From Aquaticitalea lipolytica (GTDB taxonomy: Bacteria; Bacteroidota; Bacteroidia; Flavobacteriales; Flavobacteriaceae): DNA of 64,000 nucleotides. Position 1 is the first letter of the stretch, and every line of letters starts with the position of its first letter. A program made the translations under genes and the position numbers. Location: positions 62,001 through 126,000 of the forward strand of contig NZ_BMIC01000005.1 of the NCBI RefSeq assembly GCF_014641635.1, written 5' to 3'. The notes below the pieces were generated by a model. The model ran no database searches and had not been told where the DNA came from. It worked only from the letters and a program-made list of their open reading frames with translations. Shown here piece by piece: positions 1 to 64,000 of the stretch.

Positions 1-322
1 AGGAGAAGAGAAAACTATAAACATTATTAGTGTAAACTTCTTAGAAGATCAACGCTCATGGATTTTCTACCCAACCGTTGTAGAATGTTATGCCTCTAAT
101 GATAATAATAATTATAAATTTATTGGAAATTATAATATAGACGCTTCTAAGTATTCTGATGGTTCTACAATTAAAACTATTGATTTCAAAATGCCTTCAA
201 ATTCTTATCAGTACATAAAAATAGTTGCTAGAAAACTAGGCAAACTCCCTAAGTGGCATCTTGGCTATAAACATGATGGAAGAAGCTGGATTTTTATTGA
301 TGAAATTAGCATAAAACAATAA
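1..322 (+). CDS. Beta-N-acetylhexosaminidase (GH20), C-terminal end only
   Basis: The window opens inside a gene; only its last 106 codons are present, in the frame ending at the TAA at 320-322. The visible part reads like the C-terminal accessory beta-sandwich (F5/8 type C-like) of Bacteroidota family 20 hexosaminidases: a short [14 protein letters not shown] segment, a KYVKIVA-like strand (here [10 protein letters not shown]), a PKWHLG motif, and a closing WIFIDEI strand. The catalytic barrel lies upstream and is not seen. The next gene starts 25 bp downstream on the same strand and encodes a sugar transporter, followed by a glycosylasparaginase, which suits release of N-acetylglucosamine from glycans. 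Family assignment is by recalled motif resemblance only. Confidence 0.62.
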
Positions 323-347
323 CATACTAACTTATACAAAAACTAAC

Positions 348-2015
348 ATGACTAACCAAAACAACAAATCTGCATTAACTACTTTGGTTACTGTATTTTT
401 TTTCTGGGGATTTATTGCTGCTTCAAATGGCGTTTTTATTCCTTTTTGTAAAACCTATTTTAATATCGACCAATTTCAATCGCAATTAGTCGATTTTGCT
501 TTTTATGGAGCCTACTATATTGGAGCATTATTGTTATTCATCTTATCAAGTACAATAAAGCGAGATATATTAAACAGCTTGGGTTATAAATCAGGTATTG
601 TTTATGGTTTAATTATTTCTGCAATTGGAGCTATCGTTATGTATTTTGTAGTTAATGGTGCTCAACAAGGTCAAACAGAAGTGTTTTATTTAGTCCTATT
701 AGCTCTATTTATAGTTGGATTAGGTTTTTCATTACAGCAAACAGCAGCTAACCCTTTTGCAATAGCATTAGGAGAACCTTCAAAAGCTTCACATAGACTT
801 AATCTTGCAGGTGGTATTAATTCTTTTGGTACTACTATTGGACCTATCGTAATTGCATTTATAATCTTTGGATCTACACCTTTATCTGGTGACGAGTTAA
901 ATGCTATGATTACCAATAATGAGATAAAACTAACAACTGTTCAAGCCTTATATTTAGGTGTTGGTATTTCCTTTTTATTAGCTGCAGCATTGTTTCATTT
1001 TTCAAAAAAACTCCCACAAGCAAAGGCAGACTCAACATTCGAAACTGCTAATAAAGCTCGTAATACACTTATCATTTTAACATTAATAATTGCAACGTGT
1101 TTCACTCTTATTTTTATGACCTATACAGGTAATGAAATAACTACTGAAGCATTAGAGCATAAACGTTTAATATTGTTATTTATATCTTTATTATCAGTAA
1201 TAGCTTGCATCTGGGTTGCCTATTCAAACGCTTCAAAAAAACCTGATGGTTGGGGAGCAATGAAATATCCTCAATTAGTTTTAGGGATGCTAGCCATATT
1301 CACTTATGTTGGTGTTGAAGTGACAATTCAAAGTAATTTAGGAGAGTTACTAAAAGCAGTTTCAGATAAAGCAAATAACTTAAATGCTTTAAAACTCCCT
1401 GTAATGAATGATGCCGAAATTGCACCATTCATCTCATTATATTGGGGAGGATTGATGATTGGTCGTTGGGTAGGAGCAATTACAGTTTTTAATCCAAGTA
1501 AAGGATTAAAAAAATGGCTCCTTATTATAGTTCCTTATGTGGCTTTAGGAGTAATTTTATTGGTTAATTATGGCAAATATACTGGCACAGAAATTTTATT
1601 ATTTAGCATCTGTGTTGCAGTACAAATAGGTGGATTCTTTTTAGCTAAAGATAAACCTGTAGCAACTTTAAAAATATTTAGTGCCTTAGGTATTTTAGGA
1701 ATGTTAATAGGAGTTTTTGCATCTGGGCAACTAGCTTTATTTGCTTTGTTATCTGGTGGATTATTCTGTTCTATTATGTGGCCAGGTATTTTTGCATTAA
1801 GTATTGCTGGATTAGGAAAATACACATCACAAGGTTCTGCCTTTTTAATTATGATGATTTTAGGAGGTGCAATTATCCCTCCAGTACAAGGTAAACTTGC
1901 TGATGTATTTGGTATTCAGCCTTCATATTGGATTGCTGTATTGTGTTTTGTGTATTTATTGTTTTATGCATTTAGAACCAAAACTATATTAGACAAACAA
2001 GGTGTAGAGTATTAA
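348..2015 (+). CDS. MFS sugar transporter, FHS (fucose/glucose-galactose/NagP) type
   Basis: A polytopic inner-membrane permease of 555 residues. The N-terminus (residues 11-60) has the FHS signature of an FFFWGF segment followed by N-x-x-F-I-P, and the QQTAANPF and [21 protein letters not shown] motifs near residues 128-162 are typical of fucose permease, glucose/galactose and NagP-like transporters. At 555 residues it is longer than the usual 420-440; a middle stretch (about 230-300) appears to add two or more hydrophobic segments. It sits between a GH20 end and a glycosylasparaginase gene with short gaps (25 and 10 bp), so it is probably co-transcribed with both. From that context I infer uptake of N-acetylglucosamine or a related glycan sugar; the substrate is not shown by the sequence. 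Confidence 0.85.
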
Positions 2016-2025
2016 TAAAACAACT

Positions 2026-3030
2026 ATGGAACGTAGAAAATTTTTAAAAAACGCTTCATTAACAGGAGTTGGATTAGCAGTTGGAAGTACTTTAGTTAAT
2101 TGTGTTGAAAACACTTCTGAAGGAAAACCAATCCCAACCGAATCTCAAGAAAAAGGCTCAATCCCATTAGTTATTGCTACTTGGCATGTTATGGATGCTA
2201 CTGCTAAAGCATGGGAAGTATTACAAGCTGGTGGTAATTCTCTTGATGCTGTTGAACAAGGCTGCAAAGTTGAAGAAGCTAATGAAGCAGGACAGTCTGT
2301 AGGTAAAGGTGGGTTGCCAGATAGAGATGGAAATGTGACGCTAGATGCATGCATCATGGATAAACATGGTAATTGTGGGTCTGTAGTGTATTTACAAAAT
2401 GTGGTTCATGCTGTTTCTGTAGCTCGAAAAGTTATGGAAGATACTCCTCATGTCATGCTTGCAGGAAAAGGAGCAGAGCAATTTGCTTACGAATTAGGTT
2501 TCCCAAAAGAAGACTTACTAACTGAAGCTTCAAAAAAAGCTTGGGAAGAATGGAAGATAACCTCTCAATACAAACCTATAATTAATATCGAAAATCATGA
2601 TACCATAGGAATGCTTGCTATTGATAAAAATGGTGATATTTCTGGCGCCTGTACAACAAGCGGATTAGCTTTTAAAATGGCAGGACGCGTTGGTGATTCG
2701 CCAATTATTGGCTCTGGTTTGTTTGTAGATAATGAAATTGGAGCTTGTGTTGCAACAGGTCTTGGTGAAGAAGTTGTAAAAACTGTTGGAAGTTTTCTTG
2801 TAGTAGAATTAATGCGTCAAGGAAAAACACCTCAAGAAGCTTGCGAAGAAGCTATAAGCAGAATTGTAAATAAACCAAATAGTGATTACAAGAATTTTCA
2901 GGTTGGTTATATTGCAGTAAACAAAAAAGGTGTTACAGGTTCTTATTCAATACATCAATGGTTTAGCATGACTAAATACCAAGATGGGAAAAACGAACAA
3001 ATACAATCAGATTATTTCAATAAGGTTTAA
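2026..3030 (+). CDS. N4-(beta-N-acetylglucosaminyl)-L-asparaginase (glycosylasparaginase), exported
   Basis: An Ntn-hydrolase that cleaves the GlcNAc-Asn bond left after N-glycan degradation, giving aspartate and the glycosylamine. The 334-residue length matches the bacterial enzyme. The autocatalytic cleavage site and nucleophile are at HDTIGM (Thr193), and the substrate-binding RVGDSPIIGSG motif follows at 221-231. The N-terminus carries a twin-arginine motif (RRKFLK, residues 3-8), a hydrophobic stretch, and a cysteine at 26 (STLVNC) that could be a lipobox, so export by Tat with possible lipid anchoring is likely. It starts 10 bp after the permease gene. Its stop overlaps the stop of the convergent aldehyde dehydrogenase by 4 bp. 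Confidence 0.9.
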   Translation: MERRKFLKNASLTGVGLAVGSTLVNCVENTSEGKPIPTESQEKGSIPLVIATWHVMDATAKAWEVLQAGGNSLDAVEQGCKVEEANEAGQSVGKGGLPDRDGNVTLDACIMDKHGNCGSVVYLQNVVHAVSVARKVMEDTPHVMLAGKGAEQFAYELGFPKEDLLTEASKKAWEEWKITSQYKPIINIENHDTIGMLAIDKNGDISGACTTSGLAFKMAGRVGDSPIIGSGLFVDNEIGACVATGLGEEVVKTVGSFLVVELMRQGKTPQEACEEAISRIVNKPNSDYKNFQVGYIAVNKKGVTGSYSIHQWFSMTKYQDGKNEQIQSDYFNKV

Positions 3031-4439
3031 AACCATTTAATTGTTAAGTCTACTATTTTTTGCTTCAAATTTGTATAAGGTGGAAACAAAAATTCAATAG
3101 ATCCTTTTGTATGTTGTTTCATTACTGAACGCTTATTAGAAAATTCCTGAAAACCAAAAAAACCATGGCTTTTACCAATACCACTATTATTGGAGCCTCC
3201 AAAAGGTAAATTATGATTAGAGTATTGTACAACATTATTATTAATACACGTACTTCCTGCTCTTGTGTTTTTTATAATATCATTAATTGTTTTCTTATGT
3301 TTACTATAAATGTAAAGCGCTAATGGTTTTTCTTTTGAATTGATATAGTTAATAACCTCTTCATTAGTTTTATAAGTCTTAATTGGAAGAATTGGACCAA
3401 ATATTTCATCTTGTAATAACGATGCGTTTTCAGGTAAATTTGAAATTAAAGTGGGTTCAATAAAGTTGTCTTCTGACTTACTTTTCCCTCCCATTTCAAA
3501 TGTTGCATTGTGCTTTTTAGCATCTTCAAGATGATTAACTAATCTATCAAAATGTCTATTATTAACTATACGACTGAAAGATTCAGACTTTGAAGCTTCT
3601 TCAGTATAAAAAGCTTTTACTTGTTGCTTTAATTCGTTTACAAAATTGTCTTTAATTGATTCTTTTACTAATAAATAATCTGGAGAGACACATATTTGTC
3701 CATTATTTATGAATTTTCCCCAAGCAATTTTTTTAGCTGTGGATTTCAAGTTTGCTGTTTCGTCTATAATTGTTGGTGACTTACCTCCTAATTCTAAAGT
3801 TACAGATGTTAAATGCTCTGCTGCTGCTTTCATTACAATTTTACCAACATTAGGCGAGCCAGTAAAGAAGATATGGTTAAATGGCAATTTTAATAACTCT
3901 TGAGACACCTCAACTTCACCTTCTAATAATGCTACTTCATTGTCTTCAAATATATCTTTAACTATTTCAGCCATCACTTTAGATATATGAGGCGTCATTT
4001 CAGAAGGTTTTAATATCACAGTATTACCTGCAGCAATTGCTGAAACTAATGGCCCAAAAGTTAAGTTTAAAGGAAAATTCCATGGAGAAATCACTAAACA
4101 AACGCCTTTTGGCTCAAAATTATACCAAGAAGAAGATCCCAACAATGCCATTGGCGTTTCAACTTTTTGTCGACTCATCCAGTCTTTCAAATTACTTTTT
4201 ACAAATTTTATCTCACTTACTACTGGATAAATTTCTGTAAGATCAGTTTCTGTAAAAGGTTTTTTAAAATCATCATATAAGGCTTGCCTAATTTTTTCTT
4301 TATAAGTAATCTCAACAACCCTTTTTAAAGCATTCAATTTTTTAACACGTTCTTTATAAGTAGTATTACCTATTTTATACTGGTTGTCCTTTTGTCGGAT
4401 AAATAGATTGTAGTAGGTATTTGTTGTATAATCTGTCAT
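3027..4439 (-). CDS. NAD(P)-dependent aldehyde dehydrogenase, ALDH3-like
   Basis: A 470-residue aldehyde dehydrogenase that oxidises an aldehyde to the acid. Visible catalytic elements are the PWNFP motif with Asn121, Glu216 in TLELGGKSP, and the nucleophile Cys250 in NNGQICVSPDY. The cofactor-binding FFTGSPNVGK has Pro where most families have Thr or Ser. The C-terminal PPYTNLKQK element is characteristic of the ALDH3 group (fatty or aromatic aldehyde enzymes). It is convergent with the glycosylasparaginase gene, with overlapping stops, and divergent from a small secreted-protein gene across a 172-bp gap. The physiological aldehyde cannot be read from the sequence. Confidence 0.9.
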   Translation of the reverse strand: MTDYTTNTYYNLFIRQKDNQYKIGNTTYKERVKKLNALKRVVEITYKEKIRQALYDDFKKPFTETDLTEIYPVVSEIKFVKSNLKDWMSRQKVETPMALLGSSSWYNFEPKGVCLVISPWNFPLNLTFGPLVSAIAAGNTVILKPSEMTPHISKVMAEIVKDIFEDNEVALLEGEVEVSQELLKLPFNHIFFTGSPNVGKIVMKAAAEHLTSVTLELGGKSPTIIDETANLKSTAKKIAWGKFINNGQICVSPDYLLVKESIKDNFVNELKQQVKAFYTEEASKSESFSRIVNNRHFDRLVNHLEDAKKHNATFEMGGKSKSEDNFIEPTLISNLPENASLLQDEIFGPILPIKTYKTNEEVINYINSKEKPLALYIYSKHKKTINDIIKNTRAGSTCINNNVVQYSNHNLPFGGSNNSGIGKSHGFFGFQEFSNKRSVMKQHTKGSIEFLFPPYTNLKQKIVDLTIKWF

Positions 4440-4481
4440 TAGTTTTATCTTATTTATTGGGCTGTAAGCTTAATTTGTGAA

Positions 4482-4540
4482 TTTCGTCGATGTTTTTCGT
4501 TGTCAAATTCATATTAACCATTTATCGATGTTTTTCATCT
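4482..4540. promoter_or_regulatory. Direct-repeat operator-like region between the ALDH and small-protein genes
   Basis: The 12-mer TCGATGTTTTTC occurs twice at 4487-4498 and 4525-4536. Each copy is part of a pair of TTTCGTCG-like half-sites spaced 12-13 bp apart (starts at about 4482, 4495, 4521 and 4533). Phased direct repeats of this kind suit a regulator that binds one face of DNA, for example a LytTR-type protein, but that is inference. They lie upstream of the + strand small gene at 4612 and of the - strand aldehyde dehydrogenase gene. Confidence 0.4.
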
Positions 4541-4611
4541 AATATATTTAAATAGACTATAATTCCGCTGTTTCTTTGACATGTAATTAAAACCAAATAT
4601 AGTTTTAAGTC

Positions 4612-4884
4612 ATGAAAAAAGTTTTAATCTTAATATTGTTATTTACACTTCCACTAATTAGTGTTGCACAGAATAATACTTCTGTTACAAAGCAAGAATC
4701 TAATTCAGTTTTAGAGGTTACAACTAACAATGACTCTATTAAAGTTGAAGATAACAAAACTTTAAGCACAGCTGTTAAAGCTCAAGTTATTGATTTAAAT
4801 TACCATAAAAGTAATGAATTAATCAGTATTAAAGCTTACAGAAAAAGTCTTCAAATTAAAGTTAAAACAATTAAGAATTGTTAA
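4612..4884 (+). CDS. Small secreted protein of unknown function
   Basis: A 90-residue protein that I do not recognise. Residues 1-20 form a clear Sec signal peptide (MKK, then a Leu/Ile-rich core, ending SVAQ), predicting a mature periplasmic or secreted protein of about 70 residues. The mature part is rich in Ser, Thr, Asn and Lys with no cysteine until the penultimate residue (NC at the C-terminus). It stands alone, with repeated half-sites upstream and a strong hairpin terminator about 50 bp downstream. This layout supports a real, separately regulated gene. Confidence 0.6.
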   Translation: MKKVLILILLFTLPLISVAQNNTSVTKQESNSVLEVTTNNDSIKVEDNKTLSTAVKAQVIDLNYHKSNELISIKAYRKSLQIKVKTIKNC

Positions 4885-4934
4885 TCATTAAAATGTTAAA
4901 CTCAATTTAACTTGAGTAAACATTTAATTATATA

Positions 4935-4981
4935 AAAAAATCTTCATCAGTTCAAATATAAAGAACTGATGAAGATTTTTT
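4935..4981. terminator. Bidirectional rho-independent terminator
   Basis: A perfect 19-bp stem (4935-4953 with 4963-4981) encloses a 9-nt A-rich loop. A-run and T-run flanks lie on both sides, so it can end transcription from the small gene on the + strand and from cphA on the - strand. Confidence 0.9.
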
Positions 4982-4999
4982 AGTTATAAGATATTCTCA

Positions 5000-7657
5000 C
5001 TATTTATTCGGAATATCATCAGTTGAAAACTCGTATAATTTATTTGCTTCTTCTTCTTTAAGCTTCTGAACCAAATCTAACGCATCAGGTATAACATCAC
5101 TACAAATAACTATTAAAGCTCCTTTTATTGCATTTTTAATAGCAAACGTAGCAGCCTCCTTTTCATTTGGAATAATAGTCGTTTTCTTGTTTGGGTCTTT
5201 CTTTTTAATACCTGCATCTAACATTCCTATTAATTCATCTTCTGTTCTGCCTCTTAAATGTTTGTCTTGTCGTATAATAATTTCATCAAACATATCAGCA
5301 GCAATACTACCTATTTCATTAGTATCTTCTTCTCGTCTATCACCAACTCCAGCTATAATTCCGACTTTTATAGTAGCATCAATGTTTTCAATAAATTTTT
5401 GTAATGCACGCATTCCTGCTGGATTATGAGCATAATCTAACAACACTTGGAAATCTTTAAACTGAAATAAGTTTAAACGTCCTGGTGTTTGGGCAGGTGA
5501 AGGAATAAAGGTTTCTAAACCAATTTTTATTTCATCAATTGTAAATCCTTTTACATAAGCTGCAATTACAGCAGGTAATACATTTTGAATCATGAATGTT
5601 GCTCGTCCTCCATATGTTAATGGTACATTAACAGCTTTTATTACGCGAAGCTTCCACTCGCCTCTACAAATAGTAATATATCCGTTTTCATAAACTGCAG
5701 AAATACCTCCTAGTTTTTGCATTGCTTTTATTCTCGGACTATTTTCATCCATAGAAAACAAAGCAACATTACAATTTACACTTTTACGCATATCATAAAC
5801 CAAGTCGTCATCAGCATTTAAAATTGCGTATCCATCTGGCAATACTGTTTCTGGAATTACGCCTTTTACTTTTGCTAATTGCTCTATGGTATGAATTCCT
5901 TTTAGACCCAAATGATCTGCAGCAACATTGGTTACAATACCTATATCACATTTATGAAACCCTAAACCAGCTCTTAACAATCCTCCTCTAGCACATTCTA
6001 ATACTGCAAAATTTACTGTTGGATCTTTAAGTACAAATTCGGCACTTGCAGGACCTGTACAATCGCCTTTCATTAACAATCGGTTTTGAATATATACACC
6101 ATCGCTCGTTGTATATCCAACTTTGTAACCTTTCATTTTTGCTAAATGCGATATTAATCTTGTAGTGGTTGTTTTCCCATTTGTACCTGTTACAGCAATA
6201 ATTGGAATTCTACTTGTTGATCCTTGAGGAAATAATTTATCAATAACATGAGCAGCAACATTACGAGGCAATCCACTAGTTGGTGCCAAATGCATTCTAA
6301 AGCCTGGTCCAGCATTTACTTCTAATACTGCTCCTCCTGTTTCTTCTAGAGGCTTACTAATATCTGTAGTCATTACATCTATTCCGCAAATATCTAAATC
6401 TATAATCTTTGAAATTCGTTCTGCCATAAATACATTAGCTGGATGTACAATATCTGTAACATCTTCTGCTGTTCCTCCTGTACTTAAATTGGCAGTGTCT
6501 TTTAATAATAATCGTTTGTCCTTTTCTAAAACTGAGTTTAAAGTGTAACCATTAGCTTTAATAATACTCAAGGTTAAATCGTTAACTGTTATTTGAGTAA
6601 GAACGTTTTCATGGCCATAACCACGTCTTGGATCTTTATTAACCTCATCAATAAGTTGCTGAATAGTAGACTTACCATCTCCAATTACATGAGCAGGTGT
6701 GCGTACTGCAGCAGCAACTAATTTGTTATTAATGACCAATAAACGATAATCATCACCTACGATATATTTTTCGATTATAATTGCTCCGCTTTTAGAGCTT
6801 TCTTTTGCGCTTCTAAAAGCTATTAAGGCATCATCGTAATTTTTAATATTAACAGTAATTCCTCTACCATGATTCCCGTCAACAGGTTTTACAACTAAAG
6901 GAAAACCAACATATCTACAAGCTTCTTCTAAACTGCTTTCTCGTCTAATAATATCGCCTCTTGGTGTTTGCACTTCAGCTTGTTCAAGCAAATATTTAGT
7001 GTCTTCTTTATCGCATGCCAATTCTACTCCAATACTACTAGTTTCACTAGTTACTGTAGCCTGAATTCGCTTTTGATTTGCACCATAACCCAATTGACAA
7101 AGTGAATATTTATTTAGTCGAATCCAAGGAATACCTCTTGCAGCTGCTTCTTCAACAATAGAGCCAGTACTTGGCCCTAAGCGCTCATCTTCACGCAACT
7201 CTCGCATTCTCTGAATATCGTCAGATAAGTCATAATCTTTACCATCAATTAACGCTTGACATATCTCAACAGAAACTTTTGCAGCATAGCGCCCAACAGA
7301 CTCTTCCATGTAAGCAAAAACCACATTATAAACACCCTTTTCACCATAACCACGTGTGCGTCCAAAACCAACATCCATTCCTGCAAGCGTTTGAATTTCG
7401 AGAGCAATATGTTCTATAATATGTCCCATCCATGTACCTTCTTCAACTCGTTGAAAAAATCCACCAGGTTCACCTACCGAACAACGATGGGCAAACATGC
7501 TTGGAAACATTTTTTCAAGTCTTTCTTTAAATCCATCAATTTTATTTGAGGGTCTTTCTTCCATCTCCTCAAGGTCTAATACCATGACTATTAATTTGTG
7601 TCTTCTAACAGACCAATAGTTTGGACCTCTCATTGCATTTATCTCACGTATTCTCAT
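5000..7657 (-). CDS. cphA: Cyanophycin synthetase
   Basis: This enzyme polymerises aspartate and arginine into cyanophycin, a cytoplasmic nitrogen reserve, using ATP. At 885 residues it has the length of CphA1 enzymes. The order is an N-terminal domain (about 1-160), an ATP-grasp domain (about 220-480, with the VVKPVDGNHGRGI motif and an EVNAGPGFRMH segment) and a Mur-ligase-like domain starting with the P-loop GTNGKTTTTR near residue 490, followed by LDYAHNPAG in the C-terminal lobe. The divergent neighbour is cyanophycinase, 97-103 bp away, followed by an isoaspartyl peptidase gene. Together they make and break down the polymer. Its 3' end is closed by the hairpin at 4935-4981. Confidence 0.95.
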   Translation of the reverse strand: MRIREINAMRGPNYWSVRRHKLIVMVLDLEEMEERPSNKIDGFKERLEKMFPSMFAHRCSVGEPGGFFQRVEEGTWMGHIIEHIALEIQTLAGMDVGFGRTRGYGEKGVYNVVFAYMEESVGRYAAKVSVEICQALIDGKDYDLSDDIQRMRELREDERLGPSTGSIVEEAAARGIPWIRLNKYSLCQLGYGANQKRIQATVTSETSSIGVELACDKEDTKYLLEQAEVQTPRGDIIRRESSLEEACRYVGFPLVVKPVDGNHGRGITVNIKNYDDALIAFRSAKESSKSGAIIIEKYIVGDDYRLLVINNKLVAAAVRTPAHVIGDGKSTIQQLIDEVNKDPRRGYGHENVLTQITVNDLTLSIIKANGYTLNSVLEKDKRLLLKDTANLSTGGTAEDVTDIVHPANVFMAERISKIIDLDICGIDVMTTDISKPLEETGGAVLEVNAGPGFRMHLAPTSGLPRNVAAHVIDKLFPQGSTSRIPIIAVTGTNGKTTTTRLISHLAKMKGYKVGYTTSDGVYIQNRLLMKGDCTGPASAEFVLKDPTVNFAVLECARGGLLRAGLGFHKCDIGIVTNVAADHLGLKGIHTIEQLAKVKGVIPETVLPDGYAILNADDDLVYDMRKSVNCNVALFSMDENSPRIKAMQKLGGISAVYENGYITICRGEWKLRVIKAVNVPLTYGGRATFMIQNVLPAVIAAYVKGFTIDEIKIGLETFIPSPAQTPGRLNLFQFKDFQVLLDYAHNPAGMRALQKFIENIDATIKVGIIAGVGDRREEDTNEIGSIAADMFDEIIIRQDKHLRGRTEDELIGMLDAGIKKKDPNKKTTIIPNEKEAATFAIKNAIKGALIVICSDVIPDALDLVQKLKEEEANKLYEFSTDDIPNK

Positions 7658-7726
7658 AAAAAATTGGGATTTTGGTGGTTAATTTGATTATTCATAAATA
7701 TAGAATTTTTTTTAATTATTTAAGCT

Positions 7727-7734
7727 TATTTTTG
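7727..7734 (+). promoter_or_regulatory. Promoter -7 element of the cyanophycinase gene
   Basis: TATTTTTG matches the Bacteroidota -7 consensus TAnnTTTG and lies 26 bp before the ATG at 7761. No clear -33 TTG is seen. Confidence 0.5.
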
Positions 7735-7760
7735 CAAATTGCTAATTATAATTATTGAGA

Positions 7761-8621
7761 ATGAAGATTAAAGGAACTTTAATACCTATTGGAGGAAATG
7801 AAGACAAAGGATTTGAAGATGATGAAATCCATAGATTAGATTATATTGAAGAAGGTATTTTATCGCATGTCGTAAATGAAGCTGGTGGAGTTGATGCTAA
7901 AATTGTTATCATACCAACTGCATCTAGTATTCCTGTTGAAGTAGGCGAAAATTATATAACAGCTTTTTCAACTTTAGGCTGCTCTAAAATTGATGTTTTA
8001 AATATAAAATCAAAAAGTGATTCAGAACGTGAAGATTTTATATCACTAATTAAAGAAGCAGATTGCGTTATGTTTTCTGGTGGCGATCAATCTAAAATCT
8101 CAAAATATATTGGAGGCACTACAATTCATAAAATTTTATCTGATAGGTATATAAACGATGAAAAATTTGTGATTGCTGGCACAAGTGCTGGAGCAATGGC
8201 TATGGCAAATGAAATGATAGCTGGTGGTAGCAGTGCAAAAGCATTTGTTAAAGGTGCTGTAATAATGAAAAAAGGATTAAATCTGGCTCCGAAATTAATT
8301 GTTGATACTCATTTTATTCAAAGAGGTCGTTTTGGTCGTATCTCTGAAGCAGTTGCAAAATTTCCGAACTTACTAGGTATTGGATTGGCTGAAGACACTG
8401 GTATGATTATAAAAAATGGTAACGATTGTACAGTAATAGGTTCAGGAATGGCCATTGTTTTTGATGGAAGTCATTTAACGCACAACAACGAAAAAATACT
8501 AAAAATTGGGACACCAATGACCATGACAAACCTTAAGGTTCATGTACTAGCGAATGGTGATCATTTTAATTTAGACACTCGACAAGTTAAAGTCCTCCCA
8601 ATAGAGTCGCCTTTCGTCTAG
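7761..8621 (+). CDS. cphB: Cyanophycinase
   Basis: An S51-type serine exopeptidase that cuts cyanophycin into beta-Asp-Arg dipeptides in the cytoplasm. The nucleophile is Ser142 in the AGTSAGAMAMANE motif, preceded by FSGGDQ near 106-110 and followed by DTHFIQRGRFGR; these are the family's hallmarks. I choose the ATG at 7761 (286 residues) over an in-frame TTG six bases upstream, because the ATG gives the usual MKIKGTLIPIGG start. The gene is divergent from cphA, and its stop overlaps the stop of the convergent isoaspartyl peptidase gene by 4 bp. Confidence 0.94.
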   Translation: MKIKGTLIPIGGNEDKGFEDDEIHRLDYIEEGILSHVVNEAGGVDAKIVIIPTASSIPVEVGENYITAFSTLGCSKIDVLNIKSKSDSEREDFISLIKEADCVMFSGGDQSKISKYIGGTTIHKILSDRYINDEKFVIAGTSAGAMAMANEMIAGGSSAKAFVKGAVIMKKGLNLAPKLIVDTHFIQRGRFGRISEAVAKFPNLLGIGLAEDTGMIIKNGNDCTVIGSGMAIVFDGSHLTHNNEKILKIGTPMTMTNLKVHVLANGDHFNLDTRQVKVLPIESPFV

Positions 8622-9553
8622 TTTTCTTTATAAATAGCAATTACTTCTTTACCATTTGAGGTTTTACAAGCACGATACATCCCTTCGGTATTAAAAGGCA
8701 TAGCAATGTTTCCTTTTGTGTCTATAGCTATTAAGCCACCATCACCTTGTATTTTAAGAATTCTATTATTTATAACTTCGTTTGAAGCTTCTTCAACAGA
8801 CATCCCTTTGTGTTCCATTAAACAAGACACATCATAAGCTACAACACCTCTTATAAAATATTCACCACTTCCAGTACAACTCACAGCACAAGTATTATTA
8901 TTAGCGTAAGTTCCTGCACCAATCATTGGGCTATCACCAACGCGTCCCCATTTCTTGTTAGTCATTCCACCAGTTGATGTGGCTGCTGCAATATTCCCTT
9001 TTTGGTCACAAGCAACTGCTCCAACAGTTCCAAATTTGCCATCCTTTTTTACGCTATGGTCTAACTGAAAATTATCGCTGTCTTTTATGCCTTGCCATTG
9101 TTTATATCGTACTTCATCATAAAAATAATCTGGACTTTCAATTGTATAACCGCTACTTTTAGCAAACTGCATTGCTCCTTCTCCAGCTAAAAAAACATGA
9201 TAGCTTTTATCCATAATATCACGAGCTAAAGACACAGGGTTTTTTATTCCTGTAATTAAAGACACTGCTCCTGCTTTAAGGTTTTCTCCATTCATAATAG
9301 CGGCATCCATTTCATGTGTGCCTTCTGCTGTAAATACAGAGCCTTTACCTGCGTTAAACAAAGTAGAATCTTCTAATAGTCTGACTGCAACCTCAACAGC
9401 ATCTAAAGCACTAGCTCCTTTTTCTAAAACAGCATAACCTTGTGTTAAAGCATTTTGCAAAGCAGCTTTATACTCTGCTTCCAATTCTGGAGTCATTAGT
9501 CCTTTTACAAGTGTTCCTGCTCCACCATGAATTGCAATCGAAAAATTATTCAT
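8618..9553 (-). CDS. iaaA: Isoaspartyl peptidase / plant-type L-asparaginase
   Basis: An Ntn-hydrolase of 311 residues that hydrolyses beta-aspartyl dipeptides and asparagine. The autocleavage site and nucleophile are at GKFGTVGAVACD (Thr176), and the RVGDSPMIGAGTYA substrate motif follows. The start MNNFSIAIHGGAGT is the canonical N-terminus with no signal peptide, so it is cytoplasmic. Beside cyanophycinase it would split the released beta-Asp-Arg into aspartate and arginine, completing the cycle. It resembles the exported glycosylasparaginase at 2026-3030 in fold and motifs but is a separate subfamily. Confidence 0.93.
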   Translation of the reverse strand: MNNFSIAIHGGAGTLVKGLMTPELEAEYKAALQNALTQGYAVLEKGASALDAVEVAVRLLEDSTLFNAGKGSVFTAEGTHEMDAAIMNGENLKAGAVSLITGIKNPVSLARDIMDKSYHVFLAGEGAMQFAKSSGYTIESPDYFYDEVRYKQWQGIKDSDNFQLDHSVKKDGKFGTVGAVACDQKGNIAAATSTGGMTNKKWGRVGDSPMIGAGTYANNNTCAVSCTGSGEYFIRGVVAYDVSCLMEHKGMSVEEASNEVINNRILKIQGDGGLIAIDTKGNIAMPFNTEGMYRACKTSNGKEVIAIYKEN

Positions 9554-9653
9554 CCTATAATTATTTATGGGCGAAAATTACAAATTGCATTTCAATTAAT
9601 TTCAATTCGTAGTATAAGTTTTGTAGTTTTATAGTCTTCAATATAAAAACACA

Positions 9654-12500
9654 ATGTCAGACCAAAAACGCCTTTTTTTAGTTGATGCTTATGCATTAAT
9701 ATTTCGTGGCTACTATGCCTTTATAAAAAACCCAAGAATCAATTCAAAAGGAATAGACACCTCTGCTATATTAGGGTTTACTAACTCTTTGTTAGATGTT
9801 ATTAAGCGCGAACGTCCAGACCATTTGGCTGTTTGTTTTGATAAAGGAGGAAGTGCAGATAGAGTTGAGATGTTTGAAGCATACAAAGCCAATAGAGATG
9901 CAACACCAGAAGCAATAAAAGTAGCTGTGCCTTATATAGAACAGATATTAAGAGCCATGCATATTCCTATTATGGTGAAAGAAGGTTTTGAAGCTGATGA
10001 TGTTATTGGAACCCTTTCTAAACAAGCCGAAAAAGAAGGCTATAAAACCTTTATGGTTACTCCAGATAAGGACTTTGCGCAGTTGGTGTCTGAAAACATT
10101 TTCATGTACAGACCTGTTTTTGGTGGCGGTTATGAAACTTGGGGAATTGAAGAAGTTAAAGCAAAATTTGAAGTTGATGATCCTTTACAAGTTATTGATT
10201 TTTTAGGAATGATGGGAGACTCATCAGATAATATTCCTGGCCTGCCTGGTGTTGGAGAAAAAACAGCAAAGAAGTTTTTAGCACAATACGGAAGTATGGA
10301 AAATCTATTAGCAAATACACATGAGCTAAAAGGTAAAATGAAAGAAAATATTGAAGCCAATAAAGAACTCGGAATACTATCTAAAAAGCTGGCAACTATT
10401 ATGCTAGATGTTCCTGTGGAATTTGATGCGAAAGATTTTGAAATGTCTGAACCAGATATTGAAGGAGTAAAAAATATTTTTCAGGAATTAGAATTTAGAC
10501 GATTAACCGATAATTTCTTAAAAACGTTTTCTGCTGAAGAACAATCTTCACCTTCAGAAAACACATCAGCAGTATCATCATCTGTACAACAAACAGTAAA
10601 AAAGCCTACTTCAGCTGGAGCAGGACAATTTTCATTATTTGATGCGCAAGGTAATTCTGATGCCATTATAACTAATCAAGATGCAAGGATTACTGCAGCA
10701 ACTAATTCGCATTTTTATCAAAGTATAGCATCAGGAATGGCAACCAAACTGTTTATTCAAAACCTGATGAAACAAACCAGTGTATGTTTTGATACCGAAA
10801 CTACAGGAATTGATCCAATTACTGCAGAGTTGGTTGGTATTGCTTTTTCTTGGGAAGCTGGAAAAGGCTTCTATTTACCATTTCCAGAAAACAAAGACGA
10901 AGCACAAGAACTTATTGAGCAATTACGTCCGTTTTTTGAAAGTGAAACCATTCAAAAAATAGGTCAGAATTTAAAATACGATATTAAGGTTCTTCGAAAA
11001 TATAATGTAAAAGTAAAAGGTAAATTGTTTGATACCATGTTAGCACATTATCTCATAAATCCAGATATGAGACATAATATGGATGTGTTGGCAGAAACTT
11101 ATCTAAATTATACACCTATTTCTATAGAAGAATTAATAGGTAAAAAAGGAAAAAATCAGCTTTCAATGAGAGATGTTCCTTTAGATAAGCAAACTGAATA
11201 TGCTGTGGAAGATGCAGATATAACGCTTCAGCTAAAAGAGCATTTTGAAAAAGAATTAGGCGACGCTAATACTCAAAAATTGTTTGATGATATTGAAATT
11301 CCTCTGCTACGTGTACTTGCAGATATGGAGTTAGAAGGTATTAATTTAGATGAGTCATTTTTAAATTCATTTTCAGAAGAATTAGATAGCGAAATAAAAA
11401 CACTAGAAGCTAATATTTATAAAGAAGCAGGTGAAGAATTCAACATTGCTTCGCCTAAGCAATTAGGTGATATTTTGTTTGACAAACTAAAACTCGTTGA
11501 TAAACCTAAAAAAACCAAAACTGGACAGTATGCAACCTCTGAAGATATTTTATCTTATTTGGCAAAAGATCATGATATTATTCAACATATCTTAGAGTTT
11601 AGAGGGTTGTCTAAATTAAAAAGTACTTATGTTGATGCGTTACCAAATCAGGTGGAGCCAACTACAGGTCGAGTACATACAGACTATATGCAAACTGTAG
11701 CAGCTACAGGCAGATTAGCTAGTAATAATCCTAATCTTCAAAATATACCTATTCGTACCGAACGTGGTCGACAAGTGCGTAAAGCATTTATTCCAAGAGA
11801 TGAAAACTACACTTTGTTGGCAGCCGATTATTCACAAATAGAACTTCGCATTATTGCAGCTTTAAGCGAAGAAGAAACCATGATTAATGCCTTTAAAAAT
11901 GGCGAAGACATTCATGCAAGTACTGCATCAAAAGTGTTTAATGTGCCTTTAAATGCCGTAACTCGAGAGCAACGTAGCAATGCCAAAACGGTTAATTTTG
12001 GTATTATTTATGGTGTATCCGCTTTTGGATTAAGCAACCAGACCGACTTATCTCGTAGTGAAGCTAAAGAATTGATTGACACTTATTACGCAACTTATCC
12101 AAAACTACGTAATTTTATTAGTGAGCAAGTCGATTTCGCTCGCGATAATGGTTATGTGCAAACCGTTTTAGGTCGTCGTCGTTACTTAAAAGATATTAAC
12201 TCTCGTAATGCTGTGGTACGAGGCGCTGCCGAACGTAACGCAGTAAATGCACCAATACAAGGTAGTGCTGCAGATATTATTAAAATTGCAATGATTAACA
12301 TTCACAAAAAACTGGAAGAAGGGAATTACAAAACCAAAATGCTGTTACAAGTGCATGATGAGTTGGTGTTTGATGTATACAAACCAGAACTGGAAAGCAT
12401 AAAAACATTAGTAAAAACCGAAATGGAAAATGCTTATAAACTAAAAGTGCCTTTAGATGTTGATTTAGATATTGGAGATAATTGGTTAGAGGCACACTAA
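9654..12500 (+). CDS. polA: DNA polymerase I
   Basis: Full-length Pol I (948 residues) for repair and Okazaki fragment processing. The 5'-3' exonuclease domain covers about 1-290 (DAYALIFRGYYAF, GFEADDVIGT, DSSDNIPGLPGVGEKTA). The 3'-5' exonuclease domain (about 350-545) keeps the acidic pair in CFDTETTGIDP, so proofreading should be intact. The polymerase domain has motif A (DYSQIELRI, near 725), motif B (NFGIIYGVSAFGL) and motif C (QVHDELVFDV, near 900). A downstream monooxygenase gene begins 13 bp after its stop. Confidence 0.98.
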   Translation: MSDQKRLFLVDAYALIFRGYYAFIKNPRINSKGIDTSAILGFTNSLLDVIKRERPDHLAVCFDKGGSADRVEMFEAYKANRDATPEAIKVAVPYIEQILRAMHIPIMVKEGFEADDVIGTLSKQAEKEGYKTFMVTPDKDFAQLVSENIFMYRPVFGGGYETWGIEEVKAKFEVDDPLQVIDFLGMMGDSSDNIPGLPGVGEKTAKKFLAQYGSMENLLANTHELKGKMKENIEANKELGILSKKLATIMLDVPVEFDAKDFEMSEPDIEGVKNIFQELEFRRLTDNFLKTFSAEEQSSPSENTSAVSSSVQQTVKKPTSAGAGQFSLFDAQGNSDAIITNQDARITAATNSHFYQSIASGMATKLFIQNLMKQTSVCFDTETTGIDPITAELVGIAFSWEAGKGFYLPFPENKDEAQELIEQLRPFFESETIQKIGQNLKYDIKVLRKYNVKVKGKLFDTMLAHYLINPDMRHNMDVLAETYLNYTPISIEELIGKKGKNQLSMRDVPLDKQTEYAVEDADITLQLKEHFEKELGDANTQKLFDDIEIPLLRVLADMELEGINLDESFLNSFSEELDSEIKTLEANIYKEAGEEFNIASPKQLGDILFDKLKLVDKPKKTKTGQYATSEDILSYLAKDHDIIQHILEFRGLSKLKSTYVDALPNQVEPTTGRVHTDYMQTVAATGRLASNNPNLQNIPIRTERGRQVRKAFIPRDENYTLLAADYSQIELRIIAALSEEETMINAFKNGEDIHASTASKVFNVPLNAVTREQRSNAKTVNFGIIYGVSAFGLSNQTDLSRSEAKELIDTYYATYPKLRNFISEQVDFARDNGYVQTVLGRRRYLKDINSRNAVVRGAAERNAVNAPIQGSAADIIKIAMINIHKKLEEGNYKTKMLLQVHDELVFDVYKPELESIKTLVKTEMENAYKLKVPLDVDLDIGDNWLEAH

Positions 12501-12513
12501 GGCAAAAAAAGAG

Positions 12514-13965
12514 GTGACAAAGACAGAAAATAATGAGGCTAGTTGGACTGTTTGCCCAGAATGTCAAGGCAATGGCAAAAAAAGTCGTGGGCTACATAAA
12601 AAAGCAAAACTCAACTATCAAAAAGCAATTAATCTTTTTGAAAAAGCAAAAGAGCAAAAAACTGCCCCAGTTCGTCCTAAAGGTCATCAATATTCGTGTT
12701 TAAAATGCTCTGGCTCTGGGTTGGTACTTTCTGCTAATCATCCAATATCAGATAAAGAAGACTACCCACACGTTGCTATTATAGGTGGTGGTATAGGAGG
12801 AATTGCTTTAGCAGTAGCTTGTTTGCATCGCAGAATTCCTTTTACACTTTATGAGCGAGATAGCAATTTTGATGCTAGATCGCAAGGCTATGGACTCACT
12901 TTACAGCAAGCAAGTAAAGCAATAAAAGGGTTTGGCATTTTGTCGTTAAACGAAGGTGTCGTCTCAACAAGACATGTGGTTCATACTACAGAAGGAAAGG
13001 TAATCGGAGAATGGGGAATGAGAAAGTGGACACAGTCAAATTCAAAAACAAATTCAAAACGTACCAATGTACATATAGCAAGACAATCTCTAAGGTTAGC
13101 ATTGCTTGAACAACTAGGTGGACATGATAAAATACAATGGAATCACCAATTAGTAGATTTAAAAAAAGGTGAGAATGTTAATCTGAGCTTTGATGTGGAT
13201 GGTAAGATAAAATATGCCAAAGCTGATATTGTAGTAGGAGCCGATGGTATACGTAGTACTGTACGAAAATTACTTGTTGGTGAAAACGTTACCCCTTTAC
13301 GCTACTTGGACTGCATTGTTATATTGGGTATTTGCCATTTAAAGGCTCTTAAAGGCATTGATAGTTCTTTATTAGATTCAGCTACAGTATTTCAAACCGC
13401 AAATGGTAATGAGCGTATTTATATGATGCCATATACATCAGACTCAATAATGTGGCAACTTAGCTTTCCAATGCCTGAAAAAGAAGCAGTGGCTCTAAGT
13501 GCTAAAGGAACTCATGCTCTTAAAGAAGAAGCGTGTCTTAGAACCCAGTGGCACAATCCTATTCCGCAAATTTTAGCAGCAACAAATGAGACTGAGATTT
13601 CAGGCTATCCAGTTTATGATCGTGAATTACTGGATTCAGATTTATTAGATAAAGGTGGACAAGTAACTCTAATTGGAGATGCAGCTCATCCCATGAGCCC
13701 ATTTAAAGGACAGGGAGCAAATCAGGCTCTTCTAGATGCTTTATCTTTAGCACGAGGAATTTCAAGAGGCTGCAGACCTTTATCACAATGGAGAAAAAAT
13801 GGAGTGAGAAAAAATGTTTTAACTGAGTTTGAATCAGAAATGTTAGAACGCAGTGCGTCAAAAGTAAAAGATTCAGCAAAAGCTGCAGAGTTTCTTCATT
13901 CAAAAATTGCACTCCATGAAAGTAATGAGCCTAGAGGCAGTTTACTAAAGAGACAAAAAACATAA
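12514..13965 (+). CDS. FAD-dependent monooxygenase with N-terminal DnaJ-like zinc finger
   Basis: A 483-residue group A flavoprotein hydroxylase with an added N-terminal module. Residues 14-21 and 62-69 each form a CxxCxGxG motif (CPECQGNG and CLKCSGSG), the signature of DnaJ-type zinc ribbons, separated by a basic Lys-rich stretch. The hydroxylase then shows the Rossmann GGGIGGIALA (from 91), VVGADGIRSTVR, and the second FAD motif GDAAHPMSPFKGQGANQALLDAL. The body resembles TetX/aromatic hydroxylases, but the substrate is unknown. The start used is a GTG 13 bp after polA; no better start lies before the first cysteine pair. It probably shares the polA transcript. Confidence 0.85.
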   Translation: MTKTENNEASWTVCPECQGNGKKSRGLHKKAKLNYQKAINLFEKAKEQKTAPVRPKGHQYSCLKCSGSGLVLSANHPISDKEDYPHVAIIGGGIGGIALAVACLHRRIPFTLYERDSNFDARSQGYGLTLQQASKAIKGFGILSLNEGVVSTRHVVHTTEGKVIGEWGMRKWTQSNSKTNSKRTNVHIARQSLRLALLEQLGGHDKIQWNHQLVDLKKGENVNLSFDVDGKIKYAKADIVVGADGIRSTVRKLLVGENVTPLRYLDCIVILGICHLKALKGIDSSLLDSATVFQTANGNERIYMMPYTSDSIMWQLSFPMPEKEAVALSAKGTHALKEEACLRTQWHNPIPQILAATNETEISGYPVYDRELLDSDLLDKGGQVTLIGDAAHPMSPFKGQGANQALLDALSLARGISRGCRPLSQWRKNGVRKNVLTEFESEMLERSASKVKDSAKAAEFLHSKIALHESNEPRGSLLKRQKT

Positions 13966-13981
13966 TATTTAGTATTACTTC

Positions 13982-13999
13982 GTACAAGAATCCTTGTAC
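13982..13999. repeat. Inverted repeat after the monooxygenase gene
   Basis: GTACAAG (13982-13988) pairs with CTTGTAC (13993-13999) across a 4-nt loop. There is no following T-run, so it is a weak terminator candidate or a relic boundary of the adjacent recombinase fragment. Confidence 0.45.
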
Positions 14000-14355
14000 A
14001 AAATTATTTAATTACGTATCAACCTGAGGTTTACTTTGTTGAAGGTGAAAAAGGGAAACCATATTCTGCAAGTAGTATTAGGAAGTTTTTATATAGATCT
14101 TGTAAGGCTGCAAAGATTAACAGAAAAGTGACACCACATGCGTTACGACATAGCTATGCAACACATTTACTTGAAAGTGGAGTTGGATTAAGGCATATAC
14201 AAGAATTGCTTGGTCATGCTAAACCAGAAACCACTATGATATATACACATGTAGCACGAAAGGATTTGTTAGACATAAAAAGTCCTTTAGATTATGCAAT
14301 AGAACAAAAAACCGAGAAGAAGAACAAAAATTCCTCTTATCCGGAAAATAATTAG
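13999..14355 (+). pseudogene. Tyrosine recombinase (integrase), C-terminal remnant
   Basis: An open frame beginning after position 13999 encodes only the C-terminal half of a Bacteroidota-type site-specific integrase: a [17 protein letters not shown] segment, then [17 protein letters not shown] (box II HxLRH), the [21 protein letters not shown] box with the catalytic tyrosine, and a KSPLD tail. The N-terminal DNA-binding domain and the first catalytic arginine are absent; no start gives a complete enzyme, and the preceding gene ends only 34 bp upstream. A GTG at 14128 could start 75 residues, but that would not be functional. It marks a past integration event at the edge of the accessory region that continues to about 19.1 kb. 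Confidence 0.85.
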
Positions 14356-14377
14356 GGATAATGAGTATATTAGTCCA

Positions 14378-14400
14378 CATATAACCAGTTGTACGCAAGC
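14378..14400 (+). repeat. Possible remnant of a cassette-boundary repeat
   Basis: The stretch CATATAACCAGTTGTACGC followed by AAGC resembles the 3' ends of the imperfect inverted-repeat elements seen at 17581-17717 (CATATAC, a few bases, then CGTTGGC). It lies just after the integrase remnant. The match is short and judged by eye. Confidence 0.3.
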
Positions 14401-14424
14401 TTGAAAGACCGTTTCAAATCATTA

Positions 14425-15558
14425 TTAATCCAAAAACCTCGACACGTCTTTTGTCAAAGTAAACTTGAAATTTCCTATTGTGTAGTATAGCATTCCAATT
14501 GTTACTCCTATAAGTGCATATTCAATTTTTGGAAGAAACGTTGAACCCACTGTTATAAAAACACAAATAAGTGTATTGATAACTATAGGTTTTCTAAAAG
14601 GTGGTAAAAATTTAAAATATATGGTTTGTTTTCCTACATAAAAGAAACACATTCCCACTATTGCCAGTACCCTAAAATCGTTTTGGTTTAAATCATTCAA
14701 AATAGCATGTCTGATGACATTAGCTAATATCACAAATCCCATAGCAAGAAAGAAGTGAGAATAAATAAGAGTAAAACCATTCTTCATTGCTTTTAATCTT
14801 TCCATTACATGAAAGCTATCATAATAAATCCACCAGATTAATCCTATCATTATAAATCCAGTTACGGCAGCAATGACACTCAATGCATCCCAATTAATAT
14901 CTCTTAAGGCTGTTGTTAAACTAATAATAGATTCACCTAAAAGTATAATGGAAAGAAGACCAATTCTTTCAACTAAATGCTCTTTATGTACTGGAGGCAC
15001 ATTCTTGTTTTTGCTTACAAGAATAAAAGCTATCATTTCAAAAAAGATTCCTAAAACTAAAGTAATTTCTCTGTAAGGATCAGGGAAGAGAAATGAAGCA
15101 CCAATAATAATTGTTCCAATAATTATAATTATACCGCATTTACTAGCATACTCTTTTGACTCATTAAGTGCTTTAGTAGAATTAATATACAAGCCCGCAA
15201 TAATTATTTGAATAACTGCATAAAAGCCAATAAACAACCCATAGTTTTCAAATAAATCACTGCCTAAAAAGGCAGTCATTGTTATCATTAAAAACATGAT
15301 GGCTAAACTTGAAATTCTATGGTACCTACTATCTGTATCAAAACGATTAGCGAATAAGGTATGTAGCGTCCAAATCCACCAAATAGATAGGAATTGAAGA
15401 GGAAACATCCAAATTTGTTTAGGGTCTATATGATTGTGATGCGTATGTGCAAGTTGATGCGTAACAATACCTATACTGGACACAAAAACCAAATCAAAAA
15501 AAAGCTCCAACCATGTGGCATGCCTATTTTGAACTAAATATTTGAATGTTTTCTTCAA
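14425..15558 (-). CDS. Low temperature requirement protein A (LtrA) family membrane protein
   Basis: A 377-residue polytopic membrane protein with about ten hydrophobic segments. The N-terminal HATWLELFFDLVFVSSIG motif is the family signature, and an ERIGLLSIILLGESI motif is present in the middle. The molecular role of LtrA proteins is not firmly known; the name comes from a Listeria low-temperature growth phenotype. It is the last gene of a tight four-gene - strand operon, starting 6 bp after the thioesterase gene. Confidence 0.88.
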   Translation of the reverse strand: MKKTFKYLVQNRHATWLELFFDLVFVSSIGIVTHQLAHTHHNHIDPKQIWMFPLQFLSIWWIWTLHTLFANRFDTDSRYHRISSLAIMFLMITMTAFLGSDLFENYGLFIGFYAVIQIIIAGLYINSTKALNESKEYASKCGIIIIIGTIIIGASFLFPDPYREITLVLGIFFEMIAFILVSKNKNVPPVHKEHLVERIGLLSIILLGESIISLTTALRDINWDALSVIAAVTGFIMIGLIWWIYYDSFHVMERLKAMKNGFTLIYSHFFLAMGFVILANVIRHAILNDLNQNDFRVLAIVGMCFFYVGKQTIYFKFLPPFRKPIVINTLICVFITVGSTFLPKIEYALIGVTIGMLYYTIGNFKFTLTKDVSRFLD

Positions 15559-15564
15559 TAGAAA

Positions 15565-15990
15565 TTATTTTTTTGCACGTATAAAATTATACACTCCTTT
15601 ACCTTCTGCTATTAATATATTCTCCTGTAAAGCTTTCATTTTGGTTACCATAATTCGGTTTCCCATTCTGACCAACTTTCCTTCAAAAATTAAATCTTTT
15701 CCATCTGCAAATCTTAAATAATCCACTCGCAAATCTATTGTTGACAGCTTGTCTTCTGCTGAATCAAAATTGGCTATACCAATTGCACCACCAACAGAAT
15801 CTAAAATTGTAGCAATAATTCCACCGTGCCAATGATTGGTACGGATATCTCCAACTAAATCCTTTCTAAAAGGGACTTTTACTCTTATAAAATCTTTTTC
15901 AATGGTATCTACTTTTAATCCAAAATATTTATGAATAGGAATATCGTCTTCAGCAAGACGAATCAGTCTTTCTTTTGTTGTTGCATCCAT
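15565..15990 (-). CDS. Hotdog-fold thioesterase (PaaI/YigI-like)
   Basis: A 141-residue hotdog protein. The helix motif HWHGGIIATILDSVGGAIGI (from about residue 53) carries the conserved aspartate of the PaaI-type acyl-CoA thioesterases, followed by the STIDLRVDYLRFA strand. It would hydrolyse an acyl-CoA in the cytoplasm; the substrate is not evident. It lies 9 bp after the peroxiredoxin gene and 6 bp before ltrA in one operon. Confidence 0.85.
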   Translation of the reverse strand: MDATTKERLIRLAEDDIPIHKYFGLKVDTIEKDFIRVKVPFRKDLVGDIRTNHWHGGIIATILDSVGGAIGIANFDSAEDKLSTIDLRVDYLRFADGKDLIFEGKLVRMGNRIMVTKMKALQENILIAEGKGVYNFIRAKK

Positions 15991-15999
15991 AATGTAAAG

Positions 16000-16518
16000 T
16001 TATAACATTTCTCCACGAGCTGGATAATCTGCTGTAATAATGTAATCTACTGCTTTTACAAAAGATGGTAAATATGGTCTTCCCCAAGGGTTACTGTTTA
16101 TAGAAGAATAATAAACTTGATTATTATTGTCAATTAAAAATAATCCTGGTTCACTAAACTCACTTGGCTCTCCATCTTTTACGCCTGCACTTAAATACAA
16201 AGCCCAATCTCTTGCTGTGGATTCTGATAACTCATATCCCAAAGTAAGATTAGGTAATTCCCACTTTTGACGAGAAAGTCTTGCTCTCTTTTCAGTATCC
16301 ATACTTACTGCTACGACATTAACACCTCTTTGCTGAAATTGTGGTAACAATTCTTGTAACTGTTGTAAATACTTTTTACAAATAGGACAATGTAGCCCAC
16401 GGTAAAAAACAACTAATGTAAAGTTGTCTGGTTTTTGGTCTGCTAAATTCCATTGATTTCCATCCAATAATGGAAACTGTAAATCTGGTGCTGTATGTTT
16501 TGGTGTTGGTCTATTCAT
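16000..16518 (-). CDS. Peroxiredoxin-like AhpC/TSA-family protein
   Basis: A 172-residue thioredoxin-fold protein. The active region VVFYRGLHCPICKKYLQQL has Cys44 and Cys47 in a CPIC arrangement that is common in AhpC/TSA-like proteins resembling thiol reductases. It has no signal peptide, so it acts in the cytoplasm, probably on peroxides or protein thiols. It lies between the mdaB-like (10 bp gap) and thioesterase genes, in an operon divergent from an HxlR regulator; the set looks like an oxidative or electrophile defence unit. Confidence 0.87.
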   Translation of the reverse strand: MNRPTPKHTAPDLQFPLLDGNQWNLADQKPDNFTLVVFYRGLHCPICKKYLQQLQELLPQFQQRGVNVVAVSMDTEKRARLSRQKWELPNLTLGYELSESTARDWALYLSAGVKDGEPSEFSEPGLFLIDNNNQVYYSSINSNPWGRPYLPSFVKAVDYIITADYPARGEML

Positions 16519-16528
16519 AATTAATACT

Positions 16529-17110
16529 TTAAAAGTTTGCTTTTAAATGATTTTCAAAACGATTAAAATCATTCTCTATTTCTGGATTTTTCATTACATC
16601 ATATGCCATAAATGTTGGCAATTGTTCAAAACCAAACCACTTAAAATTAAGATGCATTGGTTTTAAAAGGTCATCTTCACTCATTCCATTAAAAAAAGTT
16701 TCCTCTGGATTGTTAAATGCTTCTTTTGGCGCATTAGCCGTTACTGACATCATATACTTTCCCTTTAACTTTCCACCTAATCCGTAATTCTTCTTCGGTG
16801 CTTCCTTACTTCTACCATCACCATCAGACATTTCGCCCATCATACCCATCGAAAATACTTCATCAATGTATTTTTTAAATGACCAACTAACACCCATCCA
16901 GTTTAAAGGAGTTTGAAAGAAAACAACATCAGCCCATTTGAATTTTTCGATTTCCTCATTAACATCATAATTATCTTCCATTGTAGTTTTCTTGATATTG
17001 TAACCGTTGCTCTTAAAGTAGGTTTCTGCTTTTTTAGTTAAACTTTCGTTTAACTTTCCTTCTGAAAACGGATATTTTTGATGCCCATTTATTATAAAAA
17101 TATTTTTCAT
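16529..17110 (-). CDS. NAD(P)H-dependent quinone reductase, MdaB-like flavodoxin fold
   Basis: A 193-residue flavodoxin-fold oxidoreductase. The N-terminus MKNIFIINGHQKYPFSEGKLN and the FFQTPLNWMGVSWSFKKYIDEVF stretch (about 74-96) match modulator of drug activity B, an FAD enzyme that reduces quinones by two electrons. It is the first gene of the four-gene operon and is divergent from a HxlR-type regulator, a frequent arrangement for quinone-responsive reductases. Confidence 0.88.
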   Translation of the reverse strand: MKNIFIINGHQKYPFSEGKLNESLTKKAETYFKSNGYNIKKTTMEDNYDVNEEIEKFKWADVVFFQTPLNWMGVSWSFKKYIDEVFSMGMMGEMSDGDGRSKEAPKKNYGLGGKLKGKYMMSVTANAPKEAFNNPEETFFNGMSEDDLLKPMHLNFKWFGFEQLPTFMAYDVMKNPEIENDFNRFENHLKANF

Positions 17111-17142
17111 TTTAAATTTTTAATTACATTTGTATCGCAAAG

Positions 17143-17158
17143 AAACTAATAATAGTTT
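17143..17158. promoter_or_regulatory. Candidate HxlR operator
   Basis: AAACTA-ATAA-TAGTTT is a perfect inverted repeat with a 4-bp spacer, in the 105-bp gap between the divergent mdaB-like and HxlR genes. A further AAACTAT half-site occurs about 20 bp downstream. Binding by the adjacent HxlR protein is inferred from position. Confidence 0.45.
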
Positions 17159-17215
17159 ATAAAAGAAACTATAGTGTTTGAATTTGAACAAATAGTGGTA
17201 ACCAAAAAGTAACTA

Positions 17216-17578
17216 ATGGCAAGAAAATATATAGACAACCCAAATGCATGTTCCCTTGTGCATACGATGAACATAATTGGAAACAAATGGAAACCGATTA
17301 TCTTATATTTACTATCTAATGGTTCTATGCGATTTGGAATGTTAAATGCACTTATACCTACAATCTCAAAAAAAGTACTGACTAATCAATTGAAAGAATT
17401 GGAAAATGATGGATTACTTTTAAGACAGTCCTTTGCTGAAATTCCACCAAGAGTTGAATATTCATTAACCGAAAAAGCAGTTGGACTTTTACCCGTTTTA
17501 AAGTTGTTAAGTGATTGGGCAAATGAAGCTTATCCCGAAATGGACTTTGAACAATGTAGAATAATAGAAAATGGATAA
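17216..17578 (+). CDS. HxlR-family transcriptional regulator
   Basis: A 120-residue winged-helix regulator. The motif NIIGNKWKPIILYLLSNGSMRFG and the SKKVLTNQLKELENDGLLLR recognition region identify the family. Cys12, just before the first helix, is in the position used for redox or quinone sensing in YodB/QorR-type members. It is divergent from the mdaB-like operon, so it probably represses that operon until quinones or electrophiles modify the cysteine. Its stop lies 2 bp before the inverted-repeat element at 17581. Confidence 0.88.
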   Translation: MARKYIDNPNACSLVHTMNIIGNKWKPIILYLLSNGSMRFGMLNALIPTISKKVLTNQLKELENDGLLLRQSFAEIPPRVEYSLTEKAVGLLPVLKLLSDWANEAYPEMDFEQCRIIENG

Positions 17579-17580
17579 AA

Positions 17581-17717
17581 GCCAGCGTACAACAACGTAT
17601 ATAAAAAATAGCGGTTTAAGCGCCTAATCGAAAATGAATTTTACAAATTTAAGGTCAGTACCAAACCGAAAAGTCCGTGAGTAAAATCCGCTACTTTTCA
17701 TATACAAAACCGTTGGC
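17581..17717. repeat. Imperfect inverted-repeat element at cassette boundary
   Basis: An element of about 137 bp with imperfect arms. The left arm runs from CAACAACG at 17590 to TAGCGG at 17614; the right arm runs from CCGCTA at 17688 to CGTTGGC at 17717. Matching blocks are CAAC, GTATAT, AAAA and TAGCGG. A similar GCCAACAACG start occurs immediately after the Fic gene at 18919, so the Xre-Fic pair lies exactly between two such elements. The 290-bp gap 17579-17868 holds this element and the regulatory region that follows it. Confidence 0.6.
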
Positions 17718-17752
17718 AGTAATTAAATCAGAACTTTTTTCATAAACTCAAT

Positions 17753-17861
17753 CATACATATTTGTATGTTTATAAACTTTAAAAGAGACATATAAGTATT
17801 CTTTTATTTGTTTTTTTATACATATTTGTATACTTTTGAATTAATTTAAATACTTATATGT
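17753..17861 (+). promoter_or_regulatory. Promoter and palindromic operators of the mobile mystery gene pair
   Basis: Two 6-4-6 palindromes share a core: CATACA-TATT-TGTATG (17753-17768) and TATACA-TATT-TGTATA (17817-17832). The second sits between a TTTG -33 element (17807-17810) and a TACTTTTG -7 element (17831-17838), spaced 20 bp, so a bound repressor would block the polymerase. A perfect 13-bp inverted repeat (17788-17800 with 17849-17861) brackets this promoter. The layout fits autorepression by the Xre-like protein A encoded next. Confidence 0.65.
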
Positions 17862-17868
17862 ATAACAA

Positions 17869-18330
17869 ATGAGAAACAAGAAAAAACTGCTCATAGAACA
17901 ACTGGACCAAAAATTAGGAAATTTTAAGGATGCAGCTATGGTCCTGGTCCCTCAAAAAGGATGGGTGAATACTATTAGAACCACTCTTAACATGACTAGG
18001 GACCAATTAGGGACCAAACTTGAATTAACTAAAGGAGCAATACAAAAAATCGAGGAACGTGAAGCTACAGGTCAGATAACCATTAATAAGTTAAAGGATG
18101 TTGGTAATGCTTTGGATATGAAATTTGTTTATGGTTTTATTCCAAAAGATGGGACCATTGAAAAACTAGTAGACTTAAAAGCTGAAAAACTGGCTCGAAA
18201 AATAGTTTTAAGAACAAACCAAAATATGAAATTAGAGGACCAAGGAATTGGAGATGAAAAGATTGCTAAAACAATAAAAGAACTTGCTATTGAAATAAAA
18301 CGAGAGATGAAAAAATCATTATGGGATTAG
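17869..18330 (+). CDS. Mobile mystery protein A (Xre-family DNA-binding protein)
   Basis: A 153-residue helix-turn-helix protein. The HTH lies at about residues 40-95 (IRTTLNMTRDQLGTKLELTKGAIQKIEERE), followed by INKLKDVGNALDMKFVYGFIP, which matches the family known as mobile mystery protein A. That family is always paired with a Fic-domain protein B and is found on plasmids and other mobile DNA. The next gene overlaps it by 10 bp. By analogy with Fic-antitoxin pairs it is likely to be the repressor and possibly the antidote; palindromes for it lie in the promoter upstream. Confidence 0.9.
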   Translation: MRNKKKLLIEQLDQKLGNFKDAAMVLVPQKGWVNTIRTTLNMTRDQLGTKLELTKGAIQKIEEREATGQITINKLKDVGNALDMKFVYGFIPKDGTIEKLVDLKAEKLARKIVLRTNQNMKLEDQGIGDEKIAKTIKELAIEIKREMKKSLWD

Positions 18331-18917
18331 AATTAGAATATAAAGATGGACAAACACCTTTAGATGAAGAAGAAAAGGAGGGTCTTAAAATAAAGTCTAT
18401 TACTACTCAAGGAGAACTGGATGAATTTGAGCAATTTAACATTGAAAAAGCAGTCGAATGGTCTATTCATACAAAATTCAAAACTGAAAAAATTTTAACG
18501 GAAAAGTTCATAAAAAACTTACACAAAAGAATGTATGGTGATGTATGGAAATGGGCAGGCGAATTTAGAAAGACCGAAAAAAACATTGGAATTCCATGGA
18601 CACAAATTGGGATTGAATTAAAAAATTTATTAGACGACACTAAATATTGGATAGAAAACAAAACTTTTTCACCTGAAGAAATAGCAATTAGATTTAAACA
18701 TCGCATTGTATCTATTCATTGTTTTCCAAATGGAAATGGAAGACACTCTAGAATGATGGCTGATATTATTATAGAATCAATATTTGGGAAAGAAATATTC
18801 TCGTGGCATCAATCAAACATGGTTAAAGCAAACGAAACAAGAAAAGAGTATATTAACGCATTAAGAAAGGCTGACAATGGGAACATTGCACCATTAATAA
18901 AATTTGCAGAAAACTAA
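18321..18917 (+). CDS. Mobile mystery protein B (Fic-domain protein)
   Basis: A 198-residue Fic protein. The catalytic motif HCFPNGNGRHSR (residues 133-144) matches the active HxFxxGNGRxxR consensus, so AMP or another nucleotide moiety could be transferred to a target hydroxyl group. The N-terminal ITTQGELDEFE segment is typical of protein B members. Its start lies inside the end of protein A (10-bp overlap), indicating translational coupling. The target is unknown. A GCCAACAACG boundary repeat begins one base after its stop codon, which fits transfer as a compact cassette. Confidence 0.92.
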   Translation: MGLELEYKDGQTPLDEEEKEGLKIKSITTQGELDEFEQFNIEKAVEWSIHTKFKTEKILTEKFIKNLHKRMYGDVWKWAGEFRKTEKNIGIPWTQIGIELKNLLDDTKYWIENKTFSPEEIAIRFKHRIVSIHCFPNGNGRHSRMMADIIIESIFGKEIFSWHQSNMVKANETRKEYINALRKADNGNIAPLIKFAEN

Positions 18918-18918
18918 T

Positions 18919-19046
18919 GCCAACAACGTGTACATTTAATTGTTTGTTCTCGCCTACTTCTGAAAATCCTTGTGGATTTTCAGTTTGGTAAGTACATGCT
19001 AAGTGAACCACTAAACCACGCAACTACTCATAGCCGAGACAGTTCC
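18919..19046. repeat. Second cassette-boundary element with a perfect hairpin
   Basis: The 352-bp gap 18918-19269 opens with GCCAACAACGTGTACATTTA, like the element at 17581. It contains a perfect 10-bp hairpin, CTGAAAATCC (18960-18969) TTGT GGATTTTCAG (18974-18983), and ends less clearly near GACAGTT at about 19046. The rest of the gap holds a small terminator-like hairpin and the rplM promoter. Confidence 0.5.
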
Positions 19047-19055
19047 CACACATTT

Positions 19056-19082
19056 AAAAACCACTCCTTTCGGAGTGATTTT
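19056..19082. terminator. Terminator-like hairpin
   Basis: CACTCC (19062-19067), TTTC loop, GGAGTG (19072-19077), preceded by an A-run and followed by ATTTTATT. It separates the accessory region from the ribosomal protein operon. Confidence 0.5.
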
Positions 19083-19191
19083 ATTGGTACATTAAGACCT
19101 TTTTTTGCTGTTTAAAATAACGCATCCTAAAAATTAATTAACCTTCTAATTTACAAGCCTATAATTTGTCTATAAAAATTACCCTATACTA

Positions 19192-19222
19192 TTTGGTAAT
19201 CAAATAGATTATCGTAAATTTG
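19192..19222 (+). promoter_or_regulatory. Promoter of the rplM-rpsI operon
   Basis: TTTG at 19192-19195 and TAAATTTG at 19215-19222 are separated by 19 bp, a full match to the Bacteroidota housekeeping consensus (TTG, N19, TAnnTTTG). The predicted leader to the GTG at 19270 is about 40 nt. Confidence 0.85.
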
Positions 19223-19269
19223 CAAACTCTTTTTGAGAGAGGAATGTTTAATAAATAAAATTAATTAGT

Positions 19270-19725
19270 GTGGATACATTAAGCTACAAAACGATTTCAG
19301 CAAACAAAGCTACTGTAAATAAAGAGTGGGTTTTGGTTGATGCTGAAGGTCAAAGTCTAGGTCGTTTAGCTTCTAAAGTTGCAAAACTATTAAGAGGTAA
19401 ACACAAGCCTAACTTCACACCACACGTTGATTGCGGAGATAACGTTATTGTTATCAACTCTGAAAAAATCAACTTAACAGGTAACAAGTGGAATGACAAA
19501 ACGTACATTCGTCACACAGGTTATCCAGGTGGTCAAAGAAGTTTATCTGCTACAGAAATGTTTGGAAAAGATCCAGCAAGATTAGTAGAAAAATCAGTAA
19601 AAGGAATGCTCCCTAAAAACAAATTAGGTGCAGATTTATTCCGTAACCTAACTGCTGTGGTTGGAACTGAGCATGCTCATGCAGCTCAAAAACCTAAAGC
19701 AATTAACTTAAACGAATTTAATTAA
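19270..19725 (+). CDS. rplM: 50S ribosomal protein L13
   Basis: L13 of 151 residues, an early-assembly protein of the large subunit. The core KEWVLVDAEGQSLGRLASKVAKLLRGKHKP and the YIRHTGYPGG region are canonical. The start is a GTG giving MDTLSYKTISANKATV, the standard flavobacterial N-terminus. Its last base is the first base of the rpsI start codon, so translation is coupled. Confidence 0.97.
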   Translation: MDTLSYKTISANKATVNKEWVLVDAEGQSLGRLASKVAKLLRGKHKPNFTPHVDCGDNVIVINSEKINLTGNKWNDKTYIRHTGYPGGQRSLSATEMFGKDPARLVEKSVKGMLPKNKLGADLFRNLTAVVGTEHAHAAQKPKAINLNEFN

Positions 19726-20111
19726 TGGAAGTAATTCACAAAATTGGCCGTAGAAAAACGGCTGTTGCTCGCGCTTATGTTGCCAAAGGAAAAGGTAACA
19801 TTACAATCAATAAAAAAGACATGGCGACTTATTTTCCTACTGCTACATTGCAGTACAAAGTAAATCAACCTTTGGTCATGACTAACAATGAAGGCAACTT
19901 TGATATTACAGTAAATGTATATGGAGGTGGTATTACTGGTCAAGCAGAAGCTATCCGTTTAGCATTATCTCGCGCAATGTGCGAAGTTGATGCAGAAAAC
20001 AGATTGATTCTTAAACCAGAAGGATTGTTAACAAGAGACCCTAGAATGGTTGAGCGTAAGAAATTCGGACAGAAGAAAGCTCGTAAGAAATTCCAGTTCT
20101 CTAAACGTTAA
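19725..20111 (+). CDS. rpsI: 30S ribosomal protein S9
   Basis: S9 of 128 residues; its basic C-terminal tail reaches the P-site tRNA. GRRKTAVARAYV near the start and the closing RKKFGQKKARKKFQFSKR are characteristic. It overlaps rplM by one base and is followed by a hairpin terminator. Confidence 0.98.
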   Translation: MEVIHKIGRRKTAVARAYVAKGKGNITINKKDMATYFPTATLQYKVNQPLVMTNNEGNFDITVNVYGGGITGQAEAIRLALSRAMCEVDAENRLILKPEGLLTRDPRMVERKKFGQKKARKKFQFSKR

Positions 20112-20121
20112 TCTTATTACC

Positions 20122-20168
20122 AACTCGATTGGAAATATTATAAAACGTATTTCCAATCAAGTTTTTTT
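20122..20168 (+). terminator. Terminator after rpsI
   Basis: GATTGGAAATA (20127-20137) pairs with TATTTCCAATC (20148-20158), with AACT/AGTT extending the stem and a T-run after it. Confidence 0.85.
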
Positions 20169-20299
20169 AAAACAAAATTTAAACCAGTTATTGTTGTCCA
20201 TGACTCAAAAGGTCAGGATTTAGTTAAGCATCTAAATGAAGCCAAACGCCAAAAGGCAAATGGAACATTGCTAATCAACAGAACGTAAACTAAAACAAA

Positions 20300-21082
20300 A
20301 TGAAAGTAGAAGTAAAAGAATTACTTGACGCAGGTGTACACTTCGGTCACTTGACAAGAAAATGGGATCCAAACATGGCTCCTTACATTTATATGGAGCG
20401 TAATGGTATCCATATCATCAATCTTTACAAAACAGCAGCAAAAATAGAAGAGACATCAGAAGCTCTTCATAAAATTGCAGCTTCAGGAAAGAAAATATTA
20501 TTTGTAGCTACAAAAAAACAAGCTAAAGACATCGTTGCTGAAAAAGCAGGTGCTGTAAGCATGCCTTACATTACTGAAAGATGGCCAGGTGGAATGTTAA
20601 CTAACTTCGTAACTATCAGAAAAGCCGTTAAGAAAATGGCAATGATTGATAAAATGAAGAAAGATGGTACATTCTTAACATTATCTAAAAAAGAACGTTT
20701 ACAAGTTGATCGTTTAAGAGCTAAGTTAGAAAAAAACTTAGGTTCTATTTCAGACATGACTCGTTTACCAGGTGCTTTATTTGTAGTTGATATTAAACGT
20801 GAACACATTGCAATAAAAGAAGCTCAAAAATTAAACATTCCAATCTTCGCAATGGTTGATACGAATTCTGATCCACGTCAAGTAGATTATTTAATTCCTG
20901 CAAATGATGATGCTTCAAAATCTATAGATAAAGTTTTATCTCTTGTAACATCTGCTATCGCTGATGGTTTATCTGAACGTAAATCAGAGAAAACTGAAAA
21001 AGATGCTAAAGATGAAAAAGAAGCTAAAGCACCAAAAAAAGCAGCTACAAAAAAGAAAGTAGCCGCTGAAGAAGAAGAATAA
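20300..21082 (+). CDS. rpsB: 30S ribosomal protein S2
   Basis: S2 of 260 residues. The start MKVEVKELLDAGVHFGHLTRKWDPNM and the VVDIKREHIAIKEAQKLNIP segment are standard. The last 35 residues form a Lys/Glu/Ala-rich tail, a common flavobacterial extension. The 130-bp leader after the rpsI terminator may hold an S2-responsive structure, but I could not define one. tsf follows after a terminator-like stem. Confidence 0.98.
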   Translation: MKVEVKELLDAGVHFGHLTRKWDPNMAPYIYMERNGIHIINLYKTAAKIEETSEALHKIAASGKKILFVATKKQAKDIVAEKAGAVSMPYITERWPGGMLTNFVTIRKAVKKMAMIDKMKKDGTFLTLSKKERLQVDRLRAKLEKNLGSISDMTRLPGALFVVDIKREHIAIKEAQKLNIPIFAMVDTNSDPRQVDYLIPANDDASKSIDKVLSLVTSAIADGLSERKSEKTEKDAKDEKEAKAPKKAATKKKVAAEEEE

Positions 21083-21104
21083 ATAACAATTTCACAACAT
21101 AAAT

Positions 21105-21160
21105 AAGTCGTTTAGTTCTTTTCTTTGTTGAAAATTAATTGAACGACTTTTTTAAATTTT
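21105..21160 (+). terminator. Terminator-like stem between rpsB and tsf
   Basis: AAGTCGTT (from 21105) pairs with AACGACTT across a loop of about 35 nt and is followed by a T-run. The large loop suggests partial rather than full termination, since rpsB and tsf are normally co-transcribed. Confidence 0.6.
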
Positions 21161-21169
21161 AAAAATATT

Positions 21170-22144
21170 ATGGAAGCTATGGTAAAAATAACAGCCGCAG
21201 AAGTAAACAAGCTAAGACAAGCAACAGGAGCAGGTATGATGGACTGCAAAAAAGCATTAGTTGAAGCTGAAGGAGATTTTGATAAAGCTATCGAAGTATT
21301 ACGTAAAAAAGGTCAAAAAGTTGCAGAAAAAAGAGCTGACAGAGAATCATCTGAAGGTGCTGCTGTTGCTAAAATAAATGCTGATAATACAGTTGGTGTT
21401 GCTATCGTTTTAGGTTGCGAAACTGATTTCGTTGGTAAAAATGAATCTTTTATTGCATTAGCAAACGATGTAGCAGATTTAGCATTAAACTGTAATTCTA
21501 AAGAAGAATTATTAGCTGCTAATTTTGGTGGTATGACTGTTGCTGATAAATTAGTTGAGCAAACTGGTGTTATTGGTGAAAAAATCGATTTAAATGCTTT
21601 TGAAAAATTAGAAGCACCTTACGTTGGAGCTTATGTTCATATTAACAAAATTGCTGCTATTGTAGGTTTTACTGCAAAAGTTAACAATGTTGAAGAATTA
21701 GCAAAAGACGTTGCAATGCAAATTGCATCAATGGGAGCTTCAACATTATCTTATAAAGATTTTGACCCTGCATTTATTGCATCAGAAACTGAAGCAAGAA
21801 TTGCTGTTATCGAAAAAGATAATGAAGAATTAGGTCGTTTAGGAAAAACTCTTAAAAATGTACCTCAATATATCTCAATGGCACAATTAACTCCAGAAGT
21901 TCTAGCAAAAGCTGAAGCAGATGCTAAGGCAGAGCTTAAAGCTGAAGGTAAACCAGAACAAATTTGGGATAGAATTCTTCCAGGTAAAATGGAAAGATTC
22001 ATTTCTGATAACACAACTTTAGATCAAGAAAAATGTTTATTAGACCAAACATTTATTAAAGACGAGAAATTAAATGTTGCAAAGTATGTTGCCTCTTATG
22101 GTGACGTTGCTGTTACAGATTTTAAACGTGTGTCTTTAGGATAG
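21170..22144 (+). CDS. tsf: Translation elongation factor Ts
   Basis: EF-Ts, the nucleotide exchange factor for EF-Tu. The N-terminal UBA-like domain reads ITAAEVNKLRQATGAGMMDCKKALVEAEGDFDKAIEVLRKK, with the two core exchange domains after it, including the ETDFVGKNE motif. The 324-residue form starts at 21170 (MEAMVKIT); an ATG at 21179 would give the more common 321-residue start, and I cannot decide between them from the sequence. Confidence 0.97.
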   Translation: MEAMVKITAAEVNKLRQATGAGMMDCKKALVEAEGDFDKAIEVLRKKGQKVAEKRADRESSEGAAVAKINADNTVGVAIVLGCETDFVGKNESFIALANDVADLALNCNSKEELLAANFGGMTVADKLVEQTGVIGEKIDLNAFEKLEAPYVGAYVHINKIAAIVGFTAKVNNVEELAKDVAMQIASMGASTLSYKDFDPAFIASETEARIAVIEKDNEELGRLGKTLKNVPQYISMAQLTPEVLAKAEADAKAELKAEGKPEQIWDRILPGKMERFISDNTTLDQEKCLLDQTFIKDEKLNVAKYVASYGDVAVTDFKRVSLG

Positions 22145-22165
22145 TCTAACACATTTGTTATATAA

Positions 22166-22198
22166 TAAAAAGCTTCTCTGTTTAGAGAGGCTTTTTTT
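22166..22198 (+). terminator. Terminator after tsf
   Basis: An A-run and AAGCTTCTCT pair with AGAGAGGCTT across a GTTT loop (one wobble pair), followed by seven Ts. Confidence 0.9.
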
Positions 22199-22223
22199 AT
22201 AATCTAAAAACAAAAAAATTATG

Positions 22224-22231
22224 TAGTTTTG
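22224..22231 (+). promoter_or_regulatory. pyrH promoter -7 element
   Basis: TAGTTTTG matches TAnnTTTG and lies 21 bp before the pyrH ATG. The longer frame starting at the TTG at 22229 begins inside this element, which argues against that start. Confidence 0.6.
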
Positions 22232-22252
22232 CGTAAGCATTCAAAACAACCG

Positions 22253-22960
22253 ATGAAATACAAAAGAATCCTCCTTAAATTATCTGGTGAAGCCTTAATG
22301 GGAACTCGCCAATATGGTATTGACCCTCAACGTTTAGCAGAGTATGCAGAAGACATAAAAGCCATTACAGAAAAAGGTGTAGAAGTAGCCATTGTTATTG
22401 GTGGTGGAAATATTTTTAGAGGTGTTGCAGGTGCAAGTAATGGTATGGACAGAGTACAAGGAGACCACATGGGAATGTTAGCTACCGTTATTAATGGTTT
22501 AGCATTACAGAGCGCTCTAGAAGATGCTGGTGTGCCTACTCGATTACAATCTGCAGTTCATATCAATCAAGTTGCAGAGCCTTTTATTCGTCGAAAAGCA
22601 ATGCGCCATTTAGAAAAAGGTCGTGTTGTTATTTTTGGTGGTGGCACTGGAAATCCTTATTTCACAACCGATTCGGCAGCAGTACTACGTGCTATAGAAA
22701 TTGAAGCTGATGTTATTTTAAAAGGAACACGTGTAGATGGTATTTATAACGTTGACCCAGAAAAAGATAATACAGCTGTTAAGTTTGACCACATTACTTT
22801 TGATGACGTATTACGCAAAGGTTTAAAAGTTATGGATACTACAGCATTTACCTTAAGCCAAGAAAACGAACTGCCAATTATAGTTTTTGATATGAATAAA
22901 AAAGGCAATTTACTTAAGGTTGTTGCTGGCGAAAAAATTGGAACCAAAGTAAACTTATAA
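22253..22960 (+). CDS. pyrH: UMP kinase
   Basis: Hexameric bacterial UMP kinase that phosphorylates UMP to UDP. The start [17 protein letters not shown] is the canonical N-terminus (235 residues), so I place it at 22253 rather than at an in-frame TTG 24 bases upstream that lies in the promoter. The GGGNIFRG motif (about 53-60) and [23 protein letters not shown] identify the amino-acid-kinase fold. frr follows after 59 bp. Confidence 0.97.
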
Positions 22961-23019
22961 CTATAAATACATTTTGGCTTGCTTTTTGAAAGCCATTAAA
23001 ACATTAAAGTTTTTTAAAA

Positions 23020-23577
23020 ATGAACGAAGAAATTCAATTTATATTAGATTCAACTAAAGAAGCAATGGATGCAGCAATTAAGCATCTAGAAAAACAACTT
23101 GTTAATATTAGAGCAGGTAAGGCTAGCCCAGCAATGCTTGGTGGAGTTATGGTTAATTACTATGGTTCACAAACACCTTTAAATCAAGTTGCCAATGTAA
23201 ATACACCAGATGGTAGAACTATAACAGTTCAGCCTTGGGAAAAAAATATGCTTCAAGAAATTGAAAAAGGGATTCAGATTGCGAATTTAGGATTTAACCC
23301 TATGAATAATGGTGAGACTATTATTATTAATGTTCCGCCTTTAACAGAAGAGCGTCGTCGTGACCTTGCAAAACAAGCTAAAATGGAGGCCGAAGATGCT
23401 AAAATTGGCGTTAGAAGTGCTCGTAAAGATGCTAATTCTGATATTAAAAAACTTACTGATGTATCTGAAGACCTTCAAAAAAATGCTGAAGTAGATGTGC
23501 AACATCTTACCGACAAATACGTTAAAAGAATTGATGATATCTTAGAAATCAAAGAAAAAGAAATCATGACAGTATAA
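23020..23577 (+). CDS. frr: Ribosome recycling factor
   Basis: RRF of 185 residues, which splits post-termination ribosomes with EF-G. The N-terminal MDAAIKHLEKQLVNIRAGKASPAML, the VQPWEKNMLQEIEKGI stretch and the EERRRDLAKQAK helix are family hallmarks. It follows pyrH, the usual partner gene, and ends at a short hairpin with a T-run. Confidence 0.98.
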   Translation: MNEEIQFILDSTKEAMDAAIKHLEKQLVNIRAGKASPAMLGGVMVNYYGSQTPLNQVANVNTPDGRTITVQPWEKNMLQEIEKGIQIANLGFNPMNNGETIIINVPPLTEERRRDLAKQAKMEAEDAKIGVRSARKDANSDIKKLTDVSEDLQKNAEVDVQHLTDKYVKRIDDILEIKEKEIMTV

Positions 23578-23582
23578 ATTAT

Positions 23583-23607
23583 AAGCGGCTAATTTGTCGC
23601 TTTTTTT
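23583..23607 (+). terminator. Terminator after frr
   Basis: AAGCG pairs with CGCTT across a loop of about 10 nt, followed by a run of seven Ts. The short stem makes it moderate in strength. Confidence 0.65.
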
Positions 23608-23637
23608 ATACTAATTTTTATAACTATTTACTTTTTA

Positions 23638-24915
23638 ATGCTAAAAAACTTCGTTTTATTCATTCTTATTCTTTGCACTTATTTAGCGCAATCACAAATA
23701 ACTCCTGTGCCTAAGGACTCTACAGCAGTTAATGATTCAATTGTAAAGAAAGCAGAATTTTTAAAGCAATTAGGCAATGGTTTTTTACCGACTAAGTATA
23801 TAAATTTAGACTTACGCTATTTACTGAAATTTAATCAGTACGAAGGATTAAGAACAGGTCTAGGAGGTGTCACAAACGAAAACTTTTCTAAAAAATACCG
23901 CATTAACAGCTATGTTGTTTATGGTTTTAGAGACCATACATTTAAATATAGTATTGGTGGCGGTTTTAGAATTGCCGAAAAAACTAATTCTTGGGTAAAT
24001 TTATCATATACTGATGATTTACAAGAAACTGGAAGTTCAGCTTTTTTAACTGATAAACGCTTCTTTTCTTTTTTTGAACCTCGTCTATTAAATATCGATT
24101 TATTTCACAGACACATAACTAAAGCTGTTTCATTAGAACATCAGTTTGCAAAAAATTTATTATCAGAAACACAATTTGCAATTAGTAATATTAATCCAAC
24201 CTACAACTATGCATATACTGTAAATGGTAATACATTTAGGGAGTTTCATTTAAGTACTGCAAAAATAGCTTTTCAATGGTCTCCTTTTAGTGATTTTGAA
24301 ATTACTAAAAAGGGGATCATAGAAAAAAAAGAAGGCTATCCGAAGTTTACCTTACAATACACTAAAAGTTTTAAAGATATTTTTGAAAGTAATTTTAGCT
24401 TTTCGAAAATTGATTTTAGAACTATATACCAGATAAAGCACAAAAATGATGCTATAACAGAAGCAACAATTACAGGTGGATTTGCAAATGGAAATATTCC
24501 TTTAACCAATTTATATCATGCATATCCAAATAATATCACAAAAGAAACTATACTACAGCGCTTTTCGGTTGCTGGTATAAATAGTTTTGAAACTATGTAC
24601 TTTAATGAATTCTTTTCAGATAGATTTACTACGTTTCAGTTTAAACATTATGTAAGTCCGTTTAAGATTTCAGCTCGATTTAAACCACAGCTAGTATTAA
24701 TAACAAGATACGCTGTAGGTGATATGAGCCATGTAGAGAGACATGAAAATATTAATTTTGGAATTTTAGACAAAGGTTACTCTGAATCAGGTTTTGAAAT
24801 TAACAAACTCCTTTTTGGTTTCGGCTTTAGCTTTGCTTACAGATATGGTGGTTATCATCTTCCAAAAATTGAAGATAATATTGCTTTTAAGTTTACTTTT
24901 AATGTTAATTTATAA
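23638..24915 (+). CDS. Outer-membrane beta-barrel protein, DUF5686-like
   Basis: A 425-residue protein with a Sec signal peptide (residues 1-19, ending AQS). The rest alternates in strands typical of an outer-membrane barrel and ends in an aromatic-free FTFNVNL strand. It resembles the C-terminal barrel of DUF5686 proteins (a PKFTLQYTKSFKDIFESNFSFSKIDF segment, a RFTTFQFKHYVSPF segment and a GYSESGFEINKLL segment), but without the carboxypeptidase-like regulatory domain that usually precedes it. An RND-type exporter gene follows 73 bp downstream. The function is unknown; a role in outer-membrane assembly or export is possible but unproven. Confidence 0.72.
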   Translation: MLKNFVLFILILCTYLAQSQITPVPKDSTAVNDSIVKKAEFLKQLGNGFLPTKYINLDLRYLLKFNQYEGLRTGLGGVTNENFSKKYRINSYVVYGFRDHTFKYSIGGGFRIAEKTNSWVNLSYTDDLQETGSSAFLTDKRFFSFFEPRLLNIDLFHRHITKAVSLEHQFAKNLLSETQFAISNINPTYNYAYTVNGNTFREFHLSTAKIAFQWSPFSDFEITKKGIIEKKEGYPKFTLQYTKSFKDIFESNFSFSKIDFRTIYQIKHKNDAITEATITGGFANGNIPLTNLYHAYPNNITKETILQRFSVAGINSFETMYFNEFFSDRFTTFQFKHYVSPFKISARFKPQLVLITRYAVGDMSHVERHENINFGILDKGYSESGFEINKLLFGFGFSFAYRYGGYHLPKIEDNIAFKFTFNVNL

Positions 24916-24961
24916 TTGAATATTATCTAATAATTAAGCACTCTAATACTTAGCTTTTTTC

Positions 24962-24969
24962 TACCTTTG
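24962..24969 (+). promoter_or_regulatory. Promoter -7 element before the MMPL exporter gene
   Basis: TACCTTTG matches TAnnTTTG and lies 19 bp before the ATG at 24989. No -33 TTG is seen at the usual distance. Confidence 0.5.
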
Positions 24970-24988
24970 TCGCTTCTTAAACAAGAGC

Positions 24989-27385
24989 ATGTTTAAATTA
25001 TTCACAACAGGATTTTGGGAAGTGATTGCGCGACTTATTTTGCGTAACAGAATTGCCATACTTATAACTATAGGTTTAATTACAGTCGCATTAGGTTCTC
25101 AATGGAAAAATATGCGCTTTACTTACACTGAAGCTAACTTACTACCTGATGACCATGAGGTTAATGTAACTTATAACGAGTTTTTAAAAATATTTGGTGA
25201 AGAAGGTAATCTTATTGTTCTTGGTGTTAAAGATTCTTCTTTGTTTACAGTTGAAAAACTTAATGCATGGAACAGGCTCTCTGAAGATTTTAAATCTTAT
25301 GACGAAGTAGATGCTGTTCTGTCAATAAAAGATCTTCAAAAGCTTGTAAAAAACACTGATAAGCAAAAATTTGAATTAGAGCCTTTTATTAAAGATTCTA
25401 TTGAGTCTCTAGATCAGATAACCATTTTAGAGAAAGAACTGTTTGAACAATATCCATTTTATGACAATTTCCTTTTTAATAAAAACACAAAAACTGTTCG
25501 TACAGCCATCTATCTTAAAAAGGATATAGTTAATACATCGGCTCGAAAAGATTTTATAATAGATGTTTTAGAAAAGAAGATTGAGGCATTTGAAAATGCC
25601 AACAATTTAGATGTTCGAGTATCTGGAATGCCTTACATACGTACCTTAAATGCTCAAAATATTGTTGATGAAATTGGATTGTTTGTTGGTGCTGCCTTAC
25701 TTGTAACTTCTCTAATTTTCTTTTTCTTTTTTAGATCGTTTAGAGCCACATTCATCTCTCTTATTGTTGTTAGTATTGGTGTAATGTGGACATTAGGAAT
25801 TATAGGATTTCTTAATTATGAAATCACAGTGCTAACAGCACTAATTCCACCATTAATTATTGTAATTGGTATACCTAACTGTATTTTTCTTATTAACAAA
25901 TATCAAAATGAGGTAAAATCGCATGGTAATAAAGTAAAATCATTACAACGCGTTGTTACTAAAATTGGTAATGCTACCTTGATGACTAATGTTACAACAG
26001 CATCGGGTTTTGCAACATTTATGCTTACAGAAAGTACTCTATTAAAAGAGTTTGGAGTCGTGGCATCATTAAGTATTCTTGCAATTTTTATGCTGTGCTT
26101 ACTTATTATTCCTATTATTTACAGTTTTATGCCTTTCCCTAAAGATCGCCATTTAGAACATTTAAATAAGCGATGGATTGGTGGTTTTGTTAATTGGATG
26201 GAACGCATGGTAAAAGAGCGAAAAATAACTATCTATTTTTCTGCTGTTATTTTACTTATTGTTAGTATGATTGGTATTTTTCAGATAAAAGTTTCTGGAA
26301 GCCTCATAGAAGATATGCCTAAAAATCAAGAGTTTTTTCAAGACATACGTTTCTTTGAAAGTGAGTTTAATGGTATAATGCCATTAGAAATAATGGTAGA
26401 CACCAAACGCAAAAAAGGTGTTATGAAATTAAGCGCTTTAAAGCGTATGAATGAACTTGAAGAGTTAATTGATGAAATACCTGAACTCTCAAGACCAGTT
26501 TCTGTTGTTAGTTTGGTTAAATATTCTAAACAAGCCTATTACAACGGAAATCCAAAATATTATCAGCTACCTACAAGTCAGGAGAATAGTTTTATTTTAT
26601 CGTATGCAAAAAACTCTTCTTCTGAAGCAAATCTTTTAAAAAGTTTTGTCGACAGCACTGGCCAATACGCTCGTATCACAACCTTTATGAAAGACATTGG
26701 AACTGATAAAATGGAACGTATAGAGGAAGATCTTCAGGCTAAAATAGATAAGGTTTTTCCTAAAGAAAATTATAATGTTACTATAACTGGTAAAGCATTA
26801 GTTTTTCAAAAAGGAACAACTTACTTAGTTAAAAACTTAGCAATTTCATTATCATTAGCAATTTTCTTAATCTCACTATTTATGGCTTACATGTTTAGGT
26901 CATTTAGAATGATATTAATTTCACTAATCCCAAATTTATTGCCTCTATTAATTACTGCTGGATTAATGGGTTATTTGGGTGTGCCAATTAAACCATCAAC
27001 AATATTAGTGTTTAGTATTGCTTTTGGTATTTCGGTAGATGATACCATTCACTTTTTAGCAAAATACAGACAAGAATTGCAGGCTAATCATTGGAAAATC
27101 AGAAAATCGGTTTATGCTGCTTTGCGTGAAACTGGAGTAAGTATGTTTTATACTTCAATAGTTTTATTCTTTGGTTTTTCAGTATTTACAATTTCAAGTT
27201 TTGGAGGCACAGTAGCTCTTGGTGCTTTAGTATCTGCTACATTATTATTTGCAATGTTGTCTAATTTATTATTGCTTCCATCACTATTATTATCATTAGA
27301 AAGAAGTATTGCAAATAAAGAAGTTTTAAAAGAGCCTTCTATAAATATTATTCCTGAGGAAGACGACGAAAATTTAAAAGATTAG
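24989..27385 (+). CDS. RND/MMPL-type exporter (patched-like)
   Basis: A 798-residue inner-membrane protein with the duplicated RND layout: one transmembrane helix, a large periplasmic loop (about 45-220), five helices, then a second copy of the same plan. The GISVDDTIHFLAKYRQ motif near residue 680 carries the proton-relay aspartates of the MMPL/patched branch. It differs from drug pumps of the AcrB type in being shorter and lacking an adjacent membrane-fusion gene. Such proteins are thought to move lipids or other hydrophobic compounds; the substrate is unknown. The 3' end lies 53 bp before asnS. Confidence 0.85.
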   Translation: MFKLFTTGFWEVIARLILRNRIAILITIGLITVALGSQWKNMRFTYTEANLLPDDHEVNVTYNEFLKIFGEEGNLIVLGVKDSSLFTVEKLNAWNRLSEDFKSYDEVDAVLSIKDLQKLVKNTDKQKFELEPFIKDSIESLDQITILEKELFEQYPFYDNFLFNKNTKTVRTAIYLKKDIVNTSARKDFIIDVLEKKIEAFENANNLDVRVSGMPYIRTLNAQNIVDEIGLFVGAALLVTSLIFFFFFRSFRATFISLIVVSIGVMWTLGIIGFLNYEITVLTALIPPLIIVIGIPNCIFLINKYQNEVKSHGNKVKSLQRVVTKIGNATLMTNVTTASGFATFMLTESTLLKEFGVVASLSILAIFMLCLLIIPIIYSFMPFPKDRHLEHLNKRWIGGFVNWMERMVKERKITIYFSAVILLIVSMIGIFQIKVSGSLIEDMPKNQEFFQDIRFFESEFNGIMPLEIMVDTKRKKGVMKLSALKRMNELEELIDEIPELSRPVSVVSLVKYSKQAYYNGNPKYYQLPTSQENSFILSYAKNSSSEANLLKSFVDSTGQYARITTFMKDIGTDKMERIEEDLQAKIDKVFPKENYNVTITGKALVFQKGTTYLVKNLAISLSLAIFLISLFMAYMFRSFRMILISLIPNLLPLLITAGLMGYLGVPIKPSTILVFSIAFGISVDDTIHFLAKYRQELQANHWKIRKSVYAALRETGVSMFYTSIVLFFGFSVFTISSFGGTVALGALVSATLLFAMLSNLLLLPSLLLSLERSIANKEVLKEPSINIIPEEDDENLKD

Positions 27386-27406
27386 ATTTAAAATAGTGTA
27401 AACTTT

Positions 27407-27414
27407 TATCTTTG
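27407..27414 (+). promoter_or_regulatory. asnS promoter -7 element
   Basis: TATCTTTG matches TAnnTTTG, 24 bp before the asnS ATG. The TTG at 27412 that would extend the frame lies within it. Confidence 0.6.
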
Positions 27415-27438
27415 CACTTTAAAAATAAAATTATCCAA

Positions 27439-28872
27439 ATGAAATCGAATACAGTTGCCGAACTATTAAAGAAAGACGCAAAATCACAAGATATAGAAAT
27501 AAAAGGATGGGTTCGTACTTTTAGAGCTAACCGTTTTATTGCTTTAAATGATGGTTCTACGCTTCAAAATATACAATGTGTAGTTGACTTTGAAAAAACT
27601 GACGAAGCCATACTAAAACGTATAACTACAGGAGCTGCAGTACATATAAAAGGACAATTAATTGAGAGTCAAGGTAAAGGTCAGAATGTAGAAATTGCTG
27701 TATTATCAATTAACATTCTTGGAGATTCTGATCCAGAAACTTATCCAATTCAACCTAAAAAACATTCGTTTGAATTTTTAAGAGAAAATGCTCATTTACG
27801 TACTCGTACTAATACATTTAGTGCAGTAATGCGTTTGCGCTCATCACTATCGTTTGCTATTCATAAGTATTTTAATGAAAACGGATTTTACTACATGCAT
27901 ACACCTATTATTACAGGTAGTGATGCTGAAGGTGCTGGCGAAATGTTTCGTGTAAGTAACTTAGATGCAAAAAATCCGCCTTTAAATGAAGATGGTTCTG
28001 TAAACTTTAAAGAAGATTTCTTCGGAAAAGAAACAAACCTTACTGTTTCTGGTCAGTTAGAAGCAGAAACCTTTGCAATGTCTCTAGGTAAAGTATATAC
28101 ATTTGGACCTACGTTTAGAGCAGAAAACTCTAACACCTCACGCCATTTAGCAGAATTCTGGATGATTGAGCCAGAAGTTGCTTTTATGGATTTGGCTGGA
28201 AATATGGATTTGGCTGAAGATTTCATGAAATCTGTTTTAAAATATGTTTTAGATAATAACAGAGAAGATTTAGAATTTTTAGAGCAGCGCTTGTTAGATG
28301 AAGAAAAAACAAAGCCTCAAGCAGAACGTTCTGAAATGAGTCTTATTGAAAAAATAAATTTTGTTGTAGATAATAACTTTAAACGAGTAAGCTATACTGA
28401 AGCAATAGATATTTTAAAGAATTCAAAACCTAACAAGAAAAAACAATTCAATTATATTATTGAACAATGGGGAGCCGACTTACAAAGTGAACATGAGCGT
28501 TTCTTGGTAGAAAAACATTTTAAATGTCCAGTAATTTTATTTGATTATCCAGCTAATATAAAAGCGTTTTACATGCGATTAAATGAAGATGGAAAAACGG
28601 TTAGAGCTATGGATATTCTGTTTCCAGGAATTGGCGAAATGGTTGGCGGCTCACAACGTGAGGAGCGTTTAGATGTATTAAAAGCAAAAATGAAAGCTCT
28701 AGATATAGATGAAGAAGAATTATGGTGGTATTTAGATTTACGTAAATATGGTACTGCAGTACATTCAGGTTTTGGTCTAGGTTTTGAGCGTTTAGTAATG
28801 TTTGCTACAGGAATGGGTAATATTAGAGATGTAATTCCTTATCCTAGAACACCTCAAAATGCTGAATTTTAA
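27439..28872 (+). CDS. asnS: Asparaginyl-tRNA synthetase
   Basis: Class IIb synthetase of 477 residues. The N-terminal OB-fold anticodon domain includes IKGWVRTFRANRFIALNDGS; motif 2 is near FGPTFRAENSNTSRHLAEFWMIEPE; and motif 3 is in GFGLGFERLVMFATG near the end. Asparagine rather than aspartate specificity is inferred from the whole-length pattern and from a separate aspS gene at 51254. I choose the ATG at 27439 because upstream sequence in frame overlaps the promoter. A strong hairpin terminator follows. Confidence 0.96.
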   Translation: MKSNTVAELLKKDAKSQDIEIKGWVRTFRANRFIALNDGSTLQNIQCVVDFEKTDEAILKRITTGAAVHIKGQLIESQGKGQNVEIAVLSINILGDSDPETYPIQPKKHSFEFLRENAHLRTRTNTFSAVMRLRSSLSFAIHKYFNENGFYYMHTPIITGSDAEGAGEMFRVSNLDAKNPPLNEDGSVNFKEDFFGKETNLTVSGQLEAETFAMSLGKVYTFGPTFRAENSNTSRHLAEFWMIEPEVAFMDLAGNMDLAEDFMKSVLKYVLDNNREDLEFLEQRLLDEEKTKPQAERSEMSLIEKINFVVDNNFKRVSYTEAIDILKNSKPNKKKQFNYIIEQWGADLQSEHERFLVEKHFKCPVILFDYPANIKAFYMRLNEDGKTVRAMDILFPGIGEMVGGSQREERLDVLKAKMKALDIDEEELWWYLDLRKYGTAVHSGFGLGFERLVMFATGMGNIRDVIPYPRTPQNAEF

Positions 28873-28899
28873 CTATTAAATAAAATATTCTTATTACAA

Positions 28900-28940
28900 A
28901 ACAATCTATATTTATAACTTATATAGATTGTTTTTTTTAA
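28900..28940 (+). terminator. Terminator after asnS
   Basis: AACAATCTATAT pairs with ATATAGATTGTT across a short AT-rich loop, followed by a run of Ts. Confidence 0.88.
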
Positions 28941-28964
28941 TTTTAGAGTAATCAAATTTATTAT

Positions 28965-30422
28965 ATGCTTAAACAATATTTACAGTTCAAATTATCGCAA
29001 AAGTTGTCACCACAACAAATTCAGTTAATGAAACTGATACAGTTGCCTACGCAAGCATTTGAACAACGTTTAAAGCAAGAAATGGAAGAAAATCCTGCCT
29101 TAGAAGGCGGAAAAGAAGAGAATATTGACGATAATTATGATGAATTTGATAATACAGATGATAATTACGATGATAGCGAAACAATAGGCGAAGACATTAA
29201 TGTTGATGAGTATTTGAGTGATGACGATATTCCTGATTACAGAACTCAAACCAATAATTATAGTGCAGATGATGATGACAAAGACATTCCTTTTGCTGCT
29301 GGAACTTCATTTACACAATATTTAACCAATCAATTAAACACTTTTAGATTATCTGATAACGAAAGAGATATAGCCGAGTTTTTAGTAGGAAGTGTTGATG
29401 AAAGTGGTTACATACGTCGTTCGTTAACAGATATTGCAGATGATTTAGCATTTACACAAAATGTATATACCGACGAAAAAAGCATAGAAAAAGTGCTTCA
29501 CATAGTACATCAGTTAGATCCTGCTGGAGTTGGAGCTCGCAATCTTCAAGAGTGTTTAAGCATTCAGCTACATCGAAAAGAGAAAAATCCAGATGTTGAA
29601 TTAGCGATTGCAATAATTGATAAGGCTTTTGATCAATTTACTAAAAAACACTATAAAAAACTACTTCAAAAATTCGACATAAGCGAAATTCAGCTTAAAG
29701 ATGCTATTGATGAAATTGAACATTTAAACCCTAAACCAGGTGGTTCTTACGCTGGAAACAATAAAATAGTTGAGCATATAGTACCAGATTTTGCTATTAA
29801 AATTATTGATGGCGAATTAGAGTTAACATTAAATGGCAGAAATGCTCCAGAGCTTCATGTATCTAGAGAATATTCTGATATGATGAAGGGTTATAAAGAA
29901 TCTAAAGACAAATCTAAATCGCAAAAAGATGCAGTAATATTTATTAAACAAAAATTAGATGCTGCAAAATGGTTTATTGAGGCTATAAAACAACGCCAAC
30001 AAACATTATTTGTGACTATGAGTGCAATTATGCATTATCAACAAGAATATTTTTTAACAGGTGATGAACGAAAGTTAAAACCTATGATTCTTAAAGATAT
30101 TGCCGATGAAATAGAGATGGATGTCTCTACAGTATCGCGTGTTGCTAATAGCAAATATGTTGATACTCCTTATGGAACTAAACTAGTGAAAGAATTCTTT
30201 TCTGAATCAATGACTAATGACCAAGGAGAGGAAGTTTCAACAAGAGAAATTAAAAAGATTCTTGAAACTGTTATTGAAGAAGAAAATAAACGAAAACCAT
30301 TAACAGACGAAAAATTAGCTTCAATTTTATTAGAAAAAGGATATCCTATAGCTCGTAGAACTGTTGCAAAATATAGAGAACAATTAGATATTCCTGTAGC
30401 ACGTTTACGCAAAAAGATATGA
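28965..30422 (+). CDS. rpoN: RNA polymerase sigma-54 factor
   Basis: RpoN of 485 residues, which directs polymerase to -24/-12 promoters that need AAA+ activators. The N-terminal activator-interaction region starts LKLSQKLSPQQIQLMKLIQLP-like; an acidic linker (Asp/Glu-rich, about 48-105) follows; and the RpoN box ARRTVAKYREQL lies near the C-terminus. No sigma-54 activator gene is in the window. The stop overlaps the start of the next gene by 4 bp (ATGA), indicating coupling. Confidence 0.97.
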   Translation: MLKQYLQFKLSQKLSPQQIQLMKLIQLPTQAFEQRLKQEMEENPALEGGKEENIDDNYDEFDNTDDNYDDSETIGEDINVDEYLSDDDIPDYRTQTNNYSADDDDKDIPFAAGTSFTQYLTNQLNTFRLSDNERDIAEFLVGSVDESGYIRRSLTDIADDLAFTQNVYTDEKSIEKVLHIVHQLDPAGVGARNLQECLSIQLHRKEKNPDVELAIAIIDKAFDQFTKKHYKKLLQKFDISEIQLKDAIDEIEHLNPKPGGSYAGNNKIVEHIVPDFAIKIIDGELELTLNGRNAPELHVSREYSDMMKGYKESKDKSKSQKDAVIFIKQKLDAAKWFIEAIKQRQQTLFVTMSAIMHYQQEYFLTGDERKLKPMILKDIADEIEMDVSTVSRVANSKYVDTPYGTKLVKEFFSESMTNDQGEEVSTREIKKILETVIEEENKRKPLTDEKLASILLEKGYPIARRTVAKYREQLDIPVARLRKKI

Positions 30423-31027
30423 TAGATCGTGTTATAAAAGCAATTTCATACATTTTTCATCCTCTATTTATGCCTCTGCTGGGTGTAACTTTATATTTTT
30501 CTAAAACTCCACGTTACATTCCAGATCCAATAATTAAAGCTAAAATATTCTCGATAACAATTTTAACTGTAGTACTTCCAATACTTTTATTTTATCTGTT
30601 AAAGACATTAAAAAAAGTTGAAAGTGTACATCTAGAAACTACTAGAGAACGCATTATTCCTTTAATATTGAATGGATTAATCACTTTTATATTAGTAAGT
30701 AGAGTAATAACTCATAATGAAATTGAAGAGTTATATTATTTTTTTATTGGTGCTCTTTGTTCAACTTTTGCTTGTTTAATATTAGCTATATTAAAATTTA
30801 AAGCAAGCTTACATATGGTAGCGGCTTCAGGCTTTTTTATGTTTGCTATTGCTATTAGTATTCATTTTCAAATAAATATTAATGGCACTATAGCCTTATT
30901 ATGTATAATGCTAGGTGCTATTGCTACCTCAAGGCTACATTTAAAAGCACATACAAATTCAGAATTAATTATTGGTTTTTTTGTTGGTGTAATACCTCAA
31001 TTACTTGTTTTAAATTATTGGCTATAA
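30419..31027 (+). CDS. Integral membrane protein, PAP2-like
   Basis: A 202-residue protein with about six hydrophobic segments. The closing SRLHLKAHTNSELIIGFFVG stretch resembles the last conserved motif of PAP2 phosphatases (SR-x5-H-x3-D), but the earlier KxxxxxxRP and PSGH motifs are not evident, so enzymatic activity is doubtful. It overlaps rpoN by 4 bp and is convergent with the next gene, overlapping by 6 bp. Flavobacterial genomes commonly carry such a gene next to rpoN. Confidence 0.6.
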   Translation: MIDRVIKAISYIFHPLFMPLLGVTLYFSKTPRYIPDPIIKAKIFSITILTVVLPILLFYLLKTLKKVESVHLETTRERIIPLILNGLITFILVSRVITHNEIEELYYFFIGALCSTFACLILAILKFKASLHMVAASGFFMFAIAISIHFQININGTIALLCIMLGAIATSRLHLKAHTNSELIIGFFVGVIPQLLVLNYWL

Positions 31028-31726
31028 AATATAGAACATCAAGCCTATTTTAATATTGCTTATGTCTATTGTTTTCCCATCTATTATAGCAGAATTTTTA
31101 AATATTGGGTTTAGTCCATAATACACATGAAAATTCCATGTTGAATATCCAGCACTTAAAGTCAAACCATATTGTAGTTTTTCAATATCATCTATTCCAC
31201 TTGTTTTAACAGATCCTAAATCGCCTTTATATTTTGATGAGCTATGAATAACATATCCTACTTTAAAACCCGTATAAACTCTCCAAAAAGTGTAATCTGT
31301 TGGTGTTGACTTACGCCATCTGAACTCTAAAGGCATTTCAACTAAATATGTTGTAAACTTATTTTTTTTAAAAGCATCAACACTCTTATCAATTACTGTA
31401 TAAGTAAACTGATTTGTATTATCCTTTTGAATAAGCATATTCTGATTGTAGGAATTTGAAGATAAACCAAGACCTAAACCTATTGCGAAATCTCTTTTTT
31501 CATTTAAAGGCATATCTCTAATAAACCCAAAATGAAAACCACTAGAAAACCCACTTTGTGATACATCTGTAGGCTTATTATTAAGTAAGTTGTAAGTAAC
31601 AGATATATAAAACTGATCTTCTCTATAGTTTAGATCTACATTTGTAGTGTCGTTAGCTGTTTCTTCTTGAGCAAAAGAAGAACCAACAAAACAACATAAA
31701 ATATAAAAAAGAAAATTTTTGCTCAT
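31022..31726 (-). CDS. Outer-membrane beta-barrel protein, PorT-like
   Basis: A 234-residue protein with a Sec signal peptide (residues 1-19, ending SFAQ) and alternating strands that end in IGLMFYIL, typical of an eight-stranded barrel (OMP_b-brl family). The DFAIGLGLGLSSNSYNQN and EMPLEFRWRK segments recall PorT/SprT, a type IX secretion accessory barrel. I cannot separate a true PorT from a general member. It lies downstream of the ExbB/ExbD operon on the same strand, beyond a hairpin terminator. Confidence 0.68.
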   Translation of the reverse strand: MSKNFLFYILCCFVGSSFAQEETANDTTNVDLNYREDQFYISVTYNLLNNKPTDVSQSGFSSGFHFGFIRDMPLNEKRDFAIGLGLGLSSNSYNQNMLIQKDNTNQFTYTVIDKSVDAFKKNKFTTYLVEMPLEFRWRKSTPTDYTFWRVYTGFKVGYVIHSSSKYKGDLGSVKTSGIDDIEKLQYGLTLSAGYSTWNFHVYYGLNPIFKNSAIIDGKTIDISNIKIGLMFYIL

Positions 31727-31766
31727 AGTACAAATATAATTTATTAAAGATTTAAAATTAGTATAT

Positions 31767-31805
31767 AAAAAAACATCCTAAATAAAATATTCAGGATGTT
31801 TAAAA
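31767..31805 (-). terminator. Terminator of the exb operon
   Basis: AAACATCCT pairs with AGGATGTTT across an AT-rich loop; read on the - strand it is followed by a T-run. It lies just beyond the second exbD gene. Confidence 0.85.
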
Positions 31806-31825
31806 TTTATTTTTAACAAATAAAA

Positions 31826-32314
31826 TTAGTTGCCTTTTTTATTTAAAGTTATATCACCTTTTTTAGTGGTATAATTTATTTTTAAGGCGTTAACTTTTCT
31901 TAGTTCTTGCTTAATATCGCCTACTAATCCCATGTTAGCATCTTTATCTACTTTTAAAGATGTAGTAAGGTAATCTCTAAGCTCTTCGCGTTTTGATGCA
32001 CGCTCAGCAGCTATAAAGGCTGCAATATCTTTTACATCAGCAAATTTATCATTTAGTTGAATTCGTGATTCTTTACCAAATTGACTTTGAAATCTTTCTT
32101 GTGGCTGACCTGCATAAATATACATTACCAAATCTTTCTTATCAAGTTTTTCAATTTGATCAGCACTTGGCAAGTTATTCTTTATCAATAATGTGTTTTC
32201 ACGCATTACTGTAGCAACCATGAAAAAGAACAGTAACATAAATACAATATCTGGTAAAGATGCTGTAGATATGGCTGGTAAATCTCCTGATTTTTTCTTT
32301 TTAAATTTAGACAT
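31826..32314 (-). CDS. exbD: ExbD/TolR-family biopolymer transporter
   Basis: A 162-residue ExbD-type protein: short cytoplasmic N-terminus (KKKKSGDLPAIS), one transmembrane helix with the proton-relay aspartate in LPDIVFMLLFFFMVATV (Asp22), then a periplasmic domain. With ExbB it turns the proton gradient into work for TonB or a similar energiser. It is the last gene of the operon, 19 bp after a second exbD paralogue. Confidence 0.92.
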   Translation of the reverse strand: MSKFKKKKSGDLPAISTASLPDIVFMLLFFFMVATVMRENTLLIKNNLPSADQIEKLDKKDLVMYIYAGQPQERFQSQFGKESRIQLNDKFADVKDIAAFIAAERASKREELRDYLTTSLKVDKDANMGLVGDIKQELRKVNALKINYTTKKGDITLNKKGN

Positions 32315-32333
32315 ATTATTCTATTTTTCTAAA

Positions 32334-32942
32334 TTAGTTTTGTACTTCAGATAATTTTTGAGGGTATTCAACCTGAATTTTCTCAATTTTCTCTTTAAGT
32401 TTATCTTTATTTCCTTTGTAATTTACATCTGAAAGATTTTTTTGCATTTCTTTAAATGTAATTCCATACAAATCTTGTGCTCTTCTATCTCTTAAATCAT
32501 TATATGCAGCAACTAGTTCATTTTGAACTGATATGTATACTGAATATGTTGTTTCTCTATCATTTTTTAAAGAGATAATAGCTTTATCTGGATGGTCGGA
32601 AGAAGAAGGATCTTTCTTTCCATGACAATAATCGCATTTGTTACCTTCATTATCAGTACCTCCACCATTATCTAAAAACGCGGTTGCGGCTTTTCTAAGG
32701 TCTTTAAGCTCCATCAATTCGTCTTCAACTAACAATTGGTCTTTACCATTAATTAGAACTGTAAATAAGTTCTTTTCTTTGATAATTACATCCTCTTGTT
32801 GAGTATCATCTATTGGTGGCAACTTACGACTAATACCTGAATCGGTTTCAATAGTTGTAGTTACTAAAAAGAATATTAAAAGTAAAAACGCAATATCAGC
32901 CATAGAGCCTGCATTTACTTCTGGTGCTGCTCTCTTTGCCAT
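32334..32942 (-). CDS. exbD: ExbD/TolR-family protein with a CxxCH insertion
   Basis: A 202-residue ExbD paralogue. The membrane helix carries the relay aspartate in SMADIAFLLLIFFLVTTT (Asp16). The periplasmic domain is longer than usual and has an insertion around residues 92-119 with the sequence NKCDYCHGKKD: Cys103, Cys106 and His107 form a CxxCH motif, which could bind heme c, a metal, or form a disulfide. It lies 1 bp from the upstream gene and 19 bp before the other exbD. Two different ExbD proteins with one ExbB are common in this family of bacteria. Confidence 0.9.
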   Translation of the reverse strand: MAKRAAPEVNAGSMADIAFLLLIFFLVTTTIETDSGISRKLPPIDDTQQEDVIIKEKNLFTVLINGKDQLLVEDELMELKDLRKAATAFLDNGGGTDNEGNKCDYCHGKKDPSSSDHPDKAIISLKNDRETTYSVYISVQNELVAAYNDLRDRRAQDLYGITFKEMQKNLSDVNYKGNKDKLKEKIEKIQVEYPQKLSEVQN

Positions 32943-32943
32943 A

Positions 32944-33396
32944 TTATTTCGCTATTTTTTTAATTCCTGAAAATATCATTGCTGCTGCTGCACCAACAAT
33001 AAGTATGTAAAATGCATTTAATCCTGCACCAACCATATGAGATTCTCCTTCGGTTGCTGCAACACCATTATACATATAATTACTTGCATCATCTCCACTA
33101 GATGTAAGATATGCTATTATAAGTACTGCTAGAAATGCTCCTACACCTATTAACGTACTTTTTAAAGAACCAGTATTTGTAAATAAGTTTTTTACTACAA
33201 AAAACAAAACAAATGCAATAGATAATCCAAAAATTATATACGTTAACCAAGCCATTGGGTCAATAATTGCTGTGTCACCAGTTAATGCTGAAGCTTTTAT
33301 AGCCTCATCACCTTTAGAAATAATCATAATTAAAGATATGATTGCGCCTAAACTTAGTACAGCAACTAATATTTTTAAAATTTTATGTAAATTCAT
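32944..33396 (-). CDS. Conserved membrane protein of the exb operon
   Basis: A 150-residue protein with about four hydrophobic helices (roughly 9-26, 47-68, 80-97, 128-146). I do not recognise a named family. It lies between exbB and exbD with 20-bp and 1-bp gaps, so it is almost certainly translated with them. A role as an accessory subunit of the motor complex is inferred from position alone. Confidence 0.7.
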   Translation of the reverse strand: MNLHKILKILVAVLSLGAIISLIMIISKGDEAIKASALTGDTAIIDPMAWLTYIIFGLSIAFVLFFVVKNLFTNTGSLKSTLIGVGAFLAVLIIAYLTSSGDDASNYMYNGVAATEGESHMVGAGLNAFYILIVGAAAAMIFSGIKKIAK

Positions 33397-33416
33397 TTTT
33401 TATAATTATTGAATTA

Positions 33417-34190
33417 TTATTTTTTGTTTCTAATCAATAAATCCATAAGAGTTATTGAAGCATCTTCCATATCATTTACAATGCTATCGATTTTTGCAAT
33501 AATGTAGTTATAAAATACTTGAAGGATAATTGCCACAACAAGACCAAATACAGTTGTTAAAAGTGCTACTTTAATACCTCCAGCAACAAGTGATGGTTGC
33601 ATATCTCCAGCAGCTTCAATTTTATCAAATGCTTGAATCATACCAATTACAGTTCCCATGAAACCAAGCATTGGTGCTAGTGCAATAAATAATGAAATCC
33701 AAGAAACGTTTTTCTCTAATTGTCCCATTTGAACACCTCCATAAGCTACTACAGCTTTTTCAACGGCATCCATACCTTCGTCAGTTCTATCTAATCCTTG
33801 ATAGAAAATAGAAGCAACAGGTCCTTTTGTGTTTCTGCAAACTTCTTTAGCTGCTTCAACTCCACCTGATTGTAAAGCATCTTCAACGTTTTGAGTTAAC
33901 TTTTTAGTGTTTGTAGTTGATAAGTTTAAAAAGATAATTCTCTCAATAGCAATTGCTAATCCAAGAATTAAACATAACAATACAATACCCATAAACCCAG
34001 GGCCTCCTTCAATAAAACGTTTTTTTAATTCTTGAGTAAACCCTAATTCAGGTTCAGCTGCTGAATCTGGTTCTTGAATTGTTGTTGCAACTGTTGTTGC
34101 GCTTGACGTTGTAATAGCATTTGTATTTGCATTAACAGTCCCGAAAGCCATCATACCTGCAATGGCTAGAATAGAAAATAATCTTTTCAT
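33417..34190 (-). CDS. exbB: MotA/TolQ/ExbB proton channel family protein
   Basis: A 257-residue ExbB-type channel subunit. A signal-like N-terminal helix and a Thr/Ala-rich stretch precede the first core helix (GFMGIVLLCLILGLAIAIER, about 71-90). The core helices with LAPMLGFMGTVIGMIQAF and VALLTTVFGLVVAIILQVFYN are the family signature. It forms the pentameric channel around the ExbD dimer encoded downstream. First gene of the operon. Confidence 0.93.
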   Translation of the reverse strand: MKRLFSILAIAGMMAFGTVNANTNAITTSSATTVATTIQEPDSAAEPELGFTQELKKRFIEGGPGFMGIVLLCLILGLAIAIERIIFLNLSTTNTKKLTQNVEDALQSGGVEAAKEVCRNTKGPVASIFYQGLDRTDEGMDAVEKAVVAYGGVQMGQLEKNVSWISLFIALAPMLGFMGTVIGMIQAFDKIEAAGDMQPSLVAGGIKVALLTTVFGLVVAIILQVFYNYIIAKIDSIVNDMEDASITLMDLLIRNKK

Positions 34191-34265
34191 TGTTCTTAAT
34201 CTTAATTTTATTAGTTAAAGTGTTAAAGATATAAAAAATTTGCAATTAAAAAATAAAAATTACAG

Positions 34266-34353
34266 CAGAGAGAAAGGGATTCGAACCCTCGATGCGCTTT
34301 TGACGCATACACACTTTCCAGGCGTGCGCCTTCGACCACTCGGCCACCTCTCT
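34266..34353 (-). tRNA. tRNA-Ser (anticodon GGA)
   Basis: On the - strand the 88-nt gene folds into a 7-bp acceptor stem, a D arm, an anticodon stem CACGC/GTGTG with the loop CTGGAAA (anticodon GGA), a long variable arm typical of serine tRNA, and a T arm GAGGG-TTCGAAT-CCCTT. The terminal CCA is not encoded. It reads UCC and UCU codons. Confidence 0.97.
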
Positions 34354-34426
34354 AAACTTTTATTACGAAATTGACATGCCAAATAACGAAAAAAAGTTTC
34401 AAGGCAAAAAATTTTGTTCGTTAATT

Positions 34427-35458
34427 TTAGGACATTTCTCCACGCAAAGACGTCTCAAATATGGTTTTGAACGTTTTAGCTGAAATTTTTTCTCCTAATA
34501 AATACATCAATTTTGTAATTGCTGCCTCAGTTGTGATGTCTTTTCCAGAGATTACACCAATAGTTTTGAGTTGAGAACTGGTTTCATACTGTCCCATATT
34601 AACACTTCCGCCTGAGCATTGGGTGACATTTATTATAGGTATTCCTCTTTTTATTGTTTTATCTAAAAGTTTTATAAACCAATCTTCTGTTGTAGTGTTA
34701 CCTGCTCCATAAGTTTCAATAATAATACCTTTGATATCTGGAGAGCTAAACATACAGTTTAAAACAGATTGAGATATTCCTGGAAATAACTTTATTAATG
34801 CAATATTAGTGTCGAATTTTTTATGAAGGACTAATTTTTTTCTTGTGTTAGGTTGAAATAGATAATCTTTATAAACTTTTAAATGCACTCCAGATTCAGA
34901 CAAATGCGGATAGTTTAAAGACTCAAAAGCTTCAAAATGTTCTGCATTAATTTTTGTTGTTCGGTTGCCTCTATATAATTTATATTCAAAATATAGACCT
35001 ACTTCTTTTATTACTGGCTTGCCATTATGTTGTAAAGATGCCATTTGTATTGATGTAATTAAATTCTCTTTGGCATCTGTGCGCAAATCACCTATTGGCA
35101 ATTGTGACCCTGTAAATATTACTGGTTTTGCTAAATTTTCTAACATAAAACTTAAAGCAGAAGCAGAATAACTCATTGTATCACTTCCGTGTAATACTAC
35201 AAATCCATCAAAATCATTATAATTACTTTCAATAATTTCTGCTATCTGAACCCAATATTCTGGATTCATATTTGAAGAATCTATCGGCTCAGTAAATGAA
35301 ACGGTTTTTATCTCACAATCTAACAGTTTTAATTCTGGAATTTTTTTTAGAAGATTATTAAAATCAAAAGCTTTCAACACACCTGTATTGGCATCTTTTA
35401 TCATACCAATAGTTCCTCCAGTATATATTAATAGTATGTTAGGTTGCGTGTTTGGCAT
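34427..35458 (-). CDS. ansA: L-asparaginase, type I
   Basis: Cytoplasmic asparaginase of 343 residues that hydrolyses asparagine to aspartate and ammonia. The first catalytic threonine is in IYTGGTIGMI (residues 11-20) and the second motif is VLHGSDTMSYSASALSFML; both are complete. No signal peptide, which fits type I. tatD begins 2 bp upstream of its start on the same strand, so they are co-transcribed. Confidence 0.94.
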   Translation of the reverse strand: MPNTQPNILLIYTGGTIGMIKDANTGVLKAFDFNNLLKKIPELKLLDCEIKTVSFTEPIDSSNMNPEYWVQIAEIIESNYNDFDGFVVLHGSDTMSYSASALSFMLENLAKPVIFTGSQLPIGDLRTDAKENLITSIQMASLQHNGKPVIKEVGLYFEYKLYRGNRTTKINAEHFEAFESLNYPHLSESGVHLKVYKDYLFQPNTRKKLVLHKKFDTNIALIKLFPGISQSVLNCMFSSPDIKGIIIETYGAGNTTTEDWFIKLLDKTIKRGIPIINVTQCSGGSVNMGQYETSSQLKTIGVISGKDITTEAAITKLMYLLGEKISAKTFKTIFETSLRGEMS

Positions 35459-35460
35459 TT

Positions 35461-36228
35461 TTATATATTAAATATGTCTTTAGAATTTTGAGTTGTAATT
35501 TCGGCAATTTTTTCTTCTGATAACTCATAAAGCTCAGATAGTTTTTCTAATACCTTTATTATATAAGCACTTTCGTTGCGTTTTCCTCTATAAGGTTTTG
35601 GCGCTAAATAAGGTGAATCGGTTTCTAGTACTATATGCTTTAAATCTATTTGATTAATAAACTGATCTATTCCTCCGTTTTTAAAAGTAACAACACCTCC
35701 AATACCTAATTTCATATTATAAGAAATTGCTTTTTTAGCTTGCTCTAAATTACCAGTAAAACAGTGAAAAATTCCAAACAAATCTTCACTCTTTTCGCTT
35801 TCTAAAACCTCAAAAATCTCATCAAAGGCATCTCTACAGTGAATTACAATTGGCAATTTATATTGTTTTGCTAGTTTAATTTGATGTTTAAAAGCAGCTA
35901 TCTGATTTGCTAAAGTGCTTTTATCCCAATACAAATCGATACCTATTTCACCAACTGCATAAAATTTACGCTTTGCCAGCATAGTTTCAACATGATTTAA
36001 TTCTTCCTTATAGTTATCCTTAACATGTGTTGGGTGTAAACCCATCATTAAAAATATATGTTCAGGAAAATCAACTTCGAGTTGAAGCATTGCGTCGGTA
36101 TAAGTTGAGTCTATTGCAGGAATAAAAAAACGTGTAACCTTATTATTAATAGCACGCTTTATCATTTCGTGTCTATCTTCATCAAACGCTTCACTGTACA
36201 AGTGTGTATGAGTATCTGTAATTATCAT
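35461..36228 (-). CDS. TatD-family metal-dependent DNase
   Basis: A 255-residue TIM-barrel hydrolase. Metal ligands are visible in DTHTHLYSEAFDEDR (HxH at the start), GEIGIDLYWD, VIHCRDAFDE, IFHCFTG and LETDSPYLAPKPYRGKRNE. TatD proteins act as 3'-5' exonucleases in DNA repair and degradation. It is the first gene of a two-gene unit with ansA. Confidence 0.93.
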   Translation of the reverse strand: MIITDTHTHLYSEAFDEDRHEMIKRAINNKVTRFFIPAIDSTYTDAMLQLEVDFPEHIFLMMGLHPTHVKDNYKEELNHVETMLAKRKFYAVGEIGIDLYWDKSTLANQIAAFKHQIKLAKQYKLPIVIHCRDAFDEIFEVLESEKSEDLFGIFHCFTGNLEQAKKAISYNMKLGIGGVVTFKNGGIDQFINQIDLKHIVLETDSPYLAPKPYRGKRNESAYIIKVLEKLSELYELSEEKIAEITTQNSKDIFNI

Positions 36229-36307
36229 AAAGCAAAAATAATTGTTTTATATAATTATACTTCCTCTTAAAAAATTATTTTAAATTGTAATGTTTATAAA
36301 ATACAAT

Positions 36308-36748
36308 ATGGAATTGCTTCAAGAGTTTTTATTAAAAAAAGGGTATACAAAAGTTAAATTAAAACTTACAAAAACTAATCATTTTGAAATTAAAGCTACT
36401 ATAAACGGTGTAAAAGGACTTTTTATTTTAGACACTGGAGCTTCGAGCTCTTGCGTAGGCTTTGAAGCAATAGAAACTTTTAAATTAAAAGCCAAAGATA
36501 GTGATGTAAAAGCTGCTGGAGCAGGCGCAACAGATATGTTAACTCAAGTTTCTAAAAAGAATAGTTTAAAAATTGGAAAATGGAAACATAAAAAAGTTGC
36601 TCTAATTTTATTCAATCTTACACATGTAAATACAGCTTTAATAAGCCACAACGCAAAGCCTGTTGATGGTATTATTGGTGCTGATATTCTAAAGCAATCT
36701 AAAGCTATAATTGATTATGAAAAAAAATACTTGTACTTAAAATTGTAG
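36308..36748 (+). CDS. Retropepsin-like aspartic protease
   Basis: A small cytoplasmic aspartic protease of 146 residues when started at the ATG at 36308; an ATG at 36290 would add six residues and cannot be excluded. The single catalytic motif LFILDTGASSS (Asp42) and the second hydrophobic motif GIIGADIL match clan AA single-domain proteases that work as dimers. It has no signal peptide. Its gene lies 68 bp upstream of a response regulator gene on the same strand; whether they work together is unknown. Confidence 0.85.
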   Translation: MELLQEFLLKKGYTKVKLKLTKTNHFEIKATINGVKGLFILDTGASSSCVGFEAIETFKLKAKDSDVKAAGAGATDMLTQVSKKNSLKIGKWKHKKVALILFNLTHVNTALISHNAKPVDGIIGADILKQSKAIIDYEKKYLYLKL

Positions 36749-36816
36749 CTTAATTCTTTATTTGTTGGCAAAATGTAATTATCTTTAAACTCGAAATCCC
36801 TCATTATTAATAGCAC

Positions 36817-37452
36817 ATGAACGCATCAATTATTATAGCTGATGACCATCCACTTATACTTAAAGGGTTAAATGACTTTTTGTTAGAAAAACAATATAAT
36901 GTGGTTGCAAGCGCTGTAAATGGTAAAGAAGCTTTACAACATATTGAAGAGTTAAAGCCTGATATTGCTATTTTAGATATTCAAATGCCTTTTTTGACTG
37001 GTTTACAAATAGCTCAAAAATGTAAAGAGCTAAACCTACAAACAAAAATTATACTAATTACTTTCGAAAAAGATGAAACTATTTATAAGCAGGCTAAATC
37101 GTTAGGTGTTTTTGGCTATGTTTTAAAAGAATTTGCTCTCGTAGAAATTGAAAATTGTATTGCATCTGTATTAAACAACAAACCATATTTTAGTGCTGAG
37201 TTAATTAAATATTTACAGATTGAAGAAATCCCAGAAGAACTAGAACTCCTTACACCTGCCGAAACAGAAGTACTTAAACTTATTGCTCAAAATAAAACTG
37301 CTAAAGAAATTGGTGATATCTTATTTATTTCTAGCAGAACTGTTGAAAAACACAAAAGCCACATCATTAGTAAACTCAAACTAGAATCGAAAAGTGGGAG
37401 TTTAGCATTGTATGCAAAAGAAAACGAAGAATATTTAGATAAAAATACGTAG
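36817..37452 (+). CDS. NarL/LuxR-type response regulator, orphan
   Basis: A 211-residue two-component regulator. The receiver domain (1-120) has the acidic pair DD (9-10), the phosphoacceptor Asp54 in AILDIQMPFLTG, Thr82 and Lys104, so phosphorylation should be intact. The output domain (145-205) is a GerE/LuxR helix-turn-helix: LTPAETEVLKLIAQNKTAKEI, then ISSRTVEKHKSHIISKL. No histidine kinase gene is adjacent. The stop codon lies inside a 7-2-7 palindrome that begins a block repeated three times downstream (37446, 37781, 37968). The regulator is the natural candidate to bind these sites, but this is inferred. Confidence 0.95.
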   Translation: MNASIIIADDHPLILKGLNDFLLEKQYNVVASAVNGKEALQHIEELKPDIAILDIQMPFLTGLQIAQKCKELNLQTKIILITFEKDETIYKQAKSLGVFGYVLKEFALVEIENCIASVLNNKPYFSAELIKYLQIEEIPEELELLTPAETEVLKLIAQNKTAKEIGDILFISSRTVEKHKSHIISKLKLESKSGSLALYAKENEEYLDKNT

Positions 37453-37504
37453 TTCTACGTATTGTTTGGTGTTTTCTTTATCACGATATTTACAGTGCTA
37501 TTAA
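37446..37504 (+). promoter_or_regulatory. Regulatory repeat 1: 7-2-7 operator and promoter
   Basis: TACGTAG-TT-CTACGTA (37446-37461) is a perfect inverted repeat of heptamers with a 2-bp spacer, the geometry of NarL-type sites; the regulator's TAG stop codon is inside it. TTTG (37465-37468) and TATTTACA (37487-37494) follow with an 18-bp spacer and give a predicted start near 37498. The operator centre is then near -45, a position suited to an activator. The same 59-bp block recurs twice downstream. Confidence 0.75.
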
Positions 37505-37517
37505 TCAATTTCTTTTA

Positions 37518-37562
37518 GGTTAAAAAAACTCTGGATATTTAGTGATTCAGAGTTTTTAACCT
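37518..37562 (+). ncRNA. Hairpin of leader RNA 1
   Basis: GGTTAAAAAAACTCTG pairs with CAGAGTTTTTAACC with an A-bulge, closing a 14-nt loop. The inner part (AAAAAACTCTG with CAGAGTTTTT) resembles a terminator. It follows the predicted start by about 20 nt and precedes the 33-codon gene, so it could end a short RNA or control read-through. Confidence 0.5.
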
Positions 37563-37579
37563 AATTGTTAAACACCAAA

Positions 37580-37681
37580 ATGAAACACAAATTCGGCCTC
37601 ATTAATACTTTCTTTATAATAGGGTTAATAATTAGCTCTATACTTGTTATTTCTTTAAATCTATTAGTAATCTTACTTTAG
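37580..37681 (+). CDS. Tiny single-pass membrane protein, copy 1
   Basis: A 33-residue reading frame (ATG 37580, TAG 37679-37681) encoding a basic N-terminus (MKHKFG) followed by one long hydrophobic stretch rich in Ile, Leu and Val. It is paralogous in plan to the 36-residue protein at 38125: both have an FxIIGLI start of the helix, an S-ILxI-xxN motif in the middle and a VxLL/VNFF end. Both are followed by TTATTAGTTA and then a terminator. The paired conservation argues that it is translated. The function is unknown; small helices of this kind often act on a partner membrane protein. Confidence 0.6.
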   Translation: MKHKFGLINTFFIIGLIISSILVISLNLLVILL

Positions 37682-37698
37682 TTATTAGTTAATTATAT

Positions 37699-37734
37699 AA
37701 AAAGGCACAACCAATAAAAGTTGTGCCTTTTTTG
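37699..37734 (+). terminator. Terminator after tiny membrane protein 1
   Basis: AAAAAGGCACAAC pairs with GTTGTGCCTTTTTT across an 8-nt loop. Confidence 0.92.
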
Positions 37735-37780
37735 ATTTATTCTCAAAAAAGTCGAAAATCATTCAATTTTCATTAAAAAA

Positions 37781-37839
37781 TACGTAGAACTACGTATTGT
37801 TTGGTGTTTTCTTTATAACGATATTTACATCGCTATTAA
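37781..37839 (+). promoter_or_regulatory. Regulatory repeat 2: 7-2-7 operator and promoter
   Basis: TACGTAG-AA-CTACGTA (37781-37796), TTTG (37800-37803), an 18-bp spacer and TATTTACA (37822-37829) reproduce repeat 1 with only a few substitutions, ending in the same GCTATTAA. Confidence 0.75.
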
Positions 37840-37898
37840 TTCTTAGGGAGAATTATTTTTAAAAGGCTCTAAATTGTCATTGATTTAGGGCTTTTTTA
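37835..37898 (+). ncRNA. Predicted short RNA 2 (about 60 nt) with terminator hairpin
   Basis: From the predicted start, no open reading frame is seen. The transcript contains a small ATTCT/AGAAT stem and ends in a hairpin, AAAAGGCTCTAAAT with ATTTAGGGCTTTT, closing the loop TGTCATTG, followed by a T-run. The hairpin, loop included, is nearly identical to that of copy 3. This copy is not followed by a small membrane-protein gene. Confidence 0.5.
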
Positions 37899-37967
37899 TT
37901 TTTTATTAGAAAAAATAAAAATTCATTTTATTGATTATCAGTATTTTATGTTTTTAAAAACAAAAAA

Positions 37968-38026
37968 TACGTAGTTCTACGTATTGTTTGGTGTTATTAT
38001 AATTAAGACATTTACAATGCTATTAA
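37968..38026 (+). promoter_or_regulatory. Regulatory repeat 3: 7-2-7 operator and promoter
   Basis: TACGTAG-TT-CTACGTA (37968-37983), TTTG (37987-37990), an 18-bp spacer and CATTTACA (38009-38016), ending in GCTATTAA. The spacer sequence differs most from the other copies, but the length of the whole block (59 bp) is unchanged. Confidence 0.72.
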
Positions 38027-38086
38027 CTTAGTTATTATATGGGATTCTATTAAGGCTCTAAATTGTCATTGATTCAGGGCTTTTAG
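38022..38086 (+). ncRNA. Predicted short RNA 3 with conserved hairpin
   Basis: The hairpin at 38052-38084 (AAGGCTCTAAAT, loop TGTCATTG, ATTCAGGGCTTTT) differs from copy 2 at a single position. It precedes the 36-codon gene, as hairpin 1 precedes the 33-codon gene. Confidence 0.5.
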
Positions 38087-38124
38087 TTAAAAAATTAATA
38101 ATAACGATTTCAACTTTAGGTAAA

Positions 38125-38235
38125 ATGAAAACTATGAAGCGTAAATATAATCATGACAATAAATTTTTAATCATTGGATTAATTGTTAGTGTCATCTTAA
38201 TCATTACAGTAAATATTCTTGTTAATTTTTTTTAG
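38125..38235 (+). CDS. Tiny single-pass membrane protein, copy 2
   Basis: A 36-residue frame (ATG 38125, TAG 38233-38235; an in-frame ATG at 38134 would give 33 residues). A basic, polar N-terminus (MKTMKRKYNHDNK) is followed by one hydrophobic helix, FLIIGLIVSVILIITVNILV, and FF at the end. It parallels the 33-residue protein at 37580 in length, charge pattern, helix motif and downstream TTATTAGTTA. The expected topology is N-terminus in the cytoplasm. Function unknown. Confidence 0.6.
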   Translation: MKTMKRKYNHDNKFLIIGLIVSVILIITVNILVNFF

Positions 38236-38263
38236 TTATTAGTTAGTTATATATTTTCAAGAA

Positions 38264-38296
38264 AAAAGGGCAACTTATTAAATAAGTTGCCCTTTT
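38264..38296. terminator. Bidirectional terminator between the tiny gene and sucB
   Basis: AAAAGGGCAACTTAT pairs perfectly with ATAAGTTGCCCTTTT across a 3-nt loop. It serves both the + strand tiny gene and the - strand sucAB operon. Confidence 0.92.
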
Positions 38297-38316
38297 AAAT
38301 TTTAGCTTAAATATTA

Positions 38317-39528
38317 TTATAACTCTAATGCTTTTTTCACATCGTTATTCATTAATAGTTCTGTCGGATTTTCTAAAGCTTCTTTAACTGCTACTAAAAA
38401 CCCTACACTCTCTTTTCCGTCAATTATTCTATGGTCGTAAGATAGCGCAACAAACATTATTGGTCGTATTTCAACTTTACCGTCAACAGCTACAGGTCTT
38501 TCAACAATATTATGCATTCCTAAAATTCCACTTTGAGGAGGGTTTATAATTGGTGTAGATAGCATGCTTCCAAAAACACCACCATTAGATATTGTAAAAG
38601 TTCCTCCTGTCATTTCGTCAACAGTTATTTGTCCATCACGAGCTCTAATAGCTAGACGTTTTACTTCGTTTTCAACACCTCTAAATGATAGGTTTTCTGC
38701 ATTTCTCATAACAGGAACCATTAATCCTTTTGGTCCAGAAACTGCAATACTAATATCACAAAAATCGTAACTTACCATTTCTTGTCCATCTATCATTGAG
38801 TTTACTGCAGGATACATTTTTAATGCTCTCACAACTGCTAGTGTAAAGAAGCTCATAAACCCTAAACTTACTCCATGTTTATTTTTAAATGTGTCTTTAT
38901 ATTCATTTCGTAAAGCAAATATTGGAGACATATCAACCTCATTAAATGTAGTTAACATTGCTGTAGTATTTTTAGCTTCAACTAAACGTTCAGCAACTTT
39001 ACGACGCAACATCGACATTTTACTTCTAGATGTTCCTCTTGCACCACCTGTTGGTGTTCCCATTGATGGTGTAGCATTTACAGCATCATCTTTAGTAATA
39101 CGACCATCTTTACCAGAACCAGAAACTGATGATGCATCCATTCCTTTTTCGGCTAGTATTTTTTTAGCTGCAGGACTTGCTGTCCCTGTAGCATATGTTT
39201 TTGTTTCAGAAGCAGGAGCCTTAGACTCTTCTTTTTTAGGAGCCTCAATCTTTTTCTCTTCTTTTGCTGGCGCATCACCTTCTGGTTTTGCAGCGCTTGT
39301 ATCAATTAAACAAACTACTTCGCCAACTGCTACAGCATCACCTTCTTCAGCTTTTAAAGTAATAATCCCACTTGCTTCAGCTGGCAACTCTAGAGTTGCT
39401 TTATCACTATCTACCTCAGCTATTGCTTGATCTTTTTCAACATAATCTCCATCTGCAACTAACCAAGTTGCTATTTCTACTTCTGTGATAGACTCTCCTG
39501 GTGAAGGAACTTTCATTTCTAAAATCAT
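38317..39528 (-). CDS. sucB: 2-oxoglutarate dehydrogenase E2 (dihydrolipoyl succinyltransferase)
   Basis: The 403-residue E2 core of the TCA-cycle complex. The lipoyl domain carries the modified lysine in [13 protein letters not shown] (Lys43); a Lys/Ala/Pro-rich linker (about 80-120) and a peripheral subunit-binding domain ([27 protein letters not shown]-like, about 117-145) follow. The catalytic domain ends with [14 protein letters not shown], containing the active histidine and aspartate. It lies 36 bp after sucA on the same strand. Confidence 0.97.
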
Positions 39529-39564
39529 TGTATATTATATTTTAGTGTTTTTGTTTTCTTTAAA

Positions 39565-42321
39565 TTATCGTTGGTTGTTTTTGGTTTTATCAAAAACGTA
39601 ATCAATTACTTCTTGGTGACGACGCTTAGATCGTGTTGAACTTCCTGCTGCTGGTGCTCCATAAGCTCTCATTGAAGCTGCTCTGAATGTTTTTGCCTCA
39701 TCTAAATGCATCAACATATGGCTATAAGCTCCCATGTTTCTTGGCTCTTCTTGTGCCCAAACTACATCATCGGCATTTTTATATTTCTTCAATATATCTC
39801 TAATATCATCCGTTGGCAAAGGAAATAATTGTTCTATCCTAACTAAAGCAACATCATTTCTGCCAAGATTTTCTTGTGCTTCTAGTAAATCGTAATAGAA
39901 TTTTCCTGTTACAAATACTAATGTTTTAATTTTATCAGCTTTAGCTTGCTCATCATCAATTAACATTTTAAAACTTCCATTTGCAAACTCATCAACTGTT
40001 GAAACACATCTTGGATGACGTAATAAACTTTTAGGTGTAAATACAATTAAAGGTTTTCTAAAATTAGCCTTCATTTGTTTACGTAACAAATGGTACATGT
40101 TTGCAGGTGTTGTACAATCTACTACATACATATTATCTTTTGCACACAACTGTAAATAACGCTCCATACGTGCCGAAGAATGCTCTGCTCCTTGACCTTC
40201 ATAACCATGAGGTAATAACATTACCAATCCATTTTGAAGTTTCCATTTATCTTCAGCTGCTGAAATATATTGGTCTAACATTATTTGAGCTCCATTACTA
40301 AAGTCTCCAAATTGCGCTTCCCAAATGGTTAATGTTTTTGGGCTTGCCATAGCATAACCATAATCGAAACCTACTACACCATATTCTGATAATAGTGAGT
40401 TATAAATAAAGAACTTTCCTTGCTTATCACTTATTTGATTGAGCAATAAAATTTCTTCTTCACTATCTTCTACTTTTACAACTGCATGACGATGAGAAAA
40501 AGTTCCACGTTCTACATCTTGACCAGATATACGAACATCATAACCTTCTTCTAACAAAGTACCATAAGCCAAATGCTCTGCCATTGCCCAATCTAGTTTG
40601 TCTTCATCAAACATTGTTTGTCTTGACTCTACTAATCGTTCAATCTTGCGAATGAATTTTTTATCTTTTGGAAGTGTTGATATAACTTGCGTTATTTTTG
40701 ATAACTCTTTTTTAGAAACCTTTGTGTTGATTGGCTTCATCATTTCATCTTCAGTTACTGTCACATAATTTTTCCATTCATTTTCCATAAATGGAGTAAT
40801 GACAGTTTTTTCAATTTTACGTGAATCTTCAAGATTAACTTCTAAAGATGCTTTATAGTCTTCTTCTAATTTTGTAACATACTCCTTGTTGATAATACCT
40901 TGTGCAATTAATTTTTCTGCATAGATATCTCTAGGGTTTTCATGCTTAGCTATAGCTTTGTATAATTTTGGTTGAGTAAAACGTGGCTCATCTCCTTCAT
41001 TATGACCATATTTTCTATAACCTAATAAATCTATAAATACATCACGTTTAAACTTCATTCTAAAATGCAATGCAAACAATACTGAATGTACTACAGCCTC
41101 AACATCGTCAGCATTAACGTGTAACACTGGCGACAAAGTTACTTTACCTACATCTGTACAATAGGTGCTTGAACGTGCATCTAAATAATTAGTAGTAAAC
41201 CCTATTTGATTATTAACTACAATATGAATTGTACCATTAGTTTTATAACCATCTAATGATGCCATTTGTATAATCTCATAAACAAGTCCTTGACCAGCAA
41301 TAGCTGCATCACCATGTACTACGATTGGTAATACTTGTGACGGATTGTCCGGATATTTATCGTCTTGTTTTGCTCTTACAATACCTTCAACTACAGCTCC
41401 AACAGTTTCTAAATGTGAAGGGTTTGGCGCAATATTTAAGTTAATTTTTGCTCCTGTATCTGTAACTCTATCACTTGTCCAACCTAAATGGTATTTTACA
41501 TCACCATCAAAAACTTCCTGCTCATAATCTTTTCCGTCAAACTCACTAAAAATGTCTTTAGCAGATTTTCCGAAAATATTTGTTAGAGTGCTTAAACGTC
41601 CACGATGAGCCATTCCCATAACAAACTCTTTAACTCCATACTCAGAAGCTTTTTCAATAATTGCATCTAAAGCTGGAATTAATGACTCTCCTCCTTCTAA
41701 TGAAAATCGTTTTTGACCAACATACTTTGTATGTAAAAAACTTTCAAACGAAACGGCTTCATTTAGTTTTTTAAGTAAATGTTTCTTTTGGTCAACCGTG
41801 AAATTTGGCTGATTATCATTTACATTTAACTTATCTTGAATCCACTGAATTTCTTCAGGTTTTCTAATATACATATACTCAACACCAATTGAGTTGCAAT
41901 AAATTTTATCTAAATGCACAATTATGCTTCTGAGTGATTGTGGGCCAATGCCTAAAATCTCTCCTGCAGAGAACACTGTATCTAAATCTTGGTTTGACAA
42001 CCCAAAGTTGGCTATATCTAAAGTTGGCTCATAGGTTCTTCTTGCTCGAACTGGATTAGTTTTTGTAAACAAATGCCCTCTGTTTCTGTAACCATCTATT
42101 AAACGAACAACATTAAATTCTTTCTGAATTTGTTCAGGAATTTGTGTAGATACACCTTCAACAATTTCTCCATTTAACCCATAGCTTTCACTACCAAAAT
42201 CGTAACCTTGAAAAAAGGCCCTCCAACTTGGTTCAACTGAATCTGGATTTAGTAAATATTGGTCGTATAAATCAGCAAAATATGCTGTATGTGCTGCGTT
42301 TAAGAAGGAAAATTTATCCAT
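39565..42321 (-). CDS. sucA: 2-oxoglutarate dehydrogenase E1
   Basis: The thiamine-diphosphate-dependent E1 subunit, 918 residues. The N-terminus FLNAAHTAYFADLYDQYLLNPDSVEPSWRAFF is the standard E1 start that binds the E2 core. MGMAHRGRLSTLTNIFGK, VHGDAAIAGQGLVYE and GYRKYGHNEGDEPRFTQPK define the cofactor-binding half; LPHGYEGQGAEHSSARMERYLQL lies in the transketolase-like half. First gene of the sucA-sucB operon. Confidence 0.98.
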   Translation of the reverse strand: MDKFSFLNAAHTAYFADLYDQYLLNPDSVEPSWRAFFQGYDFGSESYGLNGEIVEGVSTQIPEQIQKEFNVVRLIDGYRNRGHLFTKTNPVRARRTYEPTLDIANFGLSNQDLDTVFSAGEILGIGPQSLRSIIVHLDKIYCNSIGVEYMYIRKPEEIQWIQDKLNVNDNQPNFTVDQKKHLLKKLNEAVSFESFLHTKYVGQKRFSLEGGESLIPALDAIIEKASEYGVKEFVMGMAHRGRLSTLTNIFGKSAKDIFSEFDGKDYEQEVFDGDVKYHLGWTSDRVTDTGAKINLNIAPNPSHLETVGAVVEGIVRAKQDDKYPDNPSQVLPIVVHGDAAIAGQGLVYEIIQMASLDGYKTNGTIHIVVNNQIGFTTNYLDARSSTYCTDVGKVTLSPVLHVNADDVEAVVHSVLFALHFRMKFKRDVFIDLLGYRKYGHNEGDEPRFTQPKLYKAIAKHENPRDIYAEKLIAQGIINKEYVTKLEEDYKASLEVNLEDSRKIEKTVITPFMENEWKNYVTVTEDEMMKPINTKVSKKELSKITQVISTLPKDKKFIRKIERLVESRQTMFDEDKLDWAMAEHLAYGTLLEEGYDVRISGQDVERGTFSHRHAVVKVEDSEEEILLLNQISDKQGKFFIYNSLLSEYGVVGFDYGYAMASPKTLTIWEAQFGDFSNGAQIMLDQYISAAEDKWKLQNGLVMLLPHGYEGQGAEHSSARMERYLQLCAKDNMYVVDCTTPANMYHLLRKQMKANFRKPLIVFTPKSLLRHPRCVSTVDEFANGSFKMLIDDEQAKADKIKTLVFVTGKFYYDLLEAQENLGRNDVALVRIEQLFPLPTDDIRDILKKYKNADDVVWAQEEPRNMGAYSHMLMHLDEAKTFRAASMRAYGAPAAGSSTRSKRRHQEVIDYVFDKTKNNQR

Positions 42322-42437
42322 TATGCTTTGTAAAACGTTCTGGTGTTGTCAAATTTTTTTCAAAAATACAACTTTTACTAAAATTAGATATGGTTTTATT
42401 ATATTTATAATATTCAATTGTAATAAATTATCTAATT

Positions 42438-42980
42438 ATGAGTTTTAGCCCACAAATCTTGAAAAAACAATTTCTTTTAAGTCTAATTTTTTGCTTTTGT
42501 TCAACAGTGATACTTTCACAAAACAACAATCCAGATTCTAAAAAAGATTTTTGGAAGCATGTTCGCTTTGGTGGAGGTTTAGGTTTAAGTTTTGGCGATG
42601 GGTTTTTTAGTGGTACAATAGCGCCAAGTGCTATTTATGAGTTTAATAATAAGTTTGCTTTAGGAGTAGGACTTAATGGCACTTATAACAGTCAAAAAAA
42701 CGCATACAAATCAACAATTTTTGGTGGAAGCATTATAGGGTTATTTAGCCCAATTGAAGAACTACAGCTTTCGGCAGAATTTGAAGAACTTAATGTTAAT
42801 AGAAAGTGGGAAGATAATTTAGGAATTGAAGACCAAAACTATTGGTATCCTGCGTTGTTTATTGGTGCAGGTTATAGAACAAGAAATGTAACTGTTGGTA
42901 TACGCTATGACGTGCTTTATGATAAAGATAAAAGTGTTTATGCAGACGCTTGGGCTCCTTTTGTTAGATTTTATTTTTAA
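42438..42980 (+). CDS. Small outer-membrane beta-barrel protein
   Basis: A 180-residue protein with an N-terminal signal peptide (about 1-28, ending ILSQ) and amphipathic strands (FGGGLGLSFGDGFFSGTIAPSAIYEF and similar) that close with WAPFVRFYF, a final aromatic as in barrel insertion signals. Homologues next to sucA are sometimes labelled alpha-ketoglutarate decarboxylase, which the sequence does not support. It is divergent from sucA and convergent with the next gene, overlapping it by 17 bp. Confidence 0.7.
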   Translation: MSFSPQILKKQFLLSLIFCFCSTVILSQNNNPDSKKDFWKHVRFGGGLGLSFGDGFFSGTIAPSAIYEFNNKFALGVGLNGTYNSQKNAYKSTIFGGSIIGLFSPIEELQLSAEFEELNVNRKWEDNLGIEDQNYWYPALFIGAGYRTRNVTVGIRYDVLYDKDKSVYADAWAPFVRFYF

Positions 42981-43311
42981 ACCAAACCTTTTGCCACTCT
43001 CGCTTTAAAATTAAAAATGTTACTTGTTCTGATAATTGTATGGCATCACTTCCATCGAGCTGCTTTATTTTTTCTTCAGATACATCAACGATATAGAGTA
43101 AGTTAAGATAATCATTAAACTTTTCTTGTATTAATTTATAAACCGTTTCATGAAGTATTAACTTTAAACTTGAAGGTAGCACCTCTTCATCAAACTCTAA
43201 ATTTATGTTTGCAAACAACAAGTCTTTATTTAACTGAGCAATAAGTTTTTTGTATAAATTAAGTTGATTAGCTTCCTCTACTAATTCTTCAAAAGTTGTT
43301 ACTTTTTTCAT
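42964..43311 (-). CDS. Hypothetical protein
   Basis: A 115-residue soluble, mainly helical protein with no signal peptide or recognised domain; it is rich in Leu, Glu and Lys. It starts 1 bp after the polyprenyl synthase gene on the same strand, so the two are translationally linked. No function can be assigned. Confidence 0.6.
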   Translation of the reverse strand: MKKVTTFEELVEEANQLNLYKKLIAQLNKDLLFANINLEFDEEVLPSSLKLILHETVYKLIQEKFNDYLNLLYIVDVSEEKIKQLDGSDAIQLSEQVTFLILKREWQKVWFKNKI

Positions 43312-43312
43312 T

Positions 43313-44287
43313 TTATACTTTTCTGCTCATTAACTGCTCTCCAAACTGTTTTAAAACTTGCTTTTTTTCTTCAGAAATTGCAATATCTTCTAACACTGAA
43401 AAAGCTTTATTTGTGTAGTTTTTAATTTCTTGTTGGGTTGCATCGGCTGAGCCACTTGTTATAAACAGTTGTTTAACAGATTCTATTTTATCATTATTTT
43501 CAGAAGGACTTATTCCAAAAAGATGTTGTAATTGTAAAGCATCTTCATCATTAGAAAATTCTAATGCTTTAAGATATAAATACGTTTTTTTGTTCTCAAT
43601 AATATCGCCTCCAACTTGTTTTCCAAATGTTTTTGGGTCACCAAAAGCGTCTAAATAATCGTCTTGTAACTGAAATGCTATACCTAGGTTTTTTCCAAAT
43701 TGATAAATACTTTGCTGATCTTTCTCTGATGCTTCGGCAACAATTGCTCCCATTTTCATGGCGGCTCCAACTAAAACAGCTGTTTTATACTCTATCATTT
43801 TTAAATACTCTTCAATAGTTACATCATCTCGAGTTTCAAAATCCATATCGTATTGTTGCCCTTCACAAACCTCTAAAGCTGTTTTGCTAAACAACTTGGC
43901 TAATGCTTGAAAGGTTTTAGCATCATAATTTTCAAACAACTGATATGCCATAATTAGCATTGCATCTCCTGATAGAATACCTGTATTTATATCCCATTTT
44001 TCATGAACGGTTTCTTTTCCTCTTCGTAATGGCGCATCATCCATAATATCGTCATGTATTAATGAGAAATTATGAAATACTTCAATACTTAATGCTGCGT
44101 CTAAAGATTTTTTATAATCGCAATTAAAAATTTCGGCAGTCATTAACGTTAAAACTGGACGTAACCGTTTACCTCCTAAATCTAGTATATATTGTATTGG
44201 TTGATACAATGAAGCAGGTTGCCTTTCAACCTTAAAATCATTAAGATATTTTAGAAATGCTTCCTGATAGAATTGAATATGTTGCAT
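43313..44287 (-). CDS. Trans-isoprenyl diphosphate synthase
   Basis: A 324-residue all-helical prenyl synthase that extends allylic diphosphates with isopentenyl diphosphate. The first Asp-rich motif is in SLIHDDIMDDAPLRRG (residues 75-90) and the second in FQLQDDYLDAFGD. I start at the ATG at 44287 (MQHIQFYQEAFLKYL), which matches family N-termini; a longer frame from 44314 would add nine residues. Chain length cannot be read with confidence, so farnesyl, geranylgeranyl and quinone-chain products all remain possible. dxs for the precursor pathway lies at 55603. Confidence 0.9.
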   Translation of the reverse strand: MQHIQFYQEAFLKYLNDFKVERQPASLYQPIQYILDLGGKRLRPVLTLMTAEIFNCDYKKSLDAALSIEVFHNFSLIHDDIMDDAPLRRGKETVHEKWDINTGILSGDAMLIMAYQLFENYDAKTFQALAKLFSKTALEVCEGQQYDMDFETRDDVTIEEYLKMIEYKTAVLVGAAMKMGAIVAEASEKDQQSIYQFGKNLGIAFQLQDDYLDAFGDPKTFGKQVGGDIIENKKTYLYLKALEFSNDEDALQLQHLFGISPSENNDKIESVKQLFITSGSADATQQEIKNYTNKAFSVLEDIAISEEKKQVLKQFGEQLMSRKV

Positions 44288-44373
44288 GTCACAAAAATAA
44301 AGTAAATGAATCAACTATTACAAGCTCTTTAAAAACATATGTTAAGAAATTATTAAAACTTTGGAAACTATTT

Positions 44374-44403
44374 TTGTTTTTAAAGTTTCCTTGTGTACAT
44401 TTG
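44374..44403 (+). promoter_or_regulatory. Promoter of the efflux operon
   Basis: TTG (44374-44376), 19 bp, then TACATTTG (44396-44403): a full match to the Bacteroidota consensus. The predicted start is about 4 nt before the TetR ATG at 44413, so the transcript would be nearly leaderless. Confidence 0.82.
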
Positions 44404-44412
44404 CACCCAATT

Positions 44413-45015
44413 ATGAGAGAAAAAATTATACAAAAATCAGCCGAACTGTTTTTAACACTAGGTTTTAAAAGCGTAACAATGGACGATATTGCCAATGAAA
44501 TGGGCATATCTAAAAAAACCATTTATGTGCATTTTGAAAACAAAACCAAGTTAGTTGAAGCAGTTACCTTTTCGCTTTTTGAGAATATTTGCGATGGTAT
44601 AGATTGCATTTGTGATGCATCACACAATCCTATTGAGGAATTGTACGACATAAAAATGTATGTGATGAATTATTTAAAGAATGAAAAAACATCGCCACAA
44701 CATCAACTTAAAAAATATTATCCTCAAATATTTCAGCGACTACAGTTAAAGCAATTCGAAAAAATGCACGTCTCTGTTAAAGAGAGTATTCAAAACGGAG
44801 TAGACACTGGTCTTTTTAGACCTAATATAGATGTCGATTTCATTTCAAGAATGTACTTCAATGGAATGTCTGGAATAAAGGACGAGACTATTTTCCCTTC
44901 ACAAAACTTCACAATGGACTATTTAATGGAAAGTTATTTAGAATACCATTTAAGAGCTATTGTTACAGACAAAGGGCTAAAAACATTAAACAAATTCATA
45001 AACAATCAATCATAA
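44413..45015 (+). CDS. TetR/AcrR-family transcriptional regulator
   Basis: A 200-residue regulator. The N-terminal HTH reads MREKIIQKSAELFLTLGFKSVTMDDIANEMGISKKTIYVHFENKTKLVEAV, and the C-terminal ligand domain follows. I place the start at 44413; the longer frame from 44257 would run through the promoter and add 52 unrelated residues. It is the first gene of an operon with TolC, MFP and RND genes (3-bp gap to the next), so it probably represses its own efflux pump until a toxic compound binds. Confidence 0.93.
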   Translation: MREKIIQKSAELFLTLGFKSVTMDDIANEMGISKKTIYVHFENKTKLVEAVTFSLFENICDGIDCICDASHNPIEELYDIKMYVMNYLKNEKTSPQHQLKKYYPQIFQRLQLKQFEKMHVSVKESIQNGVDTGLFRPNIDVDFISRMYFNGMSGIKDETIFPSQNFTMDYLMESYLEYHLRAIVTDKGLKTLNKFINNQS

Positions 45016-45018
45016 AAC

Positions 45019-46431
45019 ATGTATAAAAAAATTATAATAACCTTAGTGGTGTTGCTCCCTTTTTTAGGATTATCTCAAGAGAACACACAAAGTTTCAGCT
45101 TACAAGAAGCCATTGATTTTGCATTACAAAATAACAGAACATCAAAAAACGCTGAACGCGATATAGAAGCTGCAAAACAACGTAAATGGGAAACGACAGC
45201 AACAGGTTTACCACAAATAAATGGGAAAATAGAATATCAAAACTGGTTAAAACAACAAGTATCACTTTTACCAGCTGCAGCTTTTGATAACACACAAAGT
45301 GTTATAGATGTTGTAAATGATTATTTTGATGCTAACCAAACAAATTTTGATGTTAACTCACCTGACGGTTTTATTCCTGTACGTTTTGGAACCAAGCAAA
45401 CAATGAATGCGTCAGTTACAGTAAGTCAATTAATTTTTGATGGTTCTTATCTTGTTGGTTTACAGTCTGCAAAAGTGTATTTAGAAATTTCTGAAAACGC
45501 CAAAGTAAAAACAGATTTAGAAGTTCGCAAAGCAGTTATTAATGCTTACGGAAATGTGCTTTTAGCTGAAGAAAGTGTTCAGATATTACAACGAAACAAA
45601 GAAGTGCTTCAAAAAAACTTAAACGATCTAACTAAAATTTATGAAAATGGATTGGAAGAAGAAGAAAGTGTTGAGCAATTACAAATCACGCTTTCTAGTG
45701 TTGAAAGCTCACTTAAAAATACCGAACGTTTAAAAACATTGGCTTATCAAATGTTTAATATCACTTTAGGAATAGATCTTAATAACAATTCTGTTTTAAC
45801 AGATAATCTAGAAACTTTAACTCAAGAAAACATCTCATTAACTCTTTTAGAGGCAGATGCCAATGTTGAAAACACTATCGATTATCAAATAGCAGAGAAC
45901 GACAAGGTTTCTAAAGAGTTGTTACTAAAATTAGAAAAAAGTAAAGCTTTACCTAGTTTAAGTGCTTTTGTAAATGCAGGTTATTCAGGAAATGCAGATA
46001 ATTTCGATTTCTTAAAAAAAGAACAACAATGGTTTGGGTCATCTTTATTAGGTGTAAGTATGAATATTCCAATATTTAGTTCTTTAGGTAGAAGTGCATC
46101 AACTCAACGTGCAAAAATAAACCTTGAAAAAGCTGAAGATGATTTATTAGAAACACAACAAAAACTTCAATTACAAATATCTTCTGCTAAAAGCAATTAT
46201 CAATTTGCTATAGAAGATTATGATAACAAAAAACAAAACCTAAAACTTGCTGAACGTATTGAAGCTAAAAATCAAACCAAATTTTTCGAAGGTATTGCTT
46301 CTAGTTTCGATTTGCGTCAAGCACAAACTCAATTATACACAGCTCAACAAGAATTTTTACAAGCAATGTTAGATGTAATTACCAAAAAAGCTGAATTAGA
46401 AACCATATTAAACTCAATCAACAAACAATAA
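45019..46431 (+). CDS. TolC-family outer-membrane efflux protein
   Basis: The outer-membrane channel of the tripartite pump, 470 residues with a signal peptide (1-20, GLSQ). It contains the two repeated helical-hairpin segments of the family (SFSLQEAIDFALQNN near the start; RIEAKNQTKFFEGIASSFDLRQAQTQLYTAQQEFLQAMLD near the end). Gaps of 3 bp before and 12 bp after fix it in the TetR-TolC-MFP-RND operon. Confidence 0.93.
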   Translation: MYKKIIITLVVLLPFLGLSQENTQSFSLQEAIDFALQNNRTSKNAERDIEAAKQRKWETTATGLPQINGKIEYQNWLKQQVSLLPAAAFDNTQSVIDVVNDYFDANQTNFDVNSPDGFIPVRFGTKQTMNASVTVSQLIFDGSYLVGLQSAKVYLEISENAKVKTDLEVRKAVINAYGNVLLAEESVQILQRNKEVLQKNLNDLTKIYENGLEEEESVEQLQITLSSVESSLKNTERLKTLAYQMFNITLGIDLNNNSVLTDNLETLTQENISLTLLEADANVENTIDYQIAENDKVSKELLLKLEKSKALPSLSAFVNAGYSGNADNFDFLKKEQQWFGSSLLGVSMNIPIFSSLGRSASTQRAKINLEKAEDDLLETQQKLQLQISSAKSNYQFAIEDYDNKKQNLKLAERIEAKNQTKFFEGIASSFDLRQAQTQLYTAQQEFLQAMLDVITKKAELETILNSINKQ

Positions 46432-46443
46432 AAACACTATCAA

Positions 46444-47631
46444 ATGAAACATATATTATCAATCATTGCAATTGCATTCATTTTAACTTCCTGTGGTGAA
46501 GAAAAAAAGAATTCTGTAGAAAAAGTATTAGAAAGTAATAATCTAGAAACTATTAGAACAAAACGTGCTGAATTAGTTGGCCAACAAGAAGCTATTCACG
46601 CAAAAATAAAATTGTTAGATGAAAAAATTTCTGAATTAGATACTACCAAAAATATTCCTCTAATAACAACTTTCACTGCAAAACAAGAAGTGTTTAATCA
46701 CATGCTTGAATTACAAGGTAATGTGACTACCAAAAACTTAATGGTTATTACTCCAGAATACAATGGTATTCTAACCAATGTGTATGTTAAAGAAGGTCAA
46801 AAAGTAACTAAAGGTCAAGTATTAGCTAGAATTGACGATGGAGGGTTAGGACAACAATTAGCACAATTACAAATTCAGGCTGATTTGGCTAAAACAACTT
46901 TTGAGCGTCAAAAACGTCTTTGGGATCAAAAAATAGGAAGCGAAATTCAATATTTACAAGCTAAATCTTCTTATGAATCACAACAACAAGCAGTAAATCA
47001 ATTAAAACAGCAGTTAGCTAAAACTACTGTTAGAGCTCCTTTTTCTGGAACTATTGATGATATTATTACAGAACAAGGTAGTGTTGTTGGTGCAGGACAA
47101 ACACAGCTAATACGCATTGTAAACCTAGACAATATGTATATAGAAACCGAAGTGCCAGAACGTTATATTTCTAATGTAGTTGCAGGTAAAAATGTACAAG
47201 TAGAATTTGCTGTTTTAGGAAAAACTATAGATACAAAAGTACGTCAGGCTAGTGATTTTATAAACCCAGCAAATAGAACGTTTAAAGTAGAAATTGCTAT
47301 TCCAAATAAAGAAAAAACTATTAAACCAAACCTTACTGCAAAGCTTAAAATTAATGATTACACAAGCGAAAATGCATTACTAGTACCACAAAGTATTATT
47401 TCAGAAAATGCAGAAGGTGAACAATATGTTTATGTAGTAAAAAACAAAAATGCTAACGGAGAAGGTGTAGCAAATAGAGTTATTATTAAAACAGGAAAAA
47501 CACAAGGCGATGTTATTGAAGTTCTTGAAGGTATTGAGAATGGTGTTGAAATTATTAAAGAAGGAGCAAGAAGCGTAAAAGATGGCCAAACTGTGAAAGT
47601 ATTAACTTATGAAACTGAAAAAAATGGCTAA
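46444..47631 (+). CDS. RND efflux membrane-fusion (periplasmic adaptor) lipoprotein
   Basis: A 395-residue adaptor. The N-terminus is a lipoprotein signal with the lipobox LTSC at about residues 15-18, so it is anchored in the inner membrane. A coiled-coil hairpin of about 135-195 (QLAQLQIQADLAKTTFERQKRLWDQKIGSEIQYLQAKSSYESQQQAVNQLKQQL) lies within the lipoyl halves (TPEYNGILTNVYVKEGQKVTKGQVLARID and TTVRAPFSGTIDDIITEQGSVVGAGQTQLIRI). It bridges the pump and the TolC channel. Its end overlaps the RND pump start. Confidence 0.94.
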   Translation: MKHILSIIAIAFILTSCGEEKKNSVEKVLESNNLETIRTKRAELVGQQEAIHAKIKLLDEKISELDTTKNIPLITTFTAKQEVFNHMLELQGNVTTKNLMVITPEYNGILTNVYVKEGQKVTKGQVLARIDDGGLGQQLAQLQIQADLAKTTFERQKRLWDQKIGSEIQYLQAKSSYESQQQAVNQLKQQLAKTTVRAPFSGTIDDIITEQGSVVGAGQTQLIRIVNLDNMYIETEVPERYISNVVAGKNVQVEFAVLGKTIDTKVRQASDFINPANRTFKVEIAIPNKEKTIKPNLTAKLKINDYTSENALLVPQSIISENAEGEQYVYVVKNKNANGEGVANRVIIKTGKTQGDVIEVLEGIENGVEIIKEGARSVKDGQTVKVLTYETEKNG

Positions 47632-50600
47632 AAACAAAAAACAAATCGATAAAGAATTTGGTTTATCATCGTGGGCTATTAACAATAAAACCACAATGTA
47701 TGTGCTTATTTTAGTAATCTTCTATCTTGGTTTAGTTGCATTTTTTAATATGCCAAGAGAAAACTTTCCAGAGGTTAATGAAACTAAAATATACGTAAGT
47801 ACAGTTTACCCAGGAAACACAGCTGAAGATATTGAAAAGCTGATTACAGATCCTATTGAAGATAAACTAAAAACAGTGAGTAATATGGTTGACATTACCT
47901 CAACATCACAAGAAGATTACTCTATGGTGATTGTTGAGTTTGATGAAAACATTACTGTTGACCAGGCTAAACAAAAAGTAAAAGACGAAATTGATAGTGA
48001 AACATCAAGCGAAGATTGGCCAACTTTTAATGGTGCCAAAGTAGAACCAAATATATTTGAGTTGAGCCTATCAGAAGAAATGCCTATTCTTAATATTAAT
48101 ATTTCTGGAGATTATCCTATTGAAAAATTAAAAGAGTATGCTGAATATCTTCAAGATAGAATTGAAAACTTAATTGAAATTAAAAAAGCAGATATACGTG
48201 GTGCTCAAGATAAAGAAGTAGAAATTGCTGTAGACATCTATAAAATGATGGCTTCAGAAGTTACTTTTAACGATATCATTGGAGCTATTAATAATGGTAA
48301 TATGACAATGTCTGCTGGTAATTTAATAGCAAGTGGACAACGTCGTACTATTAGAATTCTTGGTGAAATAGAATCGCCTTCACAATTAGAAAATTTTGTT
48401 GTAAAATCTGAAAACGGTGAAGCTATTTACTTAAAAGACGTGGCAACAGTGGCTTTTAAAGAAGAAGACAAAACCACTTTTGCTAGAGAATATGGTGATC
48501 CTGTAGTGATGCTCGACGTTAAAAAGCGTGTTGGAAAAAACATGGTTGATGCAGTAGACCAAATTAAAGTAATTGTTAAAAACGCAAAAGATGATTATTT
48601 CCCAAAAGATTTAAAAGTCACAATAGCAAACGATCAGTCATCTGTAACCATAGGTCAAGTAGATGATTTAGTTAACAACATCATATTTGGTGTTATCCTT
48701 GTTGTAACGATTTTAATGTTCTTTTTAGGATTTAAAAATGCCATATTCGTAGGGTTTGCAATTCCAATGTCCATGTTTATGTCGCTAATGATTTTAAATC
48801 TTTTAGGACATAGTTTAAACACAATGGTTCTTTTCGGACTAATTATGGGACTAGGAATGCTTGTAGATAATGGTATTGTGGTTGTAGAAAACGTCTATCG
48901 ACTCATGGATGAAGAAGGCATGAGTAGGCTTGAAGCAGCTAAAAAAGGAATTAGCGAAATTGCTTTCCCAATTATTATCTCAACAGCAACAACAGTAGCA
49001 GCCTTTATCCCATTAGGTTTATGGCCTGGAATTATGGGAGAATTCATGATGATTTTACCAATAACGCTCTCTGTTGTTTTAGGATCTTCATTATTTGTGG
49101 CTATCTTTTTTAACTCGGTTTTGGTGTCTCAATTTATGAGTATTGAAGATAAAGACATGCCATTAAAAAAGATAATAACTTCTACAAGCATAATGGCAAT
49201 ATTAGGTCTTATTGTGTTTTTTGTAGCTGGAGAATATAGAGCATTAGGAACATTAATGTTATTTACAGCTATTATGCTTTGGGTATATCGTTTGTTCTTA
49301 AGAAAAATGGCAAATAATTTCCAAAACAACACTTTAGTAAAACTCGAAAATTGGTATGAGCGTCAATTACGTCGTGCGCTTTCAGGTAGAATGCCTATCG
49401 CATTAACTGTTGGAACTTTCGCTTTATTGATTTTAGCCTTTGTTGCTTTTGGAGCTTCTTTAGCAACACAACGTACAAAAGTTGAGTTTTTCCCAGATAA
49501 CAAACCAAACCAAATTATAGTTTACATCGAGTACCCTCAAGGTACTGCAATCGATAAAACAAATGCCATAACTAAAGAAATTGAATCTAGGGTTTATAAG
49601 GTTCTTGATAATAGCCAATATAAAGAAGGTGATTATAATTTCTTGGTAGAAAGTGCTGTTTCTCAAGTAGGAGAAGGTGCTGGAAACCCACAAACTGATG
49701 GTGGCTCTGCTGCCGAAATGCCTCATAAAGCTAAAATTACAGCTTCCATGAGAGAGTTTAAGTACAGAAAAGGTGAAGATAGTGAGTTATTGCGTCAAAA
49801 AGTACAAGAAGCTCTAGTAGGCATTTATCCTGGTGTATTAATTTCAGTTGAAAAAAACATGGATGGTCCTCCAGCTGGAGCTCCTATTAATATTGAATTG
49901 GAAGGTGATGATTATAATGAATTGATTAACACCGCAGAAAATATGCGCGAATTCATCAATGAAAAAAACATTGCTGGAATTGATGAGCTAAAAATTGATG
50001 TTAATAAAGATAAGCCAACAATGCGTGTTACTATTGACAGAAAAAAAGCAGGAGAATTAGGAGTTAGTGCTGCTCAAGTTGGCCAACAATTGCGTAATTC
50101 AATCTTTGGTGCAAAAGCAGGTGTTTATAAAGAAGGTGGTGATGATTTTGATATTTATGTTCGTTTTAATGAAGAAAACAGATATAACACTAGTGCTTTA
50201 TTCAATCAAAATATCACGTTTAGAGATAATACTGGTAAGCTAAAAGATATTCCATTATCTACATTAGTTAAGTTTGAAAACAATTCTGGTTTTAGTGCTA
50301 TAAAACATAAAAGCACCAAGCGTGTGGTTACAGTATATTCTGCTTTAGCACCTGGTTATACAGATGCATTAGCGATTGTAACTCAAGTTCAAAACGAAAT
50401 GAAAAGTTATGAAGGTTTGCCAGAAAACATCAAAATAGATTATACAGGGCAAATTGAAGAGCAAAATAAACAAATGGCCTTTTTAATGGGCGCATTTTTT
50501 ACAGGATTACTCTTAATATTTTTCATCTTAATTTTTCAATTTAACTCTGTTTCAAAGCCAGCAATTATTATGATGGCAATATTCTTAAGCTTTATTGGAG

Positions 50601-51139
50601 TTTTTGGTGGCATTGTAATTACTGGAAGTGCATTTGTCATTATGATGACCATGGTTGGTATTATTTCATTAGCTGGAATTGTGGTAAACAATGGTGTTGT
50701 ATTACTTGATTACGCTCAACTTTTAGTTGATAGAAAAAAGAATGAATTAGATATCGATATGGATGATTATTTAGAAGTCGATGATTTGTTCGAAAGCATA
50801 GTAAAAGCAGGAAAAGCACGTTTGCGTCCTGTATTACTTACAGCAATTACTACGATTTTAGGATTAATTCCATTAGCAATAGGATTAAACATTAACTTCT
50901 TTACTTTATTTAGCGATTTTAATCCTAATATTTATATGGGAGGAGATAACGTAGTATTTTGGGGTCCATTAGCTTGGACAGTAATTTATGGATTATTAGT
51001 TGCAACCTTCCTAACATTGATTTTTGTTCCAGTTATGTTTTTCCTTACAATGAAATTCAAAATGTGGCTACGACGAAAAGTGAAATCAGTAAATGAAGAT
51101 TTAGAAAATGGATCTAACGTCCAATTGGACATTGATTAA
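47624..51139 (+). CDS. RND-family efflux pump, AcrB-like
   Basis: An inner-membrane proton-driven pump of 1171 residues with twelve predicted helices and two large periplasmic domains. The proton-relay segment in TM4 reads MLVDNGIVVVENVYRLMDEEG (around residue 413), with one aspartate where AcrB has two. I start at the ATG at 47624 (MAKNKKQID), overlapping the adaptor gene by 8 bp; an ATG at 47609 would give five more residues. It exceeds AcrB in length by about 120 residues, partly from an extra membrane-linked segment after residue 515 (TSTSIMAILGLIVFF). It completes the TetR-regulated tripartite efflux system; substrates are unknown. Confidence 0.94.
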   Translation: MAKNKKQIDKEFGLSSWAINNKTTMYVLILVIFYLGLVAFFNMPRENFPEVNETKIYVSTVYPGNTAEDIEKLITDPIEDKLKTVSNMVDITSTSQEDYSMVIVEFDENITVDQAKQKVKDEIDSETSSEDWPTFNGAKVEPNIFELSLSEEMPILNINISGDYPIEKLKEYAEYLQDRIENLIEIKKADIRGAQDKEVEIAVDIYKMMASEVTFNDIIGAINNGNMTMSAGNLIASGQRRTIRILGEIESPSQLENFVVKSENGEAIYLKDVATVAFKEEDKTTFAREYGDPVVMLDVKKRVGKNMVDAVDQIKVIVKNAKDDYFPKDLKVTIANDQSSVTIGQVDDLVNNIIFGVILVVTILMFFLGFKNAIFVGFAIPMSMFMSLMILNLLGHSLNTMVLFGLIMGLGMLVDNGIVVVENVYRLMDEEGMSRLEAAKKGISEIAFPIIISTATTVAAFIPLGLWPGIMGEFMMILPITLSVVLGSSLFVAIFFNSVLVSQFMSIEDKDMPLKKIITSTSIMAILGLIVFFVAGEYRALGTLMLFTAIMLWVYRLFLRKMANNFQNNTLVKLENWYERQLRRALSGRMPIALTVGTFALLILAFVAFGASLATQRTKVEFFPDNKPNQIIVYIEYPQGTAIDKTNAITKEIESRVYKVLDNSQYKEGDYNFLVESAVSQVGEGAGNPQTDGGSAAEMPHKAKITASMREFKYRKGEDSELLRQKVQEALVGIYPGVLISVEKNMDGPPAGAPINIELEGDDYNELINTAENMREFINEKNIAGIDELKIDVNKDKPTMRVTIDRKKAGELGVSAAQVGQQLRNSIFGAKAGVYKEGGDDFDIYVRFNEENRYNTSALFNQNITFRDNTGKLKDIPLSTLVKFENNSGFSAIKHKSTKRVVTVYSALAPGYTDALAIVTQVQNEMKSYEGLPENIKIDYTGQIEEQNKQMAFLMGAFFTGLLLIFFILIFQFNSVSKPAIIMMAIFLSFIGVFGGIVITGSAFVIMMTMVGIISLAGIVVNNGVVLLDYAQLLVDRKKNELDIDMDDYLEVDDLFESIVKAGKARLRPVLLTAITTILGLIPLAIGLNINFFTLFSDFNPNIYMGGDNVVFWGPLAWTVIYGLLVATFLTLIFVPVMFFLTMKFKMWLRRKVKSVNEDLENGSNVQLDID

Positions 51140-51144
51140 TAGCG

Positions 51145-51176
51145 AAAAAGCCTCGACAAATGTTGAGGCTTTTTTA
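51145..51176 (+). terminator. Terminator of the efflux operon
   Basis: AAAAAGCCTCGACA pairs with TGTTGAGGCTTTTTT across a very short loop (one wobble), followed by Ts. Confidence 0.9.
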
Positions 51177-51177
51177 T

Positions 51178-51206
51178 TTGATAATCATATAACTTCATTA
51201 AATTTG
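51178..51206 (+). promoter_or_regulatory. aspS promoter
   Basis: TTG (51178-51180) and TAAATTTG (51199-51206) are 18 bp apart. The -33 element adjoins the T-run of the preceding terminator. The leader to the aspS ATG is about 40 nt. Confidence 0.75.
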
Positions 51207-51253
51207 CAACCTTAAACACTTTACTAATTAGAAAAGTGTAAAAAATTAAATTT

Positions 51254-53008
51254 ATGTATAGAAGTCACAATTGTGGTGAAATAAGAACATCACACATTAA
51301 TAACGAAGTTACACTTGCAGGTTGGGTACAAAAAATACGTGATAAAGGATTTATGGTTTGGGTCGATTTACGTGATCGATATGGTATTACACAACTTATT
51401 TTTGATGAAGAGCGTACACCAAAAGCAATAATGGAGCAAGCTCAAAAATTAGGACGTGAATTTGTAATCCAAGTAAAAGGAACTGTTATTGAACGTGCTT
51501 CTAAAAACCCAAATATCCCAACAGGTGATATTGAAATTTTGGTGTCTGAATTAACTATTTTAAATTCTGCAATATTGCCACCTTTTACAATTGAAGATGA
51601 AACAGATGGTGGAGAAGAATTACGAATGAAATATCGTTATTTAGATATTCGTCGTAATCCAGTAAAAAACAGTTTAATTTTTAGAGCTAAAGTGGCTCAA
51701 GAGGTTAGAAATTATTTGTCGAAAGAAGGATTTATTGAAGTTGAAACGCCTTATTTAATAAAATCTACTCCAGAAGGAGCTCGTGATTTTGTTGTGCCTT
51801 CTCGTATGAATGAAGGTCAATTTTATGCATTACCACAGTCGCCTCAAACGTTTAAACAATTGTTGATGGTTGGCGGCATGGATAAGTATTTTCAAATTGT
51901 AAAATGCTTTAGAGACGAAGATTTACGTGCCGACAGACAGCCAGAGTTCACACAAATAGATTGCGAAATGGCATTTGTTGAACAAGAAGATATATTAAAT
52001 GCTTTTGAAGGTTTGACTCGTCATTTACTAAAAGAAGTAAATGGAGTTGACGTCAAAGAATTTCCAAGAATGTTATACGATGATGCTATGCGTTTGTATG
52101 GAAATGATAAACCAGACATTCGTTTCGGGATGCAATTTGGAGAGCTAAATGAAGTTACTCAACATAAAGATTTTGGTGTTTTTAATTCTGCTGAATTAGT
52201 TGTTGGTATTGCTGTTCCTGGTGGAAACAATTATACTCGTAAAGAAATAGACCAACTTATCGATTGGGTAAAACGCCCACAAATTGGTGCTTTAGGAATG
52301 GTTTATTGTAGAGTAAATGAAGATGGAACTTATAAATCTTCAGTTGATAAATTTTATGACGAAGCTGATTTAGCAAAATGGGCTGAAATCACTGGAGCAA
52401 AAGTTGGCGATTTAATATGTGTACTTTCTGGAGACACAAATAAAGTTCGTCCGCAACTGAGTGCTTTACGTATGGAATTGGCAACACGCCTTGGTTTACG
52501 TAATCCAAAAGAATTCGCTCCACTTTGGGTAATGGATTTTCCATTATTAGAATGGGATGAGGACACCCAACGTTACCATGCAATGCATCACCCATTTACC
52601 TCTCCAAAACCAGGTCAGTTAGAATTACTTTCTACAAATCCAGGAGATGTAAAAGCAAATGCTTACGATTTAGTGTTGAATGGTAATGAAATTGGAGGTG
52701 GTTCAATTAGAATTCACGATAAAAAAACACAATCGTTAATGTTTGATTATTTAGGCTTTACACCTGAAGAAGCTAAAGCACAATTCGGTTTCTTAATGGA
52801 TGCTTTTCAATATGGAGCGCCTCCTCATGGTGGATTAGCATTTGGGTTAGATAGATTAGTTGCTATTCTTGGCGGACAAGAAACAATACGTGATTTTATT
52901 GCATTCCCAAAAAATAATTCTGGTCGTGATGTGATGATTGATGCACCTGCTCCTATTGATGACAAACAACTTGAAGAGTTAAGTTTAAAACTAAACCTTA
53001 AATCATAA
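51254..53008 (+). CDS. aspS: Aspartyl-tRNA synthetase
   Basis: Bacterial-type AspRS, 584 residues. [32 protein letters not shown] forms the anticodon OB-fold; [21 protein letters not shown] is motif 2; the GAD insertion domain lies around 300-400; and [25 protein letters not shown] is motif 3. The long GAD-containing form marks the bacterial aspartate enzyme and separates it from asnS at 27439. A hairpin terminator follows. Confidence 0.98.
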
Positions 53009-53014
53009 AAAATT

Positions 53015-53038
53015 AATCCTGCAATTGCAGGATTTTTT
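53015..53038 (+). terminator. Terminator after aspS
   Basis: AATCCTGC-AATT-GCAGGATT followed by a T-run; the stem is perfect. Confidence 0.9.
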
Positions 53039-53051
53039 AGTAGTTTTAATA

Positions 53052-54854
53052 ATGCCAAAACAGTCACTTCTTAAACGGTTTCATATTTGGAGATACAAGA
53101 ATATCTCTCAAAAAAACTTTGTTTATATATTAAGTGTTCTTGTTGGGTTGCTTGCTGGTTTAGCAGCAGTAACATTAAAAAACATTACTTTTTTTATTCA
53201 AAGCTTATTAGAACATGGTATAATTTTTTCTCAAAATCAATTATACTTCATTTTACCAGTTCTAGGGTTGCTTTTTGTTTATTTACTTAACAAGTATGTA
53301 TTTAAAAAAGTCGTTGCAAATGAAACACCTTCGTTTATAAAAAGAGCAATCCCATCTGTTTTATATTCATTATTAAGACAAAAAGGTTTTTTACATTATA
53401 AACAGATTTACTATCCATTAATTGCTGCACCATTAACAGTAGGTTTTGGTGGTTCTGTTGGTTTATTAGGTCCTGCAATAACTTCTGGTTCTGCTATAAG
53501 CTCTAATTTAAGTAGATTGTTACATATAGACCGAAAAACAAGAACTCTTCTTATAGCATGTGCATCTGCTGGAGCTATGGCATCTATGTTTAAATCGCCA
53601 ATTGCGGCTATTGTTTTTGCTGTGGAAGTGTTTAGTTTAGATTTAACTTTTGCATCGTTATTACCATTATTAATTGCATCAATTTCATCTGTATTAACAT
53701 CGTACTTTTTTTTGGGAGATGATTTACTTTTCAATTTTAATCTAACTGAGAAATTTACCATTAATGATACTGTTTTCTTTATCATTTTAGGTATCGGAAC
53801 AGGAATTGCTTCTTTATATTTTACAAAAATATATTTCGCCATTTATGCCTTTTTCGAGAATTTTAAAACTCGATTTTTAAAACTCGTTGTTGGAGGTTTT
53901 GCAATAGGGATTATGTTGTATTTCATTCCGCCACTTTATGGTGAGGGTCTAAGTTTCACCAAAGACCTATTTAATGGTAATTATTTACATGCACTTGGCT
54001 CAAATCCTTTTGATTCGTACATAGATAATATTTGGGTTGTTATAGCTCTATTAATTGGGTTCACTTTTTTTAAAGTTATTGCCATGACAACAACTTTTGC
54101 AGCAGGTGGTGTTGGAGGAATTGTTGTACCAACAATGGTTATGGGTAGTGCTTTAGGAAATGTTGTTGCAAAAATAATTAATAATATTGGTCTTGGCTTT
54201 CAGGTATCTGAAGCTAATTTTACATTGGTTGGTATGGCTGGATTAATAGCAGGAGTTATACATGCACCATTAACTGCTATTTTTTTAATTGCTGAAATTA
54301 CTGGTGGATACGTGCTGTTTTTACCTCTAATGATTACTGTAGCCATATCTTATATGATTACAAAACATTATATGCCGCATACTATATATACTCGTGAATT
54401 GGCTGAAAGAGGTGATTTGTTAACTCACGACAAAGACCAAAATGTTTTAACATTAATGAAGCTTGATAATGTTGTAGAGCAAGATTTTATTAAACTAAAA
54501 CCAGAAATGACTTTAGGTGAAATGCTTCATAATGGTGTTGCAAAATCACAGCGAAATTTATTCCCAGTAACGAATACTGAAGATGAGTTTTTAGGTATTA
54601 TTTTGTTAGATGATATTAGAGAGTTTATGTTTGATCGAGATTTATACGACTCTACAAAAGTTGAATTGTATATGCACAATCCTCCAGATATTATTGTATT
54701 TGAAACCGATACCATGCAAACGGTTATGGATAAATTTCAAAGCTCTGGAGCTTGGAATCTGCCAGTAATTAATAACGGAAAATATTATGGCTTTGTTTCA
54801 AAATCTAAATTATTAACCGCCTACAGAAGGCATTTAATTAGCTTTACAAAGTAA
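53052..54854 (+). CDS. ClC-family chloride channel with CBS domains, lacking the gating glutamate
   Basis: A 600-residue membrane protein with about ten to twelve helices and two C-terminal CBS domains (about 455-600). Selectivity-filter segments are visible: GGSVGLLGPAITSGSAISSN (residues 133-152) and the AAGGVGGIVVPTMVMGSALGN motif. The external gating glutamate of the G-x-E-G/A-P motif is replaced by Leu139, which in known ClC proteins tends to uncouple proton exchange. I start at the ATG at 53052 (MPKQSLLKRF); a longer frame from 53025 overlaps the aspS terminator. A small gene follows after 3 bp. Confidence 0.9.
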   Translation: MPKQSLLKRFHIWRYKNISQKNFVYILSVLVGLLAGLAAVTLKNITFFIQSLLEHGIIFSQNQLYFILPVLGLLFVYLLNKYVFKKVVANETPSFIKRAIPSVLYSLLRQKGFLHYKQIYYPLIAAPLTVGFGGSVGLLGPAITSGSAISSNLSRLLHIDRKTRTLLIACASAGAMASMFKSPIAAIVFAVEVFSLDLTFASLLPLLIASISSVLTSYFFLGDDLLFNFNLTEKFTINDTVFFIILGIGTGIASLYFTKIYFAIYAFFENFKTRFLKLVVGGFAIGIMLYFIPPLYGEGLSFTKDLFNGNYLHALGSNPFDSYIDNIWVVIALLIGFTFFKVIAMTTTFAAGGVGGIVVPTMVMGSALGNVVAKIINNIGLGFQVSEANFTLVGMAGLIAGVIHAPLTAIFLIAEITGGYVLFLPLMITVAISYMITKHYMPHTIYTRELAERGDLLTHDKDQNVLTLMKLDNVVEQDFIKLKPEMTLGEMLHNGVAKSQRNLFPVTNTEDEFLGIILLDDIREFMFDRDLYDSTKVELYMHNPPDIIVFETDTMQTVMDKFQSSGAWNLPVINNGKYYGFVSKSKLLTAYRRHLISFTK

Positions 54855-54857
54855 CAG

Positions 54858-55094
54858 ATGAAATATTTAATTGGAACTTTAACACTAATCGTTTTTGCTT
54901 GTATTTTCTACGGATTTATTTGGGACACTGACTATTCTGAAAAATTTATAGGCTTTGGTGTTGTTGGGTTATTCTTTGTTGTTTTTCCTCTATTTTCTTA
55001 TTACAGATGGAAAGATAAAAAAGTAGAAGACTATATGCTTACCAAAGAAAATCTTGAAAAAATGCGTAAACGAGAAGGTGACAAACGTAGTTAA
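54858..55094 (+). CDS. Small membrane protein
   Basis: A 78-residue protein with two hydrophobic helices (about 4-22 and 31-48) and a charged C-terminal tail (KKVEDYMLTKENLEKMRKREGDKRS). It starts 3 bp after the ClC gene, so the two are co-expressed; a supporting role for the channel is possible but unsupported. It converges on the deaminase gene with a 4-bp overlap. Confidence 0.65.
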   Translation: MKYLIGTLTLIVFACIFYGFIWDTDYSEKFIGFGVVGLFFVVFPLFSYYRWKDKKVEDYMLTKENLEKMRKREGDKRS

Positions 55095-55540
55095 TTTAAA
55101 TTTCGTTTTTCGATAAAAAAGCGTTTCAATAATTGTGATGCTTCTTCAGCCATAATACCGCCAATAATTTCTGTTTTAGGATGTAATTTAGTATTTAAAG
55201 TTGTGCAACCTCGCTCTTCATCTTTAGCTCCATACACAATCTTGCTAATTTGACTCCAATACAAAGCACCAGCGCACATTTGGCAAGGTTCTAAAGTGAC
55301 ATATAGTGTACAATTTTGAAGATACTTCCCACCCAAAAAATTAGACGCAGCAGTAATGGCTTGCATTTCGGCATGCGCAGTAACATCAACCAATAATTCT
55401 GTTAGGTTGTGCGCTCTAGCAATAATTCTATTTTCAATAACAATAACAGCTCCTACAGGAATTTCACCTTTTTCATAAGCAGTTTCAGCTTCCTGAAGTG
55501 CTTTTTTCATAAAGTAAGTGTCATCAAAAGGATTTTCCAT
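55091..55540 (-). CDS. Nucleoside/tRNA deaminase, TadA-like
   Basis: A 149-residue zinc cytidine-deaminase-fold enzyme. Zinc ligands and the proton shuttle are in TAHAEMQAI (His56, Glu58) and VTLEPCQMCAGAL (Cys86, Cys89). The length and the GCTTLNTKLHPKTEIIGGIM tail fit the TadA group that converts A34 to inosine in tRNA-Arg; guanine deaminase activity cannot be excluded. It is divergent from dxs. Confidence 0.85.
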   Translation of the reverse strand: MENPFDDTYFMKKALQEAETAYEKGEIPVGAVIVIENRIIARAHNLTELLVDVTAHAEMQAITAASNFLGGKYLQNCTLYVTLEPCQMCAGALYWSQISKIVYGAKDEERGCTTLNTKLHPKTEIIGGIMAEEASQLLKRFFIEKRNLN

Positions 55541-55587
55541 TATTAAAATTTAAAAGGTCGGAATTCAAAAATACGATTTTCAAATAC

Positions 55588-55595
55588 TACATTTG
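55588..55595 (+). promoter_or_regulatory. dxs promoter -7 element
   Basis: TACATTTG matches TAnnTTTG only 7 bp before the ATG at 55603, so a leaderless or nearly leaderless mRNA is predicted. No -33 TTG is seen. Confidence 0.55.
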
Positions 55596-55602
55596 TAAAC
55601 TG

Positions 55603-57366
55603 ATGAGCAAATTTTTAGACCATATTAATTCACCTTCTGATTTACGAAAACTAAATCAGAATTACTTACCTCAACTCGCTAAAGAGTTGCGTAAGTTCAT
55701 CATTAATATTGTTGCTACAAAAGAAGGACATCTTGGCGCTAGTCTTGGTGTGGTAGAGTTAACCATTGCACTACATTATGTTTTTGACACACCTAACGAC
55801 TTGCTTATTTGGGATGTTGGGCATCAGGCCTATGGTCACAAGCTATTAACAGGACGAAAAGATAATTTTCATACTAATAGACAACTCAATGGAATTAGTG
55901 GTTTTCCAAAACGAAGTGAAAGTGTTTATGATGCTTTTGGTGTTGGTCACTCCTCTACATCTATTTCTGCTGCTTTAGGAATGGCAATTGCCTCACAGCT
56001 AAAAGGAGAAAACAAACACCACATTGCTGTTATAGGAGATGCATCTATAGCTAGTGGAATGGCATTTGAAGGTTTAAATCATGCTGGTGTTACTGATGCC
56101 AATTTATTAGTTATTCTTAATGATAATGCCATAGGTATTGACCCAAGTGTTGGTGCTTTAAAACAATATTTAACCAATGTTAAAAAAGGTACTGAAAAGC
56201 AAGATAATATTTTTGAAGCTTTAAATTTTAATTATTCTGGACCTATTGATGGTCATGATATTGATAAAATTATTTCGGAATTACAGCGCTTAAAAAATGT
56301 AAAAGGTCCTAAATTTTTGCATATCATAACTACAAAAGGCAAAGGGTTAAAGCAAGCTGAAGAAAATCAGGTTAAATATCATGCTCCAGGAAAATTCGAC
56401 GCCATTACTGGCGACTTATTTCCAAAAACAAAAACAGATGAAGCACCAAAGTTTCAAGATGTTTTTGGGTATACCATTGTAGAATTAGCTAAGCAAAACG
56501 ATAAAATAGTGGGTATTACACCAGCGATGCCAACTGGTAGTTCTTTAAAATACATGATGGATGAAATGCCAAATCGTGCTTTTGATGTTGGTATTGCAGA
56601 GCAACATGCTGTAACGCTTTCTGCTGGTATGGTTTCTCAAGGCTTGGTTGTATTTTGTAATATTTATTCAACGTTTCTACAGAGAGCTTATGACCAAGTT
56701 ATACATGATGTTGCTTTACAGAATTTACCTGTGATTTTTTGTTTAGATAGAGCTGGTTTGGTTGGTGAAGATGGAGCTACACATCATGGTGTTTTTGATT
56801 TAGCTTACTTACGCTGCATCCCTAACCTCATCATTTTTGCGCCTCGAAATGAGATTGAATTACGTAATATAATGTATACTGCTCAATTAGGTTTAGACAA
56901 TCCTATTGCTATAAGATACCCTAGAGGAAAAGGTGTTACAATAGATTGGAAACAACCTTTTTCTAATATAGAAATTGGGAAAGGAATTGAATTAAAAAAA
57001 GGGGCTTCACTAGCTGTTTTGAGTATTGGGTTTATTTCTAAAAATGTATCAACTGCCATAAAAAATGTAAAGAACAATACAACTATTGGTCACTACGATA
57101 TGCGATTTATAAAGCCTTTAGATGAAGATTTGCTTCATCAAGTTTTTAAAAATTATAAAACTATTATTACTATTGAAGACGGAACTATTAAAGGAGGCTT
57201 TGGTAGTGCTGTTTTAGAATTTGCTGCACATAATAATTACAAGAATTCTATAAAATGTTTAGGAATTCCTGATGAGTTTGTAGAACAAGGAACAATTGAC
57301 GAACTTCAAAAGTTAACATCGTTAGATGCTTACAACATTACTACAATTTTAGAAAGCTACTCTTAA
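55603..57366 (+). CDS. dxs: 1-deoxy-D-xylulose-5-phosphate synthase
   Basis: The thiamine-diphosphate enzyme that starts the MEP isoprenoid pathway from pyruvate and glyceraldehyde 3-phosphate, 587 residues. The order is the N-terminal GHLGASLGVVELTIALHYVFDTP segment, the cofactor-binding VIGDASIASGMAFEGLNHAG and NDNAIGIDPSVGAL, then the second half with GIAEQHAVTLSAGM and DRAGLVGEDGATHHGVFDLAYLR. It is shorter than the 620-residue E. coli enzyme, as usual in this phylum. Its stop overlaps a convergent small gene by 4 bp. Confidence 0.97.
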   Translation: MSKFLDHINSPSDLRKLNQNYLPQLAKELRKFIINIVATKEGHLGASLGVVELTIALHYVFDTPNDLLIWDVGHQAYGHKLLTGRKDNFHTNRQLNGISGFPKRSESVYDAFGVGHSSTSISAALGMAIASQLKGENKHHIAVIGDASIASGMAFEGLNHAGVTDANLLVILNDNAIGIDPSVGALKQYLTNVKKGTEKQDNIFEALNFNYSGPIDGHDIDKIISELQRLKNVKGPKFLHIITTKGKGLKQAEENQVKYHAPGKFDAITGDLFPKTKTDEAPKFQDVFGYTIVELAKQNDKIVGITPAMPTGSSLKYMMDEMPNRAFDVGIAEQHAVTLSAGMVSQGLVVFCNIYSTFLQRAYDQVIHDVALQNLPVIFCLDRAGLVGEDGATHHGVFDLAYLRCIPNLIIFAPRNEIELRNIMYTAQLGLDNPIAIRYPRGKGVTIDWKQPFSNIEIGKGIELKKGASLAVLSIGFISKNVSTAIKNVKNNTTIGHYDMRFIKPLDEDLLHQVFKNYKTIITIEDGTIKGGFGSAVLEFAAHNNYKNSIKCLGIPDEFVEQGTIDELQKLTSLDAYNITTILESYS

Positions 57367-57521
57367 TCGTTTACAACGATATCTGATTGCTGATTTGCAT
57401 TATAAGTTTTAACACTCTCTTTTGTGTTCTTATTTGTTTCTTTAGAAATATCATCGATTACTAACAAAAACGCTAATGTTACAAAAAACACTACTATAGC
57501 ACTTAGAATATTTTTTTTCAT
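57363..57521 (-). CDS. Small single-pass membrane protein
   Basis: A 52-residue protein when started at the ATG at 57521 (MKKNILSAIVVFFVTLAFLLVIDD); the N-terminal helix could be a membrane anchor. The tail is Lys, Asn and Thr-rich. A longer frame from 57578 would add 19 residues with no support. No homologue is recognised. Confidence 0.5.
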   Translation of the reverse strand: MKKNILSAIVVFFVTLAFLLVIDDISKETNKNTKESVKTYNANQQSDIVVND

Positions 57522-57604
57522 TTTGGTAGAGCTAAGGGTTGATGTTATCAAAAGTAATGATTTATCGTTAATAAGCAAATTTTTTCGATGAAATACACAA
57601 AAGT

Positions 57605-57630
57605 AAAAAGGGAGCTTATGGGCTCCCTTT
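57605..57630 (-). terminator. Terminator of the BNR-repeat gene
   Basis: AAAGGGAGC (57607-57615) pairs with GCTCCCTTT (57622-57630); on the - strand a T-run follows the stem. It lies 22 bp beyond the stop of the large - strand gene. Confidence 0.85.
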
Positions 57631-57651
57631 CAAAATATTTATTTATTGTTA

Positions 57652-60441
57652 TTATTTTATTACAATCTTCTTTGTTTCGGTAAATGTTCCTTTAGTGAAT
57701 TTAACAAGATAAACACCTGAAGACAAATTAAGTTTTAATGATTTAGAACTACCATTTAAATCAATATCTGTATTATAAACTTTCTTCCCTGTAATACTAA
57801 ATACATCTAAATTAACTTTACCTATATTTAAAGTAGATGAGATAGTTATATTTCCATTAGAAACTGTAGGATATATTCTTAAAGTATTTTTATTGATTGT
57901 GTTATCATTAATACTCAGTGGTGTTGCTGTAAACTGCCCTGTAAACAATCCTCTACCATGAGTAGATGCTAAAATTACATTATCTGTAGCTCTTAAATCT
58001 AAATCAATAACAGTAACATCACTCATTCCATTATAAACAGGAACCCAAACAGGGCTTGCAACAGTAATATCTGCTGTTGCCCAAACACCTAGTTCTGTAC
58101 CTATTATAACCTCTTGAGGTATTAATGGGTTTTGTAAAATACATTTAACAGGCATATCTGGTAAATTCCCTTCTTTGTTTTGCCAAGAAGTTCCTCCATT
58201 TGATGTATACCATACACTATTTACTCCATAATTAAACATTGTTACAAAAATTTCATTTTCATTTTGTCCAAATTCAATATCAGAAATACTTCCAACAAAT
58301 CCATTAAACCCAATATTACTCCAAACTGGAACGTTATCGGCATTTGTTAATTTAAGAAGTCTTCCATTTGCAAGTCCTACTAATAGAGTCGCTGTACTTG
58401 TTGGAGGAGTTCCGTTTGTTGAATGTGGATTAATTTTAAACGCTGTTGGTCTGGCATTTAATAGTGCATTCGTTAAATCTGAAGCACTCATTATTGATTG
58501 AATATTTACATTTATATATCGAGAAATACGGTTTGTTCCTCCTGAAGAAGAATTAGTATATAATACATGTCTATTATCATCTAACTCAGCTTCGTTTATA
58601 AAGCTACCTCTATTGTTATTTGCTATTGTATATCTTCCACTATTATAGCTTGGAAAGTTAGAAAATATATGCGTCTCTCCTGTATATGAAGTAATCAAAT
58701 AATCACCATTTTTACTAATCTCAGTATAAGCACCATCTCCTGTTCTTGGATCTACATAAGCATTTGCTCCTGCATTAGAATTAAGTGAAATCTGAGTCCC
58801 ATTATCTTGTAATCCTCCAACTAAGTCATCTCCATTTGCAATATCAACTTGGTTAATATCTCCATAATAAAAATGTGTAGTATTGTAGTCTTTATTTCTA
58901 GCTTGAATTGCTGTAGTGCTATTTGAAGTAACTATAGACGATATATTACTTCCATAAAACACACCTCCATCATTACCAAATGCAGCTTGGTTTCCATTAC
59001 TTCCTGGTCTAAATACAATTGCATGATGATCTGCATGTACTAAAGGCACTTGTAAAGCTGCTAAATTATTATTGTTTGACCATTTTGAAATTTGTCTCCA
59101 GTTGATACCAAAATCTGTTGTTCTAAACAAATCAATACCACCAACATAAAGCACGTCACTTTGGTCTGCCTCAATAACTAAATCGTAAAAAGCTTGACCT
59201 CTTGTAAAATCAGTATCAGGGATACCTGTATCAGCATCATTCGGCTCTGTTGGCATCGGACTTACAGTACTAAATGCATTAGCAGTAAAAAATAAATCTG
59301 CACCATTACCTACTCTTGCTGCTACCCAAAAAATGTTTGCAGAAGTTTGAGAAGGTTCAAGTTCAGTTCTTAAAGCTCCAGGTATATTAGTAATTAAACT
59401 AAATGTAACACCATCAGTAGATCTATATATATCTCCTCCAGGATTACCAAAAGAATCGCCTGTTGTTGTAAACCAAATGTTATTATTTATATCTAACTCT
59501 ATATCACAAGGGTTTTTAAAAACTCCACTTGTATGTTGTATTGCAAATCGTGTCCATGTATTACCATTATCAACAGATTTATATAAACCCATTTCATTAA
59601 GGCCATTAAAATTTCCTGAAGCAGCATCTGCATATGCAGCACTTGAAACTGCAGCATATAATTCGGTAACACCTCCATTGTTTCTTGCTACAATATCATT
59701 CACATAAAAGAAACCGTTTACAAACTGTCCAGATGTATTTGTAGTTCCTCCTAAAACATTTTGCCATGTTATACCTGCATCTGTAGATCTCCAAATTCCT
59801 CTACCAACAGCATCACCTGATGTAAAAGATTCACCCGAGCCTATAAAAAATGTATTTGAATTATTTGGGTCAGAAATAATTGTTGTAACAGATATATTTG
59901 CTTGAACGTTTAGTTGAGTCCAAGAAGAGCTTGAACTTGTTATATCATTATTAACCCATAAGCCTCCTGAAACTCCTCCTGCAAAAACACGAGTATAATC
60001 ATCAGCTGGGTTTGCATTTCCAACATCGTTCGGGTCAAACATTATACCTCTTGTACGACCTCCTTGATTATTAGGTCCTCTGTCAATCCAAGGAGTAGAA
60101 GTAGTTCCACTAACACCTCTTCCTGCTAATCTGTCTTCTCTTAATTGAGCTTGAAGCTCTAATACTCGCTCTGGCATTGGTCGTCCAGTATTTGGGTCCA
60201 TTGTAAGTTCCCACATTTGCTCATAATAAGCATTTGGTGGTAAACCTAAATCCTTTCTTTCTGATTTAGAAAGACCTCTTGTTTTGGCAAACGGGCTGTT
60301 TTTTAAAAATTCTGCATGTTTTGCCTTTAAAGCTTCAACCGTTTGTGCTTCATTTTCCTTGTTGTTAGTAAGCTTAAATGTCGTTATAACTATTATCGCT
60401 AAAACCGACGCAGCTAACATTAGTAGTAATCCTTTTTTCAT
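57652..60441 (-). CDS. Secreted BNR/sortilin-like repeat protein with T9SS sorting domain
   Basis: A 929-residue secreted protein. The N-terminal helix of MKKGLLLMLAASVLAIIVITTF is a signal or anchor; the body is a series of beta-propeller blades with Asp-box motifs such as STDAGITWQNV, SVDNGNTWTRF, TTDFGINWRQI and TSNGGTSWQNK, as in VPS10/sortilin and sialidase-like proteins. The last 75 residues, starting LRIYPTVSNGNITI and ending SGVYLVKFTKGTFTETKKIVIK, match the type A C-terminal sorting domain for type IX secretion, so it should be exported and anchored or released at the cell surface. I start at the ATG at 60441; a frame from 60471 would add ten polar residues. The ligand is unknown. 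Confidence 0.88.
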   Translation of the reverse strand: MKKGLLLMLAASVLAIIVITTFKLTNNKENEAQTVEALKAKHAEFLKNSPFAKTRGLSKSERKDLGLPPNAYYEQMWELTMDPNTGRPMPERVLELQAQLREDRLAGRGVSGTTSTPWIDRGPNNQGGRTRGIMFDPNDVGNANPADDYTRVFAGGVSGGLWVNNDITSSSSSWTQLNVQANISVTTIISDPNNSNTFFIGSGESFTSGDAVGRGIWRSTDAGITWQNVLGGTTNTSGQFVNGFFYVNDIVARNNGGVTELYAAVSSAAYADAASGNFNGLNEMGLYKSVDNGNTWTRFAIQHTSGVFKNPCDIELDINNNIWFTTTGDSFGNPGGDIYRSTDGVTFSLITNIPGALRTELEPSQTSANIFWVAARVGNGADLFFTANAFSTVSPMPTEPNDADTGIPDTDFTRGQAFYDLVIEADQSDVLYVGGIDLFRTTDFGINWRQISKWSNNNNLAALQVPLVHADHHAIVFRPGSNGNQAAFGNDGGVFYGSNISSIVTSNSTTAIQARNKDYNTTHFYYGDINQVDIANGDDLVGGLQDNGTQISLNSNAGANAYVDPRTGDGAYTEISKNGDYLITSYTGETHIFSNFPSYNSGRYTIANNNRGSFINEAELDDNRHVLYTNSSSGGTNRISRYINVNIQSIMSASDLTNALLNARPTAFKINPHSTNGTPPTSTATLLVGLANGRLLKLTNADNVPVWSNIGFNGFVGSISDIEFGQNENEIFVTMFNYGVNSVWYTSNGGTSWQNKEGNLPDMPVKCILQNPLIPQEVIIGTELGVWATADITVASPVWVPVYNGMSDVTVIDLDLRATDNVILASTHGRGLFTGQFTATPLSINDNTINKNTLRIYPTVSNGNITISSTLNIGKVNLDVFSITGKKVYNTDIDLNGSSKSLKLNLSSGVYLVKFTKGTFTETKKIVIK

Positions 60442-60501
60442 GTTTGTTTTTTTTGTTTTAATATAATACACAGTTATATTAGCTAAAACTGCGTTGTGCT
60501 T

Positions 60502-61845
60502 TTATAAATGATTTCCTTTTAACTTTCTGTATGTTAATATTGCATTACTGTCAGACAGCTTTGACACATAATTGCAAATTGATAGTAAATTATCATAAAG
60601 ACTATCTTTATTTAAGTCTAGTGTTTTAGGAAAAACTTTCAGAATTAAATGATTATAGTTAGATAAACTTCCTAGCTGCTTATTATAAATTGTCGTTGTA
60701 AATATATTTAAAAGTTCATTAATTACCTCATATCCTGCAATCTCTTTATTTAGGACATCTTTAGAATTGTATACGTTTTGAACACTAATTTTAATGATAT
60801 CATTAATTTGAGCTTTATACTTGCTGACATCTAATAGTGCTTTAGAAAATTGCCCTTCTAATATATCTGCTTCATTATGCATAAACAATTCAACAGCCTC
60901 ATTTATTAAGGTGTTTATTGCAAGAGCTCTCAAATAGCTTATTCTATCTTCAGTATTTGTAAGTGCGTTATAATTATTAATATTTATAGTCTCTTTTACT
61001 AAATTTATTAAATATTCTAATGCGTACTCTTCTTGTATTAAGCCTAAATTAATCCCATCTTCAAAATCAATAATTGTATAGCAAATATCATCTGCTGCTT
61101 CAACTAAAAACGTTAATGGATGTCTAGAATAGCTTATATCGTTAGTTGAACTTCTACTTAAAAGACCTAACTCATTTACAACATCTAAAAAAGCTTCTTT
61201 CTCGCTTTGAAAAAATCCGTATTTTTTATCTGCTATATGAGCTGTTGGTTTTTTAGGTAGAGACTCTTTTGGGTATTTCATAAAAGCCCCAAGTGTTGCA
61301 TAGCTTAATCTCAGACCTCCTTCTCTTCCTTGCCTACTTTCAGTTAATATTTTAAATCCATTGGCATTACCTTCAAAATCACATAAATCTTGATACTCTT
61401 TTTCTGTTAAGTGTTTTTTGAATTCTTTTCCTTTTCCTGTTTTAAAAAACTCTCCAATAGCCTTTTCTCCAGAATGACCAAAAGGCGGATTTCCAATATC
61501 GTGTGCTAAAGCTGCAGCAGCTACAATAGCTCCAAAATCGTTAGCTTGATATCCATGAACGTTTTGAAGGTGAGGATGCTTTTCTAATAGCTTTTGACCT
61601 ACTTTTCTGCCAAGAGATCTACCAACCACACTAACTTCTAAACTATGGGTTAATCGCGTATGAACAAAATCTGTTTGCGATAATGGAATCACTTGTGTTT
61701 TGTCTTGAAGGCTTCTAAACTCTGAAGAGAATATAACACGATCATAATCAACTTCAAACCCTAAACGAGTTTCGTCTTGTTCTTTACGTATGCGTTTGTT
61801 TTTATCTCCAAAACGTTTTAGTGACAGTAATTGTTCCCAGTTCAT
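60502..61845 (-). CDS. dgt: Deoxyguanosinetriphosphate triphosphohydrolase (dGTPase)
   Basis: A 447-residue HD-domain enzyme that hydrolyses dGTP to deoxyguanosine and triphosphate. The HD motif elements are visible: QTDFVHTRLTHSLEVSVVGRSLG (first His) and AALAHDIGNPPFGHSGEKAI (His-Asp), with EAADDICYTIIDFEDG later in the sequence. No other gene lies in its transcription unit within the window. Confidence 0.93.
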   Translation of the reverse strand: MNWEQLLSLKRFGDKNKRIRKEQDETRLGFEVDYDRVIFSSEFRSLQDKTQVIPLSQTDFVHTRLTHSLEVSVVGRSLGRKVGQKLLEKHPHLQNVHGYQANDFGAIVAAAALAHDIGNPPFGHSGEKAIGEFFKTGKGKEFKKHLTEKEYQDLCDFEGNANGFKILTESRQGREGGLRLSYATLGAFMKYPKESLPKKPTAHIADKKYGFFQSEKEAFLDVVNELGLLSRSSTNDISYSRHPLTFLVEAADDICYTIIDFEDGINLGLIQEEYALEYLINLVKETININNYNALTNTEDRISYLRALAINTLINEAVELFMHNEADILEGQFSKALLDVSKYKAQINDIIKISVQNVYNSKDVLNKEIAGYEVINELLNIFTTTIYNKQLGSLSNYNHLILKVFPKTLDLNKDSLYDNLLSICNYVSKLSDSNAILTYRKLKGNHL

Positions 61846-61957
61846 AGCAATTCTTTAAGCGCATGCAAGATACATTTTTCAATGTTAAATTAACATATCC
61901 TAATTGCAATTTATTGAACATTAGATAACGTTTAGGTAACTTTTTTATGAAGTACGT

Positions 61958-61975
61958 TTAACCTTGAGTTAACCT
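61958..61975 (+). promoter_or_regulatory. Pho-box-like direct repeat upstream of the TonB receptor
   Basis: TTAACCT (61958-61964) is repeated exactly after a 4-bp spacer (61969-61975). Heptamers at an 11-bp period are the layout of PhoB/PhoP-type boxes, although the sequence differs from the E. coli consensus. It lies 51 bp before the ATG of the receptor gene. Confidence 0.45.
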
Positions 61976-62026
61976 CATCTTTACACTCAATAGGTTTCTT
62001 TGCAGCAAATAATTATGATTAAATAA

Positions 62027-64000
62027 ATGAAACAACTTATAATAGTATTTACACTTTTTACGACTTCATTTTTAATAGGTCAAACTGGTTCGATTGCAGG
62101 GAAATTATTAGATAAAGAATACAACAATGAGCCTTTGCCTTTTGCTAATGTATTAATAAAAGGTACTACAACAGGCACAACGTCTGATATAGATGGTCTT
62201 TATATTTTTGAAAATCTAAGCCCTGGCGATTATACTTTAAGTTTTAGTTTTGTTGGTTATGAAACTCAGGACGTTTTAGTTAAAGTTGTTGCTGGAAAAG
62301 TAACTACTGTTAATTTAACTATGGGAGCAAGTGCTGCTTCATTAGATGAGGTAGTAATTACTACAACTACAAGAAAAGAAAGTGAGGCTGCTTTATTATT
62401 AGATCAGAAAAAAGCAGTAGAGATTAAACAAAGTATAGGTGCCGAAGAACTTTCTAGAAAAGGTGTTAGTAATGCTGCTTCTGCTGTAGCAAAAATTTCT
62501 GGTGTATCAAAACAAGAAGGTTCGAGCAATGTATATGTAAGAGGTCTTGGTGACAGGTACTTAAACACAACTATGAATAGCCTTTCACTACCTTCAAACG
62601 ATGTTAATAAGAAAAATATAAACTTAGATTTATTTTCTTCAGATGTTATTGAAAGTGTATCAATAAGCAAGGCTTATTCATCAAAATTTTATGGAGATTT
62701 CTCTGCTGGTAATGTAGATATAGTTTCTAAAGATTATAAAGGAACAGGATTTTTTGAAGCCTTTACTGGTTCAGGTTTTAACAGTAATGCAGTAAATAAA
62801 AATTTTGTTAGAAGCGAAGGTACTGGTTACTTTGGTTATTATGGTCGTTATGCACATAACCCATTTGCCATTATACTATCTCATGGTATTGACCCTGAAG
62901 ATGCTGGAACACCAATAAATATTGTATATGGTGCTTCTGCAGGTAAGTCATTTAATTTTAAAAATGGTTCTCGTTTAAGCCTTTTTGCTACTGGTTCTTT
63001 TGAAAACAATTATGAATACAGAAAAGGAGCTGCTATTGATTATACGCTAGTTGAAAAAAAGGCATTTGATGAAGCTGAAGAATATGAGTATTCTACTACA
63101 ACTACTGCAATGGCAAATGCAAATTATAGAATTGATGATAATAATACTTTAAAATATAATTCGCTATTTATTAATAACTCTTCAGATGTTGTTGGGTATT
63201 TCGGTGTAGATGGTAATGGTCGTAGTAGAGATGCTATTTTAGATACAGAGCAAGGTTTTTATCAAATGAATGTTCAGTTTGACCAAACTAGAATGTTTGT
63301 AAATCAATTACAAGGAGAGCATAAGTCTGGCAAACTAAATTTAGATTGGGGAATTGGTTACAATGTAGTTTACTCTAAACAACCAGATAGAAAACGTATC
63401 TCATTAGAAAACTACCAGTATGCATTAGATAATGACCCAAATACAAATCCAACGTTCTACAGCAATGTGGTGTTTGATAATCAGCGTTACTTTCAAAGTA
63501 TCGAAGACGAAGAATTAAATAGCAGAATTAACTTTGCTTACAATGCTTCTGAAAATATAAAACTCAACTTTGGATATAATGGTCGTAAAAAAGAAAGAAA
63601 TTTCGAAAACATTAGATATGGTTACGATATTGTCAATACTACATTCCCTGTAACAAATGTTAATGATTTCAATAGTATTTTCAATTTAGAAAATCTCAAT
63701 ATATCAAGTGACAGCAATGGCATTTATGAAATTAAAGTTATTAATACAATCCCAACTTTATCAAATACTAATAGACCAGGCTTACCAGAAAACACTTATA
63801 AAGGAAGCCTAAATATACATTCAGCTTATATTGATAAAGAAATAAAAGCTAGTGAAAAATGGTTAATTGTTCCTGGTATCAGAATAGAATCATTAGACCA
63901 AAAAATAGCTTATGACGTTATTAACCTTGGCAATAGTGGTGAAGATGAAAAAAGGTTTTACAAAAACTTTTACCTACCTAGTTTAAATATAAAATATAGC
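62027..64000 (+). CDS. TonB-dependent receptor (N-terminal 658 residues)
   Basis: An outer-membrane TonB-dependent receptor whose 3' end lies outside the window. The reading frame is open from the ATG at 62027 to the last base. A signal peptide (1-19, FLIGQ) is followed by a carboxypeptidase-like regulatory domain (about 20-105, with FVGYETQDV), a SLDEVVITTTTRKES segment that leads to the plug (EELSRKGVSNAASAVAKISGVSKQEGSSNVYVRGLGDRYLNTTMNSLSLPS), and then barrel strands. It would import a bulky substrate with energy from an ExbB/ExbD/TonB complex such as that at 31.8-34.2 kb. The substrate is unknown; the repeat upstream hints at phosphate control. Confidence 0.92.
   Translation, partial: MKQLIIVFTLFTTSFLIGQTGSIAGKLLDKEYNNEPLPFANVLIKGTTTGTTSDIDGLYIFENLSPGDYTLSFSFVGYETQDVLVKVVAGKVTTVNLTMGASAASLDEVVITTTTRKESEAALLLDQKKAVEIKQSIGAEELSRKGVSNAASAVAKISGVSKQEGSSNVYVRGLGDRYLNTTMNSLSLPSNDVNKKNINLDLFSSDVIESVSISKAYSSKFYGDFSAGNVDIVSKDYKGTGFFEAFTGSGFNSNAVNKNFVRSEGTGYFGYYGRYAHNPFAIILSHGIDPEDAGTPINIVYGASAGKSFNFKNGSRLSLFATGSFENNYEYRKGAAIDYTLVEKKAFDEAEEYEYSTTTTAMANANYRIDDNNTLKYNSLFINNSSDVVGYFGVDGNGRSRDAILDTEQGFYQMNVQFDQTRMFVNQLQGEHKSGKLNLDWGIGYNVVYSKQPDRKRISLENYQYALDNDPNTNPTFYSNVVFDNQRYFQSIEDEELNSRINFAYNASENIKLNFGYNGRKKERNFENIRYGYDIVNTTFPVTNVNDFNSIFNLENLNISSDSNGIYEIKVINTIPTLSNTNRPGLPENTYKGSLNIHSAYIDKEIKASEKWLIVPGIRIESLDQKIAYDVINLGNSGEDEKRFYKNFYLPSLNIKYS

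Follow-up and report, generated by a model that had tools for sequence, protein, structure and literature searches.

A NarL-type response regulator of Flavobacteriaceae with adjoining small RNA genes predicted to feed back on it and an operator that recurs across the genome

A response regulator (RR) gene with no kinase beside it, followed by three copies of one operator-promoter block, predicted short hairpin-forming RNAs and two tiny membrane-protein genes, was noticed in a 64,000-nucleotide stretch of DNA, here called the window. What does such a regulator control, and what controls the regulator? The sequence of the window and of related genomes was used to approach both questions.

The regulator and its adjoining blocks

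The RR shows the receiver acidic pair, the phosphoacceptor Asp, the Thr, the Lys and the LuxR-type HTH of the NarL/FixJ class. Among 12 aligned orthologues D54, T82 and K104 are invariant, D9/D10 are nearly so, and the HTH residues are likewise conserved. The earlier note had described a NarL-type RR without an adjacent kinase; the Pfam matches (Table 1) bear out the class, the neighbouring genes (aspartyl protease, TatD, odhB) include no kinase, and a crude test for the histidine-kinase N-box motif was negative within about 3 kb of the RR in all 80 related loci. Orthologues occur in Gelidibacter, Subsaxibacter, Formosa, Xanthomarina, Psychroserpens, Mangrovimonas, Winogradskyella, Bizionia, Meridianimaribacter and others. 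Most orthologous RR leaders are preceded by a conserved TATCTTTA or TATATTTA, probably the -7 element from which the RR itself is transcribed; in the window, this promoter has no TACGTA operator. Directly upstream of the RR, at 36290-36748, lies the gene of a clan AA (retropepsin-like) aspartyl protease; since an LDTGA motif precedes the RR in 51 of 80 loci, a functional tie between protease and RR is possible.

Table 1. Features of the RR locus, in positions of the window
Feature	Positions	Strand	Basis
TATCTTTA, probable -7 element for the RR gene	36780..36787	+	sequence; orthologue conservation
Predicted sRNA target in the RR mRNA leader, TCCCT...ATTAATAGC	36797..36814	+	18-nt inverted repeat with sRNA 2
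Orphan NarL/FixJ-type response regulator (RR), 211 aa	36817..37452	+	Pfam Response_reg 1.3e-25, GerE 9.3e-15; orthologues
Operator-promoter 1: palindrome 37446-37461, -7-like element 37485-37492	37446..37492	+	
Predicted sRNA 1, GCUAUUAAU 5' end and terminator hairpin	37497..37557	+	covariance model 48.3 bits
33-aa single-helix membrane protein MKHKFGLINTFFIIGLIISSILVISLNLLVILL	37580..37681	+	ORF; family in 79/80 loci; synonymous bias
Intrinsic terminator after first small protein gene	37699..37732	+	13-bp perfect inverted repeat
Operator-promoter 2: palindrome 37781-37796, -7-like element 37820-37827	37781..37827	+	
Predicted sRNA 2, nearest family consensus, GCUAUUAAUUCUUAGGGAGAAUU and terminator	37832..37897	+	72.2 bits; covariation
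Operator-promoter 3: palindrome 37968-37983, -7-like element 38007-38014	37968..38014	+	
Predicted sRNA 3	38019..38084	+	covariance model 55.5 bits
36-aa single-helix membrane protein MKTMKRKYNHDNKFLIIGLIVSVILIITVNILVNFF	38125..38235	+	ORF; conserved before odhB
Terminator closing the unit; odhB next, on the opposite strand	38264..38296	+	16-bp perfect inverted repeat

The three palindromes, TACGTAG-N2-CTACGTA, are perfect, lie where they had first been placed and stand at the same distance, to the base, from the -7-like element; in the rest of the window the best other matches carry three mismatches. The blocks had also been called identical, which is true of the palindrome region and the spacing but not of the blocks as a whole: over 76 nt, copy 2 is 87% and copy 3 is 76% identical to copy 1, and the palindrome centre reads TT in copies 1 and 3 and AA in copy 2. 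The predicted operator lies about 42 bp upstream of the predicted start, and the centres of palindrome and -7 element are 35 bp apart, which corresponds to a class II position.

All 80 related loci that were fetched, including those of Gelidibacter, Psychroserpens, Winogradskyella, Formosa, Xanthomarina and Mangrovimonas, carry one to four palindrome-promoter blocks directly 3' of the orthologous RR, and odhB is recognised downstream in 75 of them. Since the arrangement is kept throughout this sample, comparison across genomes excludes a chance origin in the window. Counted from the palindrome start, TTT occupies positions 44-46 in 185 of 187 blocks, and A is present at position 41 as well in 183 of 187; so constant a geometry agrees with the activating (class II) placement of the operator proposed earlier. 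When the pattern was made strict by adding the TTGTTTGG extension, a block was found in only 5 of 60 relatives; variation among genera at the palindrome centre and on the -33 side makes that pattern too narrow. In L237 (G168:C1:1618171-1619118), six tandem operator-sRNA blocks adjoin the RR, most of them spaced by about 146 bp.

The central four bases of the palindrome differ among genera (GAAC/GTTC, AAGT, ACCT, ACGT, GTAC). Within a locus, the centre is identical in 120 of 141 pairs of blocks (0.85) versus 0.36 between loci, as would be expected if one trans-acting protein reads all copies; close descent of the tandem copies could be a further source of this agreement. The palindrome, conserved and changing jointly within loci, has the 7-2-7 inverted-repeat form known for NarL/FixJ regulators and is a candidate binding site of the RR. 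Further, loci of the TACGTAG and TACGTAA groups have RRs with different C-terminal HTH ends, a suggestive relation that is a correlation only. Collectively, the 80 loci, the fixed register and the joint change of centres support the view, already put forward in the earlier note, that one orphan RR presides over tandem small RNAs and small membrane proteins. That note had named a lack of conserved blocks in related genomes as grounds for refutation, and the comparison gave the opposite outcome.

The operator beyond its own locus

A pattern search of the window's own genome returned 15 exact palindrome sites and six with one mismatch. A TAnnTTTG-like element (5 of 6 matches) stands at position 40 in 18 cases, against four or fewer at any other offset; in the offset tally of the 19 own-genome sites away from the RR locus, 17 have the element at this position. 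Across 149 genomes of the family, operator and -7 element occur in register in about 150 matches, versus two with the reversed pattern. Sites outside the locus are present in 9 of 15 genomes with an RR orthologue and in 1 of 19 without one (p=0.0015; hand tally). Going beyond the earlier note, these counts indicate that the operator is the mark of a genome-wide set of promoters.

The genes behind these promoters include several with a role in defence. In the window's own genome they include PARIS AriAB, an FRG-domain gene, a type II methyltransferase together with a second gene, and a metallo-beta-lactamase-fold gene that is conserved in the sister species; in other genomes Cas9 (sister species), a retron-type ATPase, a retron PRTase and a PHP-ATPase were found. 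PADLOC matches at E<=1e-5 were obtained for 11 of 30 scanned downstream genes, whereas among 37 upstream neighbours no more than 4 matched (one-sided p=0.013), in a small, post hoc tally in which one downstream gene is the second of its operon and most downstream genes are hypothetical. The comparison argues for a modest link of the operator to defence genes. Cas9 was considered as a general member of the regulon and rejected: the operator lies upstream of it in the sister species (G001), but at none of 30 Cas9 loci of the family sample, the window's own genome included.

Many unrelated accessory genes of the window's own genome (L011-L025) share a promoter-leader module, CTAACTTCGTTTAACTATCGATAT...CATATCGTCGCATTG, for example at G000:C1:514834, 515559, 549743 and 605037, mostly with a TACGTAG operator 40 bp upstream. 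The same leader is found without the palindrome, behind TTGA-N5/6-TCA, in L295, L298 and L300 (G000:C1:328235, C1:326714 and C2:12491). The pattern looks as if the operators before one leader were exchangeable. A second shared leader, TAATAATTCCTGTTATCCCT...GTCCACATATAAC (L016, L018, L022), precedes PARIS AriAB, the FRG-domain gene and a gene of 204 aa without any family match. As the leader is common to the two defence genes and this one, its presence suggests that the 204-aa protein may also serve defence.

Could palindromes away from the locus instead be the ends of mobile cassettes, that is, recombination sites rather than regulator sites? Many of them stand just behind an unrelated gene and before accessory genes with a shared leader, and the arrays at C1:514834/515559 are duplicated, as a cassette would predict. 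Against this, the register to the -7 element is fixed across different leaders, the palindrome before the same leader agrees with the operator variant of its host (TACGTAACGTTACGTA in G030), and a different upstream element can take the place of the palindrome before this leader. The cassette explanation is thus judged improbable, and a reading of the class B elements as integron attC sites was dropped given the -7 register.

The palindrome is also present in distant genera (G029, G030, G083), where it may serve paralogous RRs. One such paralogue (38% identity) has its own TACGTAGRYCTACGTA promoters close by (G029:C4:274970-281392 and G030:C3:278368-280607), so that the layout of an RR with adjoining operators may be more general. 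In L250 (G083:C33:256189-269500), repeated curlin-like genes each carry a TACGTGTNANNTACGTA operator in register, which is probably under another NarL-type regulator.

The small RNAs, their predicted target and the small proteins

Each of the three blocks had been said to lead to a hairpin, and terminator-like hairpins indeed follow at 37524-37557, 37863-37897 and 38052-38084. A small RNA starting with GCUAUUAAU is predicted in 78 of the 80 loci, and GCTATTA lies at the predicted RNA start, 47-64 nt from the palindrome start, in 119 of 187 blocks. An alignment of 51 distinct sequences contains two helices. Compensatory change on both sides is seen at 4 of 6 pairs of the first hairpin and 11 of 11 of the terminator (15 of 17 overall), 98% of alignment cells are paired and none of 500 shuffles reached any of these measures; the covariation counts ignore relatedness, but the sliding controls collapse too. 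While the stem covaries, GGG is kept in the hairpin loop. The covariance model finds exactly three copies in the window's own genome, all at the RR locus, and matches 53 of 149 Flavobacteriaceae genomes, with some copies away from the RR locus; examples are G006:C3:363495 and C3:370453, where the pattern search gave no exact palindrome. No Rfam family scored above its gathering threshold for the RNA.

A candidate target lies close at hand. The RR leader segment listed in Table 1 ends 2 nt before the RR ATG at 36817 and has its inverted-repeat partner at 37832-37849 in sRNA 2. In each partner two portions are conserved, and they match one another: GCUAUUAAU and AGGG in the RNA, AUUAAUAGC and UCCCU in the leader. 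The predicted duplex reaches -18.0 kcal/mol in the window and -20 to -25 kcal/mol in some relatives (L101, L125, L095). Within 40 nt upstream of the RR start, TTAATAGC is present in 47 of 81 leaders versus 8 of 11764 control windows. At p<=0.05, the duplex with the true leader is stronger than with mononucleotide shuffles in 57 of 85 loci and stronger than with dinucleotide shuffles in 48 of 85. This complementarity to the translation start region of the RR, which adds to what the earlier note described, predicts negative feedback.

The pairing is not universal. Significant pairing is absent in about 28 of 85 leaders, and the clades L060, L102, L134 and L166 show none; there, feedback may have been lost or may proceed via other contacts. 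An RNA pairs with its own leader only slightly better than with foreign ones (permutation 69/5000), so the signal of coevolution between RNA and leader is weak; a small difference is expected, since both sides are conserved. Pairing with class B and C leaders was no better than with shuffled leaders (p 0.13-0.81). Among other mRNAs with ATTAATAGC before an ATG, none apart from the RR was noticed to recur at the start codon across genera.

The same RNAs could act in the manner of CsrB/RsmZ under GacA, their AGGG loops titrating a Bacteroidota RRM protein in place of the missing CsrA, with leader complementarity secondary. It speaks for such titration that a NarL-family RR would be driving several hairpin RNAs whose loop GGG is kept while the stem covaries, and that Bacteroides has an RRM protein, RbpB, with a multicopy sRNA family among its ligands (PMC11697453). 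However, pairing with the leader UCCCU also accounts for the AGGG loop, and the second blocks of Winogradskyella and Psychroserpens lack AGGG yet keep the leader-pairing GCUAUUAAU. Titration is thus an unlikely account of these RNAs. A CsrA sponge in particular was dismissed, CsrA being absent from all 26 genomes searched while control genomes gave matches.

Copies 1 and 3 had been said to lead to single-helix ORFs of 33 and 36 residues, and both ORFs were found, with a strong terminator after each. Such a protein, with one helix and about 33-38 residues, is encoded in 79 of 80 loci and has the conserved C-terminal part FIIGLIxSxILIISxNILVNFF. In 39 loci with a match to the strict motif, 75% of single-base codon differences between close pairs are synonymous versus a neutral expectation of 23%; by this excess, the protein is under purifying selection and thus translated. 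It has no Pfam match, and NCBIfam gave only E 0.04, far below cut-off. Because a terminator sits between the promoter and the membrane-protein ORF, expression of the ORF would need read-through.

That position raises the question of whether separate sRNAs exist at all, or whether the blocks are promoters with attenuated leaders whose hairpins are regulated terminators of the membrane-protein genes. The last block always runs into a membrane-protein ORF 25-60 nt past the terminator, as attenuation would have it. Many blocks, however, precede another promoter and no ORF (copy 2 of the window; 5 of 6 in L237), and conservation of the 5' end and first hairpin does not depend on an ORF, which makes attenuation a rather remote alternative to separate sRNAs. 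A type I toxin-antitoxin array, with the hydrophobic peptide as toxin and the RNAs as antitoxins, would suit the small hydrophobic peptides beside small RNAs and the repeated blocks, but is very improbable: the RNAs lie upstream on the same strand and are not antisense, pairing of RNA 5' regions with small-protein start regions is at chance level (3 of 72 at p<=0.05), and the locus is stable beside odhB across genera rather than scattered as a mobile module.

The proposed circuit and its known counterparts

The explanation that we consider probable as a whole is that the RR activates tandem sRNAs, small proteins and an accessory regulon, and that the sRNAs repress translation of the RR. The kinase-less NarL-type RR would bind the 7-2-7 palindrome and activate a regulon of fixed operator/-7 geometry. 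In its own locus it would switch on one to six tandem sRNA genes, one or two of which precede a gene for one of the single-helix membrane proteins described above. The sRNAs, built of a single-stranded 5' GCUAUUAAU, an AGGG-loop hairpin and an intrinsic terminator, would base-pair, within the RR leader of roughly 25 nt, to AUUAAUAGC and UCCCU beside the AUG and block RR translation, forming a negative feedback loop in which several copies would give dosage. Elsewhere, the operator would place accessory genes, several anti-phage systems among them, under the RR, and this rest of the regulon would track the level and phosphorylation of the RR in response to a presumed signal. As a guess by analogy with MgrB, the membrane protein might feed back on a distant kinase. 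A broader proposal is held more tentatively: a phosphorelay of Flavobacteriaceae could be a master switch for acquired anti-phage and accessory genes, recruited by modules with the host's operator variant and self-limited by the tandem sRNAs and single-helix proteins.

If true, the explanation provides a directly testable RR-sRNA feedback circuit in Bacteroidota, a group without CsrA whose RR regulons have been defined in few cases. The circuit would come with a known operator, a target, an sRNA family outside Rfam and tiny membrane proteins that form a family. Any genome can be scanned for this operator, which makes the regulon predictable; the circuit would also offer an answer to how cells place newly acquired defence genes under common control.

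No description of such a unit was found in the open-licence papers searched, and known systems resemble it in parts. MgrB-type proteins are RR-activated, single-helix and under 50 residues; the present small proteins share the size and the single helix and, by prediction, the activation by an RR, and no sequence relation was found. In the LuxO-Qrr system of Vibrio, LuxO is a sigma-54-dependent NtrC-type RR and Qrr needs Hfq. As here, several sibling sRNAs are activated by a regulator and target a regulator mRNA of the same circuit, both being predictions for the present RNAs. In contrast to Vibrio, the RR here is of NarL type with Bacteroidota-type promoters (TAnnTTTG-like -7), the RNA genes stand in tandem beside the RR gene with membrane proteins in the array, and no sequence relation exists. 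The circuit may work like the LuxR-Qrr feedback loop in Vibrio (PMC2680268) and is not placed in that family, because RR class and promoter type differ.

Similarly, in GacA/UvrY-RsmYZ/CsrB, an RR of the NarL/FixJ family drives several sRNAs with GG-bearing hairpin loops, whereas here CsrA is absent and the RNA is complementary to the RR mRNA. PpoR of Marinomonas, related to GacA/UvrY, controls CRISPR-Cas and phage resistance (PMC8523701). Within Bacteroidota, FopS/GibS of Bacteroides thetaiotaomicron, compared by description, are likewise a multicopy sRNA family of about 65-70 nt, which is bound by RbpB, has ordinary promoters, represses susC mRNA and is unlinked to an RR gene (PMC11697453). 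Rfp18 of Flavobacterium psychrophilum is also a small RNA conserved in Flavobacteriaceae; its third stem-loop targets protease mRNAs, and it is not reported beside a response regulator (PMC9723704). Against this background, sRNA-mediated feedback on an RR is known as a kind, and what is new is the RNA family, the small-protein family and a regulon that can be read from its operator.
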